From Sphingomonas sp. 28-63-12 (GTDB lineage: Bacteria; Pseudomonadota; Alphaproteobacteria; Sphingomonadales; Sphingomonadaceae), in contig NCGD01000024.1 in NCBI GenBank assembly GCA_002281535.1, positions 1-64,000 on the forward strand: a DNA stretch of 64,000 bases, given 5' to 3'. The position numbers and the translations under genes are program-made. Position 1 is the stretch's first letter; every line of letters starts with the position of its first letter. Below are positions 1-64,000 of the stretch, piece by piece. The notes under the pieces are model-generated. The model did not search any database. It had not been told where the DNA came from and saw nothing but the letters and a program-made list of their open reading frames with translations.

Positions 1-132
1 CCATTCTCTAACCATTGAGACAGGCTTAAGCGCTTGTAAACCGCGTCTTTACGCGCTTCGGTATATGCATGGGCCCGATAGGCGATTGATACCGGCATCA
101 CCGGGCAATTTATCAGGGATCATCATCGAGAC

Positions 133-819
133 ATGGCATTGGAACCGGCAGAATCACCCCATCGGGCATCCGCCCTCGGGCGCTTGGGCGCTGGGCGGAG
201 CATCGTCGCTTCCTTGATCGAAGCTGACGGGAGTCACAAGCACGCCATGCTGGTCCGCTTGATGGCACCGCAGGTTCCGGTGCGCGATATCGCTGATGCG
301 ATTCATGCCTTGTGCATGCTGCATGGCCGCCAGCCGGGCATCATCGATCATGCCTTTGCGCGCAACAGCCAGCCAGCGGCACAGGGCTGGCTTGAAGTCG
401 CGCTGGAGGGGTTTGCCGTTGAGCGAGCCTTCCTTGCCAAGCTTGCGTCGGCGGCGGGCCCGCTCCCGTCGACGCCGGGTCAGGCCGAATCGGAGGCCGC
501 TGTTGTCGGCCAGCGGCATGCGCTCGACATGCTCGCCCAGTCAGACCGCACCGGATGTGCGATTGGTGCAGCCGTGGCGCTTGTGATTGATTGGTCGGCG
601 ATGCGCCAGGTACTGAACGTTGCCGCCCATCGATTTGGGATCGAGCCGCCCGGCTATGAATTGCCGTTGCCAGCTGAAACTGAAACGATCGTTGTCGAAA
701 CGGCAGAAAATCCGGCGGTCGAAAGGGCGATGGCATTTGGCGTGCAACAGGTGCTGGCACAGCATCGCGGCCTTTGGGACCTGCTCGAGGCCCGTGCCAG
801 CGCCCGCGACCGTCACTAG
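133..819 (+). CDS. Uncharacterised protein, 228 aa
   Basis: I do not recognise this protein. It is Ala/Leu-rich and looks soluble and mostly helical, with no signal peptide or clear membrane segment. The ATG at 133 follows a GGGATCATCATCGAG stretch that could serve as a weak ribosome site. It lies about 107 bp upstream of the MoxR-type ATPase gene on the same strand and could be co-transcribed with it. Codon use looks like that of the neighbours, and the overlapping frames on both strands give only low-complexity Arg-rich translations, which supports this frame as the real one. Confidence 0.7.
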   Translation: MALEPAESPHRASALGRLGAGRSIVASLIEADGSHKHAMLVRLMAPQVPVRDIADAIHALCMLHGRQPGIIDHAFARNSQPAAQGWLEVALEGFAVERAFLAKLASAAGPLPSTPGQAESEAAVVGQRHALDMLAQSDRTGCAIGAAVALVIDWSAMRQVLNVAAHRFGIEPPGYELPLPAETETIVVETAENPAVERAMAFGVQQVLAQHRGLWDLLEARASARDRH

Positions 820-926
820 GCACCCCGAGCGGCAGCGCAAGAATGCCGTGCGCCTCGCCGCTTGCGCGCACCGCCAATATGCCTCTATCCCCAGACCCGA
901 TATTCTAATCTGTCAGGGATGATTGC

Positions 927-1781
927 ATGAAGCGCTTCGAAGGCACGCAAAGCTATGTCGCAACCGATGATCTGAAGGTTGCCGTCAATGCTGCCGTGAC
1001 GCTGCGTCGCCCGTTGCTCGTCAAGGGCGAACCCGGCACCGGCAAGACTGTGCTCGCTTATGAAATCGCCAAGGCGATCGGCGCCGAATTGATCGAGTGG
1101 AACATCAAATCCACCACCAAGGCGCAGCAAGGCCTGTATGAATATGATGCCGTCGCCCGCCTGCGCGATGGTCAGCTTGGTGACGCGCGCGTTCACGACA
1201 TCAGCAACTATATCCGCCGCGGTAAATTGTGGGAGGCGTTCACCCGCGAAAAGCCGCCAGTGCTGCTGATTGACGAGATCGACAAGGCTGACATCGAATT
1301 CCCCAATGATCTGCTCCAGGAGCTCGATCGGATGGAATTCCATGTCTATGAAACCAAGGAAACGGTGCGCGCCGTCGAACGCCCGATCGTCGTTATCACG
1401 AGTAACAATGAAAAGGAGCTGCCCGACGCGTTCCTGCGCCGGTGCTTCTTCCACTATATCAAATTCCCCGATCGCCCGACAATGCAGGCCATCATCGACG
1501 TGCATTTCCCCGGCATCCAGAAGATTCTCGTCAATAAAGCGATGGATATATTCTACGACGTTCGCGAAGTGCCGGGACTGAAGAAAAAGCCGAGCACGTC
1601 CGAACTGCTGGATTGGCTCAAGCTGCTGCTGCACGAGGACATGCCGCTCGACGTGCTCCAGAACCGCGACCCGACCAAAGCGATTCCGCCGCTCCACGGT
1701 GCTCTGCTGAAGAACGAACAGGATGTCATGCTGTTCGAACGGCTGGCCTTCATGGCGAAACGGCAGCAAAATAAGGGATGA
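927..1781 (+). CDS. MoxR-family AAA+ ATPase
   Basis: A 284-residue cytoplasmic AAA+ ATPase of the MoxR class. Walker A (GEPGTGKT) is at residues 34-41, Walker B (VLLIDEIDK) at about 112-120, a sensor-1 Asn at about 160 and an Arg-finger pair (RRC) at about 171. MoxR ATPases typically act as chaperones with a VWA-domain partner to activate metalloenzymes or envelope functions. A CoxE-like VWA protein is encoded about 5 kb downstream at 6749, so the pair is probably functional although not adjacent. The stop overlaps the start of the following DUF817 gene by 4 nt (ATGA), indicating translational coupling. The substrate is unknown. Confidence 0.92.
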   Translation: MKRFEGTQSYVATDDLKVAVNAAVTLRRPLLVKGEPGTGKTVLAYEIAKAIGAELIEWNIKSTTKAQQGLYEYDAVARLRDGQLGDARVHDISNYIRRGKLWEAFTREKPPVLLIDEIDKADIEFPNDLLQELDRMEFHVYETKETVRAVERPIVVITSNNEKELPDAFLRRCFFHYIKFPDRPTMQAIIDVHFPGIQKILVNKAMDIFYDVREVPGLKKKPSTSELLDWLKLLLHEDMPLDVLQNRDPTKAIPPLHGALLKNEQDVMLFERLAFMAKRQQNKG

Positions 1782-2641
1782 TCGAGCCGCCGCGCGGCGC
1801 GACCCGCTTCGCCCGCGTCCGCGCCCGACTGGAGGCTGCACAGCCGTCCGGCGGGCCGGCGGCAGCTCTTTACGAATTTGCGCTGTTCGGTTTCAAGCAA
1901 GGCTGGGCCTGCCTGTTCGGCGCGCTGATGCTTTCGATGTTGATCGCAACGCACCTGTTCTACCCCGCCGAGGCGCCGCTCGCGCGCTATGATTTCCTGA
2001 CGCTCGGCGCGGTAGCGATCCAGCTTGCGATGCTTGCCTTTCGCCTGGAATCGCTACGCGAAGCCAAGGTGGTCCTGGCCTTCCACATCGTCGGCACGGC
2101 GATGGAGTTGTTCAAGACAGCGCATGGCTCTTGGTTTTATCCCGAGCCGAGCCTGCTCCGGATCGGCGGCGTGCCGCTCTTCTCAGGATTCATGTATGCG
2201 GCCGTCGGCAGCTATATCGCGCGGGTCTGGCGGATTTTCGATTTCCGATTCGATCATTATCCGCCGCGCTGGGCGACGATCGCACTGGCCGTGGCGATCT
2301 ACCTGAATTTCTTTACGCACCACTGGTTGCCCGACATTCGCCTGCTGCTTTTTGCCACCACCGCGATCATGTTCTGGCGGACGCCGGTGTGGTTCACGCC
2401 CTTTCGAACGGCGCGGTCGATGCCGCTGCTGCTCGGCTGGTTTCTGGTGGCGATGTTCATTTGGGGCGCGGAGAATATCGGCACCTTCTCACGCGCCTGG
2501 CTCTACCCGGTGCAGCGCGACGGCTGGCAGCCCGTGCCGCTCGAAAAGCTTGGCGCCTGGTATCTGCTGATGATTATTTCCTTTGTGCTGGTGTCGTTGC
2601 TGCATCGGCCTCAGCCGCGCTTTCGTGGTGGCCCGCAATAG
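1778..2641 (+). CDS. DUF817 family integral membrane protein
   Basis: A 287-residue protein with about seven to eight hydrophobic segments after a short cytosolic N-terminus. The sequence (FGFKQGWACLFG near the N-terminus, a central FHIVGTAMELFKTAHGSW block) fits the DUF817 family, whose function is not established. The start overlaps the stop of the MoxR ATPase gene, so the two are probably translated from one message. The gene ends 37 bp before the start of the Tat-exported GH1 gene. A transport or envelope role is only a guess from topology. Confidence 0.85.
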   Translation: MIEPPRGATRFARVRARLEAAQPSGGPAAALYEFALFGFKQGWACLFGALMLSMLIATHLFYPAEAPLARYDFLTLGAVAIQLAMLAFRLESLREAKVVLAFHIVGTAMELFKTAHGSWFYPEPSLLRIGGVPLFSGFMYAAVGSYIARVWRIFDFRFDHYPPRWATIALAVAIYLNFFTHHWLPDIRLLLFATTAIMFWRTPVWFTPFRTARSMPLLLGWFLVAMFIWGAENIGTFSRAWLYPVQRDGWQPVPLEKLGAWYLLMIISFVLVSLLHRPQPRFRGGPQ

Positions 2642-2678
2642 GATAATCTGCGTCCAAAAGACGACTGGGAGAGCGATA

Positions 2679-4010
2679 ATGACAAGACCGATCCCTGACA
2701 TTGCTGGCCTGTCGAGGCGCGCCGTCATCGCGGGCAGCGTCGGCCTTGCAGCCACCGCCCTTTCCCCTGCGCCTGCGCTTGCTGCAACGTCGAAGCCGCT
2801 GCCAAAGGGCTTTTGGTGGGGCACCGCCACTGCCGCCCACCAGATCGAGGGCAATAACAGCAATTCGGACTTCTGGCTGGCCGAGAACGTCAAGCCGACC
2901 CTTTTCCAGGAGCCGTCGCTCGATGCTTGCGACAGTTATCACCGCTATGAAGAAGATATCATCCTTGCTGCCAAGCTGGGATTCAATGCCCATCGCTTTG
3001 GCATCGAATGGGCGCGGATCGAGCCAGAGCCCGGCAGATTTAGCGAAGCGGAGCTCGATCATTATCTTCGTGTGATGGAGGCGTGCCACGCCCACGGCCT
3101 CGCCCCCGTCGTGACCTTTAGCCATTGGACCGTGCCGCGCTGGTTCGCCGCGATGGGCGGCTTCGAACATGCCGACAGCCCCGCCCTGTTCGCGCGCTTT
3201 GCTGAACGCGCCACGGCCAAGCTGGGGCCCTTAATGGCCGCGGCATCGACCTTCAACGAGGCCAATATCGCCCGCGTCATTCAAATACGCCCCGAAGTGA
3301 AGGCGATCGAGCCGCTGGTTCGTGCGATGCTGGCGGCCTGCGCCAAGGCCGGCGGGACCGACCGGTTCGCGTCGGTGCTGTTCGCTGATCTGGCGAAAAG
3401 CGAAGACAATCAAGTCCGCGCCCACGAACTCGCCTTTGAAGCCATCAAGGCCGGGCCCGGCAATTTTCCAGTCGGCGTGACGATCAGCATGCAGGACATT
3501 CAGGGCGTCGGCGACGGCAACAAGGCAGAGGCCGTTGCCGATGCCATTTATGGTCCGTGGATCGCGCAGGCCGCGAAGGCCGATTTTGTCGGCGTCCAGA
3601 CCTATACCCGCGTTCGGGTCGATGCGAACGGCATCATGCCGGCGCCCAAGGGGGCAGAACTGACCGCGGCCGGCTACGAATTTTACCCCGAAGCGCTTGA
3701 GGCAACGATCCGCTTCGCGGCGAAAAGGACCGGCAAGCCGGTATTCGTGACCGAAAATGGCATCGGCACCGATGATGATAGCCGCCGCATCGCCTATATC
3801 GACCGGGCGCTGGCCGGGGTGCGAGCCTGTATCGATGATGGCATCGATGTGCGCGGCTACCTTCACTGGTCGCTGCTCGACAATTTCGAATGGGTTTTTG
3901 GCTATAAGCAGCGCTTCGGCTTGGTTGCGGTCGATCGCCGCACTTTCAAGCGCACGCCGAAGCAAAGCGCATTGCATCTCGGTGCACGGGCGCGTGCCAA
4001 TCGCGTCTAA
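2679..4010 (+). CDS. Tat-exported family 1 glycoside hydrolase
   Basis: Residues 1-36 form a twin-arginine signal (SRRAVIAGS near residue 12, cleavage near ALAA). The mature part is a GH1 (beta/alpha)8-barrel. The acid/base Glu is in TFNEA (E194) and the nucleophile Glu in VTENG (E359); the usual NEP is NEA here. An HWSLLDNFEW block near residue 396 matches the GH1 C-terminal aglycone region. The ATG at 2679 is chosen over an in-frame codon at 2583 because it begins the Tat signal and has GGGAGAG just upstream. It probably hydrolyses beta-linked sugars in the periplasm; the substrate cannot be read from sequence. Confidence 0.9.
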   Translation: MTRPIPDIAGLSRRAVIAGSVGLAATALSPAPALAATSKPLPKGFWWGTATAAHQIEGNNSNSDFWLAENVKPTLFQEPSLDACDSYHRYEEDIILAAKLGFNAHRFGIEWARIEPEPGRFSEAELDHYLRVMEACHAHGLAPVVTFSHWTVPRWFAAMGGFEHADSPALFARFAERATAKLGPLMAAASTFNEANIARVIQIRPEVKAIEPLVRAMLAACAKAGGTDRFASVLFADLAKSEDNQVRAHELAFEAIKAGPGNFPVGVTISMQDIQGVGDGNKAEAVADAIYGPWIAQAAKADFVGVQTYTRVRVDANGIMPAPKGAELTAAGYEFYPEALEATIRFAAKRTGKPVFVTENGIGTDDDSRRIAYIDRALAGVRACIDDGIDVRGYLHWSLLDNFEWVFGYKQRFGLVAVDRRTFKRTPKQSALHLGARARANRV

Positions 4011-4062
4011 GCGCAGGATACCGCGTCCAGGCTTATAGCCCCCCACCTGTCGGAGATTGTTT

Positions 4063-4512
4063 TTGACCGCATCGTTGCTCATAGCCAGCATGATCGTCGT
4101 GATCTGGCGCTTTCCCGATGCCGCGTGGAACCGGTCCATTCGTCGCATAGCCGTTGAACCGCTAGCCCGACAGCTGATGAAGCTGGAACGACGCCATCTG
4201 CTGTTCGCGCTGGCTATGATCGCGGTGCTCATGCTCGCGAGCGAGCTGCTTGCCATGGCCGGGTCGCTTGATGTCGGCGTGGTCGTGCTGTGGGATATAT
4301 CGACCTATGTCGATATCCTGATTGTCGCGTCGGTGACCGGCATCAGTGCACGCGCGCAAGTCGGGTGGCAGACGGTGAAACATGCGTTCTGGCGCACGCC
4401 ACGCTTCCTCCGGCATCGGCCACGCGGTCGCACCCGCCAGGCACACCGCGAACGGCCGGCGGCGCACGCGAATGACGATGAGCGACCGGCTACCGCCATG
4501 CTGGTCGCGTGA
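4063..4512 (+). CDS. Small hypothetical membrane protein
   Basis: About 149 residues with an N-terminal hydrophobic segment, a central segment (LLFALAMIAVLMLASELLAMAG) and a third weaker one, then an Arg-rich, probably cytosolic tail. No family recognised. Start codon uncertain: TTG at 4063 has GGAG at 4052-4055 at good spacing, while TTG at 4057 and ATG at 4090 are alternatives. The gene lies alone between the GH1 gene and the CHAP-domain gene. The downstream 100 bp shows no clear element. Confidence 0.55.
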   Translation: MTASLLIASMIVVIWRFPDAAWNRSIRRIAVEPLARQLMKLERRHLLFALAMIAVLMLASELLAMAGSLDVGVVVLWDISTYVDILIVASVTGISARAQVGWQTVKHAFWRTPRFLRHRPRGRTRQAHRERPAAHANDDERPATAMLVA

Positions 4513-4613
4513 GGGCCCAGCCCACTGATCCCCTGACGATCACCATGGTTACCGTTCGCTAAACCAAGGCCGAATACGCTTCCTGCAGGGAATTGCCGGC
4601 AAAGCTTTGCCGG

Positions 4614-5153
4614 ATGAACTGGAAGCCCCTTGCCCTGCTGCTGATCCCTGCCGCACTGCTCGCCAGCGCGCCGGCGGCAGCATCCTCGCTGCTCGACTAT
4701 GTCGGCGAGTGCGTGCCCTTCGCGCGCGCCGCTTCCGGCATTCAGATCTATGGTGACGCCTGGACCTGGTGGGACAAGGCCGCCGGCAAATACCGCCGGG
4801 GCTATGCGCCGCGCGAAGGCGCCGTGATCGTCTTTGCCCGATCACCCCGGCTGCCGCTGGGGCATGTCGCGGTGATCAGCCGAGTGATCGACGACCGGGT
4901 CGTAATGGTCACCCATGCCAATTGGTCGCGGTTTGACGGCGAGCGGGGGCATGTCGAGCAGGACGTTACACTGACAGACGTTTCGGAGGCTGGCGACTGG
5001 AGTGCCGTGCGAGTCTGGTATCGCGGGTCAGAGGGACTGGGATCGACCAGCTATCTGGTCAGCGGCTTCATCTATGGCGGCCGCGAGGCAGCAGAATTGA
5101 CGAGCCGCAATCCAGATTACGTCGCGGCCCTGATTGACGTCTACGCGCGCTAA
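4614..5153 (+). CDS. Secreted CHAP-domain protein (amidase-like)
   Basis: A 179-residue protein with a Sec signal peptide (residues 1-24, cleavage near APAAAS). The CHAP core has a catalytic Cys in GECVPFAR (C33), His in GHVAVIS (H84) and an HANW block (N103), the usual Cys-His-Asn arrangement of NlpC/P60-CHAP amidases or endopeptidases acting on peptidoglycan. ATG 4614 is preferred over the upstream TTG at 4593 because it starts the signal peptide. It is convergent with the chemoreceptor gene, overlapping it by 4 nt at the stops. No cell-wall-binding domain follows, so the protein is a minimal single-domain form. Confidence 0.85.
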
Positions 5154-6628
5154 TCCGTGCTGCTGGATCCGGAATCACGCACCCGCGCGAGGCTTGCAGC
5201 CAGCGCTTCGGGCGAAATCAAATCAGCGGTCGCGGTAAATTCATCGAGATACGCATATTCGTAATTGCCCCACCGCCGGTCGTTGAATCGCAGCGGCACG
5301 AACACGCTTTTTAGTGGCAGAAACTCACCTTTGCCCAACGTCATCCGATAGCAATTGAGCATGAACGGCGCTTCGCTCGCAATTGCCCGCCGGGTTGCAT
5401 CATCCATCAGGATTCGCCGATTGCGGGACCAGGTATTGTTCCACTCGACATCACGCCCCTGCGGTTGCGATCGCAAAGACAAATGGGTCGGCAGATAGCC
5501 GTTGAGATCGGTGACGACCGAGCCGATGGCCATCGGATCTTCTTCTCGCACGCGATCGAGGATGGGCCGGATATGCGCATCGGCAAATGCGTTGAACCCC
5601 GTCATATACTGGATCGGGTTGGTCCCAGGCATGGGCTGATAATCGACGTCGAATATCGCCTCCATCCGAAGCGTGCCCGATCGCACGGCAGACTCCACCA
5701 ACGTCGTAATTTCCATCGCAATCTGCTGCGCGATCGCGATGCTACGGCTGTCATCGATCTCGATGCCGCTGCCGGCGAGCTGATCGAGCATCTCATTCCC
5801 GACCGATTCGAGCCTCTCGAGCCGCTTGCGCGCATCACGCAAGGCCGCATCATTGGCCCGCACCGACCAGGCAGCCGACACCATTTCGGCGCGGACCGAC
5901 GCGATGCTTTTGTGCATTTCGCTGGCGCTGTGGGATATCCCGGCCGCCTGCTCATCAACAAGGTACACGATCGAGCCGATATCCTGGACGGTGGATTCGA
6001 TCGCCGCGAATTTGGCAGCGGCGCTTTTGCTCTGCTCGACACCGCCGCGAATTTCCGTACCGAAAATGCCGGCCTCATCGGCCAGCGTGGCAATCGTGTC
6101 GTTGATCCGCTGCGTCGCCTGCCGGGTATTCTGGGCCAGTTTCTTGACCTCGGTAGCGACAACCGCAAAGGCGTTGCCGGCCTCCCCCGCCCTGGCCGCC
6201 TCAATCGCGGCATTCAGGGCAAGCATATTTGTCTGCTGGGCAATCCCGCCGATCATCTGCGAAACCTGCTCGACCTGACCAAGCGCATCAATGATCCGCT
6301 CGATCCGGTCGCCCAGACGGACCACCAGATCCGTGACGTCGGAAAATCCGGCGACGGATTCAATGATGGATTCGCGGCCCTGGGTCAGCTTTTCCTTGAT
6401 GTCGTGTGAGAGATTTTGCGACTGATCGATCGCGGCCGCCACGCGGCGCTGGTCGGCCGCCAGCGCGCCGGTGACGGCATCAAGGCGGTCGATCTGAGTC
6501 ACACGCTGATCCATGCGCTCGGACACGCCGGCGACATGCCCCCCGACATCTGCACATTCCATCACCAGCGAACTGCAGCTTCGCGCCACATCACTGATGA
6601 TTCGCTCCAGCTTGGCCGATGATCCCAT
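5150..6628 (-). CDS. Soluble methyl-accepting chemotaxis protein
   Basis: 492 residues with no transmembrane segment. The N-terminal half is a coiled-coil MCP signalling domain whose hairpin tip ([20 protein letters not shown]) is at about residues 128-150. The C-terminal part (about 300-490) is a distinct domain with NGYLPTH, NRRI and WGNYEYAY motifs, which resembles the C-terminal sensor-like domain of many alphaproteobacterial soluble receptors. The order is thus reversed relative to classical transmembrane receptors. No che genes are nearby, so the partner kinase is elsewhere. The ATG at 6628 is preceded by AAGGGGG in the sense direction. Confidence 0.88.
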
Positions 6629-6748
6629 GCCTGACGTCTGCCCCCTTGGTCGCCTTGACTAATCACAATCTCCTAATGGCTAATTACCTTTGACGCTGTT
6701 GACGCCCCCGCTAGGGTATCGTTCGCGCCTCGACAGGACCGACCAGCA

Positions 6749-7927
6749 ATGTTTCTTAATTTTCTCGACGAACTCCGCGCCGCCGGCATCCCGGCGAGCA
6801 TGAAGGAGCATCTGATCCTGCTCGAAGCGCTCGACCGTGACGTGATCGATCGCACGCCGGAGGATTTTTATTATCTGTCGCGCGCGGTGTACGTGAAGGA
6901 TGAAGGCCTGCTCGACAAGTTTGACCAGGTCTTTGCCAAGGTATTCCGCGGCATTGCGACGACCTTTGGCCAAGCCCAGGCGGATATTCCCGCCGATTGG
7001 CTGAAGGCGGTCGCCGAGAAATATCTGTCGGCGGAGGAGATGGAAGCGATCAAGGCGCTCGGTTCGTGGGACGAAATCATGGAGACACTCAAGAAGCGGC
7101 TGGAGGAGCAGCAGGGCCGGCACCAGGGTGGCAACAAGTGGGTCGGGACGGGGGGGACCAGCCCCTATGGTAATTCGGGCTATAATCCCGAAGGCGTCCG
7201 GATCGGCGGTGAGAGCAAGCACAAGCGCGCCCTCAAAGTGTGGGACCAGCGCGAATTCCGCAACCTCGACAACACCAAGGAACTCGGCACTCGCAACATC
7301 AAGATCGCACTGCGCCGCTTGCGCAAATTCGCACGCGAAGGCGCGGCTGACGAGCTCGATATCGACGCGACCATCGACGGCACGGCGCGGCAAGGCTGGC
7401 TCGACGTGGTGATGCGCGCGGAACGACGCAATGCGGTCAAGCTGTTGCTGTTTCTCGATGTCGGTGGATCGATGGATCCTTGGGTGAAGCTGTGCGAGGA
7501 GCTGTTCTCCGCCGCGACCACCGAGTTCAAGAATCTGGAATTCTTCTATTTCCACAATTGCCCCTATGAGGGTGTCTGGAAGGACAATCGGCGGCGGTTT
7601 TCCGAGCGCACGCCGATGTGGGACGTGCTCCACAAGTTCGGCCATGATTACAAATTGGTATTTGTCGGTGATGCGTCGATGAGCCCCTATGAGATTACTC
7701 ATCCGGGCGGCTCGGTCGAGCATTTCAATGAGGAATCGGGCGCGGTATGGCTGCACCGGATGACGACGACCTATCCGGCGGCTGTGTGGCTGAACCCGGT
7801 GCCAGAGGAACAATGGGGATATTCGCAGAGTGTGCGGATCATCAAGGAGTTGATGACTGATCGCATGTATCCGCTGACCTTGGCCGGGCTAGACGACGGG
7901 ATGCGGGAACTAACGCGAAAGCGGTGA
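6749..7927 (+). CDS. VWA domain-containing CoxE-like protein
   Basis: 392 residues. The N-terminal region (about 1-130) is helical. The C-terminal half is a von Willebrand A-type domain with an MIDAS-like DVGGS motif at 237-241. A Gly-rich linker (about 133-155) separates the two. This matches the CoxE-like/DUF2201-type VWA proteins that pair with MoxR ATPases. The canonical MIDAS form is DxSxS; here the third position is Gly, as in other CoxE-like members. It is likely to work with the MoxR-type ATPase encoded at 927-1781; the intervening unrelated genes are unusual. Cytoplasmic by the absence of a signal. Confidence 0.88.
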   Translation: MFLNFLDELRAAGIPASMKEHLILLEALDRDVIDRTPEDFYYLSRAVYVKDEGLLDKFDQVFAKVFRGIATTFGQAQADIPADWLKAVAEKYLSAEEMEAIKALGSWDEIMETLKKRLEEQQGRHQGGNKWVGTGGTSPYGNSGYNPEGVRIGGESKHKRALKVWDQREFRNLDNTKELGTRNIKIALRRLRKFAREGAADELDIDATIDGTARQGWLDVVMRAERRNAVKLLLFLDVGGSMDPWVKLCEELFSAATTEFKNLEFFYFHNCPYEGVWKDNRRRFSERTPMWDVLHKFGHDYKLVFVGDASMSPYEITHPGGSVEHFNEESGAVWLHRMTTTYPAAVWLNPVPEEQWGYSQSVRIIKELMTDRMYPLTLAGLDDGMRELTRKR

Positions 7928-8029
7928 TTGGCAGCTCGTTTCGGCTGCAAAACATTAACTTATCGCATGTTAAGGATCGTAGATCACAGGCTAGAGTTTC
8001 GTTTTTCAATGTTCCACAATCCGCACCAA

Positions 8030-8797
8030 ATGCAAAAATGTAGCGGATGCAAAGATGGCGCAGTGCTCGACTTTAGCATTGCGATGGCGTTTCAGCCCAT
8101 CGTCGACATCGTCTCCGGTCAGCCATTCGCTTATGAAGCGCTGGTCCGGGGGGCTGATGGTGCAAGCGCGGCGGCGGTGCTCGGCCAGGTAACCGAAATC
8201 AATCGCTATGCATTTGACCAGCAATGTCGCGTCGCCGCGATTAAAGGGGCTGCAGCCGCTGGCATTTTAAGCTCGGATGCCCGGCTGTCGATTAATTTCC
8301 TCCCCAACGCCGTCTATTCACCAATAGCCTGCATCCAACTCACGCTGAAAACTGCTGCCCAGACCAATTTTCCAACCGACCGGCTGATCTTCGAGTTCAC
8401 CGAAAGCGAAAAGATGGGCGATCCCGATCATGTGGCCTCGATCATTGCCTGCTATCAGAAAATGGGCTTCGGCACTGCGATCGACGATTTCGGCGCAGGC
8501 TATGCAGGATTGAATTTACTCGCGCGTTTCCAGACCGATCTGATCAAGCTGGACATGGCGCTAATTCGCGATCTCGACGCCAGTCTGCCGCGCCGGCTGA
8601 TTGTCGATAGCGTAGTGAAGCTGTGCCAGGCACTCGGGATCAGGGTAATTGCCGAGGGTGTCGAGACGATCGACGAGCTGAATGTCTTGCGCGCGATGGG
8701 GGTCCAGCTTTTCCAGGGACATCTCTTCGCCCGGGCTACGCTTCGTCAGTTGCCCGCCTTCACTCTGCCTACCGATCCTGGCGACCGGCTGGCCTGA
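8030..8797 (+). CDS. EAL-domain c-di-GMP phosphodiesterase
   Basis: A stand-alone EAL domain of about 255 residues. All catalytic residues can be found: EAL (E36), N89 in SINF, E122/E125 in FEFTE, the DDFG pair D152-D153, K173 in IKLDM and E209/E212 in AEGVE, so it should be an active phosphodiesterase hydrolysing cyclic di-GMP. A CxxC pair (C4, C7) precedes the domain. The start is uncertain: ATG 8030 places CxxC at the N-terminus, but in-frame ATGs at 8009 and 7967 and a TTG at 7928 exist, and none has a clear Shine-Dalgarno. The PilZ gene lies opposite, about 160 bp away. Confidence 0.88.
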   Translation: MQKCSGCKDGAVLDFSIAMAFQPIVDIVSGQPFAYEALVRGADGASAAAVLGQVTEINRYAFDQQCRVAAIKGAAAAGILSSDARLSINFLPNAVYSPIACIQLTLKTAAQTNFPTDRLIFEFTESEKMGDPDHVASIIACYQKMGFGTAIDDFGAGYAGLNLLARFQTDLIKLDMALIRDLDASLPRRLIVDSVVKLCQALGIRVIAEGVETIDELNVLRAMGVQLFQGHLFARATLRQLPAFTLPTDPGDRLA

Positions 8798-8960
8798 AGG
8801 CACCGAATGACCTGCCAGAGCGGACAAAGGTTGGCTCGACTCATCCGCCATCCATTCGTTTTGAACAGAGTCGGGAAGCTCTAGCGCAGCGCCCATCGCT
8901 TGTTGCTCGACGGCGCTCGAAACGAACATCGATGCAAAATCGTTGGACGCTGGCCGATGA

Positions 8961-9293
8961 TCAAACGATGACCAAGGTCAGCGCCCGCACCACCGCACGG
9001 TCGATCGCGGTATCAAAGCGGCAGCCGACCTGGCCCCGCTCGGCCCAGATCACGATGGCTGCGACGGGCATGGCACCCGGCAAACCGACCAGAATTCGAT
9101 CCTCAGCACGGAATTTGGCCGCAGTCTCGAGTCGGCACCCATAGATCGACAGATCAAAGAGCAGCGCCTCACATGGCAGCTTGCCGCGGCGGCGGACGGA
9201 GGCCCTGTCGATGACCACCTTGTGACGGGTACTAAGGCGTTGTTCGACCAGCGCGGGCTCGACTTTTCGATATTGTGTGGCCCGCGACGCCAT
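8961..9293 (-). CDS. PilZ domain protein (c-di-GMP receptor)
   Basis: 110 residues, essentially one PilZ domain. The N-terminal Arg motif (QRLSTRHKV, about 18-26) and the DLSIYGCRLE block (about 47-56) correspond to the RxxxR and (D/N)xSxxG c-di-GMP-binding motifs. It has no output domain, so it probably acts by protein-protein contact. It is convergent with the EAL gene, so producer and reader genes of one second-messenger network lie side by side. ATG 9293 has AAGGGG a few bases upstream in the sense strand. Confidence 0.87.
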   Translation of the reverse strand: MASRATQYRKVEPALVEQRLSTRHKVVIDRASVRRRGKLPCEALLFDLSIYGCRLETAAKFRAEDRILVGLPGAMPVAAIVIWAERGQVGCRFDTAIDRAVVRALTLVIV

Positions 9294-9402
9294 CGGCTCA
9301 TCCCCTTGTTAAAAAAGGCTAGGCCCGGTTCGTCAAATTTAAATTAAAATCGCACGATTTGAATATAGTAACCAACGCGTTAGGCGAAGCTCCGCGCCGC
9401 TG

Positions 9403-10245
9403 CTAGGGTGATTGCCTCGGCGCCCGGGCAACATTGCGCGCAATATCATTTTTCTTCACCCCCGCGCTTCGGTTGCCCGGCCCTTTGTAGAGCGCGCGCA
9501 GATATTGCTGATCGATCGACGTCATCATAATTGGCGCCGCGCTATCTGCCTGATCGAACAGACTCAAAATCGTGGCAGTCTCTCCGGCAGCGGCCGGCGG
9601 ACGGGTCTTGGCAAGCAACCGCAACGCGGCATAATCAGCGAGCTGCCGGACGGTCTTGCCGAGCGTCGCCGAATTGTCGAACACCAGCACGGCGCCATCG
9701 ATCGCCTGCTGGGTCTGCGGGTTGATCACCGATCCCGACAATACCCGCAGGATACCGCCATGCTGGGTCTGGCCGTCCTCATTCTGCAGGCTGATCGATC
9801 GCCAAATCCGCACCGGCCCGCTCGCCTCGCGAAGCCGCGCTATTTCATAGGACGTGAGCCCACCGAGCCAGCCGGGTTGCTTGTGGTAGAGCTCCTCGAT
9901 CAGCGCGTGACCGTCCTCGACAAAAACCATCAGCGCATTCGGGCGACAATTCGCCGAGCCAACGAGGATGCCGGCTTCCTGAGCGACCATCCGGAACCGG
10001 CCTTCCATTACGCGCGCTGCGCTCTCTTCGAGCCCGAGCACGCGCGGACAGACAGGATCGCCAAACCGCGCCAATTGCCCGTCGGATTCGATCGAGATTG
10101 ATCGGACGAAGTGGCGCGCTTCCTTGGGCGTCGGCGGCTTGGCCGCCGTCACGATAATATCAGCGGGCGCAGACTCCGCAGATGCGGGCGAAGCTTGCCC
10201 CATCAAGAATAACGCAAAGCCCAGCATCGAGATCATCACGCCCAT
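9403..10245 (-). CDS. Hypothetical secreted protein
   Basis: About 280 residues with a Sec signal peptide ending near SPASAES. Two Cys (in GDPVCPR and SANCRP) may form a periplasmic disulphide. No known domain recognised. It directly follows the NamZ-type gene on the same strand, whose TGA abuts a TTG at 10278, so the pair is probably an operon. Start choice is open between TTG 10278 (gives a positively charged n-region), ATG 10245 and ATG 10236. GGAG at 10247-10250 is best spaced for 10236. Confidence 0.65.
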   Translation of the reverse strand: MGVMISMLGFALFLMGQASPASAESAPADIIVTAAKPPTPKEARHFVRSISIESDGQLARFGDPVCPRVLGLEESAARVMEGRFRMVAQEAGILVGSANCRPNALMVFVEDGHALIEELYHKQPGWLGGLTSYEIARLREASGPVRIWRSISLQNEDGQTQHGGILRVLSGSVINPQTQQAIDGAVLVFDNSATLGKTVRQLADYAALRLLAKTRPPAAAGETATILSLFDQADSAAPIMMTSIDQQYLRALYKGPGNRSAGVKKNDIARNVARAPRQSP

Positions 10246-10278
10246 ACTCCTGCCAGCGCCTGCGCACCGGAAAGTCAA

Positions 10279-11469
10279 TCAATACAAGAGATAAGGGCCG
10301 CTTTCAATCTGCCAGGCCGCTTCGTCGGCAGCCCCCTTCAAGTCAGCAGCGATAGCCGTCGGGTCATCAACCCAGCCGCGCAGCCCAGGTCCGCCATTGA
10401 TCACGTCGATCGCGAGCTTGCCGAATTCATATTCATAGGGGAAATCGCGCCACAGATCATAGTCGGAGTAGAGCGCACGGATTGCCTTGAACCCCAGCGC
10501 CTGCACCCGCCAAGGCTGGAACGCGGCATGGTCATAGCTCGGACCCTCGGCATGAATATGGACGCCGTTACAAAGCTGCCCGACATGTTTGTGGAAGGTC
10601 GGCTGGAACCAGATGTCGCGCAAGGTGCAGCCCTTTAGCCATTCGGGCGCAATAGCGTGCATTCGGGCAATCACTGCCTTGGCATCGATATCGGGGGCGC
10701 CGAAGAGCTCCAGCGGACGGGTGGTGCCGCGCCCTTCGGATAGCGTCGTCCCCTCCAGCATCACCGTGCCGGGATAAGCGCGCGCCATATTGATGTTGGG
10801 GGCGTTGGGGCTTGGGTTGATCCAGATGCGGTCAGTCGGCCAGCCGAACCCCGGCGCGCTATCGGGCGCCCAACCCTCCATTGCAATGACGCGGTAATCG
10901 ACGTCGAGGTTGTAGTGGGCGATAAACCAGTGGCCGAGCTCGCCAAGCGTCATCCCGTGCCGCATCGGCATCGGCCCCGCCCCCACGAAACTCTCCCAGC
11001 CGGGCAGCAAGGTCTGTCCCTCGACCGGGCGACCGATGGGGTTGGGTCGATCGAGCACCCAGACCGATTTGCCATGGTCCGCAGCGGCTTCGAGCACGTA
11101 GAGCAGCGTGGTGACAAAGGTGTAGATGCGCGTGCCCAGATCCTGCATGTCGACCAGCATCACGTCGAAGGTGCTCATCGACTGGCCGGTCGGGCGGCGC
11201 ACCTCGCCATAGAGGCTGAAGACGGGGATGTTATAGGTCGGATCGGTGAAGTCAGGCGACTCCATCATATTATCTTGCAGGTCGCCGCGCACGCCGTGCT
11301 GCGGGCCGAACATTGCCGACACGTTGAGGCCGCAGGCGACGAGCGCGTCGAGGCTATGCGTCAGGTCGGCAGTGACCGAGGCGGGATGCGCGAGCAGCGC
11401 GATGCGCTTGCCCTCAAGCGGCTTGCGCAAGGCGGGGTCGGCCAGGAGGCGATCGATACCGAATTTCAT
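10279..11469 (-). CDS. DUF1343/NamZ-type exo-beta-N-acetylmuramidase
   Basis: 396 residues matching the DUF1343 family, whose characterised member NamZ is an exo-beta-N-acetylmuramidase that releases MurNAc from peptidoglycan fragments. Typical blocks are present: LLAHPASV, FGPQHGVRGD, VDMQDLGTRIYTF, VLDRPNPIG and a C-terminal GGPG..GW. No signal peptide is evident from ATG 11469, suggesting a cytosolic or otherwise exported recycling enzyme. The next gene downstream follows without a gap. No other muropeptide-recycling genes are in the window; the substrate is inferred from the family only. Confidence 0.88.
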   Translation of the reverse strand: MKFGIDRLLADPALRKPLEGKRIALLAHPASVTADLTHSLDALVACGLNVSAMFGPQHGVRGDLQDNMMESPDFTDPTYNIPVFSLYGEVRRPTGQSMSTFDVMLVDMQDLGTRIYTFVTTLLYVLEAAADHGKSVWVLDRPNPIGRPVEGQTLLPGWESFVGAGPMPMRHGMTLGELGHWFIAHYNLDVDYRVIAMEGWAPDSAPGFGWPTDRIWINPSPNAPNINMARAYPGTVMLEGTTLSEGRGTTRPLELFGAPDIDAKAVIARMHAIAPEWLKGCTLRDIWFQPTFHKHVGQLCNGVHIHAEGPSYDHAAFQPWRVQALGFKAIRALYSDYDLWRDFPYEYEFGKLAIDVINGGPGLRGWVDDPTAIAADLKGAADEAAWQIESGPYLLY

Positions 11470-11487
11470 GGCGTTTTACTCTTCCCT

Positions 11488-11558
11488 GCTTCCCCGGCGA
11501 AGGCCGGGGCCCAGCCACAACCGGCCCGCACCTAAGCCCCGGCCTTCGCCGGGGAAGC
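11488..11558. repeat. Palindromic intergenic repeat pair (inverted copies)
   Basis: Two perfect inverted copies of a 23-bp element at 11488-11510 and 11536-11558. Each is itself a hairpin, CCCCGGC-4 nt-GCCGGGG. The spacer is 25 bp. The pair lies between the start of the NamZ gene and the end of the DOMON-like gene. The same element recurs at 12120-12142 and 12477-12499 and, diverged, near 57700 and 58724. The arrangement resembles REP/BIME-type elements and may also terminate or protect transcripts. Confidence 0.85.
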
Positions 11559-11566
11559 GAAAAGGG

Positions 11567-12115
11567 TCAAGAGGGATCGGGCGCTGGCAGCGTCGCAGTC
11601 CAGCAGTCCCGGTTGTGGAAGTCGGGCGGGCCTGGGGCGTGGCCGAGCGCCCAATAGGATTTGGTGCCGTCACGCTCCGCGATGACGGACGACAAGCCAA
11701 GTGGCTGAGCGCCAGTTTCGTCAACCTTGATACGCTGAATAAGCCAGAATAGCTCGATGCAATCAGCCGACCGCGATTCGCCAATTTTGCTGATCCAGAA
11801 GTCAGGCATTGGCTTCATGCCGATCCGATAATCGTCGAATCCATAGGCTGCATAACGCCCCGAAGGTGAGAGGTTGAATTCCCAGTATCGCGACGGGTCA
11901 TGCGTGCTCAAAAAGGCTTCGAGACAGGTCTCGCGCCAGAGACCGTCCGTAAATCCGGGTTCGACTTCGTCAGGCACAAGGATATTCGCCAGCCGACCGG
12001 TTACCCGATACGTCAGCGACAGTGCTTCGGAATCAGGACGTTCGATCTCAACGCAGATCGATGTGATCGAGGCACTCGGAAAATCCGGATGCGGCAACAA
12101 CTCAAATATGCCCAT
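11567..12115 (-). CDS. DOMON-like domain protein
   Basis: 182 residues from ATG 12115. The pattern of strands, with LSLTYRV, GLWRETCLEAFL, YWEFNLSPSG and YAAYGFDDYR, fits the DOMON-like beta-sandwich family found in sphingomonads and relatives, related to haem- or sugar-binding DOMON domains. No signal peptide is visible. Translations starting further upstream would read through the 23-bp repeat at 12120-12142 and are rejected. The gene sits between two repeat copies and downstream of the GIY-YIG gene on the same strand. Function unknown. Confidence 0.8.
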   Translation of the reverse strand: MGIFELLPHPDFPSASITSICVEIERPDSEALSLTYRVTGRLANILVPDEVEPGFTDGLWRETCLEAFLSTHDPSRYWEFNLSPSGRYAAYGFDDYRIGMKPMPDFWISKIGESRSADCIELFWLIQRIKVDETGAQPLGLSSVIAERDGTKSYWALGHAPGPPDFHNRDCWTATLPAPDPS

Positions 12116-12119
12116 CAGC

Positions 12120-12142
12120 GCTTCCCCGGCGAAGGCCGGGGC
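12120..12142. repeat. Palindromic repeat copy, left flank of GIY-YIG gene
   Basis: A 23-bp copy identical to the one at 11488-11510 and in the same orientation. It forms a CCCCGGC/GCCGGGG hairpin, lies 37 bp beyond the GIY-YIG stop, and immediately precedes the DOMON-like start codon. Confidence 0.85.
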
Positions 12143-12179
12143 CCAGTCGCGACGCAAATCATGGCTGCGCGATCCGCTC

Positions 12180-12458
12180 TTACAAATCGTCCCAGTCCGG
12201 ATTGAGCCCCTCGATTTCGCGAATCTTCCACGCCCGCTTCCATTCCTTCATCTGATACTCACGCCTGCGCGCCATCATCAGATCGTCATGCGCTTCATAC
12301 CACATCAGCAGCTTGCATCCGTAACGTTTCGTGAAGCCCTCCACTACGCCGTTGCGATGTTCCCACACGCGGCTCGCCAGACTGTCAGTCGATCCGAGAT
12401 AGAGCGTGCCGTTCCGCTTGCTGGCCATGATGTAGACATAGGCTTGCTCGTTGATCAT
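12180..12458 (-). CDS. GIY-YIG nuclease family protein
   Basis: 92 residues forming a single GIY-YIG domain. YVYIM near residue 7 and YLG near 20 are the two Tyr motifs, Arg is in ASRVWEHR (about 28-35), and a C-terminal Lys/Arg-rich helix ends the domain. This is the small UPF0213/YhbQ-like type with no DNA-recognition domain, so it may nick or cleave DNA with a partner or at structured sites. ATG 12458. Its neighbours on both sides are inverted copies of the palindromic repeat (12120-12142 and 12477-12499), which suggests the gene and repeats travel or act together. Confidence 0.88.
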   Translation of the reverse strand: MINEQAYVYIMASKRNGTLYLGSTDSLASRVWEHRNGVVEGFTKRYGCKLLMWYEAHDDLMMARRREYQMKEWKRAWKIREIEGLNPDWDDL

Positions 12459-12476
12459 CAGCGTAACCGAGCCTGG

Positions 12477-12499
12477 GCCCCGGCCTTCACCGGGGAAGC
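12477..12499. repeat. Palindromic repeat copy, right flank of GIY-YIG gene
   Basis: A 23-bp copy in inverse orientation to 12120-12142 with one mismatch (A for G in the loop-side position). It lies 18 bp upstream of the GIY-YIG start codon and about 60 bp before the divergent rimO start. Confidence 0.85.
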
Positions 12500-12560
12500 C
12501 ACAGGATTGGATAGCATGGCTGGAAAATTCCCCTGAACAAGTCTACATGCCGCCCTTCCC

Positions 12561-13898
12561 ATGGCAACTATCCTCCCCTCCCCGCCGAAAATCGGTATGG
12601 TCTCGCTCGGCTGTCCGAAGAACCTTGTCGATAGCGAGCGCATCCTGACCAAGCTCCGGTCGGACGGTTATCAGATGTCGCCCGATTATGCGGGCGCGGA
12701 CGTGGTGCTCGTCAATACCTGCGGCTTTCTCGATTCGGCCAAGGAGGAATCGCTCGAGGCGATCGGCGAGGCGATTGCCGAGAATGGCCGTGTCATCGTC
12801 ACCGGGTGCATGGGCAAGGAGGCGGAGATGATCCGCGCGAAATTCCCCAATGTCCTCGCGGTGACGGGCGCGCATCAATATGAAGAAGTCGTCGGCGCCG
12901 TGCATGAGGCGGCACCCATGCCGCCGAGCGCGTTCCTCAACCTCGTGCCCGAAAGCGGGCTGAAGCTCACCCCGCGCCATTACAGCTATCTGAAGATTTC
13001 AGAGGGCTGCAACCACCGCTGTTCCTTCTGCATCATCCCGTCGCTGCGCGGCGATCTCGTCAGCCGTCGGCCCGATGCGATTTTGCGCGAGGCGGAGAAG
13101 CTGGTTGCAGCCGGGACTCGCGAGTTGCTGGTGATCAGCCAGGATACGTCGGCATATGGTATCGATATCCGCCACCAGCCGCGCGAGTGGCATGGCCGCG
13201 AGGTGCGCGCGCACATGACCGATCTGGCGCGCGAGCTGGGGTCGCTCGGCGCATGGGTAAGACTGCACTACGTTTACCCCTACCCGCATGTCGATCAGGT
13301 CGTGCCGCTGATGGCCGAGGGGCTGGTGACGCCCTATCTCGACATTCCGTTCCAGCATGCTTCGCCCAGCGTCTTGCGCGCGATGAAGCGGCCGGCCAAC
13401 GAGGCCAAGGTGCTCGAACGCATCAAGGGCTGGCGCGCGATCTGCCCCGATATCGCGATCCGATCGACCTTCGTCGTCGGCTTTCCCGGCGAGACCGAGG
13501 CCGATTTTGCCTATCTGATGGACTGGCTGGAAGAAGCCCAGCTCGACCGGGTCGGCGCGTTTCGCTTCGAGCCGGTCGAGGGGGCGGCGGCCAACGACTT
13601 GCCCAATCCTGTGCCCGAAGCGGTCAAGGAAGAGCGCTACGCCCGGCTGATGAACCTCACCGCGCGGATTTCGGCCGACAAGCTTGCCGCCAAGGTCGGG
13701 CGGACGCTCGACGTGATTATCGATGCTATCGACAATGAAAGCGGCGGCGCGACCGGGCGAAGCCAAGCCGACGCGCCCGAAATCGATGGCGAGGTGCATC
13801 TGCGCGATGCCGGCCATCTGGCACAGGGCGACATCATCGCTGTCGAGATCGAGGATGCGGACGAGCATGATCTGTTCGGGGTACCGGTCAGCCCCTGA
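12561..13898 (+). CDS. rimO: Ribosomal protein S12 methylthiotransferase RimO
   Basis: 445 residues with the three-domain layout of the methylthiotransferase family. An N-terminal UPF0004 domain has C18 (SLGCPK), a Cys in NTCGF and a Cys in TGCMGK. A radical SAM domain has the CxxxCxxC motif at C150, C154 and C157 (GCNHRCSFC). A C-terminal TRAM domain follows (about 380-445). The sequence [12 protein letters not shown] is specific for RimO rather than MiaB. RimO adds a methylthio group to the conserved Asp of ribosomal protein S12 using two iron-sulphur clusters and SAM. The gene is divergent from the GIY-YIG gene. Confidence 0.96.
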
Positions 13899-13982
13899 AA
13901 ATCGGCTCGCCAGCGTTCGGCAAAGGGTGCTAATCGCAGTGCCGCCGATCGCGATCCACTTCGGCTGCGAGGATCATCGCCC

Positions 13983-15281
13983 TTGGCCGACTCGAGCAAT
14001 ATCGAAACACCCCAGGCTGACGCCCCGGCGACGGGCCTAAAGGGGTTTGTCGCCCGACTTGGGCCCGGCCTGATCACCGGCGCCGCCGATGACGACCCCA
14101 GCGGCATCGGCACGCACAGCCAGGTCGGCGCGCAATTTGGCTATGGCCTGGCGTGGACCTTTGTGCTGACGTTTCCGTTGATGGTTGCGATCCAGCAGGT
14201 CGCCGCCGAGATCGGCCGGGTGACAGGTGCAGGTATCGCGCGCAACTTGCGGCGGCATTATCCGCGGCCGGTATTGTGGACGATGGTATCGCTGCTGCTG
14301 ATCGCCAACATCATCAATCTGGGTGCGGATCTGAGCGCCATGGGCGCCGCGCTACAGCTGCTCACCGGGGGCAATGCCGGGCTCTACACCTTGCTGTTCG
14401 GCATCGTCTGTGTCGTCCTCGAAGTGGTGATGAGCTATCCGCGCTATGCGTCCGTGCTCAAATGGACCACCTTATCGTTGTTCACTTATGTCGCGGTGGT
14501 GATGGTGGCAGGGGTGCCCTGGGGCCATGCGCTGCGCTCGCTGGTCGTGCCCGAAATCCAGTGGAACGCGGCCTATGCCACCGCCTTTGTCGCGATATTG
14601 GGCACCACGATCAGCCCTTATCTGTTTTTCTGGCAGGCCGGGCAGGAAGTGGAGGAAGAGCATCGCCGGCACGTAAAGCCGCTGTGCATCACCCCGCGCG
14701 AGGCCGGCCCTGAGATCGCCCGTATCCGGATGGACACGCTGACCGGAATGGCCTTCAGCACGATCGTGTCGCTAGCGATCGTGTTCGCCACAGCGGCGAC
14801 GCTGCATGCGCATGGCATTCGCGATATCACGACTTCGTCGCAAGCCGCCGAGGCATTGCGGCCGATCGCCGGGCAATTTGCCTTTTTGATGTTTGCGCTG
14901 GGGATCATCGGCACCGGGCTGCTGGCGGTGCCTGTACTGGCGGGCTCGGCAGCTTATGCGGTGACCGAAATGCTCGGCGTGCCCGGAAGCCTTGATGCCA
15001 GGCCGCTCGATGCCCGAATCTTCTACGCGACGATCGCGGTGACCACATTGGCCGGGTCGTCGCTCAATGCGGTCGGCATTGATCCGGTCCGCGCGCTCTA
15101 TTGGGCGGCGGTGGTCAATGGCGTACTAGCGGTGCCGCTGATGGTGATGATGATGCTGATCGTCCGCAACCGCCGCGCGATGGGTCGCCTCACCTTGCCG
15201 ATCGGCTCTACCGTGCTTGGCTGGAGTGCAACTTTTGTAATGGCGGCAGCCACCGTGATTTTCTTCGGCTTCGCACTGTAG
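13983..15281 (+). CDS. Nramp-family transporter with atypical metal site
   Basis: 432 residues with about 11 membrane segments, belonging to the Nramp superfamily. The TM1 motif is DPSG (D38-G41) where canonical Mn/Fe transporters have DPGN. The TM6 motif is ISPYLFF where they have (A/V)MPHN, so the metal-coordinating Asn and Met are both missing. The cargo may therefore differ from Mn2+/Fe2+, for example Mg2+ or another ion; this is inference. The start is TTG 13983 with GCGAGG about 10 nt upstream. It is followed by a strong hairpin at 15281 and a convergent gene. Confidence 0.85.
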   Translation: MADSSNIETPQADAPATGLKGFVARLGPGLITGAADDDPSGIGTHSQVGAQFGYGLAWTFVLTFPLMVAIQQVAAEIGRVTGAGIARNLRRHYPRPVLWTMVSLLLIANIINLGADLSAMGAALQLLTGGNAGLYTLLFGIVCVVLEVVMSYPRYASVLKWTTLSLFTYVAVVMVAGVPWGHALRSLVVPEIQWNAAYATAFVAILGTTISPYLFFWQAGQEVEEEHRRHVKPLCITPREAGPEIARIRMDTLTGMAFSTIVSLAIVFATAATLHAHGIRDITTSSQAAEALRPIAGQFAFLMFALGIIGTGLLAVPVLAGSAAYAVTEMLGVPGSLDARPLDARIFYATIAVTTLAGSSLNAVGIDPVRALYWAAVVNGVLAVPLMVMMMLIVRNRRAMGRLTLPIGSTVLGWSATFVMAAATVIFFGFAL

Positions 15282-15311
15282 GATGGGCACCGCCCTCGGT
15301 GGTGCCCATCC
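15281..15311. terminator. Strong hairpin between convergent genes
   Basis: Perfect 11-bp inverted arms at 15281-15291 and 15301-15311 (GGATGGGCACC and its complement) with a 9-nt loop. It begins at the last base of the Nramp stop codon and precedes the end of the minus-strand membrane gene at 15327. There is no U-tract, so it may act as a bidirectional or Rho-assisted terminator or as an mRNA 3' stabiliser. Confidence 0.6.
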
Positions 15312-15326
15312 GGGTCGTTCCGTTGG

Positions 15327-15923
15327 CTATTGCGCCGCGCCGGGCTGACGGCGGAGCAGGTCAAATGCGATCAGGTGTGCGGTAAAGGTAACCGCCACGC
15401 CGAACATGGGGATCAGGGCAAAGGGCAGCAGCCGGACATTGGCCATCGACGCCGGATCGGTGAAGGAGAAATAAATGCCGGTGCCCATCGCAACGATCAG
15501 GTCAGCCGCGCCGAACAGGTGCGTCCCCCAATAGCGCCAGCGCGCAAAGGGCAACGCGACTGCGGTCAGGGCGAATATGCCCGCCAGCAGATCGCCGACC
15601 CCACCGTCACGCACCAGCGTCGGCGGCAGCGCCCCGTTGGCGCCGAACACGAAAAACAGCCCTGCCGCCCCGATTCTCCACCCATGGAACAGGGTCAGGC
15701 GTTTGAGCCCGGCGCTCGCAAACCATCGGCGAAGACCGGGACTTTTGGCATAAGCCAGCATCGGCAAGGCAATGCCGGTCGCCGTGATCGCGGGAACGCC
15801 AATCGTCGGCATCGCCGCCAGCCAACCGGCGATTGCCGCCGCAGCGATTGCAGCAGCCCAGACCAACAGCAGGACCAGAATGACCTGCCCTTCCCGCTGT
15901 GGTTGTTCATATCGTGTTGCCAT
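15327..15923 (-). CDS. Hypothetical membrane protein (MarR-linked)
   Basis: 198 residues with five to six hydrophobic segments, starting after a short polar N-terminus (MATRYEQPQREGQ). No family recognised. It lies 42 bp downstream of the MarR-type regulator on the same strand, so it is a likely target or partner of that regulator. ATG 15923 has AGGAG a few bases upstream in the sense strand. Transport or stress resistance is possible, but nothing in the sequence decides it. Confidence 0.7.
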   Translation of the reverse strand: MATRYEQPQREGQVILVLLLVWAAAIAAAAIAGWLAAMPTIGVPAITATGIALPMLAYAKSPGLRRWFASAGLKRLTLFHGWRIGAAGLFFVFGANGALPPTLVRDGGVGDLLAGIFALTAVALPFARWRYWGTHLFGAADLIVAMGTGIYFSFTDPASMANVRLLPFALIPMFGVAVTFTAHLIAFDLLRRQPGAAQ

Positions 15924-15965
15924 CTCGATTCTCCTGTAGTTACACTCTTTGATACATAAAAAAGG

Positions 15966-16409
15966 TCAGGGCGCGCCCAGCCGGTCGAGGGCCGGCTGGA
16001 TGGCTTGCCAGTCATTCGGGGCGAGCGCTTCGACGCTGCCGGCCTGGGCCATTTGCCAAAGCGGCATCGCGACCAACAGCTTGTCGCGTCCCTGCGTGGT
16101 CAAGCTCAACCCCCGGACGCGCTTGTCGCCATCGGCGGCGTCGGAGCGAATGAGGCCGGCCTGCTCCAGTGGCGCTAGATTGCGCGTCAGTGTCGTGCGT
16201 TCGAGACCGAGCGCGTCAGCCAGGGCACCAAGGCTGACCGGCGCGGCTTGGTTGAGCCCAGCCAGGATAGAGAATTGGCCCGAGGTAAGCCCAATCGGCC
16301 GAAAGGCAGCGTCATAGCGCCTCGCAACAGCACGCGCCGCCCGCTGGGTGTTCAGGCACAGACAAGCAGCGCGCATCTGTTGCGGGCTCAAGAGTCTCGA
16401 CGCATTCAT
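15966..16409 (-). CDS. MarR-family transcriptional regulator
   Basis: About 147 residues. A winged helix-turn-helix spans about 40-105: LTSGQFSILAGL, then LGALADALGLERTTLTRNLAPLEQAGLI as the recognition region (quoted in part), then the wing DGDKRVRGLSLT. ATG 16409 is used; an in-frame ATG at 16436 is possible. It lies between the ceramidase-like gene and a membrane gene on the same strand, with short gaps, and probably regulates this small operon. A palindromic ATACGTGTAT lies at 16419-16428. Confidence 0.88.
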   Translation of the reverse strand: MNASRLLSPQQMRAACLCLNTQRAARAVARRYDAAFRPIGLTSGQFSILAGLNQAAPVSLGALADALGLERTTLTRNLAPLEQAGLIRSDAADGDKRVRGLSLTTQGRDKLLVAMPLWQMAQAGSVEALAPNDWQAIQPALDRLGAP

Positions 16410-16418
16410 GCACAACAC

Positions 16419-16428
16419 ATACGTGTAT
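16419..16428. promoter_or_regulatory. Possible MarR autoregulatory operator
   Basis: A 10-bp palindrome with arms ATAC and GTAT about a GT centre. It lies 10-19 nt upstream of the chosen MarR start and just after the end of the ceramidase-like gene. MarR dimers bind short palindromes near their own promoters. The short length and absence of a second copy keep this tentative. Confidence 0.25.
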
Positions 16429-16454
16429 ATGCACATTTATTCAAGCCCCGCTGT

Positions 16455-17243
16455 TCAAGCTGCGGCGGGGCGTTCGCTGCGATAATAATTGAAGGTCAGG
16501 AAGATCGCGCTGGCGCCCAGCAGATGCCAGATCGCGTGCCCCTGGATCAGGCTGGTTGGCGAACAGACGATGCCATGTTGATCGAGGTTCCAGATCGTGA
16601 AGGCAACCGCCTTGGCGAGGATGCCGAACAGATAATAGCGAACCTTGGCGCCCGGTCGCTTCGGTCGGGCAAAGCCCATTTCGACGATGATCGCTAGAAT
16701 CAACTCGACCGCGAAGAGCCATCGCCGCACTTCGGGCTCTGCAATCAGTACCGTCACCAGCCCGGCGCAAAGCACCAGATACAGCGCGATGGCCGGCTTG
16801 TCCGGGATTCGCAGCCAGCGGCTGAGCCCGCTCACCAACATGAACGATGCGACCAGATACATGCCCAGCACATCGTAAAACTGGCCCCACAACGTCAATG
16901 TCGCATGCAGCAGCACCGAGCCGAGCCCGACCGAGATCGCCGTAACCCCGAACACAATTGCCGCGATTTTGGGCATGGCGGACGACCAGTCGCGGCCCAG
17001 CGCCAACACAATCATCAGGAAGCCGGCAAAGACATAGCCATAAGAAGACCAGCTGTTCGCCGGTTGGACGATCAGCGCACCAACGCGGGGCATTTCGCAA
17101 AAACAGCGCGTCGTCGTGCAGGTCGCGGGGGCATAGACGCTCCAGTCCGGCCCGAGCGCGGACAATAGCGCCACGATCCCAAGCGCGCTGAGCGCCGCCA
17201 ATATCAACGCCGTGAACAGTCGGCGTGCGCCAATTGGCTGCAT
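16455..17243 (-). CDS. Ceramidase-like CREST-superfamily membrane hydrolase
   Basis: 262 residues with seven hydrophobic segments, matching the alkaline ceramidase family. The spacing of catalytic residues equals that of human ACER3: Ser109 and His113 (S-x3-H), Asp124 (11 after the His), and His236/His240 (GHAIWH), which together would form the zinc site. N-terminal CE and NSWS blocks correspond to the usual family motifs. Sphingomonads carry sphingolipids in the outer membrane, so ceramide or a related amide lipid is a reasonable substrate, although bacterial members are little studied. ATG 17243 has AAGGGGG at good spacing. MarR follows downstream. Confidence 0.85.
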   Translation of the reverse strand: MQPIGARRLFTALILAALSALGIVALLSALGPDWSVYAPATCTTTRCFCEMPRVGALIVQPANSWSSYGYVFAGFLMIVLALGRDWSSAMPKIAAIVFGVTAISVGLGSVLLHATLTLWGQFYDVLGMYLVASFMLVSGLSRWLRIPDKPAIALYLVLCAGLVTVLIAEPEVRRWLFAVELILAIIVEMGFARPKRPGAKVRYYLFGILAKAVAFTIWNLDQHGIVCSPTSLIQGHAIWHLLGASAIFLTFNYYRSERPAAA

Positions 17244-17387
17244 TGCCCATCCCCCTTATTTTGTCGTTGCTGCCCACCCTATCGCAAAGCGGGGCGTCGG
17301 CAAGCGCGTGCCTCGGGCGCGGACCTCTGGCGCGGGGCCGCCCGATCTGCAAGAACGCCGCATCGCTTATCGTTGAGGAATTGTCTC

Positions 17388-18803
17388 ATGCGCCTACGCT
17401 TCATTGCCCCGTGCCTGGCCCTGCTCGGGGTCACCACCTCCAGCGCCGCCATCGCGCAAGCCATTTCGCCGCAGGAGTCCGCCCAAATCGACAAGCTCGT
17501 CGCCGAAAGCCTGGCCAGCACCGGGGTGCCGTCTGCATCGATCGCCATCGTACGCGGCGGCGAGATTGTGCTGACCAAGGCCTATGGCAAGCAATCCGAA
17601 ACGATCAAGAAGCCGCGGATCGATGCCCCCTATCAGATCGCATCGGTTTCAAAGCAATTTACCGCAGCGGCCTTGCTGCTGCTCGAGGACGAGGGCAAGC
17701 TTAGCCTAGACGACACTGTCGCCAAATATCTCCCCGGCATCACCGATGGCGACAAGATCACGATCCGCCAATTGCTCAGCCACACTTCGGGCCTGCAGGA
17801 CTATTGGCCGCAGGATTACAGTTTTCAGGCAATGGAAACGCCCACCACTCCCCAGAAAATTGTCGATCGCTGGGCCAAAAAGCCTCTGGACTATGCGCCG
17901 GGCACCAAATGGCAATATTCCAATACTGGTTATGTCGTGGCGGGGATGATCGTCGAGAAGGTTGCCGGTATGTCGTTAATCGACTTTCTGCAGGCCCATG
18001 TTTTCAAGCCGCTCGGCATGACCGCCAAGGATCAGGATCTCGCGACCGGTAAGAATGACCCGCAGGGTTATCATCGCTATGCCCTCGGCCCGGTACGGGT
18101 TGCGCAACCGGCCGCTTATGGCTGGCTGTTCGCGGCGGGCGAGTTGTCGATGTCGCCCACCGATCTGGCAAAATGGGATATCGCGCGGATCAACCGCACG
18201 GTGCTGCCGGCCGACGACTGGGTAGCGCAGGAAACACCGGTGGTGCTGCCCGACGGCAAGAACACCAATTACGGGCTGGGCGTCTTTACGGCGACCCGCG
18301 ATGGCCGGCGTTATGTCGAACATGGCGGTGAGGCGGTTGGCTTCCTCACCGAAAATATCGTCTATCCCGATGACAAAGCCGCGATCGTCGTTGCAGTCAA
18401 CGCCGATTTCGGCGGCACACAGGGCACCATCGCCCGGGCCATTGCCGATCTGATCCTGCCGGCAAAGACCGCCACCGCTGCCGCCGATCCCGAAATTGCC
18501 AAGACCGCGCAGGCGCGCGCCGTGTTCGAAGCGATGCGCGCCGGCACGCTCGACAAGGCAATGATGACGGAAAACTGGAATTATTTCTTCACCGGCACCG
18601 CCGCTGCGGATTATCGGGCGTCATTGGCACCGCTCGGCGAACCGACCAGCTTCGACCCCCTCGGACCGCCCCGGCTGCGCGGCGGCTTCGTCAACCGCAA
18701 TTACCGCGTGACCTATCCCGATCGGAAGCTTGTCGTCGTCAGCTACGCCGAGCCCGGCGAGCAGGGCCGCTATGAGCAATTTCTGGTCATGCCCGCCGAA
18801 TGA
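17388..18803 (+). CDS. Beta-lactamase-family serine hydrolase
   Basis: 471 residues with a signal peptide (1-24, cleavage near AIAQ). The penicillin-binding/class C fold is shown by SVSK (Ser86, Lys89) and YSN in QYSNTGY at about 180, plus LLSHTSGL. A C-terminal domain of about 120 residues follows and ends in VVVSYAEPGEQGR. Members include esterases, D-Ala-D-Ala carboxypeptidases and beta-lactamases, and sequence does not decide between them. ATG 17388 has GAGGA 9 nt upstream. The stop overlaps the aminopeptidase start (ATGA), so the two genes are coupled. Confidence 0.88.
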   Translation: MRLRFIAPCLALLGVTTSSAAIAQAISPQESAQIDKLVAESLASTGVPSASIAIVRGGEIVLTKAYGKQSETIKKPRIDAPYQIASVSKQFTAAALLLLEDEGKLSLDDTVAKYLPGITDGDKITIRQLLSHTSGLQDYWPQDYSFQAMETPTTPQKIVDRWAKKPLDYAPGTKWQYSNTGYVVAGMIVEKVAGMSLIDFLQAHVFKPLGMTAKDQDLATGKNDPQGYHRYALGPVRVAQPAAYGWLFAAGELSMSPTDLAKWDIARINRTVLPADDWVAQETPVVLPDGKNTNYGLGVFTATRDGRRYVEHGGEAVGFLTENIVYPDDKAAIVVAVNADFGGTQGTIARAIADLILPAKTATAAADPEIAKTAQARAVFEAMRAGTLDKAMMTENWNYFFTGTAAADYRASLAPLGEPTSFDPLGPPRLRGGFVNRNYRVTYPDRKLVVVSYAEPGEQGRYEQFLVMPAE

Positions 18804-20188
18804 TCGATTTTTCCGCGCTGCTGCAACCCGATCTCGGCCAACCCGCCCGCCTGATCGAGGTCGTCCATCCAAATGGCTTCGACACCTGGCTCGGCGACCA
18901 ACCGCCGCGCATCAGGACGCTGCTCAGCGCGCAAAAGGTGACGGGCAAAGCCGGCAACAAGGCGATCCTGCCCGGCGACGAGCCTGACCAATGGCATGCG
19001 CTGCTGGTTTGCGACGAAGCTGAAAGCTCGCCCTGGCGGATTGCCTCCCAAGGGGAAATCCTGCCGGAGGGCAGCTATCGACTGAAGAACGGCACCGTCG
19101 GTGCGGCCGGGCTTGGCTGGCTGCTCGCCCAGCACCGCTTCGACCGCTACCGCAAGGACGACAAGCCGACCGGTCCACGCATCCTGCTGACTGATGATGT
19201 CGCGCGCATCGCGGAAACCGTTCAACTGGCGGCGGCCACCGCCAAGGTACGCGATCTCGTCAATCTTGGCGCGTCAGATCTGGGCCCGGCCGAGCTTGAG
19301 GGGGAAGCCGAAACGCTGGCCTCACTCCATGGCGCAACGCTGAAGGTCACCCGTGGCGATGCGCTGGCCACCGGCTATCCCATGATTCATATCGTCGGCC
19401 AGGCGGCAGCGCGCGAGCGGGCGCCGCGCCTGATCGAGCTTGAATGGGGCGATCCCGCACATCCCCGCCTCGCGATTATCGGCAAGGGAGTCTGCTTCGA
19501 TTCGGGCGGGCTGGATATCAAGCCGTCATCGGGCATGCGGCTGATGAAGAAGGACATGGGCGGCGCAGCGCATGCGCTTGCACTCGCCGGCCTGATCATG
19601 GGCGGGCGGATGAAGGTCAGGCTCCATCTGCTGATTCCGGCGGTGGAGAATGCGATTGCCGGCAACGCCTTTCGCCCCGGCGACGTGCTGCCAACCCGCG
19701 CTGGGCTGACCGTGGAAAACACCAACACCGATGCCGAGGGGCGGCTGATCCTGGGTGACGCATTGACCCGGGCGGGAGAAGACAAACCCGATCTGATCAT
19801 CGATTTTGCGACCCTAACCGGCGCGGCACGAGTGGCGCTGGGACCCGATCTGCCAGCCACCTTCGCCAATGACGACACACTGGCAGACGCGTTGCTCGCC
19901 GCCGGCCGAGCCGTGCATGATCCGCTGTGGCGGCTGCCGCTGTGGGATGGTTATGATGAAATGCTGAAGTCAGACATCGCCGATCTGGTCAATGCGCCTG
20001 ACAGCGGTTTTGCCGGCACGATAACCGCAGCGCTGTTCCTGCGTCGCTTCGTGCCCGAGGGGACGGCCTGGGCCCATCTCGACACCTTCGCCTGGCGCCC
20101 GACGGCAAAGCCCGCCCGCCCCAAGGGCGGTGAGGCCCTTGGCCTGCGTGCGGCATGGACGATGCTGAAAGCGCGCTATCGCGGGTAA
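18800..20188 (+). CDS. Leucyl aminopeptidase family protein (M17)
   Basis: 462 residues of the M17 family, closer to the PepB-like group. The two-metal site is represented by GKGVCFDSGG (Lys at about 229) and the signature NTDAEGRL at 309-316. The N-terminal 150 residues form the non-catalytic domain. It is a cytosolic enzyme that removes N-terminal residues from peptides. Its start overlaps the stop of the serine hydrolase gene, which suggests joint use of peptide-type substrates. It is followed by a 76-bp gap and then the convergent mlaA. Confidence 0.92.
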   Translation: MIDFSALLQPDLGQPARLIEVVHPNGFDTWLGDQPPRIRTLLSAQKVTGKAGNKAILPGDEPDQWHALLVCDEAESSPWRIASQGEILPEGSYRLKNGTVGAAGLGWLLAQHRFDRYRKDDKPTGPRILLTDDVARIAETVQLAAATAKVRDLVNLGASDLGPAELEGEAETLASLHGATLKVTRGDALATGYPMIHIVGQAAARERAPRLIELEWGDPAHPRLAIIGKGVCFDSGGLDIKPSSGMRLMKKDMGGAAHALALAGLIMGGRMKVRLHLLIPAVENAIAGNAFRPGDVLPTRAGLTVENTNTDAEGRLILGDALTRAGEDKPDLIIDFATLTGAARVALGPDLPATFANDDTLADALLAAGRAVHDPLWRLPLWDGYDEMLKSDIADLVNAPDSGFAGTITAALFLRRFVPEGTAWAHLDTFAWRPTAKPARPKGGEALGLRAAWTMLKARYRG

Positions 20189-20264
20189 TGCTGCCATCAA
20201 TGTCGTCGCAACGATGGATACGATTGGTTGCTTCAACGCTCGCGTTTTGACGCACAGTGCCGAT

Positions 20265-21284
20265 TTAGGGCTCGATACTCGGCGATGGGGATGATGCCGG
20301 TGCTTTTTCAGTCACGGCATCCAACGTTATCACCGGGGATGGTTCCCGTATGATTGGGAATAACGGCCCGGGCGTGCTGCCGGCTTCAGCCGTCGTCTTG
20401 TGCCTGGAATGAAGCCCATCGATCTCCGCCTGCCGCCGATCGAGATAGAGCTTGCGTGTGGCGGCGTAGGGATCGGGGCTGTTGTCGTGAAGCGCGTGGA
20501 GTTCATCGTCAAACTCGGCCCGGTGATCAAGCTGGCTGATAACCCCGACGGGCAACGTGAACCAGATTTTATTGAACGGCTTGCCAAACGCAAAGGGCAG
20601 CAGGAACCGATCGATCATGCTCCCGGCAAAATCGCGAACCGTTGTGGACCCGATCAGCGGCAGGTAGAAAAACGGCCCGGGCTTGACCCCATAATATCCC
20701 AATGTGTCGGCAAGGCCGTTCGCGCGACGCGGCAAATGAAACGGGCGACGCTTCGCCATATCGAACAGGCCGCCAACGCCGATGGTTGAATTAATCGCGA
20801 AACGACCGGCTGTTTCGGCCGCTTTGCCAGGCTTGAGCTGGAGAAGAAAGTTTATGAAAACAATCGGATCGTGTAGATTGCTTAGCGCATTGCGCAAGCC
20901 GCTCCGGATCGGCGACGGGACATTTTCCTGATAGGCGAGCGCCGCCGGACCAACCACGGCCTTATCGACCGCCTGGGTTATTTTGAACGATCGGGCGTTG
21001 AACCGCGCAAACGGATCGCCTGGAATGCGTTTGCGGCCGTTGACGACAATCTCGCCCGGATCTCGGGGCGGAGCGGTTACCGAAGGTGCCGGTTTTTGAA
21101 GCAGGGCTGCGGCAGTCAGTGCCTTCTCGGCCTTGGGCATCGCTGGCGCAGGCAGGACAGCCTGCGGCAATTCATCGCTCGTGGGCACAACTTGTAATGG
21201 CGCTGCGACCGTGACAGCCCGATCCGTCGCATCCGGCGCCGGACCGGCCAGCATCATGGCCATCACGAACAGCGGCGTATTCAT
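20265..21284 (-). CDS. mlaA: MlaA-family lipid asymmetry protein
   Basis: 339 residues. The MlaA (VacJ) domain is at about 85-290, with DPFARFN, an NTI-like INSTIGVGGLFD block, and GYYGVKPGPFFYLPLIGSTTVRD. MlaA works in the outer membrane to remove misplaced phospholipids via the Mla pathway. The N-terminus is hydrophobic but there is no Cys anywhere in the protein, so no lipobox, whereas most MlaA proteins are lipoproteins. A long Pro/Ala-rich stretch (about 25-80) precedes the domain and a Pro/Ser-rich tail follows it. It stands alone, without mlaBCDEF nearby. Confidence 0.87.
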   Translation of the reverse strand: MNTPLFVMAMMLAGPAPDATDRAVTVAAPLQVVPTSDELPQAVLPAPAMPKAEKALTAAALLQKPAPSVTAPPRDPGEIVVNGRKRIPGDPFARFNARSFKITQAVDKAVVGPAALAYQENVPSPIRSGLRNALSNLHDPIVFINFLLQLKPGKAAETAGRFAINSTIGVGGLFDMAKRRPFHLPRRANGLADTLGYYGVKPGPFFYLPLIGSTTVRDFAGSMIDRFLLPFAFGKPFNKIWFTLPVGVISQLDHRAEFDDELHALHDNSPDPYAATRKLYLDRRQAEIDGLHSRHKTTAEAGSTPGPLFPIIREPSPVITLDAVTEKAPASSPSPSIEP

Positions 21285-21622
21285 GCCCCTTGCATCCCCG
21301 CCAAGCGATCACCTGCGGCAATTGCCCGTGCACCGATCAAGGTATCTATCTGTGAAATGGCGACAAATGGCGACGCGATGATGTTAGTCACGCCTGAACG
21401 ATCTGCATGCGCGTAGAACCCGAGGAGAATATTCGCGCCACTATTCTCGAAATAACCATCGAACACTCCTGATCGGGCACAACGAACGCGCCGATGCCCG
21501 GGGGGATCAGCGATGGCCTGCGCCCTACAGTGATTTTGCCTCGCCCACACATTTTATTATGCCAACGTGTCGAGCTTGGGCGCTCCGTCGTCAAGTTGGA
21601 AAACTTTTGACGCGCGGGCTAG

Positions 21623-21642
21623 CGACATCTCGCGAAATGTCG
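21623..21642. promoter_or_regulatory. 20-bp near-perfect palindrome, possible operator
   Basis: CGACAT-C-TCGCGA-A-ATGTCG: outer 6-bp arms and a central 6-bp palindrome, with one mismatched pair. It is about 340 bp upstream of mlaA and 175 bp upstream of the small membrane gene. The binding protein is unknown. Confidence 0.35.
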
Positions 21643-21738
21643 CGGCGAACGAGCATGAATTTCACGGCCGGCATGGCGATCGACTAGTCCCGCTAGCCGG
21701 TACCCATGCCCGCCGACGCCGATGGTGACATTACGCGT

Positions 21739-21764
21739 GGAACCCTGACCGTGGCGGGGGGTTA
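21739..21764 (+). promoter_or_regulatory. Candidate EcfG (general stress) promoter
   Basis: GGAAC at 21739-21743, then 16 nt, then GGTTAA from 21760, close to the alphaproteobacterial EcfG consensus GGAAC-N16/17-CGTT. It is on the correct strand and about 50 bp upstream of the lmo0937-type gene, leaving a short leader. Small membrane proteins of this type are often stress-induced. One mismatch in the -10 box. Confidence 0.5.
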
Positions 21765-21780
21765 ATCCCCATGCAGCAGG

Positions 21781-21797
21781 GCCGAGACAGTCTCGGC
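21781..21797. promoter_or_regulatory. Perfect 17-bp palindrome in the leader
   Basis: GCCGAGAC-A-GTCTCGGC, 20 bp upstream of the start codon of the small membrane gene. It could be an operator, or a leader hairpin just before the AAGGA ribosome site. Confidence 0.4.
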
Positions 21798-21816
21798 ATC
21801 ACCAAAGGATCATTAC

Positions 21817-21963
21817 ATGCTCTGGACTATCGTGTTGATTTTGTTCGTGTTGTGGGCGCTTGGCCTGGGCTTCCACATTGCAGGTGGCTTGATTCATATC
21901 CTGCTCGTGATTGCAGCGATCGTCATCGTCGTCCGCCTGTTGAGCGGCCGGCGCGCTATCTAG
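21817..21963 (+). CDS. lmo0937-type small membrane protein, 48 aa
   Basis: A 48-residue protein, nearly all hydrophobic: two short membrane segments separated by HIAGGLIH, with an RRAI C-terminus. This pattern (MLWTI at the start, GGLIH in the middle, LLVIA..V.RLLSGRR at the end) is that of the lmo0937 family of tiny membrane proteins. AAGGA lies 7 nt before ATG 21817. The last 8 nt overlap the end of the convergent tpiA. A candidate EcfG promoter upstream suggests general-stress control. Molecular role unknown. Confidence 0.8.
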   Translation: MLWTIVLILFVLWALGLGFHIAGGLIHILLVIAAIVIVVRLLSGRRAI

Positions 21964-22717
21964 CCGGCTGGGCCGCTGCGGAGGCTGCGGCGGCGATGAT
22001 CGGCACGAAGGTTGCTGCCCGCAGGCTCGCCCCACCGACCAGCGCGCCGTCGACATTGGCGGTGGCGAGTAGGTCGGCGGCATTGTCTGGGGTTACGGAT
22101 CCCCCGTAGAGAATACGGACGGCCGTTGCCCGGGCGCCAATCTTGGCCGTAAGCGCGGCGCGAATGGCGGCGTGCATCGCTGCTACATCGTCGACTTCGG
22201 CCACCCGGCCGGTGCCGATCGCCCAAATCGGTTCATAAGCAACGGACAACCAAGCGCCATCAACATCATCCGGCAGCGAACCGGCGAGCTGGGCGGTCAC
22301 CACCGCCTCGGCATTACCGGCTTCGCGCTGTGCCAGCGTCTCGCCGACACACAGAATGACGAGCAAGGCCTCGCCTTGGGCAGCACGCGCTTTGGCCCGG
22401 ACATCGGCGTTGCTCTCGCCCTGATCGGCGCGGCGCTCGCTATGGCCGACAATGGTAAAGCGCGCGCCCGCCTCGCGGACCATTGCCGCTGAAATGCACC
22501 CGGTATGGGCACCGTAGGGGGCGCCGTGCACATCCTGCGCGCCGATCATCAATCCAGGCACCTGCGTTACCGCCGGTGCGATCAGTGTGGCGGCTACCGC
22601 CACCGCGACGTCGACCGACCCAGTCGCCACAGCTGCATTGGCAATCGCGTCCAGCTCACCCAGCGTGGCGAGACAGCCGTTCATCTTCCAATTGCCCGCC
22701 ACTAGCTTGCGTCGCAT
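21956..22717 (-). CDS. tpiA: Triosephosphate isomerase
   Basis: 253 residues, the usual length. The N-terminal VAGNWKMNG holds the catalytic Lys. The catalytic His is in VGHSERR, and the catalytic Glu and hinge loop are in AYEPIWAIGTG, followed by ILYGGSV as the phosphate-binding block. It interconverts glyceraldehyde 3-phosphate and dihydroxyacetone phosphate in glycolysis and gluconeogenesis. Its stop overlaps the small membrane gene on the other strand, and it is divergent from ppiD. ATG 22717 has AAGGGGAAG upstream. Confidence 0.97.
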   Translation of the reverse strand: MRRKLVAGNWKMNGCLATLGELDAIANAAVATGSVDVAVAVAATLIAPAVTQVPGLMIGAQDVHGAPYGAHTGCISAAMVREAGARFTIVGHSERRADQGESNADVRAKARAAQGEALLVILCVGETLAQREAGNAEAVVTAQLAGSLPDDVDGAWLSVAYEPIWAIGTGRVAEVDDVAAMHAAIRAALTAKIGARATAVRILYGGSVTPDNAADLLATANVDGALVGGASLRAATFVPIIAAAASAAAQPAR

Positions 22718-22786
22718 TTCTTCCCCTTTTTGGCCTAATCATTTGCCGATAGCGCGCCTGACCGTGCGCACAAGCTTGAAGCGATC

Positions 22787-22810
22787 GGCATCGCTGCGTA
22801 AAGCGATGCC
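22787..22810. promoter_or_regulatory. 9-bp inverted repeat upstream of ppiD
   Basis: GGCATCGCT and AGCGATGCC at 22787-22795 and 22802-22810, separated by 6 nt, 32 bp before the ppiD start in the tpiA-ppiD divergent region. It could be a leader hairpin or an operator; no known regulator matched. Confidence 0.35.
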
Positions 22811-22841
22811 ACATCACCCGCAGGATCGGTCTCCCCAACGC

Positions 22842-24779
22842 ATGCTCAGCTTTATTCGCTCGCTCATCAATTCGCGGACAGGGATCATCGTCACTTTCGC
22901 TTTCCTGGTGCTGATCGCGCTCGCCTTCGCGGCCAGTGACATCACCGGTTCGGCGGGCAATGGCCGCACCGCCACGGGTAGCAGCGTCGCAACGATCGGC
23001 AAGGCCGACCTCGGCGTCGCCGAACTCAAGCGCCGCACGCAGGACGAGATGGCGACCTTTCGCCAGCGTCAGCCGACTCTCGACATGGTCCAGTTCGTCA
23101 ACGGTGGCGGCTTTGAGGGCACGCTTGAACGGCTGATTGGCGCGATCGCGTTATCGCAATTCGGCGACAAGGTCGGCATGGTCGTCAGCAAAAGAGCGGT
23201 CGATGGCCAGATCGCCAGTGTCCCCGATCTGCAAGGCCTCGACGGCAAGTTCAGCCAGGCAAAATATCAACTACTGCTTTCTCAGCGTAAAATTACCGAT
23301 GCCCAGATCCGCAGCGACATCGCGCGCAGCACGATCAGCCAGCAGCTGACGGTCCCGACCGAAGGCGCCAGCCAGGTGCCGCTCGATCTCGCAGCGCCCT
23401 ATGCCGCATTGCTTCTGGAGAAGCGCGCCGGCGTGATCGGCTTTGTCCCGACCAACGCGGTTGGCGCAGGCCCACCCCCGACTCCGGCCGAAATTGCTAC
23501 CTATTACAAGCGCAACGCGGCGCGCTATACCATCCCTGAACGCCGGGTGATCCGCTATGCGGTGATCACGCCTGATCTTGTCAAGGCCAGCGCCACGCCG
23601 ACTGAATCCGAAATCGCGGCCGCCTACAAGGCGCAGGCGAACCGGTTCGCGGCGAGCGAAAAGCGAACCCTGTCGCAGGTAGTGATCGGCGACCGGGCCG
23701 CCGCCGATGCGCTTGTCGCCAAGGTCAAGTCCGGCACCGCGATTGAGGCTGCCGCCAAGGCCGCCGGTCTTGCAGCCGCCAAGCTGAGCGGCGTCGAAAA
23801 GCCGGCCTACACTGCACAAACGTCTACCGAAATCGGCACGGCGGTGTTCGCCGCCGCCCGCGGCGCCATTGTTGGCCCTATCAAATCGGCCTTTGGCTGG
23901 ACGATCATCCGGGTCGATTCGATCGATCTGGTCGCCGCGAAGACGCTCGATCAGGCCCGCGCCGATCTCACCCGTGAACTGGCCGCTGACAAGCTCGCCA
24001 AGGCGCTCGGCGCGCTGCACGACAAGATCGACGATTCGATCGGCAACAATGCCACCTTTGCCGAGATTATTGCCGATCAGAAGTTACAAGCGATCGCGAC
24101 CGCGCCCGTCGTCGCCGATGGCCGCGATCCTGAAAACAGCGCGTTGCCGGCTGATCCTAAACTTAGCCAGGTCGTGGCCGCTGGCTTCGCTGCCGAGCAG
24201 GGCGATGATCCGCAGCTTGTGCCGGTTGGCCAGGACGGCAGTTTTGCAGTCGTTTCGCTCGATCGGATCGTGCCCAGCGCACCACCGCCGATCGCCAAGA
24301 TCAACGATTTGGTCGTCCGCGACTTTGCGATCGATCGCGCGCGCCGGCAGGCGCGCGCGATCGCCGCCGACATCGTCGCCAAAGCCAATAAGGGCATCAA
24401 GCTTGGCGACGCGGTTGCCCAGGCGCCGCTCAAGCTGCCCGCCGTTCGACCGATAGCCGCATCGCGCGCCCAGCTGGCCGCTAATCCAAAGGGTGCGCCG
24501 CCGCCACTGGTGTTGCTGTTCAGCATGGCCGGCAAGACGGCTAAGTTGCTCGAAGCCCCCGACCGGGCCGGCTATTATGTGATCTATCTCGACGAGATCC
24601 AGCGCGCCGCCGCCGTCAATAATCCACAGCTTATCCAGGCGATGCGCGGCGATCTGAGCAAGGTGGTTGGGCGTGAATACATCGCTCAGTTCGTTGAGTC
24701 GGTGCGCCGCGACGTTGGCGTCAAGAAGAACGATGCGCTGATCGCCCAGACCCGCAAGGACCTGGTGGGCGAGCGCTGA
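22842..24779 (+). CDS. ppiD: Peptidyl-prolyl isomerase PpiD
   Basis: 645 residues. One N-terminal transmembrane anchor (about 12-32) is followed by a SurA-like N-domain, a parvulin-type PPIase region (about 265-370, ending in the block AFGWTIIRVDSI) and a second chaperone-like half. PpiD sits at the inner-membrane periplasmic face near the Sec translocon and assists folding of exported proteins. The ATG at 22842 starts directly before the membrane anchor; longer frames upstream give an implausible N-terminus. trpE follows 8 bp downstream, an arrangement seen in sphingomonads. Confidence 0.9.
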   Translation: MLSFIRSLINSRTGIIVTFAFLVLIALAFAASDITGSAGNGRTATGSSVATIGKADLGVAELKRRTQDEMATFRQRQPTLDMVQFVNGGGFEGTLERLIGAIALSQFGDKVGMVVSKRAVDGQIASVPDLQGLDGKFSQAKYQLLLSQRKITDAQIRSDIARSTISQQLTVPTEGASQVPLDLAAPYAALLLEKRAGVIGFVPTNAVGAGPPPTPAEIATYYKRNAARYTIPERRVIRYAVITPDLVKASATPTESEIAAAYKAQANRFAASEKRTLSQVVIGDRAAADALVAKVKSGTAIEAAAKAAGLAAAKLSGVEKPAYTAQTSTEIGTAVFAAARGAIVGPIKSAFGWTIIRVDSIDLVAAKTLDQARADLTRELAADKLAKALGALHDKIDDSIGNNATFAEIIADQKLQAIATAPVVADGRDPENSALPADPKLSQVVAAGFAAEQGDDPQLVPVGQDGSFAVVSLDRIVPSAPPPIAKINDLVVRDFAIDRARRQARAIAADIVAKANKGIKLGDAVAQAPLKLPAVRPIAASRAQLAANPKGAPPPLVLLFSMAGKTAKLLEAPDRAGYYVIYLDEIQRAAAVNNPQLIQAMRGDLSKVVGREYIAQFVESVRRDVGVKKNDALIAQTRKDLVGER

Positions 24780-24787
24780 CCGAGCCG

Positions 24788-26308
24788 ATGATTGCCGACG
24801 CCACGATCGAAGGGATCGAGCTAGCCAGCACAGCGCTTGCAGCGGGGCGGCCGGCCCTGTTGTGGCATCGCCAGATTGCCGACACCGAAACGCCGGTCGC
24901 CGCCGCGCTCAAGCTGATCGAGCCCGGGCGCGGGGACTTCTTGCTCGAATCGGTTGAGGGCGGATCGGTGCGCGGCCGCCACAGTTTGATCGGGCTCGCC
25001 CCCGATCTTATGTTTCGCGCCCATGGCAACGCGGCGGCCATTAACCGCCATTGGCAGTCCGATCGCGCCGCCTTTGCCCCCAGCCCTCTGCCGACGCTCG
25101 ACGCATTGCGGGCGCTGGTTGCCGATTGCCTGATGGACGTGCCCGCTGCACTGCCGCGTGCGCTTGCCTGTCTGGTCGGCTATTTCGGCTATGAGACGGT
25201 GGGCCTGGTTGAGAAGCTCGATCGGCCGGCCACCGATTCACTCGGTCTGCCGGACATGATGTTCGTCCGGCCAACGGTGATCCTGATCTTCGATCGGCTG
25301 GCAGATGCACTGTTTATCGTCGCCCCGGTTTGGCCCGATCCGGAAAAGCCGGGCGATGCGCTGATCGCGACAGCCGCCGAGCGGATCGAGGTGATCGCCG
25401 CCCGTCTGGCGACGGCGGCACTGCCAGTGCCCATCCGCACCGAACCGAAGGAAGTTGCGCTAACCCCCGTCCTTGCACCGGGGCGGTATGGCGAGATGGT
25501 CGCGGCGGCCAAGGACTATATCGTTGGCGGCGATATCTTTCAGGTGGTGCTCGCGCAGCGATTCACCCTGCCCTTTGCGCTACCGGCCTTTGAGCTGTAT
25601 CGCGCACTGCGCCGGATCAACCCGTCTCCCTTTCTCTATCATCTCGATCTGCCTGGCTTCTCACTGACCGGGTCGAGTCCGGAAATTCTGGTCCGCGTCC
25701 GCGACGGCGAGATCACGATCCGGCCGATCGCCGGCACCAGGCCGCGCGGCAAAACGGCCGCCGAAGACGAAGCCAACCGCACCAGCCTGCTCGCCGACCC
25801 AAAGGAGCGTGCTGAACATCTGATGCTACTCGATCTCGGCCGCAACGATACCGGCCGTGTTGCCGAAGCCGGCAGCGTCCAGGTAACCGATAGCTATACC
25901 GTTGAATTTTATAGCCATGTCATGCATATCGTCTCCAATGTAGTGGGGCGCTTGGACAGCAAACATGATGCCATCGACGCGTTGTTCGCCGGCTTTCCGG
26001 CCGGTACCGTCTCAGGCGCGCCCAAGGTCCGGGCCTGCGAAATCATCGCCGAACTCGAACCCGAAGTGCGCGGCGCTTATGCCGGCGGTGTCGGCTATTT
26101 TTCGCCCGATGGATCAATGGACAGTTGCATCGTGTTGCGCACCGCGATCGTGAAGGACGGGACGATGCACGTTCAGGCCGGTGCCGGTATCGTCGCCGAT
26201 AGCGATCCCGCCTATGAACAGCGCGAATGCGAGGCGAAAGCCGGCGCATTGTTGGCCGCTGCGCGGGAAGCGATCGCACGGGCGGGAATGGCGGGTTTCG
26301 GGCAGTAG
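24788..26308 (+). CDS. trpE: Anthranilate synthase component I
   Basis: 506 residues of the chorismate-utilising family. The N-terminal domain is feedback-sensitive in this family; the LLESVEGG block at about 54 is where Trp binds. The C-terminal half has SPEILVR, GTRPRG, ELLxDLGRND-type (LLDLGRNDTG) and SGAPKVRA motifs. It forms anthranilate from chorismate with TrpG, the first step to tryptophan. It is coupled to ppiD upstream (8 bp). trpG lies almost 2 kb downstream with two unrelated genes between them. No leader-peptide attenuator is visible in the 8-bp gap. Confidence 0.96.
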   Translation: MIADATIEGIELASTALAAGRPALLWHRQIADTETPVAAALKLIEPGRGDFLLESVEGGSVRGRHSLIGLAPDLMFRAHGNAAAINRHWQSDRAAFAPSPLPTLDALRALVADCLMDVPAALPRALACLVGYFGYETVGLVEKLDRPATDSLGLPDMMFVRPTVILIFDRLADALFIVAPVWPDPEKPGDALIATAAERIEVIAARLATAALPVPIRTEPKEVALTPVLAPGRYGEMVAAAKDYIVGGDIFQVVLAQRFTLPFALPAFELYRALRRINPSPFLYHLDLPGFSLTGSSPEILVRVRDGEITIRPIAGTRPRGKTAAEDEANRTSLLADPKERAEHLMLLDLGRNDTGRVAEAGSVQVTDSYTVEFYSHVMHIVSNVVGRLDSKHDAIDALFAGFPAGTVSGAPKVRACEIIAELEPEVRGAYAGGVGYFSPDGSMDSCIVLRTAIVKDGTMHVQAGAGIVADSDPAYEQRECEAKAGALLAAAREAIARAGMAGFGQ

Positions 26309-26332
26309 GTCAGGCCGCAGGAAGGGCAAATA

Positions 26333-27646
26333 ATGACAGTTCGGGCGATCATCGCGGCGTTCGCACTATCAGCCTCGACCTCTGCCACCGTCGATCGACC
26401 TGACGCGAGCAGCATTCCCCATATTACCGTCATCGCCAACGGGCAGCGTGATTGGACGGCGCGCTATCGGTTCGATCGGCCGGTTCGGCGGTTGGTCTTT
26501 GTGCGTGCGCCAGACGACAGTCGCACCCGAACATGGACGGCGATGACCGGTTTTCAGATTATCGTTCCGAAAGCCGGTGGGGAAATCCTCCGCCGGATCG
26601 ACGGCAAACCGTTCCGCTCGGTCGATGTCTCCATGCCGCCGCGCTATATCTATTTGGCGGCGGGTTATGCGCCCTTCTCGCCCTTTGGCGATGGCAGCGT
26701 GCTGATGCACAGTGGTCGCCTGTTCGCCTGTGGCAACGTGTGTCCGGCGGCGGATAGCACGGCATGGCCCATACACCTCATTGTCGGTGACGGCCGAGGG
26801 ATTCAGCTTGGCGATCGCAGCGCCGCCCGGAACCTCCGCTGGATCGACAAGGATAGCGGCCATAACATCTATGTGGGCCGTGAAAAACCGGCCGCAACGG
26901 GCCCCGTCAATGCGATCATTGATCATGCCTTTCCGGGTGATCTACGGCGCCAGCTTTTGGTCCAACTCCCAGAATTTATGCAATATTTTTCAGAACAACT
27001 TGGGCCATTGGCGGCGCGACCGACCTTGTTCGCCTCTTACGATGCGGCCCATCGTGACGGCGGTGGCCGCCAGGGCGGCACCTTGCCGGGGCAGATTTTC
27101 GTACATTATTACGGCGCACGCTGGGCCACTGAATTTACGAAGCCCGATTTCGCCAGCGATCAGTCATGGCTCTTCGCGCATGAAGCCGGCCATTTGTTTC
27201 AGCGCCAGCTCGGCACCGAAGCCCCGGCCGGATGGTGGATACACGAAGGCGGCGGGGATGCCTTTGCCGCCCTGGCACTTCGCCGGATGGGACCTGAAAT
27301 GTCCGCCTATGTCGATCGTCGGATCGACCGCGCCCAGCTTGCCTGCGCCCAGACGACCAGCGACAAATCGATCCACGCGGCGATCACGGAGCGCGAGATT
27401 GACCCGGCCTATCAATGTGGGTTGCTGATCAACCTCGCTCTCGATGCTGCTATCCGACGGCGCGCTCCGGAAAAGGACGGGCTTTTCTCAGTCTGGCTGG
27501 CCTATTTGGCACGCGAAAAGCGCGGCGCGACAACAGACGAGGCAGGATTCTTGGCCTGTGTTGCAACTATCGGTGGACAGGAACTCGCCGACCAACTGAC
27601 CCAGTTGCTCGACACGCCTAGCCCTAGAATAGCTCTGTTGCGTTAG
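26333..27646 (+). CDS. Gluzincin-type metallopeptidase-like protein
   Basis: 437 residues, probably secreted: the hydrophobic N-terminus (about 3-17) looks like a short signal peptide. A zinc-peptidase core is visible: HEAGH at about residue 283, then a Glu 18 residues after the second His in WWIHEGG. This is the M1/M61-like HExxH...E arrangement with one residue less than the usual M1 spacing. The N-terminal half (about 20-190) is beta-rich and unrecognised. Four Cys are present. It lies between trpE and trpG on the same strand, which is not usual for a trp operon. Activity is inferred from motifs only. Confidence 0.75.
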   Translation: MTVRAIIAAFALSASTSATVDRPDASSIPHITVIANGQRDWTARYRFDRPVRRLVFVRAPDDSRTRTWTAMTGFQIIVPKAGGEILRRIDGKPFRSVDVSMPPRYIYLAAGYAPFSPFGDGSVLMHSGRLFACGNVCPAADSTAWPIHLIVGDGRGIQLGDRSAARNLRWIDKDSGHNIYVGREKPAATGPVNAIIDHAFPGDLRRQLLVQLPEFMQYFSEQLGPLAARPTLFASYDAAHRDGGGRQGGTLPGQIFVHYYGARWATEFTKPDFASDQSWLFAHEAGHLFQRQLGTEAPAGWWIHEGGGDAFAALALRRMGPEMSAYVDRRIDRAQLACAQTTSDKSIHAAITEREIDPAYQCGLLINLALDAAIRRRAPEKDGLFSVWLAYLAREKRGATTDEAGFLACVATIGGQELADQLTQLLDTPSPRIALLR

Positions 27647-27656
27647 CGCCCGCCGC

Positions 27657-28043
27657 TTATTTCGGCGCGCGACGCTCTGCCTGCCATTTGTCGATCAACT
27701 GCTGGGTGCAGCCGGTCTGGCCGCCGCTACCCGTTGGCGAGCAGGTATTGGGAAGACCACCGCCCTCACGGCCGACCTCGTCCAGTCCTTCGACCCGGCT
27801 TCCCCAGGCCAGATTAGCTGCGCTCGGCGCAAGCTTTCGGAGGCTCTTGGGAATGCGATAGGGCTCTTCGAGCGTCTGGCAAACGACGATCTCGCCATTG
27901 GCCGATTCCGGGCATTTGTCGCCCGGCGTCAGCGTGATGCTGCGAATTTTCGCCGGCGGCTGCCCGGCAATCGGCGCGTCCTGCGCAACAACTGCGGTGA
28001 CCGGCAGCGCCAGAAGCGCGGCAAAGGCGACCAAACGAACCAT
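27657..28043 (-). CDS. Hypothetical secreted protein, 128 aa
   Basis: A small exported protein with a clear signal peptide (1-20, cleavage near VVAQ). The mature part has four Cys (in GDKCPES, IVVCQT, PNTCSP and TGCTQQ), which may form two disulphides. No known domain. ATG 28043 has GGGAG upstream in the sense strand. It is transcribed against the trp genes and stops 11 bp from the end of the metallopeptidase-like gene. Confidence 0.7.
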
Positions 28044-28192
28044 GCTACTCACTCCCACAAAGTCGATCAGATCGCGCTACGACGCTGGAATCCTACAACA
28101 GCCATGTCGGAAGTCCAGTGGCTTGCGACAAGACGCGCGTTCGTCGAGCAGGCCGGTTGCGCTTGAGAACGCATCGGCTACAAGCGCGCCGC

Positions 28193-28777
28193 ATGATCCT
28201 CGTCATCGACAATTATGACAGCTTCACCTGGAACCTGGTCCATTATCTGATGGAATTGGGAGCCGAGGTGCGTGTCGTCCGCAACGATGCCCTCACGGTC
28301 GCCGAAGCGATGGCGAGCAATGCCCATGCCTTCCTTATCTCTCCCGGCCCCAAGACGCCGACCGAGGCAGGCATCTCGCTCGACCTCGTCGCTGCCTGCG
28401 CCGATGCCGGCAAGCCATTGCTCGGCGTCTGCCTTGGCCATCAGGCGATCGGCCAACATTTCGGCGGGAAGGTGGTCCGTGGCGGGCTGATGCACGGCAA
28501 GACATCACCGGTGGCGCATGACGGCACGGGACTGTTTGCCGGCCTGCCCTCGCCGTTCACCGCAACGCGTTATCACTCCCTGATCGTCGAGCAAATTCCC
28601 GACGACCTGATCGTCAATGCCACGGCCGATGATGGCTCCGTGATGGGCTTTCGCCACGCCAGCCTGCCGATCCACGGTGTGCAGTTCCACCCCGAAAGCA
28701 TCGCGACGGAGCATGGCCATGCAATGCTCGCCAATTTCATAATGCTGGCCGGCCTGACGCCCGGGAAACCGGCGTGA
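28193..28777 (+). CDS. trpG: Anthranilate/aminodeoxychorismate synthase glutaminase
   Basis: 194 residues of a class I glutamine amidotransferase. The N-terminal [10 protein letters not shown] is the trpG/pabA signature, the nucleophile Cys is in GVCLGHQ (about residue 79) and the His-Glu pair is in FHPES (about 168-172). It supplies ammonia to TrpE and may also serve PabB, as in other bacteria with a single amphibolic subunit. ATG 28193 starts the signature. The stop overlaps the GTG start of trpD. Confidence 0.95.
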
Positions 28778-29769
28778 CCACCAGCGTCCGATTGCCGGAG
28801 ACCGCCGCGCCGCTGTCACGCGAAGCCGCGGCGCAGGCCTTTGCCGATATCCTCGACGCCCGGACCTCCGAGGACGCAATCGCCGATTTTCTGATCGGTC
28901 TGAGCGTGCGCGGCGAAACGAGCATCGAGATCGCCGAGGCGGCGCGAGCGCTGCGGGCCAGGCTGATCCCGATCGAAGCGCCGGCCGGGGCGATCGATGT
29001 CTGCGGTACAGGCGGCGACGGGCATGACACGCTCAATGTGTCCACTGCCGTATCGCTGGTGGTAGCGGCGGCGGGCGTGCCGGTCGCAAAGCACGGCAAC
29101 CGCGCTGCCTCCAGCAAGGCGGGCGCCGCCGATACGCTCGAAGCACTTGGCCTCGATATGGACCGGGCCGGCAGTCTGGCCCAGGCAAGCCTGCGCGACC
29201 TGGGAATCGCCTTTCTGTTCGCCGCCAATCATCACCCGGCGATGAAGCGGATCACTCCCATTCGTCGCCGGATCGGGCGGCGGACAATCTTCAACCTGAT
29301 GGGCCCGCTCGCCAATCCCGCACGCGTCTCGCGCCAGCTGATTGGCATTGCCCGGCCTGATTATGCGCCCGTCTATGCCGATGCACTGGCGCAGTTGGGC
29401 ACCGAGGCCGCGTTGGTTGTCTCAGGCAATGAAGGACTTGACGAGCTCTCGGGCGCCGGGCCGAGCGTCGTTGTCAGCGTCGGCGCAATTGCCCTGCCCA
29501 TTTCGGTATCGCCCGACGATGCCGGTTTGCCTTGCCACCCGATCGCGGCGCTGCATGGCGGTGATCCCTCCTATAACGCGGCAGCGTTGCGGCGGCTGCT
29601 GCTCGGCGAAACAGGCGCTTATCGTGATGCCGTCTTGCTCAATGCTGCTGCAGCGTTGATGCTGGCCGGACACGCCGCGTCACTCCGGCAAGGTGTGGAA
29701 GAAGCGCGCGAAGTGCTCGACAATGGGCTTGCCAACGCGCTGCTGGATTGCTGGATCGCTTATTCATGA
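28774..29769 (+). CDS. trpD: Anthranilate phosphoribosyltransferase
   Basis: 331 residues of the class IV phosphoribosyltransferase fold, the usual length. The PRPP-binding block [13 protein letters not shown] is at about 70-82, KHGNRAASS follows (about 106-114) and the metal-binding NLMGPLANP block is near 175. It attaches a phosphoribosyl group to anthranilate in tryptophan synthesis. The start is GTG 28774 overlapping the trpG stop, and the end overlaps the trpC start (ATGA), so trpG-D-C are coupled. Confidence 0.96.
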
Positions 29770-30554
29770 CGACGATTTTGACCCGGATCCTGGAAACCAA
29801 GCGTGCCGATGTTGCCGCGCGCAAAGCGTGCATCGCGATGAGCGAGATCGACGCGCTGATCACCGAACAAACCGCGCCGCGCGGTTTCCGCGCCGCGCTT
29901 GATGCAAGGGCCGACCATGGTCCTGCGCTCATCGCCGAAATCAAGAAGGCTAGCCCGTCCAAGGGGCTGATCCGCGAGAATTTCGATCCGCCCGCCCATG
30001 CCATCGCCTATCAGGCCGGGGGCGCTGCCTGCCTGTCGGTGTTGACCGACGAACATTGGTTTCAGGGCGCAGACGCCTATCTCGCTGCCGCCCGCAATGT
30101 CGTCAGCCTGCCGGTGATCCGCAAGGATTTCATGATCGATCCCTGGCAAGTGCCCGAATCGCGCGCGCTGGGCGCCGACGCGATCCTGCTGATCCTGGCC
30201 GCGCTTGATGACGATCTGCTCGCCGAACTCGAAGCGGCGGCAATCGAATGCGGCATGGACGTACTGGTCGAGGTACATGACGCCAAGGAGCTCGAGCGGG
30301 CAATGAAGCTCAAATCGCGGCTGATTGGCGTCAATAATCGCGACCTGCACGATTTCAGCGTCGATTTTCAGCGCACCTATGATCTGGTGTCGCGGGCGCC
30401 GGCGGGCTGCACCTTCGTCGCGGAAAGCGGGCTGTCGAGCCGCGCCGACCTCGATGCCATGGCTGACAAGGGCGTGCGGTGTTTTCTGGTTGGTGAAGCC
30501 CTGATGCGCGCCGACGATATCGAAGCGGCAACCCGCGCGCTGCTCGCGCCATGA
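29766..30554 (+). CDS. trpC: Indole-3-glycerol phosphate synthase
   Basis: 262 residues forming a (beta/alpha)8-barrel. [11 protein letters not shown] at about 58-68 holds a catalytic Lys, the DDF-type loop appears as VIRKDF with the second Lys, and VGVNNRDL-type ([11 protein letters not shown]) and VAESGLSS complete the site. It closes the indole ring from CdRP. The ATG at 29766 follows trpD by overlap; an earlier in-frame codon inside trpD is rejected. Its stop overlaps the moaC start by 4 nt. Confidence 0.96.
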
Positions 30555-31033
30555 GCGGGCTGACGCATCTCGACGCCAGTGGTGCGGCGCACATGGTCGA
30601 TGTCGGCGGCAAAGCCGATACGATGCGCGAGGCGGTGGCGACCGGACGGATCACCATGTCCCCCGCAGCCGCCATCGCCATTCGCGATGGTGCCGCCAAG
30701 AAGGGCGACGTTTTGGCCGTCGCGCGGGTGGCCGGCATTATGGCTGCCAAGCGAACCAGCGAGCTGATCCCACTGTGCCACCCCTTGCCGCTGACCCGGG
30801 TTGCGATCGAACTTACGCCCGATGACGGTGGCGTCACCGTGAAGGCGACTTGCGCCACCGAAGGCAAGACAGGCGTCGAAATGGAAGCCATGACGGCGGT
30901 ATCGGTCGCGCTGCTCACTATTTACGACATGGGCAAGGCGATCGATCGCTGCATGGTGATCGGCGGGATTAAGTTGCTGGAGAAGCGCGGCGGCAAATCG
31001 GGCACGTGGCGCGCGCCGCCGCCCGCAACTTAA
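30551..31033 (+). CDS. moaC: Cyclic pyranopterin monophosphate synthase
   Basis: 160 residues of the MoaC family. [16 protein letters not shown] is near the N-terminus, PLCHPLPLT at about 75-83, and the active-site-type block [17 protein letters not shown] at about 100-116. The enzyme forms cPMP in molybdenum cofactor synthesis with MoaA. Its start is coupled to trpC although the pathways differ. moeA, which acts later in the same pathway, lies one gene downstream. Confidence 0.96.
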
Positions 31034-31099
31034 CGCTGGCACCACCTTGCAATATCGCGCACCCTTTGGCCGGGCTGCATTTCGGGGGAATTGAACGCC

Positions 31100-32482
31100 A
31101 TGGCCGACGCCGCTCTGGATAATCACGGCGCAGAACCTGCGAGCGGTGCATTGCGCGGAAACGCCCGTCCAGCGCGCAAGATCCAGATCGTCGTTGTCGG
31201 CGGCGGAGCTGGCGGGCTTGGCCTCGTCGCCCGGTTGGGAAAGGCGCTTGGCCGCAAGAAATTCGACATCATCCTGGTCGATCGCAACCAGACGCATATC
31301 TGGAAGCCGTTGTTGCATGAGGTCGCTGCAGGATCACTCGATGCCAATCTCGACGAGGTCGGCTATCGCAGTCATGCCTATCGCTGGAATTACCGCTTTT
31401 TCGATGGGTCGCTCGAATCGATCGATCGTCCGGCGCGCGAAGTCGTGATTGCGCCGATCCTAGACGAAACCGGTCGCGAAATCGTCGGGCGCCACCGCAT
31501 CCGCTATGATTATCTGGTTGTAGCCGTCGGCTCGGTCTCCAATGATTTCGGCACGCCAGGCGTTCGGGAAAACGCTATTTACCTCGACGATCGCACCCAG
31601 GCCGATCGTTTTCGCAAGCGCTTGCTCAACCAATGCCTGCGCGTGTCGCGGACGATGAGCGCCGATCCCCGCGCCGATGCACGGGTGCGAGTCGCCATTG
31701 TCGGCGGTGGCGCGACGGGCGTGGAACTGGCGGCTGAATTGTTCAACGCCGCCAAGGGCCTGGCCTATTACGGACTTGAGGTGTTCGACGAATCGCGGCT
31801 CGAGGTAACTCTGGTTGAAGCAGGCCCGCGCATCCTGCCGGCGCTGCCCGAAAACCTTTCCCAGGCCGCGACCGAGGAACTAGAGGCGATCGGCGTCCGG
31901 GTACTAACCGGGCGGCAAGTGTCCGCCATCACCGATGCCGGCATTGCCACATCCGACGGTGACTTCATCCCTGCCGATCTGCGGGTATGGGCCGCAGGCG
32001 TAAAAGGGCCTGATTTCCTCCAGGGTATTGGTGATCTGGAAACCACCCCCGGCAATCAACTCGTGGTGACAGAAACACTCCAGACGACCCGCGACCCGCG
32101 CATCTTTGCGATTGGCGATTGCGCGCGCTACGTCCCGGCTGGCGCTGATCGCCCCATTCCGCCGCGCGCCCAAGCGGCGCACCAGATGGCGGGGACGGCC
32201 TATCACAATATCCGCGCGCTGATCGCCGGCAAGCCGCTGAAGCCCTTTGTTTATCACGACAAGGGATCGTTGGTGTCACTGTCGCGCTTCTCGACGGTGG
32301 GCAGCCTGATGGGCAATCTGGTCGGCGGGCGCATGGCGGTGGAAGGGCGGATCGCGCGGCTGATCTATGTGTCGCTCTACGGCATGCATATCGTCGCGAT
32401 CCATGGCTGGCTAAAGGGCGCGGCGCTGATCGCGATGGGCCGGATCAACCAGGTCATCCGCCCCCGCTTGAAGCTCCATTAG
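31100..32482 (+). CDS. NDH-2-like NAD(P)/FAD oxidoreductase
   Basis: 460 residues with two Rossmann dinucleotide-binding motifs: GGGAGGLGL at about 32-40 for FAD, and GGGATGVELAAEL at about 200-212 for NADH. The FAD/quinone block with AIGDCA is at about 337-342. It resembles type II NADH dehydrogenase, a single-subunit enzyme that passes electrons from NADH to quinone without proton pumping. ATG 31100 is preferred over TTG 31091. The C-terminal hydrophobic stretch (about 420-445) may anchor the protein. The gene is bracketed by moaC and moeA; no pathway link is evident. Confidence 0.87.
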   Translation: MADAALDNHGAEPASGALRGNARPARKIQIVVVGGGAGGLGLVARLGKALGRKKFDIILVDRNQTHIWKPLLHEVAAGSLDANLDEVGYRSHAYRWNYRFFDGSLESIDRPAREVVIAPILDETGREIVGRHRIRYDYLVVAVGSVSNDFGTPGVRENAIYLDDRTQADRFRKRLLNQCLRVSRTMSADPRADARVRVAIVGGGATGVELAAELFNAAKGLAYYGLEVFDESRLEVTLVEAGPRILPALPENLSQAATEELEAIGVRVLTGRQVSAITDAGIATSDGDFIPADLRVWAAGVKGPDFLQGIGDLETTPGNQLVVTETLQTTRDPRIFAIGDCARYVPAGADRPIPPRAQAAHQMAGTAYHNIRALIAGKPLKPFVYHDKGSLVSLSRFSTVGSLMGNLVGGRMAVEGRIARLIYVSLYGMHIVAIHGWLKGAALIAMGRINQVIRPRLKLH

Positions 32483-32498
32483 GCGAAAGGACGCGATC

Positions 32499-33683
32499 AT
32501 GACCGGGTTGCTCTCCGTCGCCGATGCGCAGGCGCAATTGTTGGCACTTGCCCGCACGGTGCCTAGCGAGACCGCCGATTTGCGAACTGCCGCTGGGCGC
32601 TGGGCTTCAGGCGATATCGTGGCGCAACGCTCTCAGCCGGTTACCGATCTCTCGGCCATGGACGGCTATGCCATTCGCTTCGAAGACTTGCCTGGCCCCT
32701 TCGCGTTGATTGGTGAAAGCGCCGCCGGGCACCCCTTTGCAAGCGCGGTTGGCGCGGGCGAAGCGGTACGGATCTTTACCGGCGCGGCCATGCCCAAGGG
32801 GGCCGATACCGTGATGGTCCAGGAAGAGGTGGCGCGGGACGGCAACCGGGTGATTCTGACCGGCGAGGGCCCTGGCACGGTCCGGCGCAACGTCCGTCAT
32901 CTCGGTCTCGATTTTAGGGCCGGCCAGCGTCTCTTCGCGCGCGGCGACCGATTGACGCCAGCGCGGATTGCGCTTGCCGCCAGTAGCGGGCACGGCGCCA
33001 TCGCGGTCAATCGCCGCATCCGGGTCGCGATCCTGTCGACCGGGGATGAGCTTGTGCCGCCTGGCGCGCCGCTGATCGGCGCCCAATTGCCTGAATCGAA
33101 CGGCGTCATGCTAGCCGCCTTGCTCGCCGATCTTGCAGTTGACCTGCAGTTGCTGCCGATCCTGCCCGATCGGCTCGATGTAATCAGTGCCGCGATAGCC
33201 GCGATCGAGGCCGATGTCATCGTGACGCTCGGCGGGGCATCGGTCGGTGATCATGATCTTGTCCGGCCTGCGATCGAAGCTGCCGGTGGCACGATCCATT
33301 TCTGGCGGATCGCGCTTCGCCCCGGCAAGCCGATGCTGGCGGGCACGATCGGGGACGCCGTGATCCTGGGGCTGCCGGGTAACCCCGTTTCCGCCTTCGT
33401 CACCGCGCATCTTTTCCTGAGGCCGCTGATCGCGACGCTTGGCGGGGCAAACGCCCCCTTCCCCGAACCAGGGATCGCCATGCTCGGCGAAGCGCTGCCC
33501 GCCAACGACCAGCGCCAGGACTATCTGCGCGGAAAATGGCACAATGGCTGCGTCTATTCGGCGGCAAAACAGGACAGTTCTCTGATCCTAACGCTGGCCG
33601 ACGCTACCTGTCTTATCATCCGTCCACCGTTTGCACACGCCGCCGCTGCGGGCGACCAGGTCGCCATTCTGCCACTTGCTTGA
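32499..33683 (+). CDS. moeA: Molybdopterin molybdenumtransferase
   Basis: 394 residues of the MoeA family. VTDLSAMDGYA at about 48-58 and a PKGADTVMVQEEV block at about 105-117 mark domains I and III. The catalytic MoCF-biosynthesis domain has STGDEL at about 182 and GGASVGDHD at about 246. The C-terminal domain IV runs from about 320. It inserts molybdenum into molybdopterin-AMP. It belongs with moaC two genes upstream. The next gene, lexA, has its own promoter with a LexA box 25 bp after this stop. Confidence 0.95.
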   Translation: MTGLLSVADAQAQLLALARTVPSETADLRTAAGRWASGDIVAQRSQPVTDLSAMDGYAIRFEDLPGPFALIGESAAGHPFASAVGAGEAVRIFTGAAMPKGADTVMVQEEVARDGNRVILTGEGPGTVRRNVRHLGLDFRAGQRLFARGDRLTPARIALAASSGHGAIAVNRRIRVAILSTGDELVPPGAPLIGAQLPESNGVMLAALLADLAVDLQLLPILPDRLDVISAAIAAIEADVIVTLGGASVGDHDLVRPAIEAAGGTIHFWRIALRPGKPMLAGTIGDAVILGLPGNPVSAFVTAHLFLRPLIATLGGANAPFPEPGIAMLGEALPANDQRQDYLRGKWHNGCVYSAAKQDSSLILTLADATCLIIRPPFAHAAAAGDQVAILPLA

Positions 33684-33707
33684 CTTGGACGATCGCGTTG
33701 CCTAAAC

Positions 33708-33722
33708 GTTCGTCGTCTGTTC
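33708..33722 (+). promoter_or_regulatory. LexA box in the lexA promoter
   Basis: GTTC-N7-GTTC, an exact match to the alphaproteobacterial SOS box, 16 bp upstream of the lexA start. It implies the usual autoregulation of lexA by its own product. Confidence 0.85.
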
Positions 33723-33738
33723 TGGACGGAGGAACATA

Positions 33739-34416
33739 ATGCTCACGCGCAAACAGCACGAGCTGATCTGCTTCATCAATGATCGCCTGGCCGAGACCGG
33801 CGTTTCGCCATCGTTTGAGGAGATGAAGGAAGCCCTCGATCTCAAATCCAAATCCGGTGTCCACCGGCTGATCAGCGCGCTGGAGGAACGCCAGTTCATC
33901 CGCCGGCTGCCCAATCGCGCGCGCGCGCTGGAAGTGCTGCGCATGCCTGACCGTCCCGACACGACCCGCAAGACAAAGGCCCCCCCCTCAGCCGCGCCCG
34001 GCAATGTGCGCATTTTGCCACCGCCCGCCAATGACGTGATCGAGATTCCGCTGCACGGCCGAATCGCGGCCGGTGTGCCGATTGAAGCGTTTGAAGATCA
34101 TTCGATGCTGGCCGTGCCGGCGGCATTGCTCGGCGGGGGTGAGCATTACGCGCTGGAAGTGTCGGGTGACTCGATGGTCGACGCCGGCATTCTAGACGGG
34201 GATTATGCGCTGATCCGCCGCACCGATGTCGCGCGCGATGGAGAGATCGTTGTCGCTCTGATTGAAGAAAGCGAAGCGACCCTCAAATATTTCCGCCGCG
34301 AAGGGGCAATGATCCGGCTCGATCCGGCCAATCGTTCCTATGATCCGCAGCGATATGATCCGCGCCAGGTCCGCGTCCAGGGCAAGCTGGCCGGGTTGCT
34401 GCGCCGCTATGATTGA
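33739..34416 (+). CDS. lexA: LexA repressor
   Basis: 225 residues. An N-terminal winged HTH spans about 1-70 ([10 protein letters not shown], then [13 protein letters not shown] and KSGVHRLI). The autocleavage bond A111-G112 is in RIAAGVP, and the catalytic Ser145 (GDSMVDAG) and Lys183 (TLKYF) are in the S24 peptidase domain. LexA represses the SOS regulon and is cleaved when RecA filaments form. A GGAGG site precedes ATG 33739, and a perfect SOS box is 16 bp upstream. Confidence 0.97.
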
Positions 34417-35072
34417 TCGCGGCTCGCGCTCGGCATCGTGGCGTAAAACCAGCAATTGATCGAGAATCGTGAATCGGTGAACTGACCTGACGGGCACGCC
34501 ACCGGCAGCACCTCATGGGGCATCCATGACGGAAAGGCGACCAGTCGGTTATGCAACGGCGCAATGTCGGTGCTGCCAGGAACATTCTGCCCATTGGCAT
34601 CCGGCAATGGTCGATTGGCCGCGTGTAAGCGCAGCGCACCACCGCTGAAGGCAGCGGGGACCCGGTTGAAATAATAGACAAGGCTAAGGACGCGCCGCCT
34701 CTGCCGATCAACCGGCCCGGTCCGCATATCAATATGGCGTCGATAAAAATCGCCGTCATTATGGCATGCCAGGTCCAGTTCGGTGTGGGCGACAACAAAG
34801 GGGGTCACGCCAAGGTCGGTGATCAACGATGCGACCAATGGCTTGAAATGGTGCTTCAGTCGCTGCCGCCAATCCGTGAAATCGCAATCGCGCAGCTGGC
34901 GAGAATGACGGATCTTGGGCCGATAATAGCCGTCATGCACACGCGATTCGGCGAAAAAAGCTTGATGATCAAGAGCCCAGTCCAGCAACGCACGCGCCTC
35001 TGCGTCTGGCAGTACATCGTCCCGGACGACGAATGGCCCAACGCGATCAAGCACAGATAACGGCGCGGTCAT
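34407..35072 (-). CDS. 2OG-Fe(II) dioxygenase family protein
   Basis: 221 residues of the prolyl-4-hydroxylase-like double-stranded beta-helix fold. The iron-binding HxD is H113/D115 in RRHID, the distal His is H186 in PSWMPHEV, and the 2-oxoglutarate-binding Arg is R202 in SRFSINCWF. Substrate unknown; the family includes Pro and other hydroxylases. The end overlaps the lexA end by 10 nt on opposite strands. ATG 35072 is chosen, with TTG 35108 as an alternative. Confidence 0.83.
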
Positions 35073-35145
35073 GGCAATGAGTTTCTCGTCATGCCTCGAA
35101 AAATGCAACCGGGATCGTCGCCACGGCGCCGGGCGCCGCGGGGCG

Positions 35146-37323
35146 TTACTGACGGGGCGTTACCGACGGGGCCGACAAGCGCCAGGGATGGCGATCACCT
35201 GCCTGCCTGACGGTAACGATCCGCCCGCTGCCAAGCGTAATGGCGATCCCGCCCGTCTCTGCCAATATTGGCCGGTCGAGCCGCAACCAGAGCGGTCGGC
35301 AGCGCCGGGGCAAGCGCCGTTCACTGATCACGATATCGGCCTGCAAGCAGGCTGCAATGAGCGCCGCCGAGGGGACGGGATAGGCACTACGCGTAGCAAT
35401 GATGCGCCAGCGCCTGCCGCCTACCATCCTGTCAGCAAGGCACAAGTCGCGGCTGCACCGCGCCGCGCGCTGTTCCGCCAGGAAAGTCGGTTCGCCATCG
35501 ATACCGGCATTCTCGGCCAGCATCATCCGCGTGTAATCGCCCGCCCGGTCGCGCAGCAGGGCAATGTCGCCGTCATCGGTGCGCAGTGCCAAATGGCGCC
35601 CGTCGGCCGTGACGAGCAGATCGGGCGGCGGGGTCAGCACCGCCCAACCCGCGCCGATCACAATCGGCAGCGCAGCAACCAGGCGTATGCGCGTGCGCCA
35701 CAATGCCAGCCAAAGGCCGCCGACAACCATTAGCGCATAGGCACCATCGGGCATTGCCGGGAGCGCCGCCACGGCGCCGGGTGCATTGGCGACAAGGTGC
35801 GCCATCGCCAGTAATTGCCCCAATGCCTGACCTACAAGCCACCAGAACGGCCAGCCGAGCCCAACAAGATCAAAGAGGAGCGCAAGCGCCTCGATCGGCA
35901 TGACGACAAAGGTGGTCAGCGGGATGGCAACAATGTTGGCGACAGATCCGTATAACCCCGATTTGTGAAAGTGATAAAAGGCGATTGGTGAAAGCGCTGC
36001 TTCGACGACAATGCCGGTGAGCAGCAGAGAGGCGAGTTGACGGGCGAGCCAAGCAGCGCGACTCTCGTCGCGCGCTGCGAACCAGCGCTTGACGCGCGGC
36101 GCTTCGTGCAACGCAATGATTGCGGTCACAGCGGCGAACGACAGCTGAAAACTCGGCCCCGCCAGCGCCTCCGGCCAGAACAGCAATACGATGATCGCGC
36201 CCGTCGCCACCAGCCTGAGCGTAACCGCCTCGCGCCCAAGCGCCACCGCCAGCAGCACCATCAGCGCGGCAACGCAGGAACGCACGGTCGGCACTTCCGC
36301 ACCGGTCAGGATTGTATAGCCGATCGCGGCAACCGCGCCTGCGCCCGCGGCGATCAGCGGCAGGCGCCAATGGAGCGCGAGCCAGGGGCTCAGCGCTAGT
36401 AACCGGAGCACCAGCATCATGACGATGCCGACCACGGCAGTGATGTGCAGGCCGCTCACCGAAAGCAAATGCGTCAGCCCCGCGCGGCGCATCGCTTCGG
36501 CATCATCGAGCGGAATCGCACCCTGGTCGCCAGTGGCGAGCGCTGCGGCGATGGCGCCGGCCCCGCCTGACACCTGGGAACGGATATGCGCCGACAGCCG
36601 CGCACGCAGCCCACCGCCAGCCGCGTCGCCGGGCGAGACGATCACGATCGGGCCAAACCCGCGCCCGGTTGCGCCGATCCCATCAAACCAAGCGACACGT
36701 GCATAGTCATAGGCACCCGGCACCGATGGCGGCGGCGGCGGAACGAGCCGGGCACTGAGCAGGATCACCGCTCCCCTTGACAGACCGGCAGGAAAATCGG
36801 CCGCTTGCAGATTGAGGCGAAGATGGCGGGGCAGCCCGCTCGCCGACGCGCGACCCAGCCAGCCGACGATCTTCGACGGCGCCAGCCGAAGCCGGACGAG
36901 ACCGCGCGGCGGAAGTGGTTCGACCCGCTCGACCCGCGCCTCAAAGCGCACAATGACCGGCTCAGCAAGTGGGGCGCTCGACACGCGCTCCGCCCGTGTC
37001 CAGATCAACGCCATCCCAATCGACATCGCCGCGCAGGCGATTACTACAACCCGCGTGCCGCGCCCCCCGCGATCGACTGCCAGCGCCAGCAAGGCGGTCG
37101 CGGCAAGCGCCAGCAACACGGTGATCCAGGACGGCGAATCGGGCAGCCACAGCCATGCTGCGACACCAAGCCCGAGCATCACCGGTACCCACAGGTAAAG
37201 CTGGTCGCGCTCCGCTTCTAGCCAGCGCTCGATCTGGGCCAGGCTTCGGGCCAAACGATAGCCCACCGCAGTTTGAAGCGGAGCAAGGGCCGTGCTAGAG
37301 GCGCGCGTGGCTGAACTGGCCAT
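35146..37323 (-). CDS. comEC: ComEC/Rec2-family membrane protein
   Basis: 725 residues. An N-terminal DUF4131-type region has three membrane segments and a soluble OB-like part (about 115-230). The competence domain follows (about 255-560) with [10 protein letters not shown] at about 285, PTVRSC at about 345 and about eight membrane segments. The last 150 residues lack the HxHxDH motif of a metallo-hydrolase domain. ComEC forms the channel for single-stranded DNA during transformation. Other com genes are not in the window. It is divergent from gltX, with the ComEC start about 60 bp before the gltX ATG. Confidence 0.9.
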
Positions 37324-37381
37324 CGTTTTTCAAGTCTGGGAGCAGCCGCACGGTGGCGCAAGTTATGAAATTTCTGCAGCC

Positions 37382-38725
37382 ATGAACACGCCCGTCGCCC
37401 AGTCGCCGGTCGTCACGCGGTTTGCGCCGTCCCCTACCGGGTTTCTTCATATCGGCGGCGCCCGCACCGCGCTGTTCAACTGGCTATTCGCCCGGGCTCA
37501 GGGCGGCAAATTCCTGCTGCAGTTCGCCCGCGCCGCGCGCCACGCCGAAGTTGCGCGCCAGTTGCTCGACGCTGGCCAGGCCTATAAATGCTACTCGACC
37601 GCCCAAGAGCTGACCGCTATGCGCGAAGCGCAGCAAGCAGCCAAGCAGCCAGCGCGCTATGATGGCCGCTGGCGCGATCGGGACCCAGCCGACGCGCCAA
37701 CCGATGCACCGTTTGTCGTACGGATCAAGGCACCTCGCGACGGCGCGATGACGATCCTTGATCGCGTCCAGGGCGAAGTGACCGTCCAGAATGCCGAGCT
37801 CGACGATTTCGTGCTGCTCCGCTCCGATGGCACGCCAACCTATATGCTCGCCGTGGTCGTCGACGATCACGACATGGGCGTCACCCATGTCATTCGGGGC
37901 GATGATCATTTGAACAACGCCTTCCGCCAAATCCCGATCATGCAGGCGATGGATGCGATCGAGGGCGGCTGGCCGGTGCCTGTTTATGCGCATATCCCGC
38001 TGATCCACGGCACCGATGGCGCGAAAATGTCGAAGCGGCACGGCGCCGTCGGCGTCGATGCCTATCGCGATACGCTGGGGATCCTGCCCGAAGCGCTTGA
38101 TAATTACCTGTTGCGGCTTGGCTGGGGCCATGCCGATGACGAGATCATCAGCCGCGAACAGGCGATCGCATGGTTTGATCTTTCAGGAGTCGGAAAATCA
38201 CCATCTAGGTTCGATTTGAAGAAACTGGAGAACCTGAACGGTCATTACATCCGGCTCGCGGACGATGATCGACTGGCTCACTTGATCGTCGACCGGATCG
38301 GGGACGATATTGGTACGGCTGGATACGACCTGCTGAAACGCAGCATGCCCGTGCTCAAGCCGCGAGCCGCCAATCTGCTCGAACTGGCCGATGGTGCGGC
38401 ATTTTTGTTTCGCACCCGCCCTCTACAGATGGACAGCGACGCAGCGTCCCTTTTGGCCGGTGAGGCCCCTGCTCTGCTCGCTCGGCTGCACGCCGCGCTT
38501 GACGCGCTGGGTGACTGGGATACGGAAGGCTTGGAAAATGCGGTCCGGCAGGTTGCCGAGGCGGCGGGAGTAAAGCTCGGCGCGGTCGCACAACCATTGC
38601 GCGCCGCACTGACGGGGAAGAAGACGTCGCCGGGGATTTTCGACGTGCTCGTATTGCTCGGGCGGACGGAAAGCCTTGGCCGGATTGCCGACCAGATGGC
38701 CGATACGATGGCTGCCGGGGCGTGA
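37382..38725 (+). CDS. gltX: Glutamyl-tRNA synthetase with internal in-frame deletion
   Basis: 447 residues. The HIGH-type motif (FLHIGG, about 21-26) and KMSKR are present, and C-terminal anticodon-binding domains follow. After GGKFLL (ending at residue 46) the sequence jumps to [12 protein letters not shown]. In other GltX proteins about 35 residues stand here, including the conserved (R)IEDTD segment and the helix up to the WLGL-type block. The reading frame is intact across the junction at 37519/37520. The missing part belongs to the catalytic Rossmann fold and glutamate-binding region, so activity is doubtful unless a second gltX exists. Start ATG 37382; gltA follows. Confidence 0.85.
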
Positions 38726-38750
38726 ACGCTATAGCCAAGAAGAGGGACCT

Positions 38751-40034
38751 ATGACCGATATCGCAAAGCTCATCATCGATGGCGCTGAGAACGACTATAA
38801 AGTGGTCTCAGGCAGCGTCGGTCCGCAGGTCATCGATATTCGCAAACTTTATGCGCAGACCGGCAAGTTCACCTTCGATCCCGGCTTCACCTCGACCGCG
38901 AGCTGCGAATCGGGCCTAACCTATATCGATGGCGACGAAGGTGTGCTGCTGCACCGCGGCTACCCGATCGGCCAGTTGGCCGAACAGTCGAGCTTTATGG
39001 AAGTGTCCTACCTGCTGCTCAACGGCGAGCTGCCGAGCGGCGACGAGCTTGAGAAGTTCACCTACACCATCTCGCGTCACACCATGCTGCACGAACAGCT
39101 GATGACCTTTTATCGCGGCTTCCGCCGCGATGCACATCCGATGGCGATCATGTGCGGCGTCGTTGGCGCGCTCAGCGCTTTCTATCACGATTCGACCGAC
39201 ATTACCGATCCGTACCAGCGGATGGTCGCGAGCCACCGGCTGATTGCCAAGATGCCGACGATTGCAGCCGCCGCCTACAAATATTCGGTTGGTCAACCCT
39301 TTGTCTATCCGAAGAATTCGCTCAGCTACACCGGCAACTTCCTGCGGATGACCTTTGGCGTGCCGGCCGAGGAATATGTCGTCAACCCGATCGTCGAAAA
39401 GGCGCTTGACCGGATTTTCATCCTGCATGCCGATCACGAACAGAACGCGTCGACATCAACAGTCCGGCTCGCCGGATCGTCGGGCGCGAACCCCTTTGCG
39501 TGCATTGCGGCGGGCATCGCCTGCCTGTGGGGACCTGCACATGGGGGTGCCAATGAGGCCGCGCTCAACATGCTGCGCGAGATCGGCACGCCGGATCGCA
39601 TTCCGCACTATATTGCCCGGGCGAAGGATAAAAATGATCCGTTCCGTCTGATGGGCTTCGGTCACCGTGTGTACAAAAATTATGATCCGCGCGCGACGGT
39701 GATGCAGCAGACGGTGCGCGAAGTGCTGGGCGAACTGGGCGTAACCGACCCGATCTTCGATGTCGCGCTGCAGCTCGAGGAAATGGCGCTGAGCGATCCT
39801 TATTTCATCGAGAAAAAGCTGTTCCCGAACGTCGATTTCTATTCGGGCGTGATTCTGTCGGCGATCGGCTTCCCGACGACGATGTTTACAGCATTGTTCG
39901 CGCTCGCCCGCACCGTCGGCTGGGTTGCGCAATGGAATGAGATGATTGCCGATCCGGAGCAGAAGATCGGTCGCCCGCGCCAGCTCTATACCGGGCCGAC
40001 CCAGCGCGATTATCCGCCACTCACCGCGCGATAA
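38751..40034 (+). CDS. gltA: Citrate synthase
   Basis: 427 residues, the length of type II (hexameric, Gram-negative) citrate synthases. An N-terminal beta-rich domain (about 1-60, [14 protein letters not shown]) precedes the all-helical core. The catalytic residues are His in [12 protein letters not shown] and [13 protein letters not shown], and Asp in VDFYSG. It condenses acetyl-CoA and oxaloacetate to start the TCA cycle. ATG 38751 has AGAGGGA upstream; it follows gltX by 25 bp and may be co-transcribed with it. Confidence 0.97.
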
Positions 40035-40077
40035 TCGCTGACATCATTATCGGGCCACTTCGGGAAACCGGGGTGGC

Positions 40078-41466
40078 TCAGATGTTGCGAAATGGCAGGG
40101 TAAAAACAAAACGGGCCCCCTGCCCCGGCGCGCTGTCGACCGTGACGTCGCCGCCCATCGCCCGCGCCAGCCGCCGCGCGATATACAGGCCAAGGCCGCT
40201 GCCGCCGGGCTCGGTGACGTCGATACGTTCGAACTTCTCGAATATCCGCGCCTGATCGGCCAGCGCGATGCCCTTGCCCTGATCGGCGACGACGACAGCG
40301 GCGAAATCGCCGTCACGCTCTGCCCTGATCCACACCATACCGTCATCGGGCGAATAGCGCACGGCATTGCCGATCAGATTGACCAGAACCTGCAGCGCAC
40401 GGCGGAATTCGCCGGTCGCCGGCAGGCTGTCCTGCGCGCTCGGTCGGTCGATCCTGACATTGGCGGCGGCTGCCCGCACGCTCAGCAGGCCGGCAGCCCG
40501 GCGCGCGACATCGGCAATGTCGATCGGTTCGGCGGCAACGACAAAATCGGCACGCTCGATGGCCTGCAGATCGACCAGATCGTCGACCAGCCCAAGCAAA
40601 TGGCGCCCCGCCGTCGCGATATCGGCGGCATAATCGGCATAATCCTGACGAAGCGGGCCTTCGGATTGCGCATTGATGCTGTCGGCATTGGCGATGATCC
40701 GCCCGAGCGGAGCGCGCAAGGCCTTGTCGAGCCGGGTGCTGAACGCTTCGGGCAAACCGAGCTCGGCCGTCTGGGGCACGATCGGCGCAAGCGGATGCAC
40801 CGTTTCGACCATCTGGGTCGCCCCGGCAAAGCCGGCAAAGCTGCCAGCGATATCGAGCCGCGGTGCCGCCGACAGCAGAACCGGACGCCCCGTCGCGCGG
40901 ATTTGCGCAGGCTGCGCATCGAAACGCTGCCGCATCGCCAGCGCCCCCAATATCGGGAACATGCCGCTGGCATCCTCGGCCAGAATGAACAGCCGCGTCA
41001 GCGGCTGGCCAAGCAGCGGTGCCGCTTCAAACCCATGCCGCGGGCCGGCGTCGGCCGACACTGAGGTCAGCCGCAGCGCCGAATCGGTCTCCCAAACCCA
41101 ATTCGCCGCACTACGGACGAAATCCCGGTCGCGCGCGTCCGGCTCGGCAATTGGCTGCCAGGGCTGGCGCGGCTTCCAGCCGGTGATCGAGAGCCGCACC
41201 CCGCCGCTTTCGGCGTCCGGATCGGCGCGCACCCACATATCGATATCATCGTCGCCATCCGCGGCCACGATCCCGCGCGATACAAGGATCTGCAAGCGCT
41301 GCACCAACCGGACCAGAGTCGCGAGTTGCGGAACGGCAAGCGGGGCACCGATCGCCCCACCAGCACGGGCATTGAGATCATGCAGCCGTGAATCGGCTTC
41401 GATCAGCCGGCCGGCCCCATCGACATGGCCGCGGACAGACGGCAGGCCGGGATCGATCACATTCAT
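40078..41466 (-). CDS. PAS-containing sensor kinase lacking the phospho-acceptor His
   Basis: 462 residues, with no clear membrane segment. A PAS-like domain runs at about 115-225. The dimerisation region reads DKALRAPLG at 247-255 where active kinases have SHELRTPLN, so K248 replaces the phospho-accepting His and the following Glu is Ala. The ATP-binding domain looks intact: N367 in NLIGNA, G1 DQGKGI at 395-400 and G2 GSGLGL at 422-427. It may bind ATP and act allosterically, as the Tyr-containing DivL of Caulobacter does. The start overlaps the stop of the DUF2336 gene by 4 nt. Convergent with gltA. Confidence 0.85.
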   Translation of the reverse strand: MNVIDPGLPSVRGHVDGAGRLIEADSRLHDLNARAGGAIGAPLAVPQLATLVRLVQRLQILVSRGIVAADGDDDIDMWVRADPDAESGGVRLSITGWKPRQPWQPIAEPDARDRDFVRSAANWVWETDSALRLTSVSADAGPRHGFEAAPLLGQPLTRLFILAEDASGMFPILGALAMRQRFDAQPAQIRATGRPVLLSAAPRLDIAGSFAGFAGATQMVETVHPLAPIVPQTAELGLPEAFSTRLDKALRAPLGRIIANADSINAQSEGPLRQDYADYAADIATAGRHLLGLVDDLVDLQAIERADFVVAAEPIDIADVARRAAGLLSVRAAAANVRIDRPSAQDSLPATGEFRRALQVLVNLIGNAVRYSPDDGMVWIRAERDGDFAAVVVADQGKGIALADQARIFEKFERIDVTEPGGSGLGLYIARRLARAMGGDVTVDSAPGQGARFVFTLPFRNI

Positions 41467-42569
41467 GCCGGCCGCGCCTTGGCCAGCACCAGTAACGCCT
41501 GGCGGAAATCAGGATGAAGGCTAAGGCTCGATAATGCCTGTCTGGCCGCTTCTGGGGTTACCGCCATGATCGCATCAATCTGATCGGCAAAGGCCTCGAC
41601 ATCACGGCGCGGATCGGCTTCGCAGAGCGCCAACCCGATCGCCGCAATCGGCGCGCGTTCGAGCGCAACGGCGCGCAGTACCAGCCAGAGCCGATCGGCG
41701 ACGGGATCGAGGACGATATCACGTGCCAGATCATAGCTGAAACCAAGCGCCTGCGCGAGCAAGGCAACAAACATCGCGACCCGTCGATCGCCAAGCGCCT
41801 CGACTAGGAAGCCCGGCAACTCATGCGGCTGGGCAGCGATTGCCGCGGCAAGCCGCAAGGCGGCCGCTTCCAGCCGGTCCCCTTCGTCATGTGCCGCCAG
41901 GCTGCGCAAAGCGGCCTCGGTCAGGGCGCGATCAAGTGCCGGCGATGGTGGTGACGGAATCAGGCTACGCAGCGCGGCAGCTGACCACCAGACCAGCCGG
42001 TGATGAAGTTCCGCCGGCAGATCGCTGCGCGGCGCCCCACCAGGCTCGATCGCGGCGCGCCGACGCGAATCGGCGGCCAGCAGCCCGGTCGCCGCCGCCG
42101 CTACAATCCCATCGGGACTACCGACCAGGCGAGCGATCAGGCTAGGGGTATCCGGGTCATTCGGCGCCGCGGGCGACAGCGCCTCGCCCAATATTTCCTG
42201 GCGAACGCGCGCGAGCAGCTCGCGCATCAAATCAGCGTCACGCAGCAGGCCAGCGGTGTTGAGTGCCGCATGAACCATGGGCGGGTCGCTGGCCAGGCGT
42301 TTGGCCAGTTCGGGCTCGTCGCGCCCGATCAGCAGACGCGCGGCATATTGCCGCAATTCACCCTCAATGGCGCTCGTCAGGCTGGCGAGTGCCTCAGTCA
42401 GTCCGGCCCGTACCCGATCATCAAGCCGCACTTTTTCATCGACAAAAAAATCATTGATCGCCGCCGTCACCCGTCGATCGGCGCAGACGTCGTCAGCCGC
42501 GCCGCGGGCGAGCAGATGGTTGGCACCAGTGGCGGTGCCGTCGTTCATGAGCGACGGGTCGATCGACAT
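41463..42569 (-). CDS. DUF2336 domain protein
   Basis: 368 residues, all-helical and Ala/Leu-rich, with HEAT-like repetition. The pattern DRVRAGLTEALASL near residue 52, then VGSPDGIVAAAATGLL, then ELPGFLVEALGDRRVAMFVALLAQALG, fits the DUF2336 family common in Alphaproteobacteria and of unknown function. It overlaps the pseudo-kinase gene downstream and lies 35 bp after the nucleotidyltransferase-like gene, so all three probably share a transcript. A CtrA-like site lies in that 35-bp gap. The segment around residue 175-250 has the lowest similarity to the family and was not assigned. Confidence 0.8.
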   Translation of the reverse strand: MSIDPSLMNDGTATGANHLLARGAADDVCADRRVTAAINDFFVDEKVRLDDRVRAGLTEALASLTSAIEGELRQYAARLLIGRDEPELAKRLASDPPMVHAALNTAGLLRDADLMRELLARVRQEILGEALSPAAPNDPDTPSLIARLVGSPDGIVAAAATGLLAADSRRRAAIEPGGAPRSDLPAELHHRLVWWSAAALRSLIPSPPSPALDRALTEAALRSLAAHDEGDRLEAAALRLAAAIAAQPHELPGFLVEALGDRRVAMFVALLAQALGFSYDLARDIVLDPVADRLWLVLRAVALERAPIAAIGLALCEADPRRDVEAFADQIDAIMAVTPEAARQALSSLSLHPDFRQALLVLAKARPA

Positions 42570-42593
42570 GATCCCAGACGTACGGATGTAGCG

Positions 42594-42608
42594 TTAAATT
42601 CAAGCTAA
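42594..42608 (-). promoter_or_regulatory. CtrA-like site upstream of DUF2336
   Basis: On the minus strand the sequence reads TTAG-N7-TTAA, one base from the CtrA consensus TTAA-N7-TTAA, about 25-39 bp upstream of the DUF2336 start. It overlaps the stop of the preceding gene. It could fit a CtrA-controlled promoter, but such motifs occur by chance. Confidence 0.3.
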
Positions 42609-43786
42609 GGCTTTTCGCGCAGCGCCTCAATAACCGCGGCAAGTGACGCCACTGTGTACGTCGCCCCCACCCAAAGGCCGAGCAGCGGATAGCCGGCAAT
42701 GACAAACGGTAGCAACAGCAGGGGATACCCCGCCGGGCTTCCCCACCAGCGCCGGCGCAAGCGATCATTCGCACCGCGTTCAAGCAACACCGCCATGACG
42801 ACAAAAGCGAGCGCAAGTGTCAGGCCGGTCGCAGTTCCCTCGGCCCAACTGATCGACTGGCCCAGCAACAACACCGCCGCCGCCGATCCGCCTGCGATCA
42901 GGCCGCGTTGAAGGACCGCCTCGCCCTGATCATCGCGCATCCACGACAGGACTGTTCCCGTCGCCAGCCCGCCGATCGAAGCAATTACCAATGGCAGGCC
43001 AAAGATGGGCCAGCCCCAGCCCAGGAGGCCAAGCCCCGCGATCATCACGCCGGCCGAGATGCCACCCACCACCAGCCCCGGCACTGCGCGACCGATCAGC
43101 CAGGGGAGCGCGCGCCGGGCGATCGGCGCAATGACATAGTGGTCGATCCATGGAATGCGATTCGCGATATAAGCGTTGACCACCATCTCGTTGCGCGCGC
43201 GGAGACGGGTGGAATCGCGTTCGATGCCGTGGCCTTCGCGGGCTGCGCCGCCGGGCAACAAAAGGTGATCGGCGCCGGCCTGCGCTGTCACCCGCAACAA
43301 AGTCGATTCGAAATCATAATCCTTGGGCAGCGCTGCAACATCGGCGATGCGCTGGGCCTCCACTCGGGCGAGCCCCGCCCAGATCGCATCGGCGCCCACC
43401 CGTTCCAGACCCGGCAGCGCATCGGCATCGGCCGTAACCAGCAGCGTGTCGCTCCCTTCGCCGCTCAGCAGCGCGATAACACTGTCGGTCGTCACCAGCC
43501 CATCGGCGATGATCAGGATGCGCGCGAGCGGATGGAGCTTGGCCTCGGCTTCGCCAGCCGAGCGGACGATATCCACGCCAATCCCGCGGCGCTTCATCCG
43601 ATTGACCGCGCCGACCAGTTCGGGCGTCAGCCGATTGACGACGATGATGAGCTGGCCCGCCCCCGCCGTCACCAGCAGCCTCGCCTGAAATTCGATCAGC
43701 GTCGCCCCGCCGAACGGCAACGTCGCAGCGAGCATATCGGGACGATCATGAGCGTCGTCGGTTGCGAAAATCAGCCCTGCAAGCAT
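42605..43786 (-). CDS. Nucleotidyltransferase-like membrane protein
   Basis: 393 residues. The N-terminal half (about 1-190) resembles a sugar-nucleotidyltransferase Rossmann-like domain: ATLPFGGATLIEFQARLL, TPELVGAVNRMKRR and LLVTADADALPG. The C-terminal half (about 215-390) has six hydrophobic segments. The order matches bifunctional enzymes that join a nucleotidyltransferase to a CDP-alcohol phosphotransferase. However, the signature DG(x)2AR is not present, with GGLATG at that place, so the second activity is probably lost or absent. Function unknown. It is upstream of the DUF2336 gene and downstream of the Hpt gene on the same strand. Confidence 0.65.
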   Translation of the reverse strand: MLAGLIFATDDAHDRPDMLAATLPFGGATLIEFQARLLVTAGAGQLIIVVNRLTPELVGAVNRMKRRGIGVDIVRSAGEAEAKLHPLARILIIADGLVTTDSVIALLSGEGSDTLLVTADADALPGLERVGADAIWAGLARVEAQRIADVAALPKDYDFESTLLRVTAQAGADHLLLPGGAAREGHGIERDSTRLRARNEMVVNAYIANRIPWIDHYVIAPIARRALPWLIGRAVPGLVVGGISAGVMIAGLGLLGWGWPIFGLPLVIASIGGLATGTVLSWMRDDQGEAVLQRGLIAGGSAAAVLLLGQSISWAEGTATGLTLALAFVVMAVLLERGANDRLRRRWWGSPAGYPLLLLPFVIAGYPLLGLWVGATYTVASLAAVIEALREKP

Positions 43787-43854
43787 GAGAGGCGCTTAGG
43801 GCCTCCAATGTCACTTGGCAAAGGGGTCAGGTGATTGCCGAAGATCGGAAAAGC

Positions 43855-44148
43855 CTAGATCCGGTCCACCGCGCGGCGCACCCGGTGGAGCATCTGCGGC
43901 GCATGCGGCAGGCTTTCGCTTGCCTCGGTTGCCACCGCCAGCAGGCGGATCGCCCCAAAACTGGCAGCAAGCCCCTTCAGGCGGAGCGCTGCAGCGCGCC
44001 AGTCATTGGGCGCAACGGCAACCTCCATCGCCTTCACAGCGCGATAGGCGCTGTCGATAAAGGCCTCACGTAACTCGGCGATCAGCGCAGGCTCGTCGCC
44101 CACCGCCGCTGCCAAGGTCGCATCGATTGCTCCGGGATCATATGCCAT
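43855..44148 (-). CDS. Hpt domain protein lacking the phospho-acceptor His
   Basis: 97 residues, a single histidine phosphotransfer-type four-helix bundle. The core reads ALRLKGLAASFGAIRL (54-69) where active Hpt proteins have AHxLKG, so L55 replaces the phospho-accepting His while the rest of the helix is kept. It may still bind a response regulator or the nearby kinase-like protein. It lies opposite the TipN-like gene and shares an 83-bp divergent region. ATG 44148. No clear SD. Confidence 0.8.
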   Translation of the reverse strand: MAYDPGAIDATLAAAVGDEPALIAELREAFIDSAYRAVKAMEVAVAPNDWRAAALRLKGLAASFGAIRLLAVATEASESLPHAPQMLHRVRRAVDRI

Positions 44149-44173
44149 ACTTGCTTGACTAACCGCCGACCCG

Positions 44174-44188
44174 TTAATGCAAGGTTAT
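44174..44188 (+). promoter_or_regulatory. CtrA-like site in the Hpt/TipN-like divergent region
   Basis: TTAA-N7-TTAT, one base from the CtrA consensus, 44 bp upstream of the 44232 start and 26 bp upstream of the Hpt start on the other strand. Paired with the 42594 site this hints at cell-cycle control of the cluster; the case is weak from sequence alone. Confidence 0.35.
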
Positions 44189-44231
44189 GCTATTTGCTTT
44201 GTTCCCCGTAAAATCATGGTAAACGGCGGCT

Positions 44232-46550
44232 ATGAACAGGGGTTCACGGATCATCGACCTTCGACCGAACGAGGCGGACGCTGAAGCGGCGGACCCGCTT
44301 TTGCCGTCCGACACCCCATCGTTTCAGGCAATTGATTTGACTGAAGAACACCCTGCCGAGGCGGTCCAGCATATCGACCTCGCGCCGCGCGCGCCCGGGC
44401 GGATCATCGGCCCGACGCTTGCTTTTGTGGCGATTGTCGCCTGGCTGGGCGGGATGCTCTGGCTCAGCTGGCCGCGCCTCGAACTCGGCCTCACGGCGAT
44501 CGAGCTTGTTCAATTTGTGGCGGCGCTATGCGTACCGCCGACGTTGATCGGCATCGTGTGGCTGCTCGCGATGCGTTCGAGCACGGCCGAGGCCCAGCGC
44601 TTCGGTGCAACGGCCCGACAGATGCGCGCCGAAGCGGCGGCGCTTGAGCGGACGCTCACGATTGTCTCGCGCCAGATCGATGCCAATCGGCTGGCGCTGG
44701 CCAAGCAGACCAACGAGCTGATGATCATGGGCGATGGCGCTGGCGAACGTCTCGTCGCGATCAGCAATGGCATGGCGCATGAAATCGCCACCGCCGATGA
44801 TCAGGCCCGCCGGCTGGCCGATGCGATCACCGGCGCGCAGACCAATTTATCCACCCTTCTCGCTGCGCTGCCCAAAGCCCATGGCGAGACGGCGGGGATG
44901 GCCAGGACCCTCGAATCGACCGCGCTGGTCGCAAGCGAACACGCCGCCGCGCTCGATGCCCAAATGACGGCGCTGGCCGAGCGGGGCCGCGAAGCCAATG
45001 CCGTGGCCGGCATGGCTGCGCAAAAACTGGCAACGCATATTGCCAGGATGGAGACGACCAGCGAAACCGCCGGCGCCCGGCTGGAAAGCGTTACCGCCGA
45101 AATGTCAGGCGCGGTCGATGGCCTGCTCGATCGCACCGCCGAAGCGGTCGATGAAGCGCGCAAGGGCATTACCGCGCAGGGCGAGGCGATGATCGCCATG
45201 GTGGAGGCCAATCAGGCCGCACTCGACCGTGCGGGTCGCGATTCGATCGAGACGCTGGGCAGCCGGATTGCGGCGATCGAAACCGTGATCGACCGGATCG
45301 CCGCCCGGCTCGATGAACAACGTGCGGCAAGTGAAGCCATGGTCAGCGGCGTCGATGCCGATTTCAGCGCCGTTGAGACCAGGATCATGCGCTTCCACGA
45401 TAACGGGATCGAGCGCACCCAGATGCTCGCTGCCTCGATCAGCGCGCTGGGCGGATCGACCGATGCGATGACCGAGGCGCTCAAGACCGGCGACGCGATG
45501 GCGCGCACCGTGATCGGCACTGCTGAGGAATTGCTGATCTCGCTGGACGCTGCCGCACGCGAGATTGACGAGACCTTGCCCGAAGCACTGGCCCGGCTCG
45601 ACGACCGGATCAGCGGCAGCCGCAAGGTCGTGGCCGGTGCCAAGCCCGAGCTGCTGGCACTGGTGACCGCCGCCGAAAGTACGCATGACGCCATCGAGGC
45701 GATTGCCCAGGTCATCCAAACCCAGCGGGTGACGCTCGACCAACTATCAGCCCTGTTGATCCAGACGCTGGAGGATGGCCGCGACAAGGCGACCGCGATC
45801 GGCGGCACGCTGGACGAAGCGATCAGCCGCACGCACGATTTTGCCGAACAGGCAGCCCCCCGATTGGTCGAGGCGCTGATCCGTGTCCGCGACACCGCCA
45901 GTACCGCTGCCGAGCGCGCCCGCGAAACCTTGTCGACCGTAATCCCCGAAGCCGCCAAGTCGCTTGAACTGGCGAGCGCGCAGGCCATGCAACGCGCGGT
46001 TGGAACGGCGGTGGAAAATCAAGTCCATGCGATCGCGGCCGCCGCCGACCATGCGGTCGAGGCCGCCGCGCGTGCCTCCGATCGGCTGACGCGCCAACTG
46101 ATGACAATCGCCGAGACGACCTCACTCGTCGAGAACCGCATCGAGGATGCCCGCGCCGAGCGCGACAAGGCCGATAGCGACAGCTTCGCCAGGCGCGCAT
46201 CTTTGTTGATCGAGGCGCTCAATTCGGGCGCAATCGACATCGCCAAGACCTTCTCGTCCGAAGTATCGGACAGCGCGTGGGCCGCCTATCTCAAGGGCGA
46301 TCGCGGTGTGTTCACCCGGCGCGCCGTCCGCCTGTTAGATGCGGGCGAAGCGCGCGATGTCGCCCGCCTCTACGACGGCGACGGCCCGTTCCGCGAGCAG
46401 GTCAACCGCTATATCCATGATTTCGAAGCCATGCTCCGCTCGATCCTGGCCCAGCGCGATGGCGCGCCGATCAGCGTGACCCTGTTGTCTTCGGACATGG
46501 GCAAGCTTTATGTTGCGCTGGCCCAGGCCATCGAGCGACTGCGGGCCTGA
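44232..46550 (+). CDS. TipN-like two-TM coiled-coil polarity protein
   Basis: 772 residues. The N-terminal 55 residues are polar and acidic, followed by two membrane segments (about 58-78 and 87-112) and then a long Ala/Glu-rich coiled coil (about 118-640). A conserved-looking C-terminal domain (about 640-772) contains ARRASLLIEAL and RDGAPISVTLLSSDMGKLYVAL, each quoted in part. The layout equals that of Caulobacter TipN, a polarity landmark at the new pole, and homologues in other Alphaproteobacteria. The assignment rests on architecture, not on direct similarity. It is divergent from the Hpt gene. Confidence 0.65.
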   Translation: MNRGSRIIDLRPNEADAEAADPLLPSDTPSFQAIDLTEEHPAEAVQHIDLAPRAPGRIIGPTLAFVAIVAWLGGMLWLSWPRLELGLTAIELVQFVAALCVPPTLIGIVWLLAMRSSTAEAQRFGATARQMRAEAAALERTLTIVSRQIDANRLALAKQTNELMIMGDGAGERLVAISNGMAHEIATADDQARRLADAITGAQTNLSTLLAALPKAHGETAGMARTLESTALVASEHAAALDAQMTALAERGREANAVAGMAAQKLATHIARMETTSETAGARLESVTAEMSGAVDGLLDRTAEAVDEARKGITAQGEAMIAMVEANQAALDRAGRDSIETLGSRIAAIETVIDRIAARLDEQRAASEAMVSGVDADFSAVETRIMRFHDNGIERTQMLAASISALGGSTDAMTEALKTGDAMARTVIGTAEELLISLDAAAREIDETLPEALARLDDRISGSRKVVAGAKPELLALVTAAESTHDAIEAIAQVIQTQRVTLDQLSALLIQTLEDGRDKATAIGGTLDEAISRTHDFAEQAAPRLVEALIRVRDTASTAAERARETLSTVIPEAAKSLELASAQAMQRAVGTAVENQVHAIAAAADHAVEAAARASDRLTRQLMTIAETTSLVENRIEDARAERDKADSDSFARRASLLIEALNSGAIDIAKTFSSEVSDSAWAAYLKGDRGVFTRRAVRLLDAGEARDVARLYDGDGPFREQVNRYIHDFEAMLRSILAQRDGAPISVTLLSSDMGKLYVALAQAIERLRA

Positions 46551-46920
46551 CCGGGGCCCGCCCGACAGCCCGTCGTGATATCCCCTGCGAAGTTGTCGAA
46601 CTAGCTGGACCTGCGATCTATTCGGGGTACCAGCGCATCCAATGATGCGCGATAAGCGCGATGCCCAACTAAATCCTCTCACAAACCATGGGGTGGAGGA
46701 CGATCGATTCTTGTGAGCGGTCGATGATTGGCAGGGCTGCCATCCGCCACTGCCGCCCGTGGCAGAATATTTGCCCCACCCAGTCAAGCGCGCCAGAATG
46801 CGCGCTTGTCGACATCCATCCCCGGGTCGTTGGTACGACCACCGATGCTGTTCACAGGCGTTTGACTTGACCAACACAGTAGCTTTCGGGACGATAGCCC
46901 CCAACCGGTTGGAGGATGAC
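46551..46920. other. Intergenic region before phoD
   Basis: A 370-bp stretch with no supported gene. It contains an inverted repeat (46785-46808, arms CAAGCGCG and CGCGCTTG, 8-nt loop). A TTGACC at 46867-46872 followed 17 bp later by GACGAT could be a phoD promoter. I found no convincing Pho box by eye. A GGAGGA ribosome site is at 46911-46916. Confidence 0.45.
46785..46808. repeat. 8-bp inverted repeat upstream of phoD
   Basis: Perfect arms CAAGCGCG (46785-46792) and CGCGCTTG (46801-46808) with an 8-nt loop. It lies 112 bp before the phoD start and 235 bp after the TipN-like stop. It may terminate the upstream transcript or bind a regulator; there is no U-tract. Confidence 0.35.
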
Positions 46921-48978
46921 ATGGATCGACGGCAATTTATCGCCAGTGCAGCTTCCTTGGGTATCGTCGGCGTCTGGGCGACGCGGTCTGCTGCCGCGCC
47001 GTCGCGATCTGGGTGGCGGGAGGATCGTGCGCGCTATCCCCAAGGTGTCGCATCGGGCGATCCGGACGATCACAGCGTTATCCTGTGGACCCGGCGCCCC
47101 TTTGACGAGGGCGACCAGCATATATTGACGGTGGAAGTGGCGCGGGATGCTGCGTTCCGGCGCGTCGTTGCCAGCGCTCAAGCGCCGGTGCTGGCAGCGG
47201 CCGACTGGACCTGCCGCGCACTCATCGGCGGCCTCGCGCCGGCCACGACCTATTGGTACCGTTTCATCGACGATACCGGCGCGGGCAGCCGGATCGGCCG
47301 CACAATTACCGCGCCGCGCGCCACCGACCAGCGCCCGGTCCGCTTCGCCTTTGTTTCGTGCAACAGCGTGAACGAAGGCGCCCAGAACGCCTATGCCCGC
47401 ATGATCTGGGAAGACGAGCGCGCGCCTGCCGACCGCAAGATCGGCTTCGTCCTCCACCTTGGCGACTTCATTTATGAAGTGGTGGAATATCCCGAAGAGG
47501 TGTCGCATCGCTATGCGCGCACCGTCTATGATCTCGGCCACATCCCCGATGGGCGTAAGGTCGGCAATTTCCATGTGCCGACCAATCTGGCCGGGTATCG
47601 CCACGTCTACCGCGCGCATATCAACGATCCCGACATTCAGGACGCGCGGGCGCATTTCCCGTTCATATGCATCGGCGACAATCACGAATTCTCGTGGCTC
47701 GGCTGGCAGAGCCAGATCGTCTACCCCGGCAGCAAGGTCGAACCCGCGCAGCCGCTGCGCGTTGCGGCCAATCAGGCATGGTGGGAATATATTCCGTCAC
47801 GCGTCCGCAAATCCTCTGGCGACGGGCTTGATGCGTTCGGCCCGCCCGCGGTGACCAAGGCGCCGATCGAGACGTTCGACGATCACGGCTTCGCCACCGA
47901 GCCCAACAGCATCGCGGCGATCGGCAGCATGACCGCCTATCGCACGCTGCGCTATGGCAAGCATGTCGATCTGATCCTGACCGACCTGCACAGCTACAAG
48001 GCGGCGGACCCGACCAATCGCCCTGAAGCGGCGGCGCTCGATTCGGGCGACTATCCGGTCATCCCGCAGGAGTGGCTGGAGATCGTAGATTGCGGACGGG
48101 ATTATGCCGGCGGCAATCCCCCAGCCACCATCACGATCGGCGACAAGACCATCCCCAATTTCCGCAAGGACGAGCCCGCGCACACCGTGCTCGGCCGCGA
48201 ACAAAAGGCGTGGCTAAAGGAGCAGCTGACCAAATCGACCGCGACCTGGAAAATCTGGGGGGTGACCAACGGCCCGCTTGTGATGCGCACCGATCCGCAG
48301 AACCTGCCCGACGGGCTGGTGAAGGGCAACTGGCCAGGCAAGGATTTCGGCACCTTCGGCAACGCCGATTTCAGTGGTGCCTATGCCGAGCGCGCCGAGA
48401 TCTACACCCTGATCCGCGACCAGAAGATCCCCGGCTTCGTCACCGTTTCCGGCGACCGCCACAGCTTCTGGGCGGGCTATGCCGCGCCCGCGCTGCCACC
48501 CGCCGGGTTCAACCCGGTGGGGTTGAGCTTCATCACCGGATCGGTCTCGGCGCCCGGCACGGGCGAGGCGATGGAATTCGCCAAAGAGTCCCCGACGCTG
48601 CCGCTATTCGTGCGGAAAACACCCGGCGCCGCGCCCGAGCATACCATCAACCTGATGATCAAGCGCGGCGTGCGTGCGGCGCTGGACTATGCGGCGAACG
48701 GCAACATTGCCAAGGCCCGCGCGTTGACCAATCCCGATGTCGCGCCCCATGTGGCATTCGTCGATATGGCCGGGCATGGCTATGCCGTGGTCACCGCTGG
48801 CCCCGATGCGATCGACACCGAATTTGTCTGCATCGTCCGCCCGATTACCCGCGCGACCACGCCCGACGGTGGCCCCCTGCGCTACCGTGTATCCCACCGG
48901 GCCGAGTTGTGGCAGCCGGGCACATCACCGAAGCTGGAGCAGCGCATGCTCGAAGGGGATGCCAAGCTGTCGGTTTGA
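46921..48978 (+). CDS. phoD: Alkaline phosphatase D family protein
   Basis: 685 residues, Tat-exported: MDRRQFIASAASLGIVG gives a short twin-arginine signal. The PhoD N-terminal domain (about 35-135) precedes the metallophosphoesterase-like core. Motifs include FVSCNS, LHLGDFIYE (about 178), GDNHEFSW (about 253) and SGDRHSFW (about 512), which hold the Fe/Ca ligands in characterised PhoD proteins. It removes phosphate from phosphodiesters and monoesters in the periplasm. ATG 46921 has GGAGGA upstream; a longer frame starting at 46759 is rejected. The C-terminal 120 residues extend beyond the usual core. Confidence 0.92.
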   Translation: MDRRQFIASAASLGIVGVWATRSAAAPSRSGWREDRARYPQGVASGDPDDHSVILWTRRPFDEGDQHILTVEVARDAAFRRVVASAQAPVLAAADWTCRALIGGLAPATTYWYRFIDDTGAGSRIGRTITAPRATDQRPVRFAFVSCNSVNEGAQNAYARMIWEDERAPADRKIGFVLHLGDFIYEVVEYPEEVSHRYARTVYDLGHIPDGRKVGNFHVPTNLAGYRHVYRAHINDPDIQDARAHFPFICIGDNHEFSWLGWQSQIVYPGSKVEPAQPLRVAANQAWWEYIPSRVRKSSGDGLDAFGPPAVTKAPIETFDDHGFATEPNSIAAIGSMTAYRTLRYGKHVDLILTDLHSYKAADPTNRPEAAALDSGDYPVIPQEWLEIVDCGRDYAGGNPPATITIGDKTIPNFRKDEPAHTVLGREQKAWLKEQLTKSTATWKIWGVTNGPLVMRTDPQNLPDGLVKGNWPGKDFGTFGNADFSGAYAERAEIYTLIRDQKIPGFVTVSGDRHSFWAGYAAPALPPAGFNPVGLSFITGSVSAPGTGEAMEFAKESPTLPLFVRKTPGAAPEHTINLMIKRGVRAALDYAANGNIAKARALTNPDVAPHVAFVDMAGHGYAVVTAGPDAIDTEFVCIVRPITRATTPDGGPLRYRVSHRAELWQPGTSPKLEQRMLEGDAKLSV

Positions 48979-48985
48979 CTGCCCG

Positions 48986-49264
48986 TCACTCGACCGGCTT
49001 CATCCCCCCGAAGAAATCAAATGTCTCGGCGCGCACCCAGCCAAATTCATAGTTCAGCATGAACAGCGCGAACATGATCGTGGCGACCATCGTTGTCCGC
49101 AACAGGAAGCGGCGCGGGCTGAAGGCGGCGGGGGCGCTTTCGGCCTGGCCGGGGATGCGCTCGACGCCCGCCTCATCGGCGGTTTTCACGCCGAAGGGCA
49201 GGACGAGGAACACCGAAAATGCCCACATCAGAAAATAGATGGCGACCATCGAAGTGATCTGCAT
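48986..49264 (-). CDS. DUF1467 family membrane protein
   Basis: 92 residues with two membrane segments (about 7-25 and about 63-82). The pattern YFLMWAFSVFLVLPFGVKT, with a second block ATIMFALFMLNYEFGW, is the DUF1467 family, widely found in Alphaproteobacteria, function unknown. ATG 49264 lies 5 bp after the RNase J stop codon. It forms the distal end of the nuo-birA-coaX-rnj gene run. Confidence 0.85.
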   Translation of the reverse strand: MQITSMVAIYFLMWAFSVFLVLPFGVKTADEAGVERIPGQAESAPAAFSPRRFLLRTTMVATIMFALFMLNYEFGWVRAETFDFFGGMKPVE

Positions 49265-49268
49265 CGCG

Positions 49269-50909
49269 TCAGGCCTCAATCAACAACACATCGACGATCG
49301 GCTTTTTGCCCGTCCAGCGCCCCGCCACACGGCGCACCGCAAGGCGGACCTGCTCGCGGGTCTTGTCGCGATCCTTGCCGCCATCGCGCACCGCTTTGGC
49401 AGCGGCATCGACCGCTTCGTCGATGAACGGATCGCGATCCTCCTCCACGGGCACGCCCTGCAGCCTGATCTGCGGATCGCCGAGCAGCGTGCCATTCTTG
49501 CCGACCGCGACCGCGACCGAAATTTGGCCGTTGAGCGCGAGCTTGCGGCGTTCGTTGATGGTGGTGCCATCAGCGGGCAGGATCACGTCACCGTCAAGGA
49601 CCAGCCGGCCGACCGGGGCATGGCCGATTTTCTCAGGCGCGCCCGGGGCAAGCCGGACGATATCGCCGTCACTCTGGACGAGCACGCGCGGCACGCCCTG
49701 CGAGAGGCCGAACCGGGCATGTTCCATCATGTGGCGCATCTCGCCATGGACGGGCATCAGCAGTTCGGGGCGGATCCAGCCATACATGGTGGCGAGTTCC
49801 GGCCGACCGGGATGGCCCGAAACATGGACGTGCGCCTGGCGATCGGTAATCATGATCACGCCCTTGGCCGCCAGCGCATTCTGGATGCGGCCGATTGCGA
49901 CCTCATTGCCCGGGATCTGCTTGGACGAGAAGACGACGGTGTCGCCAGCATCCAGCGACAATTGGTGGGAGCCGAAAGCGACACGGGCGAGCGCGGCACG
50001 CTCTTCGCCCTGGCCGCCAGTGGCGACGATCAGCACCTTGTCGCGCGGCATCCGCATCGCCGCGTCCCAATCGACGCTTTCGGGGAAATCGGTGAGATAG
50101 CCGGTGGCCCGCGCTACCTTCAGGATTCGATCGAGCGAGCGGCCGGCAACACAGATCGTGCGGCCACTGTCACGCGCGACATCGCCTAGCGTCTTGAGCC
50201 GCGCCGCGTTGGAGGCGAAGGTGGTGACGAGCACGCGCCCCTTGGCGGCGGCGACGACGTCGAAAAGGCCCTTGCGAACCGAGCTTTCCGAACCCGAGGC
50301 TTCGGGATTGAATACATTGGTCGAATCGCAGACGAGCGCGAGCACGCCCTCGTCGCCGATCGCGGTCATTACTTCGGCGCTGGCGGGCGCGCCGATGACG
50401 GGTTCATCATCAAGCTTCCAGTCGCCGGTATGGAACACCTTGCCATATGGCGTGGTGATCAGCAGCGCGTTGCCCTCTGGAATGGAATGCGCGACGGGAA
50501 CGAAGCGAAAGCCGAACGGCCCGAGCTGGAACGGCTTGCCGGGCTTGACGATGTTGAGCTTGACCCGATCAGCAATGCCCTCTTCATCGAGCTTGCCGCG
50601 GATCAGGCCGGCGGTGAAGGGCGAGGCGAACAGCGGCACGCCGAGATCCTCGGCGAGATAGGGCAAGGCGCCGATATGATCTTCATGCCCGTGGGTCAGC
50701 ACGATGCCGAGCAGATCGTCGATCCGCTCCTCGATAAAGGCGAGATCGGGCAGGATGACGTCGACGCCGGGATAGTTGGGATCGGCGAAGGTGATGCCGC
50801 AATCGACCATCACCCATTTGCCTTCGCAGCCATAAAGATTGACGTTCATGCCGATTTCGCCCGAGCCGCCAAGGGCCAGGAAGAGGAGTTCTTTCTTGGG
50901 GGTAGTCAC
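49269..50909 (-). CDS. rnj: Ribonuclease J
   Basis: 546 residues. The metallo-beta-lactamase core has HGHEDHIG (H73, H75, D77, H78), the beta-CASP domain follows (about 200-350) and a C-terminal domain completes the protein (about 440-546). It combines 5'-3' exonuclease and endonuclease activity on RNA; in Alphaproteobacteria it processes rRNA and turns over mRNA. ATG 50909 has a modest SD. The gene follows coaX after a 130-bp gap and is on the same strand as nuo. Confidence 0.94.
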   Translation of the reverse strand: MTTPKKELLFLALGGSGEIGMNVNLYGCEGKWVMVDCGITFADPNYPGVDVILPDLAFIEERIDDLLGIVLTHGHEDHIGALPYLAEDLGVPLFASPFTAGLIRGKLDEEGIADRVKLNIVKPGKPFQLGPFGFRFVPVAHSIPEGNALLITTPYGKVFHTGDWKLDDEPVIGAPASAEVMTAIGDEGVLALVCDSTNVFNPEASGSESSVRKGLFDVVAAAKGRVLVTTFASNAARLKTLGDVARDSGRTICVAGRSLDRILKVARATGYLTDFPESVDWDAAMRMPRDKVLIVATGGQGEERAALARVAFGSHQLSLDAGDTVVFSSKQIPGNEVAIGRIQNALAAKGVIMITDRQAHVHVSGHPGRPELATMYGWIRPELLMPVHGEMRHMMEHARFGLSQGVPRVLVQSDGDIVRLAPGAPEKIGHAPVGRLVLDGDVILPADGTTINERRKLALNGQISVAVAVGKNGTLLGDPQIRLQGVPVEEDRDPFIDEAVDAAAKAVRDGGKDRDKTREQVRLAVRRVAGRWTGKKPIVDVLLIEA

Positions 50910-51038
50910 TAAGGTCTGGTACTTTCAATTGCGGCCACCGGCATCGGCAAGCGGCCATGGAAGAGCGCGGTCAGCGCCAAAAATATCGTCGAGATTGGGG
51001 ATGCGGCGCAGCGCGATCTCGCGCGCACCGATGCAACT

Positions 51039-51821
51039 CTAAGGTGCTATATGGGCGCGATCCCACAACATCGCCAGCCCTTGTATCGTCAGATCGGGTT
51101 CAATGGCGTCGAAAACGGTGGTTTGCTTCTCGAACAGGGTCGCCAAGCCGCCGGTGGCGATAACCTTGACGGGTCGCCCGACCTCAGCCTTGATCCGCGC
51201 GACCAGCCCCTCGAGCATGCCGATATAGCCCCAATAAATGCCAATATGCATCTGGCTCATCGTATCACGACCGATCACGCTGGTGTCGGTGGGTGCCTCG
51301 ATCGCGATCCGCGGCAGCTTGGCCGCGGCGGTGACAAGTGCGTCGAGCGACAGGTTGATCCCCGGGCAGATGATTCCGCCTTTATACGCGCCGGTATAGT
51401 CGACCACCTCGAACGTCGTCGCAGTGCCGAAATCGATCACGATCAGGTCGCCCGGGTAGAGCGCATGGGCCGCAATGGTGTTGACCGCGCGATCGGCCCC
51501 CAGCGAATTGGGCTCCTTGACGTCGATCTCGATCCCCCATTCGACCGGCGGCTGGCCGGCGATCAGCGGCTCACTGTCGAAATATTTGCGGGCCAGCGTC
51601 TGCAGATTGTGGAGCGCGCGCGGGACCACGGTGGCGATGATAACGCCCGTCACGGCTCTGCGATCATGCCCTTCGAGCTGGAGCAACTGGCTGAGCCAGA
51701 CCGCATATTCGTCCGCCGTGCGGCGCGGATCGGTGGCAATCCGCCAGCGTGCAATGATGTTTCCGTCCCGCACCAACGCGAAGACGACATTGGTATTGCC
51801 TGCATCAATCGCGAGCAGCAT
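51039..51821 (-). CDS. coaX: Type III pantothenate kinase
   Basis: 260 residues of the CoaX family, in the ASKHA fold. [16 protein letters not shown] forms the phosphate-binding motif, GADR in [11 protein letters not shown] and [12 protein letters not shown] follow, and GGLATLF is near the C-terminus. It phosphorylates pantothenate, the first step to CoA, and is insensitive to CoA feedback. ATG 51821 has GAGGAGG just upstream; translations starting at 51914 would read through a repeat element. It sits downstream of birA, separated by the repeat. Confidence 0.95.
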
Positions 51822-51845
51822 AAGGAGCCTCCTCTTGCCCTCCCC

Positions 51846-51927
51846 GTTCGGACTGAGTTTGTCGAAGCCCTGCCCATCCTTCTGCTGACGAAAGAAAAAG
51901 CAGCCCTTCGACAAACTCAGGGCAAAC
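51846..51927. repeat. Second intergenic inverted-repeat element
   Basis: Two imperfect arms around a 15-bp identical core, CTGAGTTTGTCGAAG at 51853-51867 and its complement at 51906-51920. They are separated by 38 bp, in which CTGCT/AGCAG adds a short extra stem. It differs in sequence from the CCCCGGC/GCCGGGG element seen elsewhere in the window, so it is a separate repeat family. It lies between the coaX and birA genes and could form a large stem in the nuo-birA-coaX transcript. Confidence 0.75.
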
Positions 51928-51941
51928 GGCGGCGGGGTTCT

Positions 51942-52646
51942 TTAAATCAAAAACACATCGCCCGCGTGAATGACACGCTGGGTGCCGTCAGCCAAGCGCA
52001 GGATGAGCGCACCATCGCCGTTCAGCCGATCAAAAATGCCGTCGATCGCACTACCATCGGGCAAGCGCGCCGTCAGCGCCGTGCCGGCAGGATGGGCGCA
52101 CGCCGTCCAGCGATCGCGGATCGGAGCAAGTCCCTCCCCGCGCCAGCGCGCGAGCCAGCGGGCGAAACACTCAGCCAGCGTGACGATGAAATCGTCGGGA
52201 TTGGTCGCAACGCCGTGCGCAGCCAGGCTGGTCGTGACGCGATCGACATCGGTAGGATGGTGCGCGAGGTTGACGCCAAAGCCGATCACAATGGCGTCGC
52301 CTGACCGTTCGAGCAGAATGCCCGAGAGCTTTGCGCCCGACAACAACAGATCATTAGGCCATTTCAACTGCACCTGCCCCGCACCGAAATAGGCCGACAC
52401 CGCCTCCTCCAGCGCGACCGCCGCGACCAACGCCAACGTCGCGGGCGTGGGATCGGCCGGGCGCAGGCGCACCAGCGTGCTAGCGTAGAGGTTACCCGCC
52501 GGCGATTGCCACACCCGGCTCTGCCGCCCGCGCCCTGCCGTCTGCCGTTCTGCGCGCAACCATACCCCGTCCTCGGCGCCGGCGGCAGCAAGGGCAATCA
52601 GATCGGCATTGGTCGATCCGGTTTCGGCAACCGTGCGGACCGTCAG
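51942..52646 (-). CDS. birA: Biotin--[acetyl-CoA-carboxylase] ligase, likely CTG start
   Basis: 234 residues of the monofunctional biotin ligase without an HTH. ETGSTNADLIAL at about 7-18, RQTAGRGRQSR at about 36-46, KWPND at about 100, and a C-terminal SH3-like domain are visible. It attaches biotin to the BCCP of acetyl-CoA carboxylase. Conserved residues before the first TTG (52559) show that translation must begin upstream. The only reasonable place is CTG 52646, which overlaps the nuoN TGA as CTGA, exactly where an ATGA would be expected. Confidence 0.8.
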   Translation of the reverse strand: MTVRTVAETGSTNADLIALAAAGAEDGVWLRAERQTAGRGRQSRVWQSPAGNLYASTLVRLRPADPTPATLALVAAVALEEAVSAYFGAGQVQLKWPNDLLLSGAKLSGILLERSGDAIVIGFGVNLAHHPTDVDRVTTSLAAHGVATNPDDFIVTLAECFARWLARWRGEGLAPIRDRWTACAHPAGTALTARLPDGSAIDGIFDRLNGDGALILRLADGTQRVIHAGDVFLI

Positions 52647-54097
52647 GATGGAAAGAGCCCCACCGCGCCCAGCATCGCCCAGCCGCTCATCGCCGGGATC
52701 AGCAAATAGCCGAGCGGCGACAGGAAGGCTGCAGCCGCGAAGATTAGCGCACCTTCGATCCGGCTTTCCATCGGCCGGAAGCCGCCCTGTGCTGGCTCAT
52801 CGAAATACATCGTCTTCACGATCCGCAGATAATAATAGGCACCGATCACCGAAGCCGCGATGCCGATGGCCGCGAAAACGAACAGGTTCGCCTGCACCGC
52901 CGCCCAGAACACCGCGAACTTGGCGTAAAAACCGAATAGCGGCGGAATGCCCGCAAGCGAGAACATCATGATCCCCAGCGCCAGTGCCAGCCGTGGCTGG
53001 GTGCGCGAGAGGCCGGCAAGGCTGTCAATCGTCTCGACCTGCTGGCCGTCCTCGCCGCGCATCTGCAGCACGATCAGGAAGCTGCCGAGCGTCATCACCA
53101 CATAGATGGCGAGATAGACGAGCACGGCAGCGACGCCTTCCTTGGACCCTGCGGCCAGCCCGACCAGCGCGAAGCCGACATTGTTGATTGAGCTATAGGC
53201 GAGCAGCCGCTTGATATTGGTTTGGCCGATCGCGCCGGCCGCGCCGAGCACAATCGAGGCGAGCGAGGCGAAAATGACGATCTGCCGCCATTCGAGCACC
53301 GCAGGCCCCATCGCTTCGACAGCAACGCGCACGGTGAGGGCGATTGCCGCCACCTTGGGCGCACTGCCGAAAAAGGCAGTGACCGGCGTCGGCGCGCCTT
53401 CATAGACATCGGGAGTCCACATGTGGAACGGCACCGCGCTCATCTTGAAGGCAAGCCCAGCGAACACGAAGACCAGGCCGAACAGCAGCCCCTTCGAATG
53501 CCCGGCATAATAGGCCGTCGCGATCGAATCAAACTGGGTCGTACCTGAAAAGCCGTACACCAGCGAAATGCCGTATAGCAGGATGCCGCTCGCCAGGGCG
53601 CCAAGCACGAAATATTTGAGGCCAGCCTCCGCCGAGCGCGAATCCTGCCGCATGAAACTCGCCAGCACATAAGCGGCAAGGCTCTGCAGTTCGAGTCCGA
53701 CATAGAGCGTGAGCATGTCGGTCGCCGAGACCATCATCCCCATGCCGACCGCGGCGAGCAGAATGAGCACAGGATATTCGGGACGCAGATTGTCGCCGGC
53801 CGTATTTTCAAAGAAGCGCGGCGCTATGATGATCGCCACCGCTGCCGCGCCATAGATTAGCACCTTGGCGAAGGCCGCGAACATATCCGCCCGGTACAGG
53901 CCGGAAAAGGCATAGCCGCCGCTCGAAGCCGGGCCAGTCAAAGCGATGCCGGCGCCGATCAGAATCGCCACCGCCGTCCAGGAAATCGCGCGGCTGGCCG
54001 CTTGCCCGCCCCAGGCCGCAAGCATCATCAGCGCCAGCGCGCCAAGCGACAACACGATCTCGGGCAGAGTCATCAACAGATTGGCGGTATAATCCAT
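52643..54097 (-). CDS. nuoN: NADH-quinone oxidoreductase subunit N
   Basis: 484 residues with about 14 membrane segments, a Mrp-type antiporter-like proton-pumping subunit of complex I. MWTPDVYEGAPTPVTAFF at about 229-246 and the Lys in KRLLAYSSI mark TM7-TM8 and the conserved pumping region. It overlaps nuoM by 1 nt (TGATG) and birA by the CTGA. It is the last nuo gene in this run, matching the usual nuo order. Confidence 0.96.
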   Translation of the reverse strand: MDYTANLLMTLPEIVLSLGALALMMLAAWGGQAASRAISWTAVAILIGAGIALTGPASSGGYAFSGLYRADMFAAFAKVLIYGAAAVAIIIAPRFFENTAGDNLRPEYPVLILLAAVGMGMMVSATDMLTLYVGLELQSLAAYVLASFMRQDSRSAEAGLKYFVLGALASGILLYGISLVYGFSGTTQFDSIATAYYAGHSKGLLFGLVFVFAGLAFKMSAVPFHMWTPDVYEGAPTPVTAFFGSAPKVAAIALTVRVAVEAMGPAVLEWRQIVIFASLASIVLGAAGAIGQTNIKRLLAYSSINNVGFALVGLAAGSKEGVAAVLVYLAIYVVMTLGSFLIVLQMRGEDGQQVETIDSLAGLSRTQPRLALALGIMMFSLAGIPPLFGFYAKFAVFWAAVQANLFVFAAIGIAASVIGAYYYLRIVKTMYFDEPAQGGFRPMESRIEGALIFAAAAFLSPLGYLLIPAMSGWAMLGAVGLFPS

Positions 54098-55632
54098 CAG
54101 TGTGCCTCCCCCTGGGGCACAATCGCCGCCGTCTTGCCCGGCGTTGGCAGTGAATCGCCGTTCGGCTGCGCTCGCGCCACGCGCGCGACCAAGGTCGCCG
54201 CATCGTCACGCATCGGCGCGATAAAGCTCTCCGGATAGACGCCCATCCACAGCACTACCGCCGCGATCGGCACCAGCAGGCCCAATTCGCGCATCGACAG
54301 ATCGGGCATGGCGCGGACATCATCATGCATGATCTCGCCAAAGGCGATCCGGCGATAGAGATAGAGCATATAGGCAGCGCCCAGGATGATGCCCGTCGTG
54401 CACAGCAACGTGGCGAGGGTCGACACCTGATAGGTGCCGGCCAAGCTCAGGAATTCGCCGACAAAGCCGCTGGTGCCAGGCAAGCCGACACTGGCCATCG
54501 TGAACAGCAGGAACAGGATCGCGTAGCGCGGCATATTGATGCTGAGGCCACCATAGCGGCTGATCTCACGGGTGTGCAGCCGATCATAAATGACGCCGAC
54601 GCACAGGAACAACGCAGCCGAGACGAGCCCGTGGCTGAGCATGACGATCATCGCGCCCTCAATGCCCTGCTGATTGAAGGCGAACAGGCCGATCGTGACG
54701 ATCGCCATGTGCGCGACCGAGGAATAGGCGATCAACTTCTTCATGTCCGACTGCACGAGCGCCACCAGCGAGGTGTAGATCACCGCGATGGCAGACAGGC
54801 CGAGGATCAGCCAGGTCAGGCTTGCCGAGGCTTCGGGAAACATCGGCACCGAGAAGCGCAGGAAACCATAGCCGCCCAGCTTGAGCAGCACGCCCGCCAG
54901 GATGACCGAGCCAGCGGTGGGCGCCTGCACATGGGCGTCGGGCAGCCAGGTATGCACCGGCCACATCGGCATCTTCACCGCGAACGACGCGAAGAAGGCG
55001 AGCCATAGCCAAGTTTGCGCATATGCCGGGAAATCGGTGTTGAGCAATGTCGGGATATCGGTGGTGCCGGCATATTGCGCCATCCACAGCATCGCGATCA
55101 GCATCAGTACCGAGCCGAGCAGCGTGTAGAGGAAGAACTTATAGCTGGCGTATATCCGGTTCGCACCGCCCCAGATGCCGATGATCAGGTACATCGGGAT
55201 CAGCCCGGCTTCGAAGAACACGTAGAACAGAAATAGATCCTGCGCCGCGAAGGTGCCGATCATCAGCATTTCGGTGACGAGGAACGCGGCCATATATTCG
55301 GGCACGCGTTTGGTGATCGAGACCCAGCTGGCGCCGATGCAGATCGGCATCAGGAACACGCTGAGCATGATCAGCATCAGCGCAAAACCGTCGATCCCCA
55401 GCGCCCAACCAAAGCGACCGAAGATCGGCAACTGGGCATGCTCCACAAACTGCCATTGCGGACCGCCAATATCGAAATTCGCCCAGAGCGAGGCGCCGAG
55501 CGCCAGATCGATCAAAGTGGCAATCAAGGCCAGCCAGCGTGCGCCATTGGCACTGAGAAACAGGCACAGCACCGCAGCAATGGCGGGCACGGCGATCATG
55601 ATCGAGAGGATGGGAAGTCCGTTCATGGCCAT
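54097..55632 (-). CDS. nuoM: NADH-quinone oxidoreductase subunit M
   Basis: 511 residues with 14 predicted membrane segments, antiporter-like pumping subunit. The family block HTWLPDAHVQAPTAGSV at about 229, with KLIAYSSVAHM at about 295, is typical. Start ATG 55632 or ATG 55626 (MNGLPIL); the former overlaps the nuoL stop by 1 nt. Part of the membrane arm of complex I. Confidence 0.96.
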   Translation of the reverse strand: MAMNGLPILSIMIAVPAIAAVLCLFLSANGARWLALIATLIDLALGASLWANFDIGGPQWQFVEHAQLPIFGRFGWALGIDGFALMLIMLSVFLMPICIGASWVSITKRVPEYMAAFLVTEMLMIGTFAAQDLFLFYVFFEAGLIPMYLIIGIWGGANRIYASYKFFLYTLLGSVLMLIAMLWMAQYAGTTDIPTLLNTDFPAYAQTWLWLAFFASFAVKMPMWPVHTWLPDAHVQAPTAGSVILAGVLLKLGGYGFLRFSVPMFPEASASLTWLILGLSAIAVIYTSLVALVQSDMKKLIAYSSVAHMAIVTIGLFAFNQQGIEGAMIVMLSHGLVSAALFLCVGVIYDRLHTREISRYGGLSINMPRYAILFLLFTMASVGLPGTSGFVGEFLSLAGTYQVSTLATLLCTTGIILGAAYMLYLYRRIAFGEIMHDDVRAMPDLSMRELGLLVPIAAVVLWMGVYPESFIAPMRDDAATLVARVARAQPNGDSLPTPGKTAAIVPQGEAH

Positions 55633-57680
55633 CAGCTCGCAATCGCCCAGGTGACAACCGCGGTCAGCCCGATCAGCATCACGAACGCATAGGTGTAAAT
55701 ATAACCCGACTGCAGCCTGCCGGCCATCCGGCTGCCGGAAGCAACGATCGCCGCCGCGCCATTGGGGCCGAAGCGGTCAATCATCTGCTCATCACCCTGA
55801 TGCCAGAAGAAGCGGCCGATCGCGAAGGCAGGCTTGACGAAGAGCCGGTCGTACAGCTCGTCAAAATACCATTTGTGGAGCAGCCAGTCATAGACCGCGC
55901 TGAAACTGATCGCCAATTTGGCGGGCAGTTCGGGTGCACGGATATAAGCGTAATAGGCGGCCGCGAGCCCGACGATCCAGGCGATCGCAGCGCTGAGTTT
56001 TACCAGCAGCGGCACTTCATGCGTGGCGTGGGCGAGATGCTCGCTGAAGGCGATCGCGCCCTTCCAGAACTCTTCGCCTGCGGTCGGCTCGATGAACGCG
56101 CCGTGGAAGACGAAGCCGGCCGCGACCGCGCCTGCCGATAGCAGGCCAAGCGGCACCAGTATCGTCAAGGGGCTCTCATGCGGGTGATAGCCACCGGTGC
56201 CATCGCCATGATCGCTCCGGTGATGATCGTCATGCGCGTGATCTTCAGGACCGTGGCCATGCGCGTCGTGCAATGCGTGCTGGATATGCTCAGACGTCGC
56301 CCAGCGCGGCTTGCCCCAGAAGGTGAGGAACATCAGCCGCCACGAATAGAAGCTGGTCAGCAGCGCAACGATAATGCCGACGATCGACGCGCCCATATTG
56401 CCCGAAGCCCAGGCACCTTCGATGATCGCGTCCTTCGAATGGAAGCCGGCAAAGCCGATCGCAGGCAAGCCTTCGATCACGCCGGGAATGCCGACGCCGG
56501 TGATCGCCAGCGTGCCCGCCATCATCGCCCAGAAGGTGAAGGGGATGGCTTTGCGCAAATTGCCATAGTGCCGCATGTCCTGCTCATGGTGCATCGCGTG
56601 GATCACCGAGCCTGCGCCGAGGAACAGCAATGCCTTGAAAAAGGCATGCGTGAAGAGGTGGAACATCGCCGCACCATAGGCACCGACGCCCGCTGCAAAG
56701 AACATATAGCCGAGCTGCGAACAGGTCGAATAAGCGATGACGCGTTTGATATCGGTCTGCACCAGGCCGACGGTCGCGGCGAAGAAGCAGGTCGCGGCGC
56801 CGACCGTCATCACCACGGTCATGGCAAACGGGCTCGTCTCGAACATTGGCGAGAGGCGGCAGACCATGAAGACGCCCGCCGTCACCATCGTCGCTGCATG
56901 GATCAGCGCGGAGACGGGCGTCGGGCCCTCCATCGCGTCGGGCAGCCAGGTGTGGAGGCCGAGCTGCGCGGATTTGCCCATCGCGCCGATGAAGAGGAGC
57001 AGGCACAGCACCGTCATCGTATCAGCGCGGAACCACAGGAAGCCGATCGTCGAGCCGGCCATGCCGGGCGCAAGGCGGAGAATTTCGTCGATCTGCACCG
57101 TGTTGAAGACGAGGTAGGTGCCGAAAATGCCGAGCATGAAGCCAAGATCGCCGACGCGGTTGACGACAAACGCCTTGATCGCGGCAGCGTTGGCGCTTGG
57201 CTTTTTGAACCAGAAGCCGATTAGCAGATAACTGGCAAGGCCCACGCCTTCCCAGCCGAAGAACATCTGGACGATATTGTCGGCAGTCACCAGCATCAGC
57301 ATCGCGAAGGTGAAGAGCGACAGATAGGCGAAGAAGCGCGGCTGATCCGGATCCTCGTCCATATAGCCCCAGCTATAGAGGTGGACGAGCGCGGAGACGC
57401 TGGTGATGACGACGAGCATCACTGCCGTCAGCGCATCGACGCGTAGCGACCAGACGATGTCGAGCGAGCCCGAGCGAATCCAGTCGAACACCGGGGTCAC
57501 GCTTGGGCTGGCCGTCCCCGCCACAAAGCTCAGGAAAATCGGCCAGCTGAGCAAAGCCGAGGTGAACAGCGCGGCAGTGGTGATCAGCTTGGCGGGCACA
57601 TTGCCGATGGCGCGGTTGCCCATGCCGGCGACGACCGCTGCGAGCAACGGCAAGAAGACGATGAGGGTAATGGCGTTCAC
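55632..57680 (-). CDS. nuoL: NADH-quinone oxidoreductase subunit L
   Basis: 682 residues from GTG 57680. Around 14 antiporter-type membrane segments are followed by the long lateral helix and a C-terminal TM. The [19 protein letters not shown] block and [15 protein letters not shown] are in the pumping core. A His-rich loop of about 36 residues (roughly 467-502, 12 His) lies between TM segments near the C-terminal third. The GTG start is preferred because upstream translation would read through a repeat element (57697-57772). Confidence 0.95.
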
Positions 57681-57696
57681 AGCGATACCCCGCGCC

Positions 57697-57772
57697 GTTC
57701 CCCGGCGAACGCCGGGGTCCAGAGCCAAGCGGCGCAGCGGTCGTGATCCTGGGTTCCGGCCTGCGCCGGAAC
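57697..57772. repeat. Palindromic repeat pair between nuoK and nuoL
   Basis: Two inverted palindromic copies: CCCCGGC-4 nt-GCCGGGG at 57700-57717 and GTTCCGGC-4 nt-GCCGGAAC at 57753-57772, diverged members of the 23-bp family around 11488. It lies in the roughly 110-bp gap of the otherwise compact nuo operon and would form two stems in the transcript. Confidence 0.8.
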
Positions 57773-57792
57773 ACACATTGCTGTGATCACCA

Positions 57793-58098
57793 TCACCCCT
57801 TCATCCGGTTGATGTCGTCGACCGCAATCGTGCCGCGGCCGCGGAAATAGATGACGAGGATGGCGAGCCCGATGGCGGCTTCACCCGCCGCGACGGTCAG
57901 CACGAACATCGCGAAGATTTGCCCGACCAGATCGTGGAGATAAGCGGAAAAAGCCACGAAATTGATATTCACCGCCAGCAGGATCAACTCGATCGCCATC
58001 AGGATGACGATGAGGTTCTTGCGGTTGAGGAAGATGCCGAGCACCCCCATCGTGAACAGGATCGCCGCGACCACGAGATAATGGACCAGACCAATCAT
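57793..58098 (-). CDS. nuoK: NADH-quinone oxidoreductase subunit K
   Basis: 101 residues with three membrane segments. The conserved Glu in [14 protein letters not shown] and in [11 protein letters not shown] are the family's proton-channel residues. ATG 58098 overlaps the nuoJ stop by 4 nt. Membrane arm of complex I, next to NuoJ and NuoA. Confidence 0.97.
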
Positions 58099-58706
58099 AA
58101 TTTCACCCCCTCGCCCACCGGAGCATCGACATTGCGGGTGGCGTCCTGCGGGCGGCGCGCGACCTGGCGGGCGATGTTCTGCGGCTTGATGCCGCCGCGC
58201 TGGCGGTGGGTGAGCACAATCGCGCCGATCATCGCGACGAGCAGGACGAGGCCTGCGCCTTCGAAGATGTAGAGATAGCGTGTGTAGAGCAGATTGCCGA
58301 TCGCCTCGATATTGGGCGTCGCCTCGGGCGTGGGCGCGAGCCGGCGGGCGAGTTCGATACCGCCCGACGACCAGGCGCCGACCGCGACGAACAGCTCGGC
58401 TGCGAGTGCCACGGCGAGCGCGAGACCCGGCCACAAATACCGCACGAAGCCGCTGCGCATCTCGGCGAAATCGATGTTGAGCATCATCACGACAAACAGG
58501 AACAGCACCGACACCGCGCCGACATAAACGATGACGAGCAGCATCGCGATGAACTCCGCCCCCACCAGTAGCATCAGCCCGGCGGCGTTGAAGAACGCGA
58601 AAATCAGCCAGAGCACCGAATGGACCGGGTTGCGCGACGCAATCGTCATCGCGCCCGAAACGAGCACGATCGATGCGAACAGATAAAAGGCGAAGACCTG
58701 GATCAT
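58095..58706 (-). CDS. nuoJ: NADH-quinone oxidoreductase subunit J
   Basis: 203 residues with five membrane segments. The family block [18 protein letters not shown] near residue 58 is present. ATG 58706 (MIQVFAF) is the start; a longer N-terminal extension would read through the repeat at 58724-58805. It overlaps nuoK by 4 nt. Confidence 0.96.
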
Positions 58707-58723
58707 CGGCGTGCCATCACAGC

Positions 58724-58805
58724 CGTCACCCCAGCGAAAACTGGGATCTCGCGGTGGCAAGGCGCTCCCGTGCCGCTTGAGACCCCGGCCTTCGCCGGGG
58801 TGACG
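58724..58805. repeat. Palindromic repeat pair between nuoI and nuoJ
   Basis: Outer 9-bp inverted arms CGTCACCCC at 58724-58732 and GGGGTGACG at 58797-58805. The right half contains the CCCCGGC-CTTC-GCCGGGG hairpin of the common repeat (58783-58800), and the left half is diverged. It occupies most of the 141-bp gap between nuoI and nuoJ. Confidence 0.8.
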
Positions 58806-58847
58806 TATTGTTGGTGAATCATGATGGTTCCTGAAGTCACAGCGCGC

Positions 58848-59329
58848 TTAACGGTACGGGGCATCGGCGGCAAGGTTCGCGGCGATCACCCGCTCCCACC
58901 GATCACCATTGTCGAGCAACTTCGCCTTGTCGTAGATCAGTTCCTCACGCGTTTCGGTCGCGAATTCGAAGTTCGGCCCTTCCACCACGGCATCGACCGG
59001 GCAGGCTTCCGCGCACAGGCCGCAGTAAATGCATTTGGTCATGTCGATGTCGTAGCGCGTCGTCCGCCTGCTGCCGTCGTCGCGGGGTTCTGCCTCGATG
59101 GTGATCGCCTGCGCCGGGCACACCGCCTCGCACAGCTTGCACGCGATGCAGCGCTCCTCGCCATTGGGGTAGCGCCGCAGGGCGTGCTCGCCCCGGAAAC
59201 GCGGAGAAATGGGGTTTTTCTCGTACGGATAGTTAATCGTCGCCTTGGCGCGGAAGAAATATTTAAGCGTCTTCAGATGCGCGCCGATGAACTCGTAGAG
59301 CGTGTACGACTTGATGAATTGCGCGATGC

Positions 59330-59333
<4 letters not shown>
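58848..59333 (-). CDS. nuoI: NADH-quinone oxidoreductase subunit I
   Basis: 161 residues of the 2[4Fe-4S] ferredoxin-type subunit. Both cluster motifs are present: [12 protein letters not shown] and [12 protein letters not shown] (about 61-72 and 100-111). It passes electrons to cluster N2 in the peripheral arm. ATG 59333 overlaps the nuoH stop by 4 nt. Confidence 0.97.
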
Positions 59334-62791
<3,458 letters not shown>

Positions 62792-62792
<1 letters not shown>

Positions 62793-64000
62793 TATTCCGC
62801 CGCTTCCATCATTGGCGCCGTGCCACCGCGCTGCTCCGCAATCCGCCGCTCCATCTCGGGCCGGAAGTGGCGGATCAGCCCCTGGATCGGCCATGCCGCC
62901 GCATCGCCCAGTGCGCAGATGGTGTGGCCTTCGACCTGTTTGGTCACCTGATAGAGCGTGTCGATCTCGGAAATGTCGGCGTCCCCGGTGCGCAGCCGCT
63001 CCATCACGCGCCACATCCAGCCGGTGCCTTCGCGGCACGGCGTGCACTGGCCGCAGCTTTCGTGCTTGTAGAAATAGCTGAGCCGCGAAATCGCGCGGAC
63101 GATATCGGTCGATTTGTCCATGACGATGACGGCGGCGGTGCCGAGGCCGGAGCCCAGCGCCTTCAGCCCGTCAAAATCCATTGGCGCGTCCATGATCTCG
63201 GCGGCCGGCACCAATGGCACCGATGACCCGCCGGGGATAACCGCGAGCAGATTGTCCCACCCGCCGCGAATGCCGCCGCAGTGGACCTCGATCAGCTCGC
63301 GAAACGGGATGCTCATCGCCTCCTCGACCACACAGGGCTTGTTCACATGGCCGCTGATCTGGAAGAGCTTGGTGCCCCGGTTGTTTTCGCGCCCGAAACT
63401 GGCGAACCATTCGGGCGAGCGGCGCAGGATGGTCGGCCCAACCGCGATTGACTCCACATTGTTGACGGTGGTGGGGCAGCCATAAAGGCCCGCGCCCGCC
63501 GGGAAGGGCGGCTTGAGGCGCGGCTGGCCCTTTTTGCCCTCAAGACTTTCGAGCATCGCGGTTTCTTCGCCACAGATGTACGCGCCCGCACCCCGGTGGA
63601 CGAACACGTCGAAATCATAGCCCGATCCGCACGCATTCTTGCCGATCAGCCCCTTGGCATAGGCTTCGGCAACGGCGGCAAAGAGGGTTTCGGCCTCACG
63701 GATATATTCGCCGCGAATATAGATATATGCCGCGCGCGCGCGCATCGCGAAGCCGGCGACGAGCGCCCCCTCGATCAGCTTGTGCGGATCGTGGCGGATG
63801 ATCTCGCGGTCCTTGCAGCTGCCGGGCTCGGATTCATCGGCATTGATGACGAGGAAATTGGGGCGATCGGGCTTGGGCTCCTTCGGCATGAAGCTCCATT
63901 TGGTGCCGGTCGGGAAACCCGCCCCGCCGCGCCCACGCAGACCGCTCGCCTTGATCCGGTCGATGATCGTATCGGGCCCCAGCGCCAGCAGCGCTTTGGT
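62792..64000 (-). CDS. nuoF: NADH-quinone oxidoreductase subunit F (5' end missing)
   Basis: Partial: about 402 residues are in the window and the N-terminus lies beyond 64000. The FMN/NADH-binding block [16 protein letters not shown] occurs near the truncated end, with [15 protein letters not shown] and YIYIRGEY following. The C-terminal [4Fe-4S] site is [12 protein letters not shown]. The reading frame stays open to the window edge; the ATG at 63889 is internal. It oxidises NADH in complex I together with NuoE, whose gene is expected just outside. Confidence 0.96.

Follow-up and report, generated by a model that had tools for sequence, protein, structure and literature searches.

The glutamate--tRNA ligase gene gltX (gltX1; 37382..38725, forward strand) of Sphingomonas sp. 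28-63-12 lacks a 105-bp segment that its orthologs have, and this gap is most likely an error in the record, whether an assembly or consensus error or a trace of minority or chimeric molecules. The gene lies in a 64,000-nucleotide stretch of contig NCGD01000024.1 (assembly GCA_002281535.1), hereafter the window, to which all positions refer. It is recorded as one open frame from an ATG at 37382 to 38725, which encodes 447 amino acids with matches to TIGR00464, PF00749 and PF19269. The initial annotation described an in-frame loss of about 35 codons; translation, DNA and alignments agree on a loss of exactly 35, between 37519 and 37520. In the DNA at 37505-37528 the codons for LL abut those for QF directly, nucleotide alignment with three orthologs (L042, L041 and L036) gives a single clean gap of 105 columns at 37519/37520, and the ortholog proteins are 35 amino acids longer at this junction. 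A single instance of the 24-base string over the junction is present in the window, where chance alone would be expected to give none. As the same annotation stated, the reading frame is kept across the gap, and the translation retains the motifs that we take to be HIGH-type (HIGG, 37448..37459, forward strand) and KMSKR (38024..38038, forward strand).

The lost segment is the one that carries RIEDTD, as had been claimed: 35 residues are present in the orthologs and none here. Absent from the short protein are the strand end with RIEDTD (second strand), the helix after it and a loop. On the predicted structure of L042, the closest relative, which is intact (mean pLDDT 90.6), the missing residues are 47-81 and take in the last part of strand 43-48, all of helix 58-70 and the loop. 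Across 109 comparison rows the segment is among the best-conserved parts of the GltX protein, with R, E, D, T, D, R and S each conserved in 107-108 rows. We take the E of RIEDTD to be Glu41 of Thermus thermophilus, which presumably binds the amino group of glutamate; literature searches on the role of Glu41 and for a gltX deletion in Sphingomonas returned nothing on point. AlphaFold2 still predicts a GluRS-like fold for the short protein, with a pTM of 0.78 versus 0.86 for L042 and a TMt to T. thermophilus 1j09 of 0.80 versus 0.88. Model confidence is 80 versus 95 at residues 41-50 and 76 versus 90 at residues 11-20. As AlphaFold2 judges deletions poorly, these figures are weak evidence. A protein without the RIEDTD strand and helix would not be expected to activate glutamate, and a working gltX in the living organism would most likely carry the 105 bp.

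In all other respects the gene is an ordinary GltX1 of a Sphingomonas-like bacterium, a predicted tRNA-Glu-charging GluRS. Its product scores 420.5 bits against TIGR00464 (cut-off 289.95; 496.8 for the intact relative L042), contains the class I catalytic domain PF00749 with HIGG inside it, and has an intact anticodon-binding domain PF19269 (residues 316-437; 38327..38692, forward strand; 113.1 bits in the domain search). Identity is 72-83% to the GltX1 set of close relatives and 30-38% to the second paralogs, and the nearest loci that carry a name in the collection search are from Sphingomonas and other Sphingomonadales records. Two other assignments were ruled out: GluRS2 (GltX2), because the protein groups with the GltX1 set and the genome's own GltX2 is a separate gene, and GluQ-RS, because the TIGR03838 score of 173.1 bits is below the cut-off of 276.7 and the anticodon-binding domain is present. 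The flanking open reading frames are also ordinary. The downstream gene (38751..40034, forward strand), which from its sequence we take to be gltA, presumably encoding citrate synthase, has 94% amino acid identity to its counterpart in relative G319 (dN/dS 0.063), and the divergent upstream gene (35146..37323, reverse strand), which on the same basis we take to be ComEC-like, has 77% (dN/dS 0.123).

The rest of gltX shows no decay. Among 177 positions at which at least 97% of orthologs agree, only 1 is changed, which ranks the gene 27 of 102 rows after ten rows (L001, L003, L104, L106, L107, L109 and L111-L114) were dropped before the count. Against G319, the genome of L042, dN/dS is 0.073, compared with 0.027-0.158 for 18 other window genes, and lineage-unique changes in gltX and L042 with five outgroups are 18/14, 16/11, 14/13, 12/14 and 11/16. 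If gltX has been unconstrained at all, a rough upper bound on that period is approximately 2.5% of the branch that leads from the L042 split, assuming an equal dS split and simple counting. These four measures led us to reject an old pseudogene. Three readings fit this: a gap of very recent origin, an erroneous record, or a product that selection still maintains. A reduced or altered role, as raised in the initial annotation, finds no support, given that outside the gap the gene evolves as a GltX1 normally does.

The segment is encoded by all 109 ortholog loci examined (L006-L114), of which 29 came from 60 relatives searched and 80 were kept from 96 by a collection search; some may be duplicates from one genome (for example, L006 and L036). 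The protein alignment (112 rows: window gltX, the genome's own GltX2, its own GluQ-RS-like gene and the 109 loci) has exactly 35 residues at the gap position in 107 loci, compared with 34 in the genome's own GltX2, 35 in its GluQ-RS-like gene and 0 in window gltX. In the other two loci, L104 and L106, the frame is broken, and tblastn recovers the segment from a different frame in each. When 295 genomes of the genus were searched at the DNA level, the source genome gave the only listed match across the junction; listed matches in the other genomes that reach the junction stop or start there. A loose junction pattern, which is strict on position and would let a differently placed deletion escape, hit 36 places in 32 of 396 genomes of the order, with gltX among them only here. 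The 35 other places had no significant similarity to GltX (best E 0.08; the positive control worked). A search of the assembly for the missing piece gave no second location for it, and the idea that it had moved was rejected, since apart from weak scraps the matches were GltX2, the GluQ-RS-like gene and window gltX only. A scan of viral contigs with the left flank gave 0 matches, and phage records gave none. Separately, the gltX coding sequence runs through three frames in the complete chromosome of Sphingopyxis sp. PET50 (L106 5001-6376) and through two in a metagenome-assembled genome (L104 2963-4275), and both cases are likely to be sequencing errors in this same gene.

The case for an error also depends on whether the cell could do without GltX1. 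The assembly has only three PF00749 genes, namely GltX1, GltX2 and a GluQ-RS-like candidate of 294 amino acids (G000:C54); the PF00749 search found no GlnRS, and GatB and both tRNA-Gln genes are present. In Table 1 of Dasgupta and Basu (PMC3927822), 45 of 69 alphaproteobacteria combine two GluRS with GatCAB and lack GlnRS. According to the same article, the working GluRS2 of Helicobacter pylori and Acidithiobacillus ferrooxidans charge tRNA-Gln and not tRNA-Glu; the specificity of GluRS2 in alphaproteobacteria is put forward there as the authors' extrapolation. With no GlnRS, GatB present and GluRS2 published as specific for tRNA-Gln, GltX1 should be essential here. The main text of a Rhodobacter Tn-seq paper (PMC5513736) does not name gltX.

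The initial annotation proposed that a second, complete glutamyl-tRNA synthetase might compensate. Such a gene was indeed found by genome search, as GltX2 at G000:C50:5972-7309 is complete with HVGN, RIDDTD and KLSKR and approximately 37% identical to GltX1 where aligned, but it is not a special rescue. In 59 of the 60 relatives (all but G020) the listing includes a second match, at 30-38% identity, that we take as GltX2; the working GluRS2 in the published work charge tRNA-Gln and not tRNA-Glu (PMC3927822); and the gene shows no acceleration. Fast compensatory evolution of GltX2 was accordingly rejected (24 versus 23 changes). A GltX1-level match is likewise listed in 59 of the 60 relatives. 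The exception, G007 of the same genus (84% complete, 610 contigs), has only the second paralog among the matches listed, probably because its assembly is incomplete.

An assembly error at 37519/37520, also suggested at the outset, is favored because a conserved active-site segment is lost in a single draft genome while the rest of the gene is undecayed. With a short protein predicted not to activate glutamate and a GltX1 that should be essential, the record would be wrong at this junction. The DNA shows no repeat that would explain a misjoin. The break points of the gap share at most one base, and the sole local direct repeat, of 11 nt at 37487 and 37523, retains both copies, so the usual overlap or repeat misjoin is not visible; slippage between direct repeats was rejected on the same grounds. 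Further points counted against an error are that the gap preserves the frame exactly, for which chance gives 1 in 3, that it stops at a structural boundary, that AlphaFold2 still builds a GluRS-like fold, and that the surrounding sequence is clean. The closest relative is syntenic over approximately 46 kb, in which there are no other deletions of at least 6 amino acids on the window side, and the only other sizeable differences are insertions of 6-7 amino acids in three window genes. A small and hence weak control, in which 50 genes from the assembly were aligned to a sample of G010, showed no clean loss comparable to the gltX gap. One alignment of 1069 amino acids had gaps of 24 and 12 amino acids, and nine others had 1-7 stop codons, which all fall within the first 58 columns in five, as expected of queries reaching upstream of the start, and are scattered in four, which may be wrong-frame query ORFs. 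Even so, the segment is present in the relatives compared and the remainder of the gene is in good order, which makes a new kind of enzyme far less likely than an assembly error or a very recent lesion.

The best-surviving alternative, possible but doubtful, is that the 105 bp were genuinely and very recently deleted and this copy thereby inactivated, with an intact gltX1 in the unassembled part of the genome or with the deletion confined to a doomed or mixed subpopulation. The junction without an obvious misassembly signature is consistent with this, as is the state of the assembly, which comprises 3.48 Mb in 54 contigs at 94.78% completeness and yields no tRNA-Glu. It has 39 tRNA matches, of which 38 could be typed, and none of the 38 is a tRNA-Glu (with either anticodon), tRNA-Asp or tRNA-Ile. 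At least one tRNA-Glu gene was found in each of nine other genomes searched. To our knowledge tRNA-Glu is indispensable to every cell, so its absence, like that of tRNA-Asp and tRNA-Ile, is put down to an incomplete assembly from which essential pieces are missing. However, the assembly has one gltX1 only, a duplicate would be unusual, and no second close GltX1 is among the matches listed for the relatives. Two side observations concern tRNA genes. At approximately 145581 of G000:C34 (L316, L318), synteny with the closest relative ends at the end of tRNA-Ser(cga), a pattern suggestive of an island bordered by a tRNA gene; the relative has tRNA-Glu(ctc) approximately 160 bp further on, where C34 has unrelated sequence. 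ARAGORN calls no tRNA at G000:C13:6207-6274 (L286), where a tRNA-family match of 45.5 bits exceeds the cut-off.

It is unlikely that the deletion is genuine and the product still active as a GluRS, or that GltX2 has taken over the charging of tRNA-Glu in this lineage. A working short enzyme would account for the conservation of the rest of the protein, and the predicted GluRS-like fold would be compatible with it; against this, the strand with the conserved E of RIEDTD, to which we assign the role of Glu41, is gone, and the modeled confidence drops around the gap (residues 41-50 and 11-20, and pTM). A takeover could draw on the complete motifs of GltX2, but GltX2 shows no rate shift and the H. 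pylori and A. ferrooxidans enzymes, as described in PMC3927822, do not charge tRNA-Glu. Likewise unlikely is a fixed deletion in which the short GltX1 is selected for a non-charging or altered role and a GltX2 of widened specificity charges tRNA-Glu; this would give a GluRS without the strand that we take to bind the amino group of glutamate. If the gap were real and the protein functional, a core aminoacyl-tRNA synthetase could lose an active-site strand and helix or, alternatively, a tRNA-Gln-specific GluRS2 could take over tRNA-Glu. A GluRS subfamily defined by the short form, whether already described or lineage-specific, and shared by relatives as the initial annotation had allowed for, is highly improbable, with no supporting point found, 0 of 109 ortholog loci sharing it and no other gltX recovered by the junction pattern in the 396 genomes of the order.

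An error in the record thus remains the preferred reading, and the main lesson is to check the reads first when an essential gene in a draft genome shows a clean in-frame gap. Automatic annotation would label the short protein a normal GltX, given that it scores above the TIGR00464 cut-off. Among known systems, GluQ-RS (YadB; TIGR03838) has the catalytic fold in common with the window gene, which differs in scoring below the family cut-off and in having an anticodon-binding domain. Of the alphaproteobacterial GluRS2/GltX2 the source genome has a typical, complete example on C50 (P0001), and the window gene is the other paralog, approximately 37% identical. The closest system is GltX/GluRS1 (TIGR00464; 8i9i of Escherichia coli and 1j09 of T. 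thermophilus): the window gene is above its cut-off with motifs and anticodon-binding domain intact, the predicted fold of the short protein matches GluRS structures, and Sphingomonadales orthologs are 60-83% identical (tblastn). From this system it differs by the 35 residues that form the RIEDTD end of the second strand, the helix and the loop.
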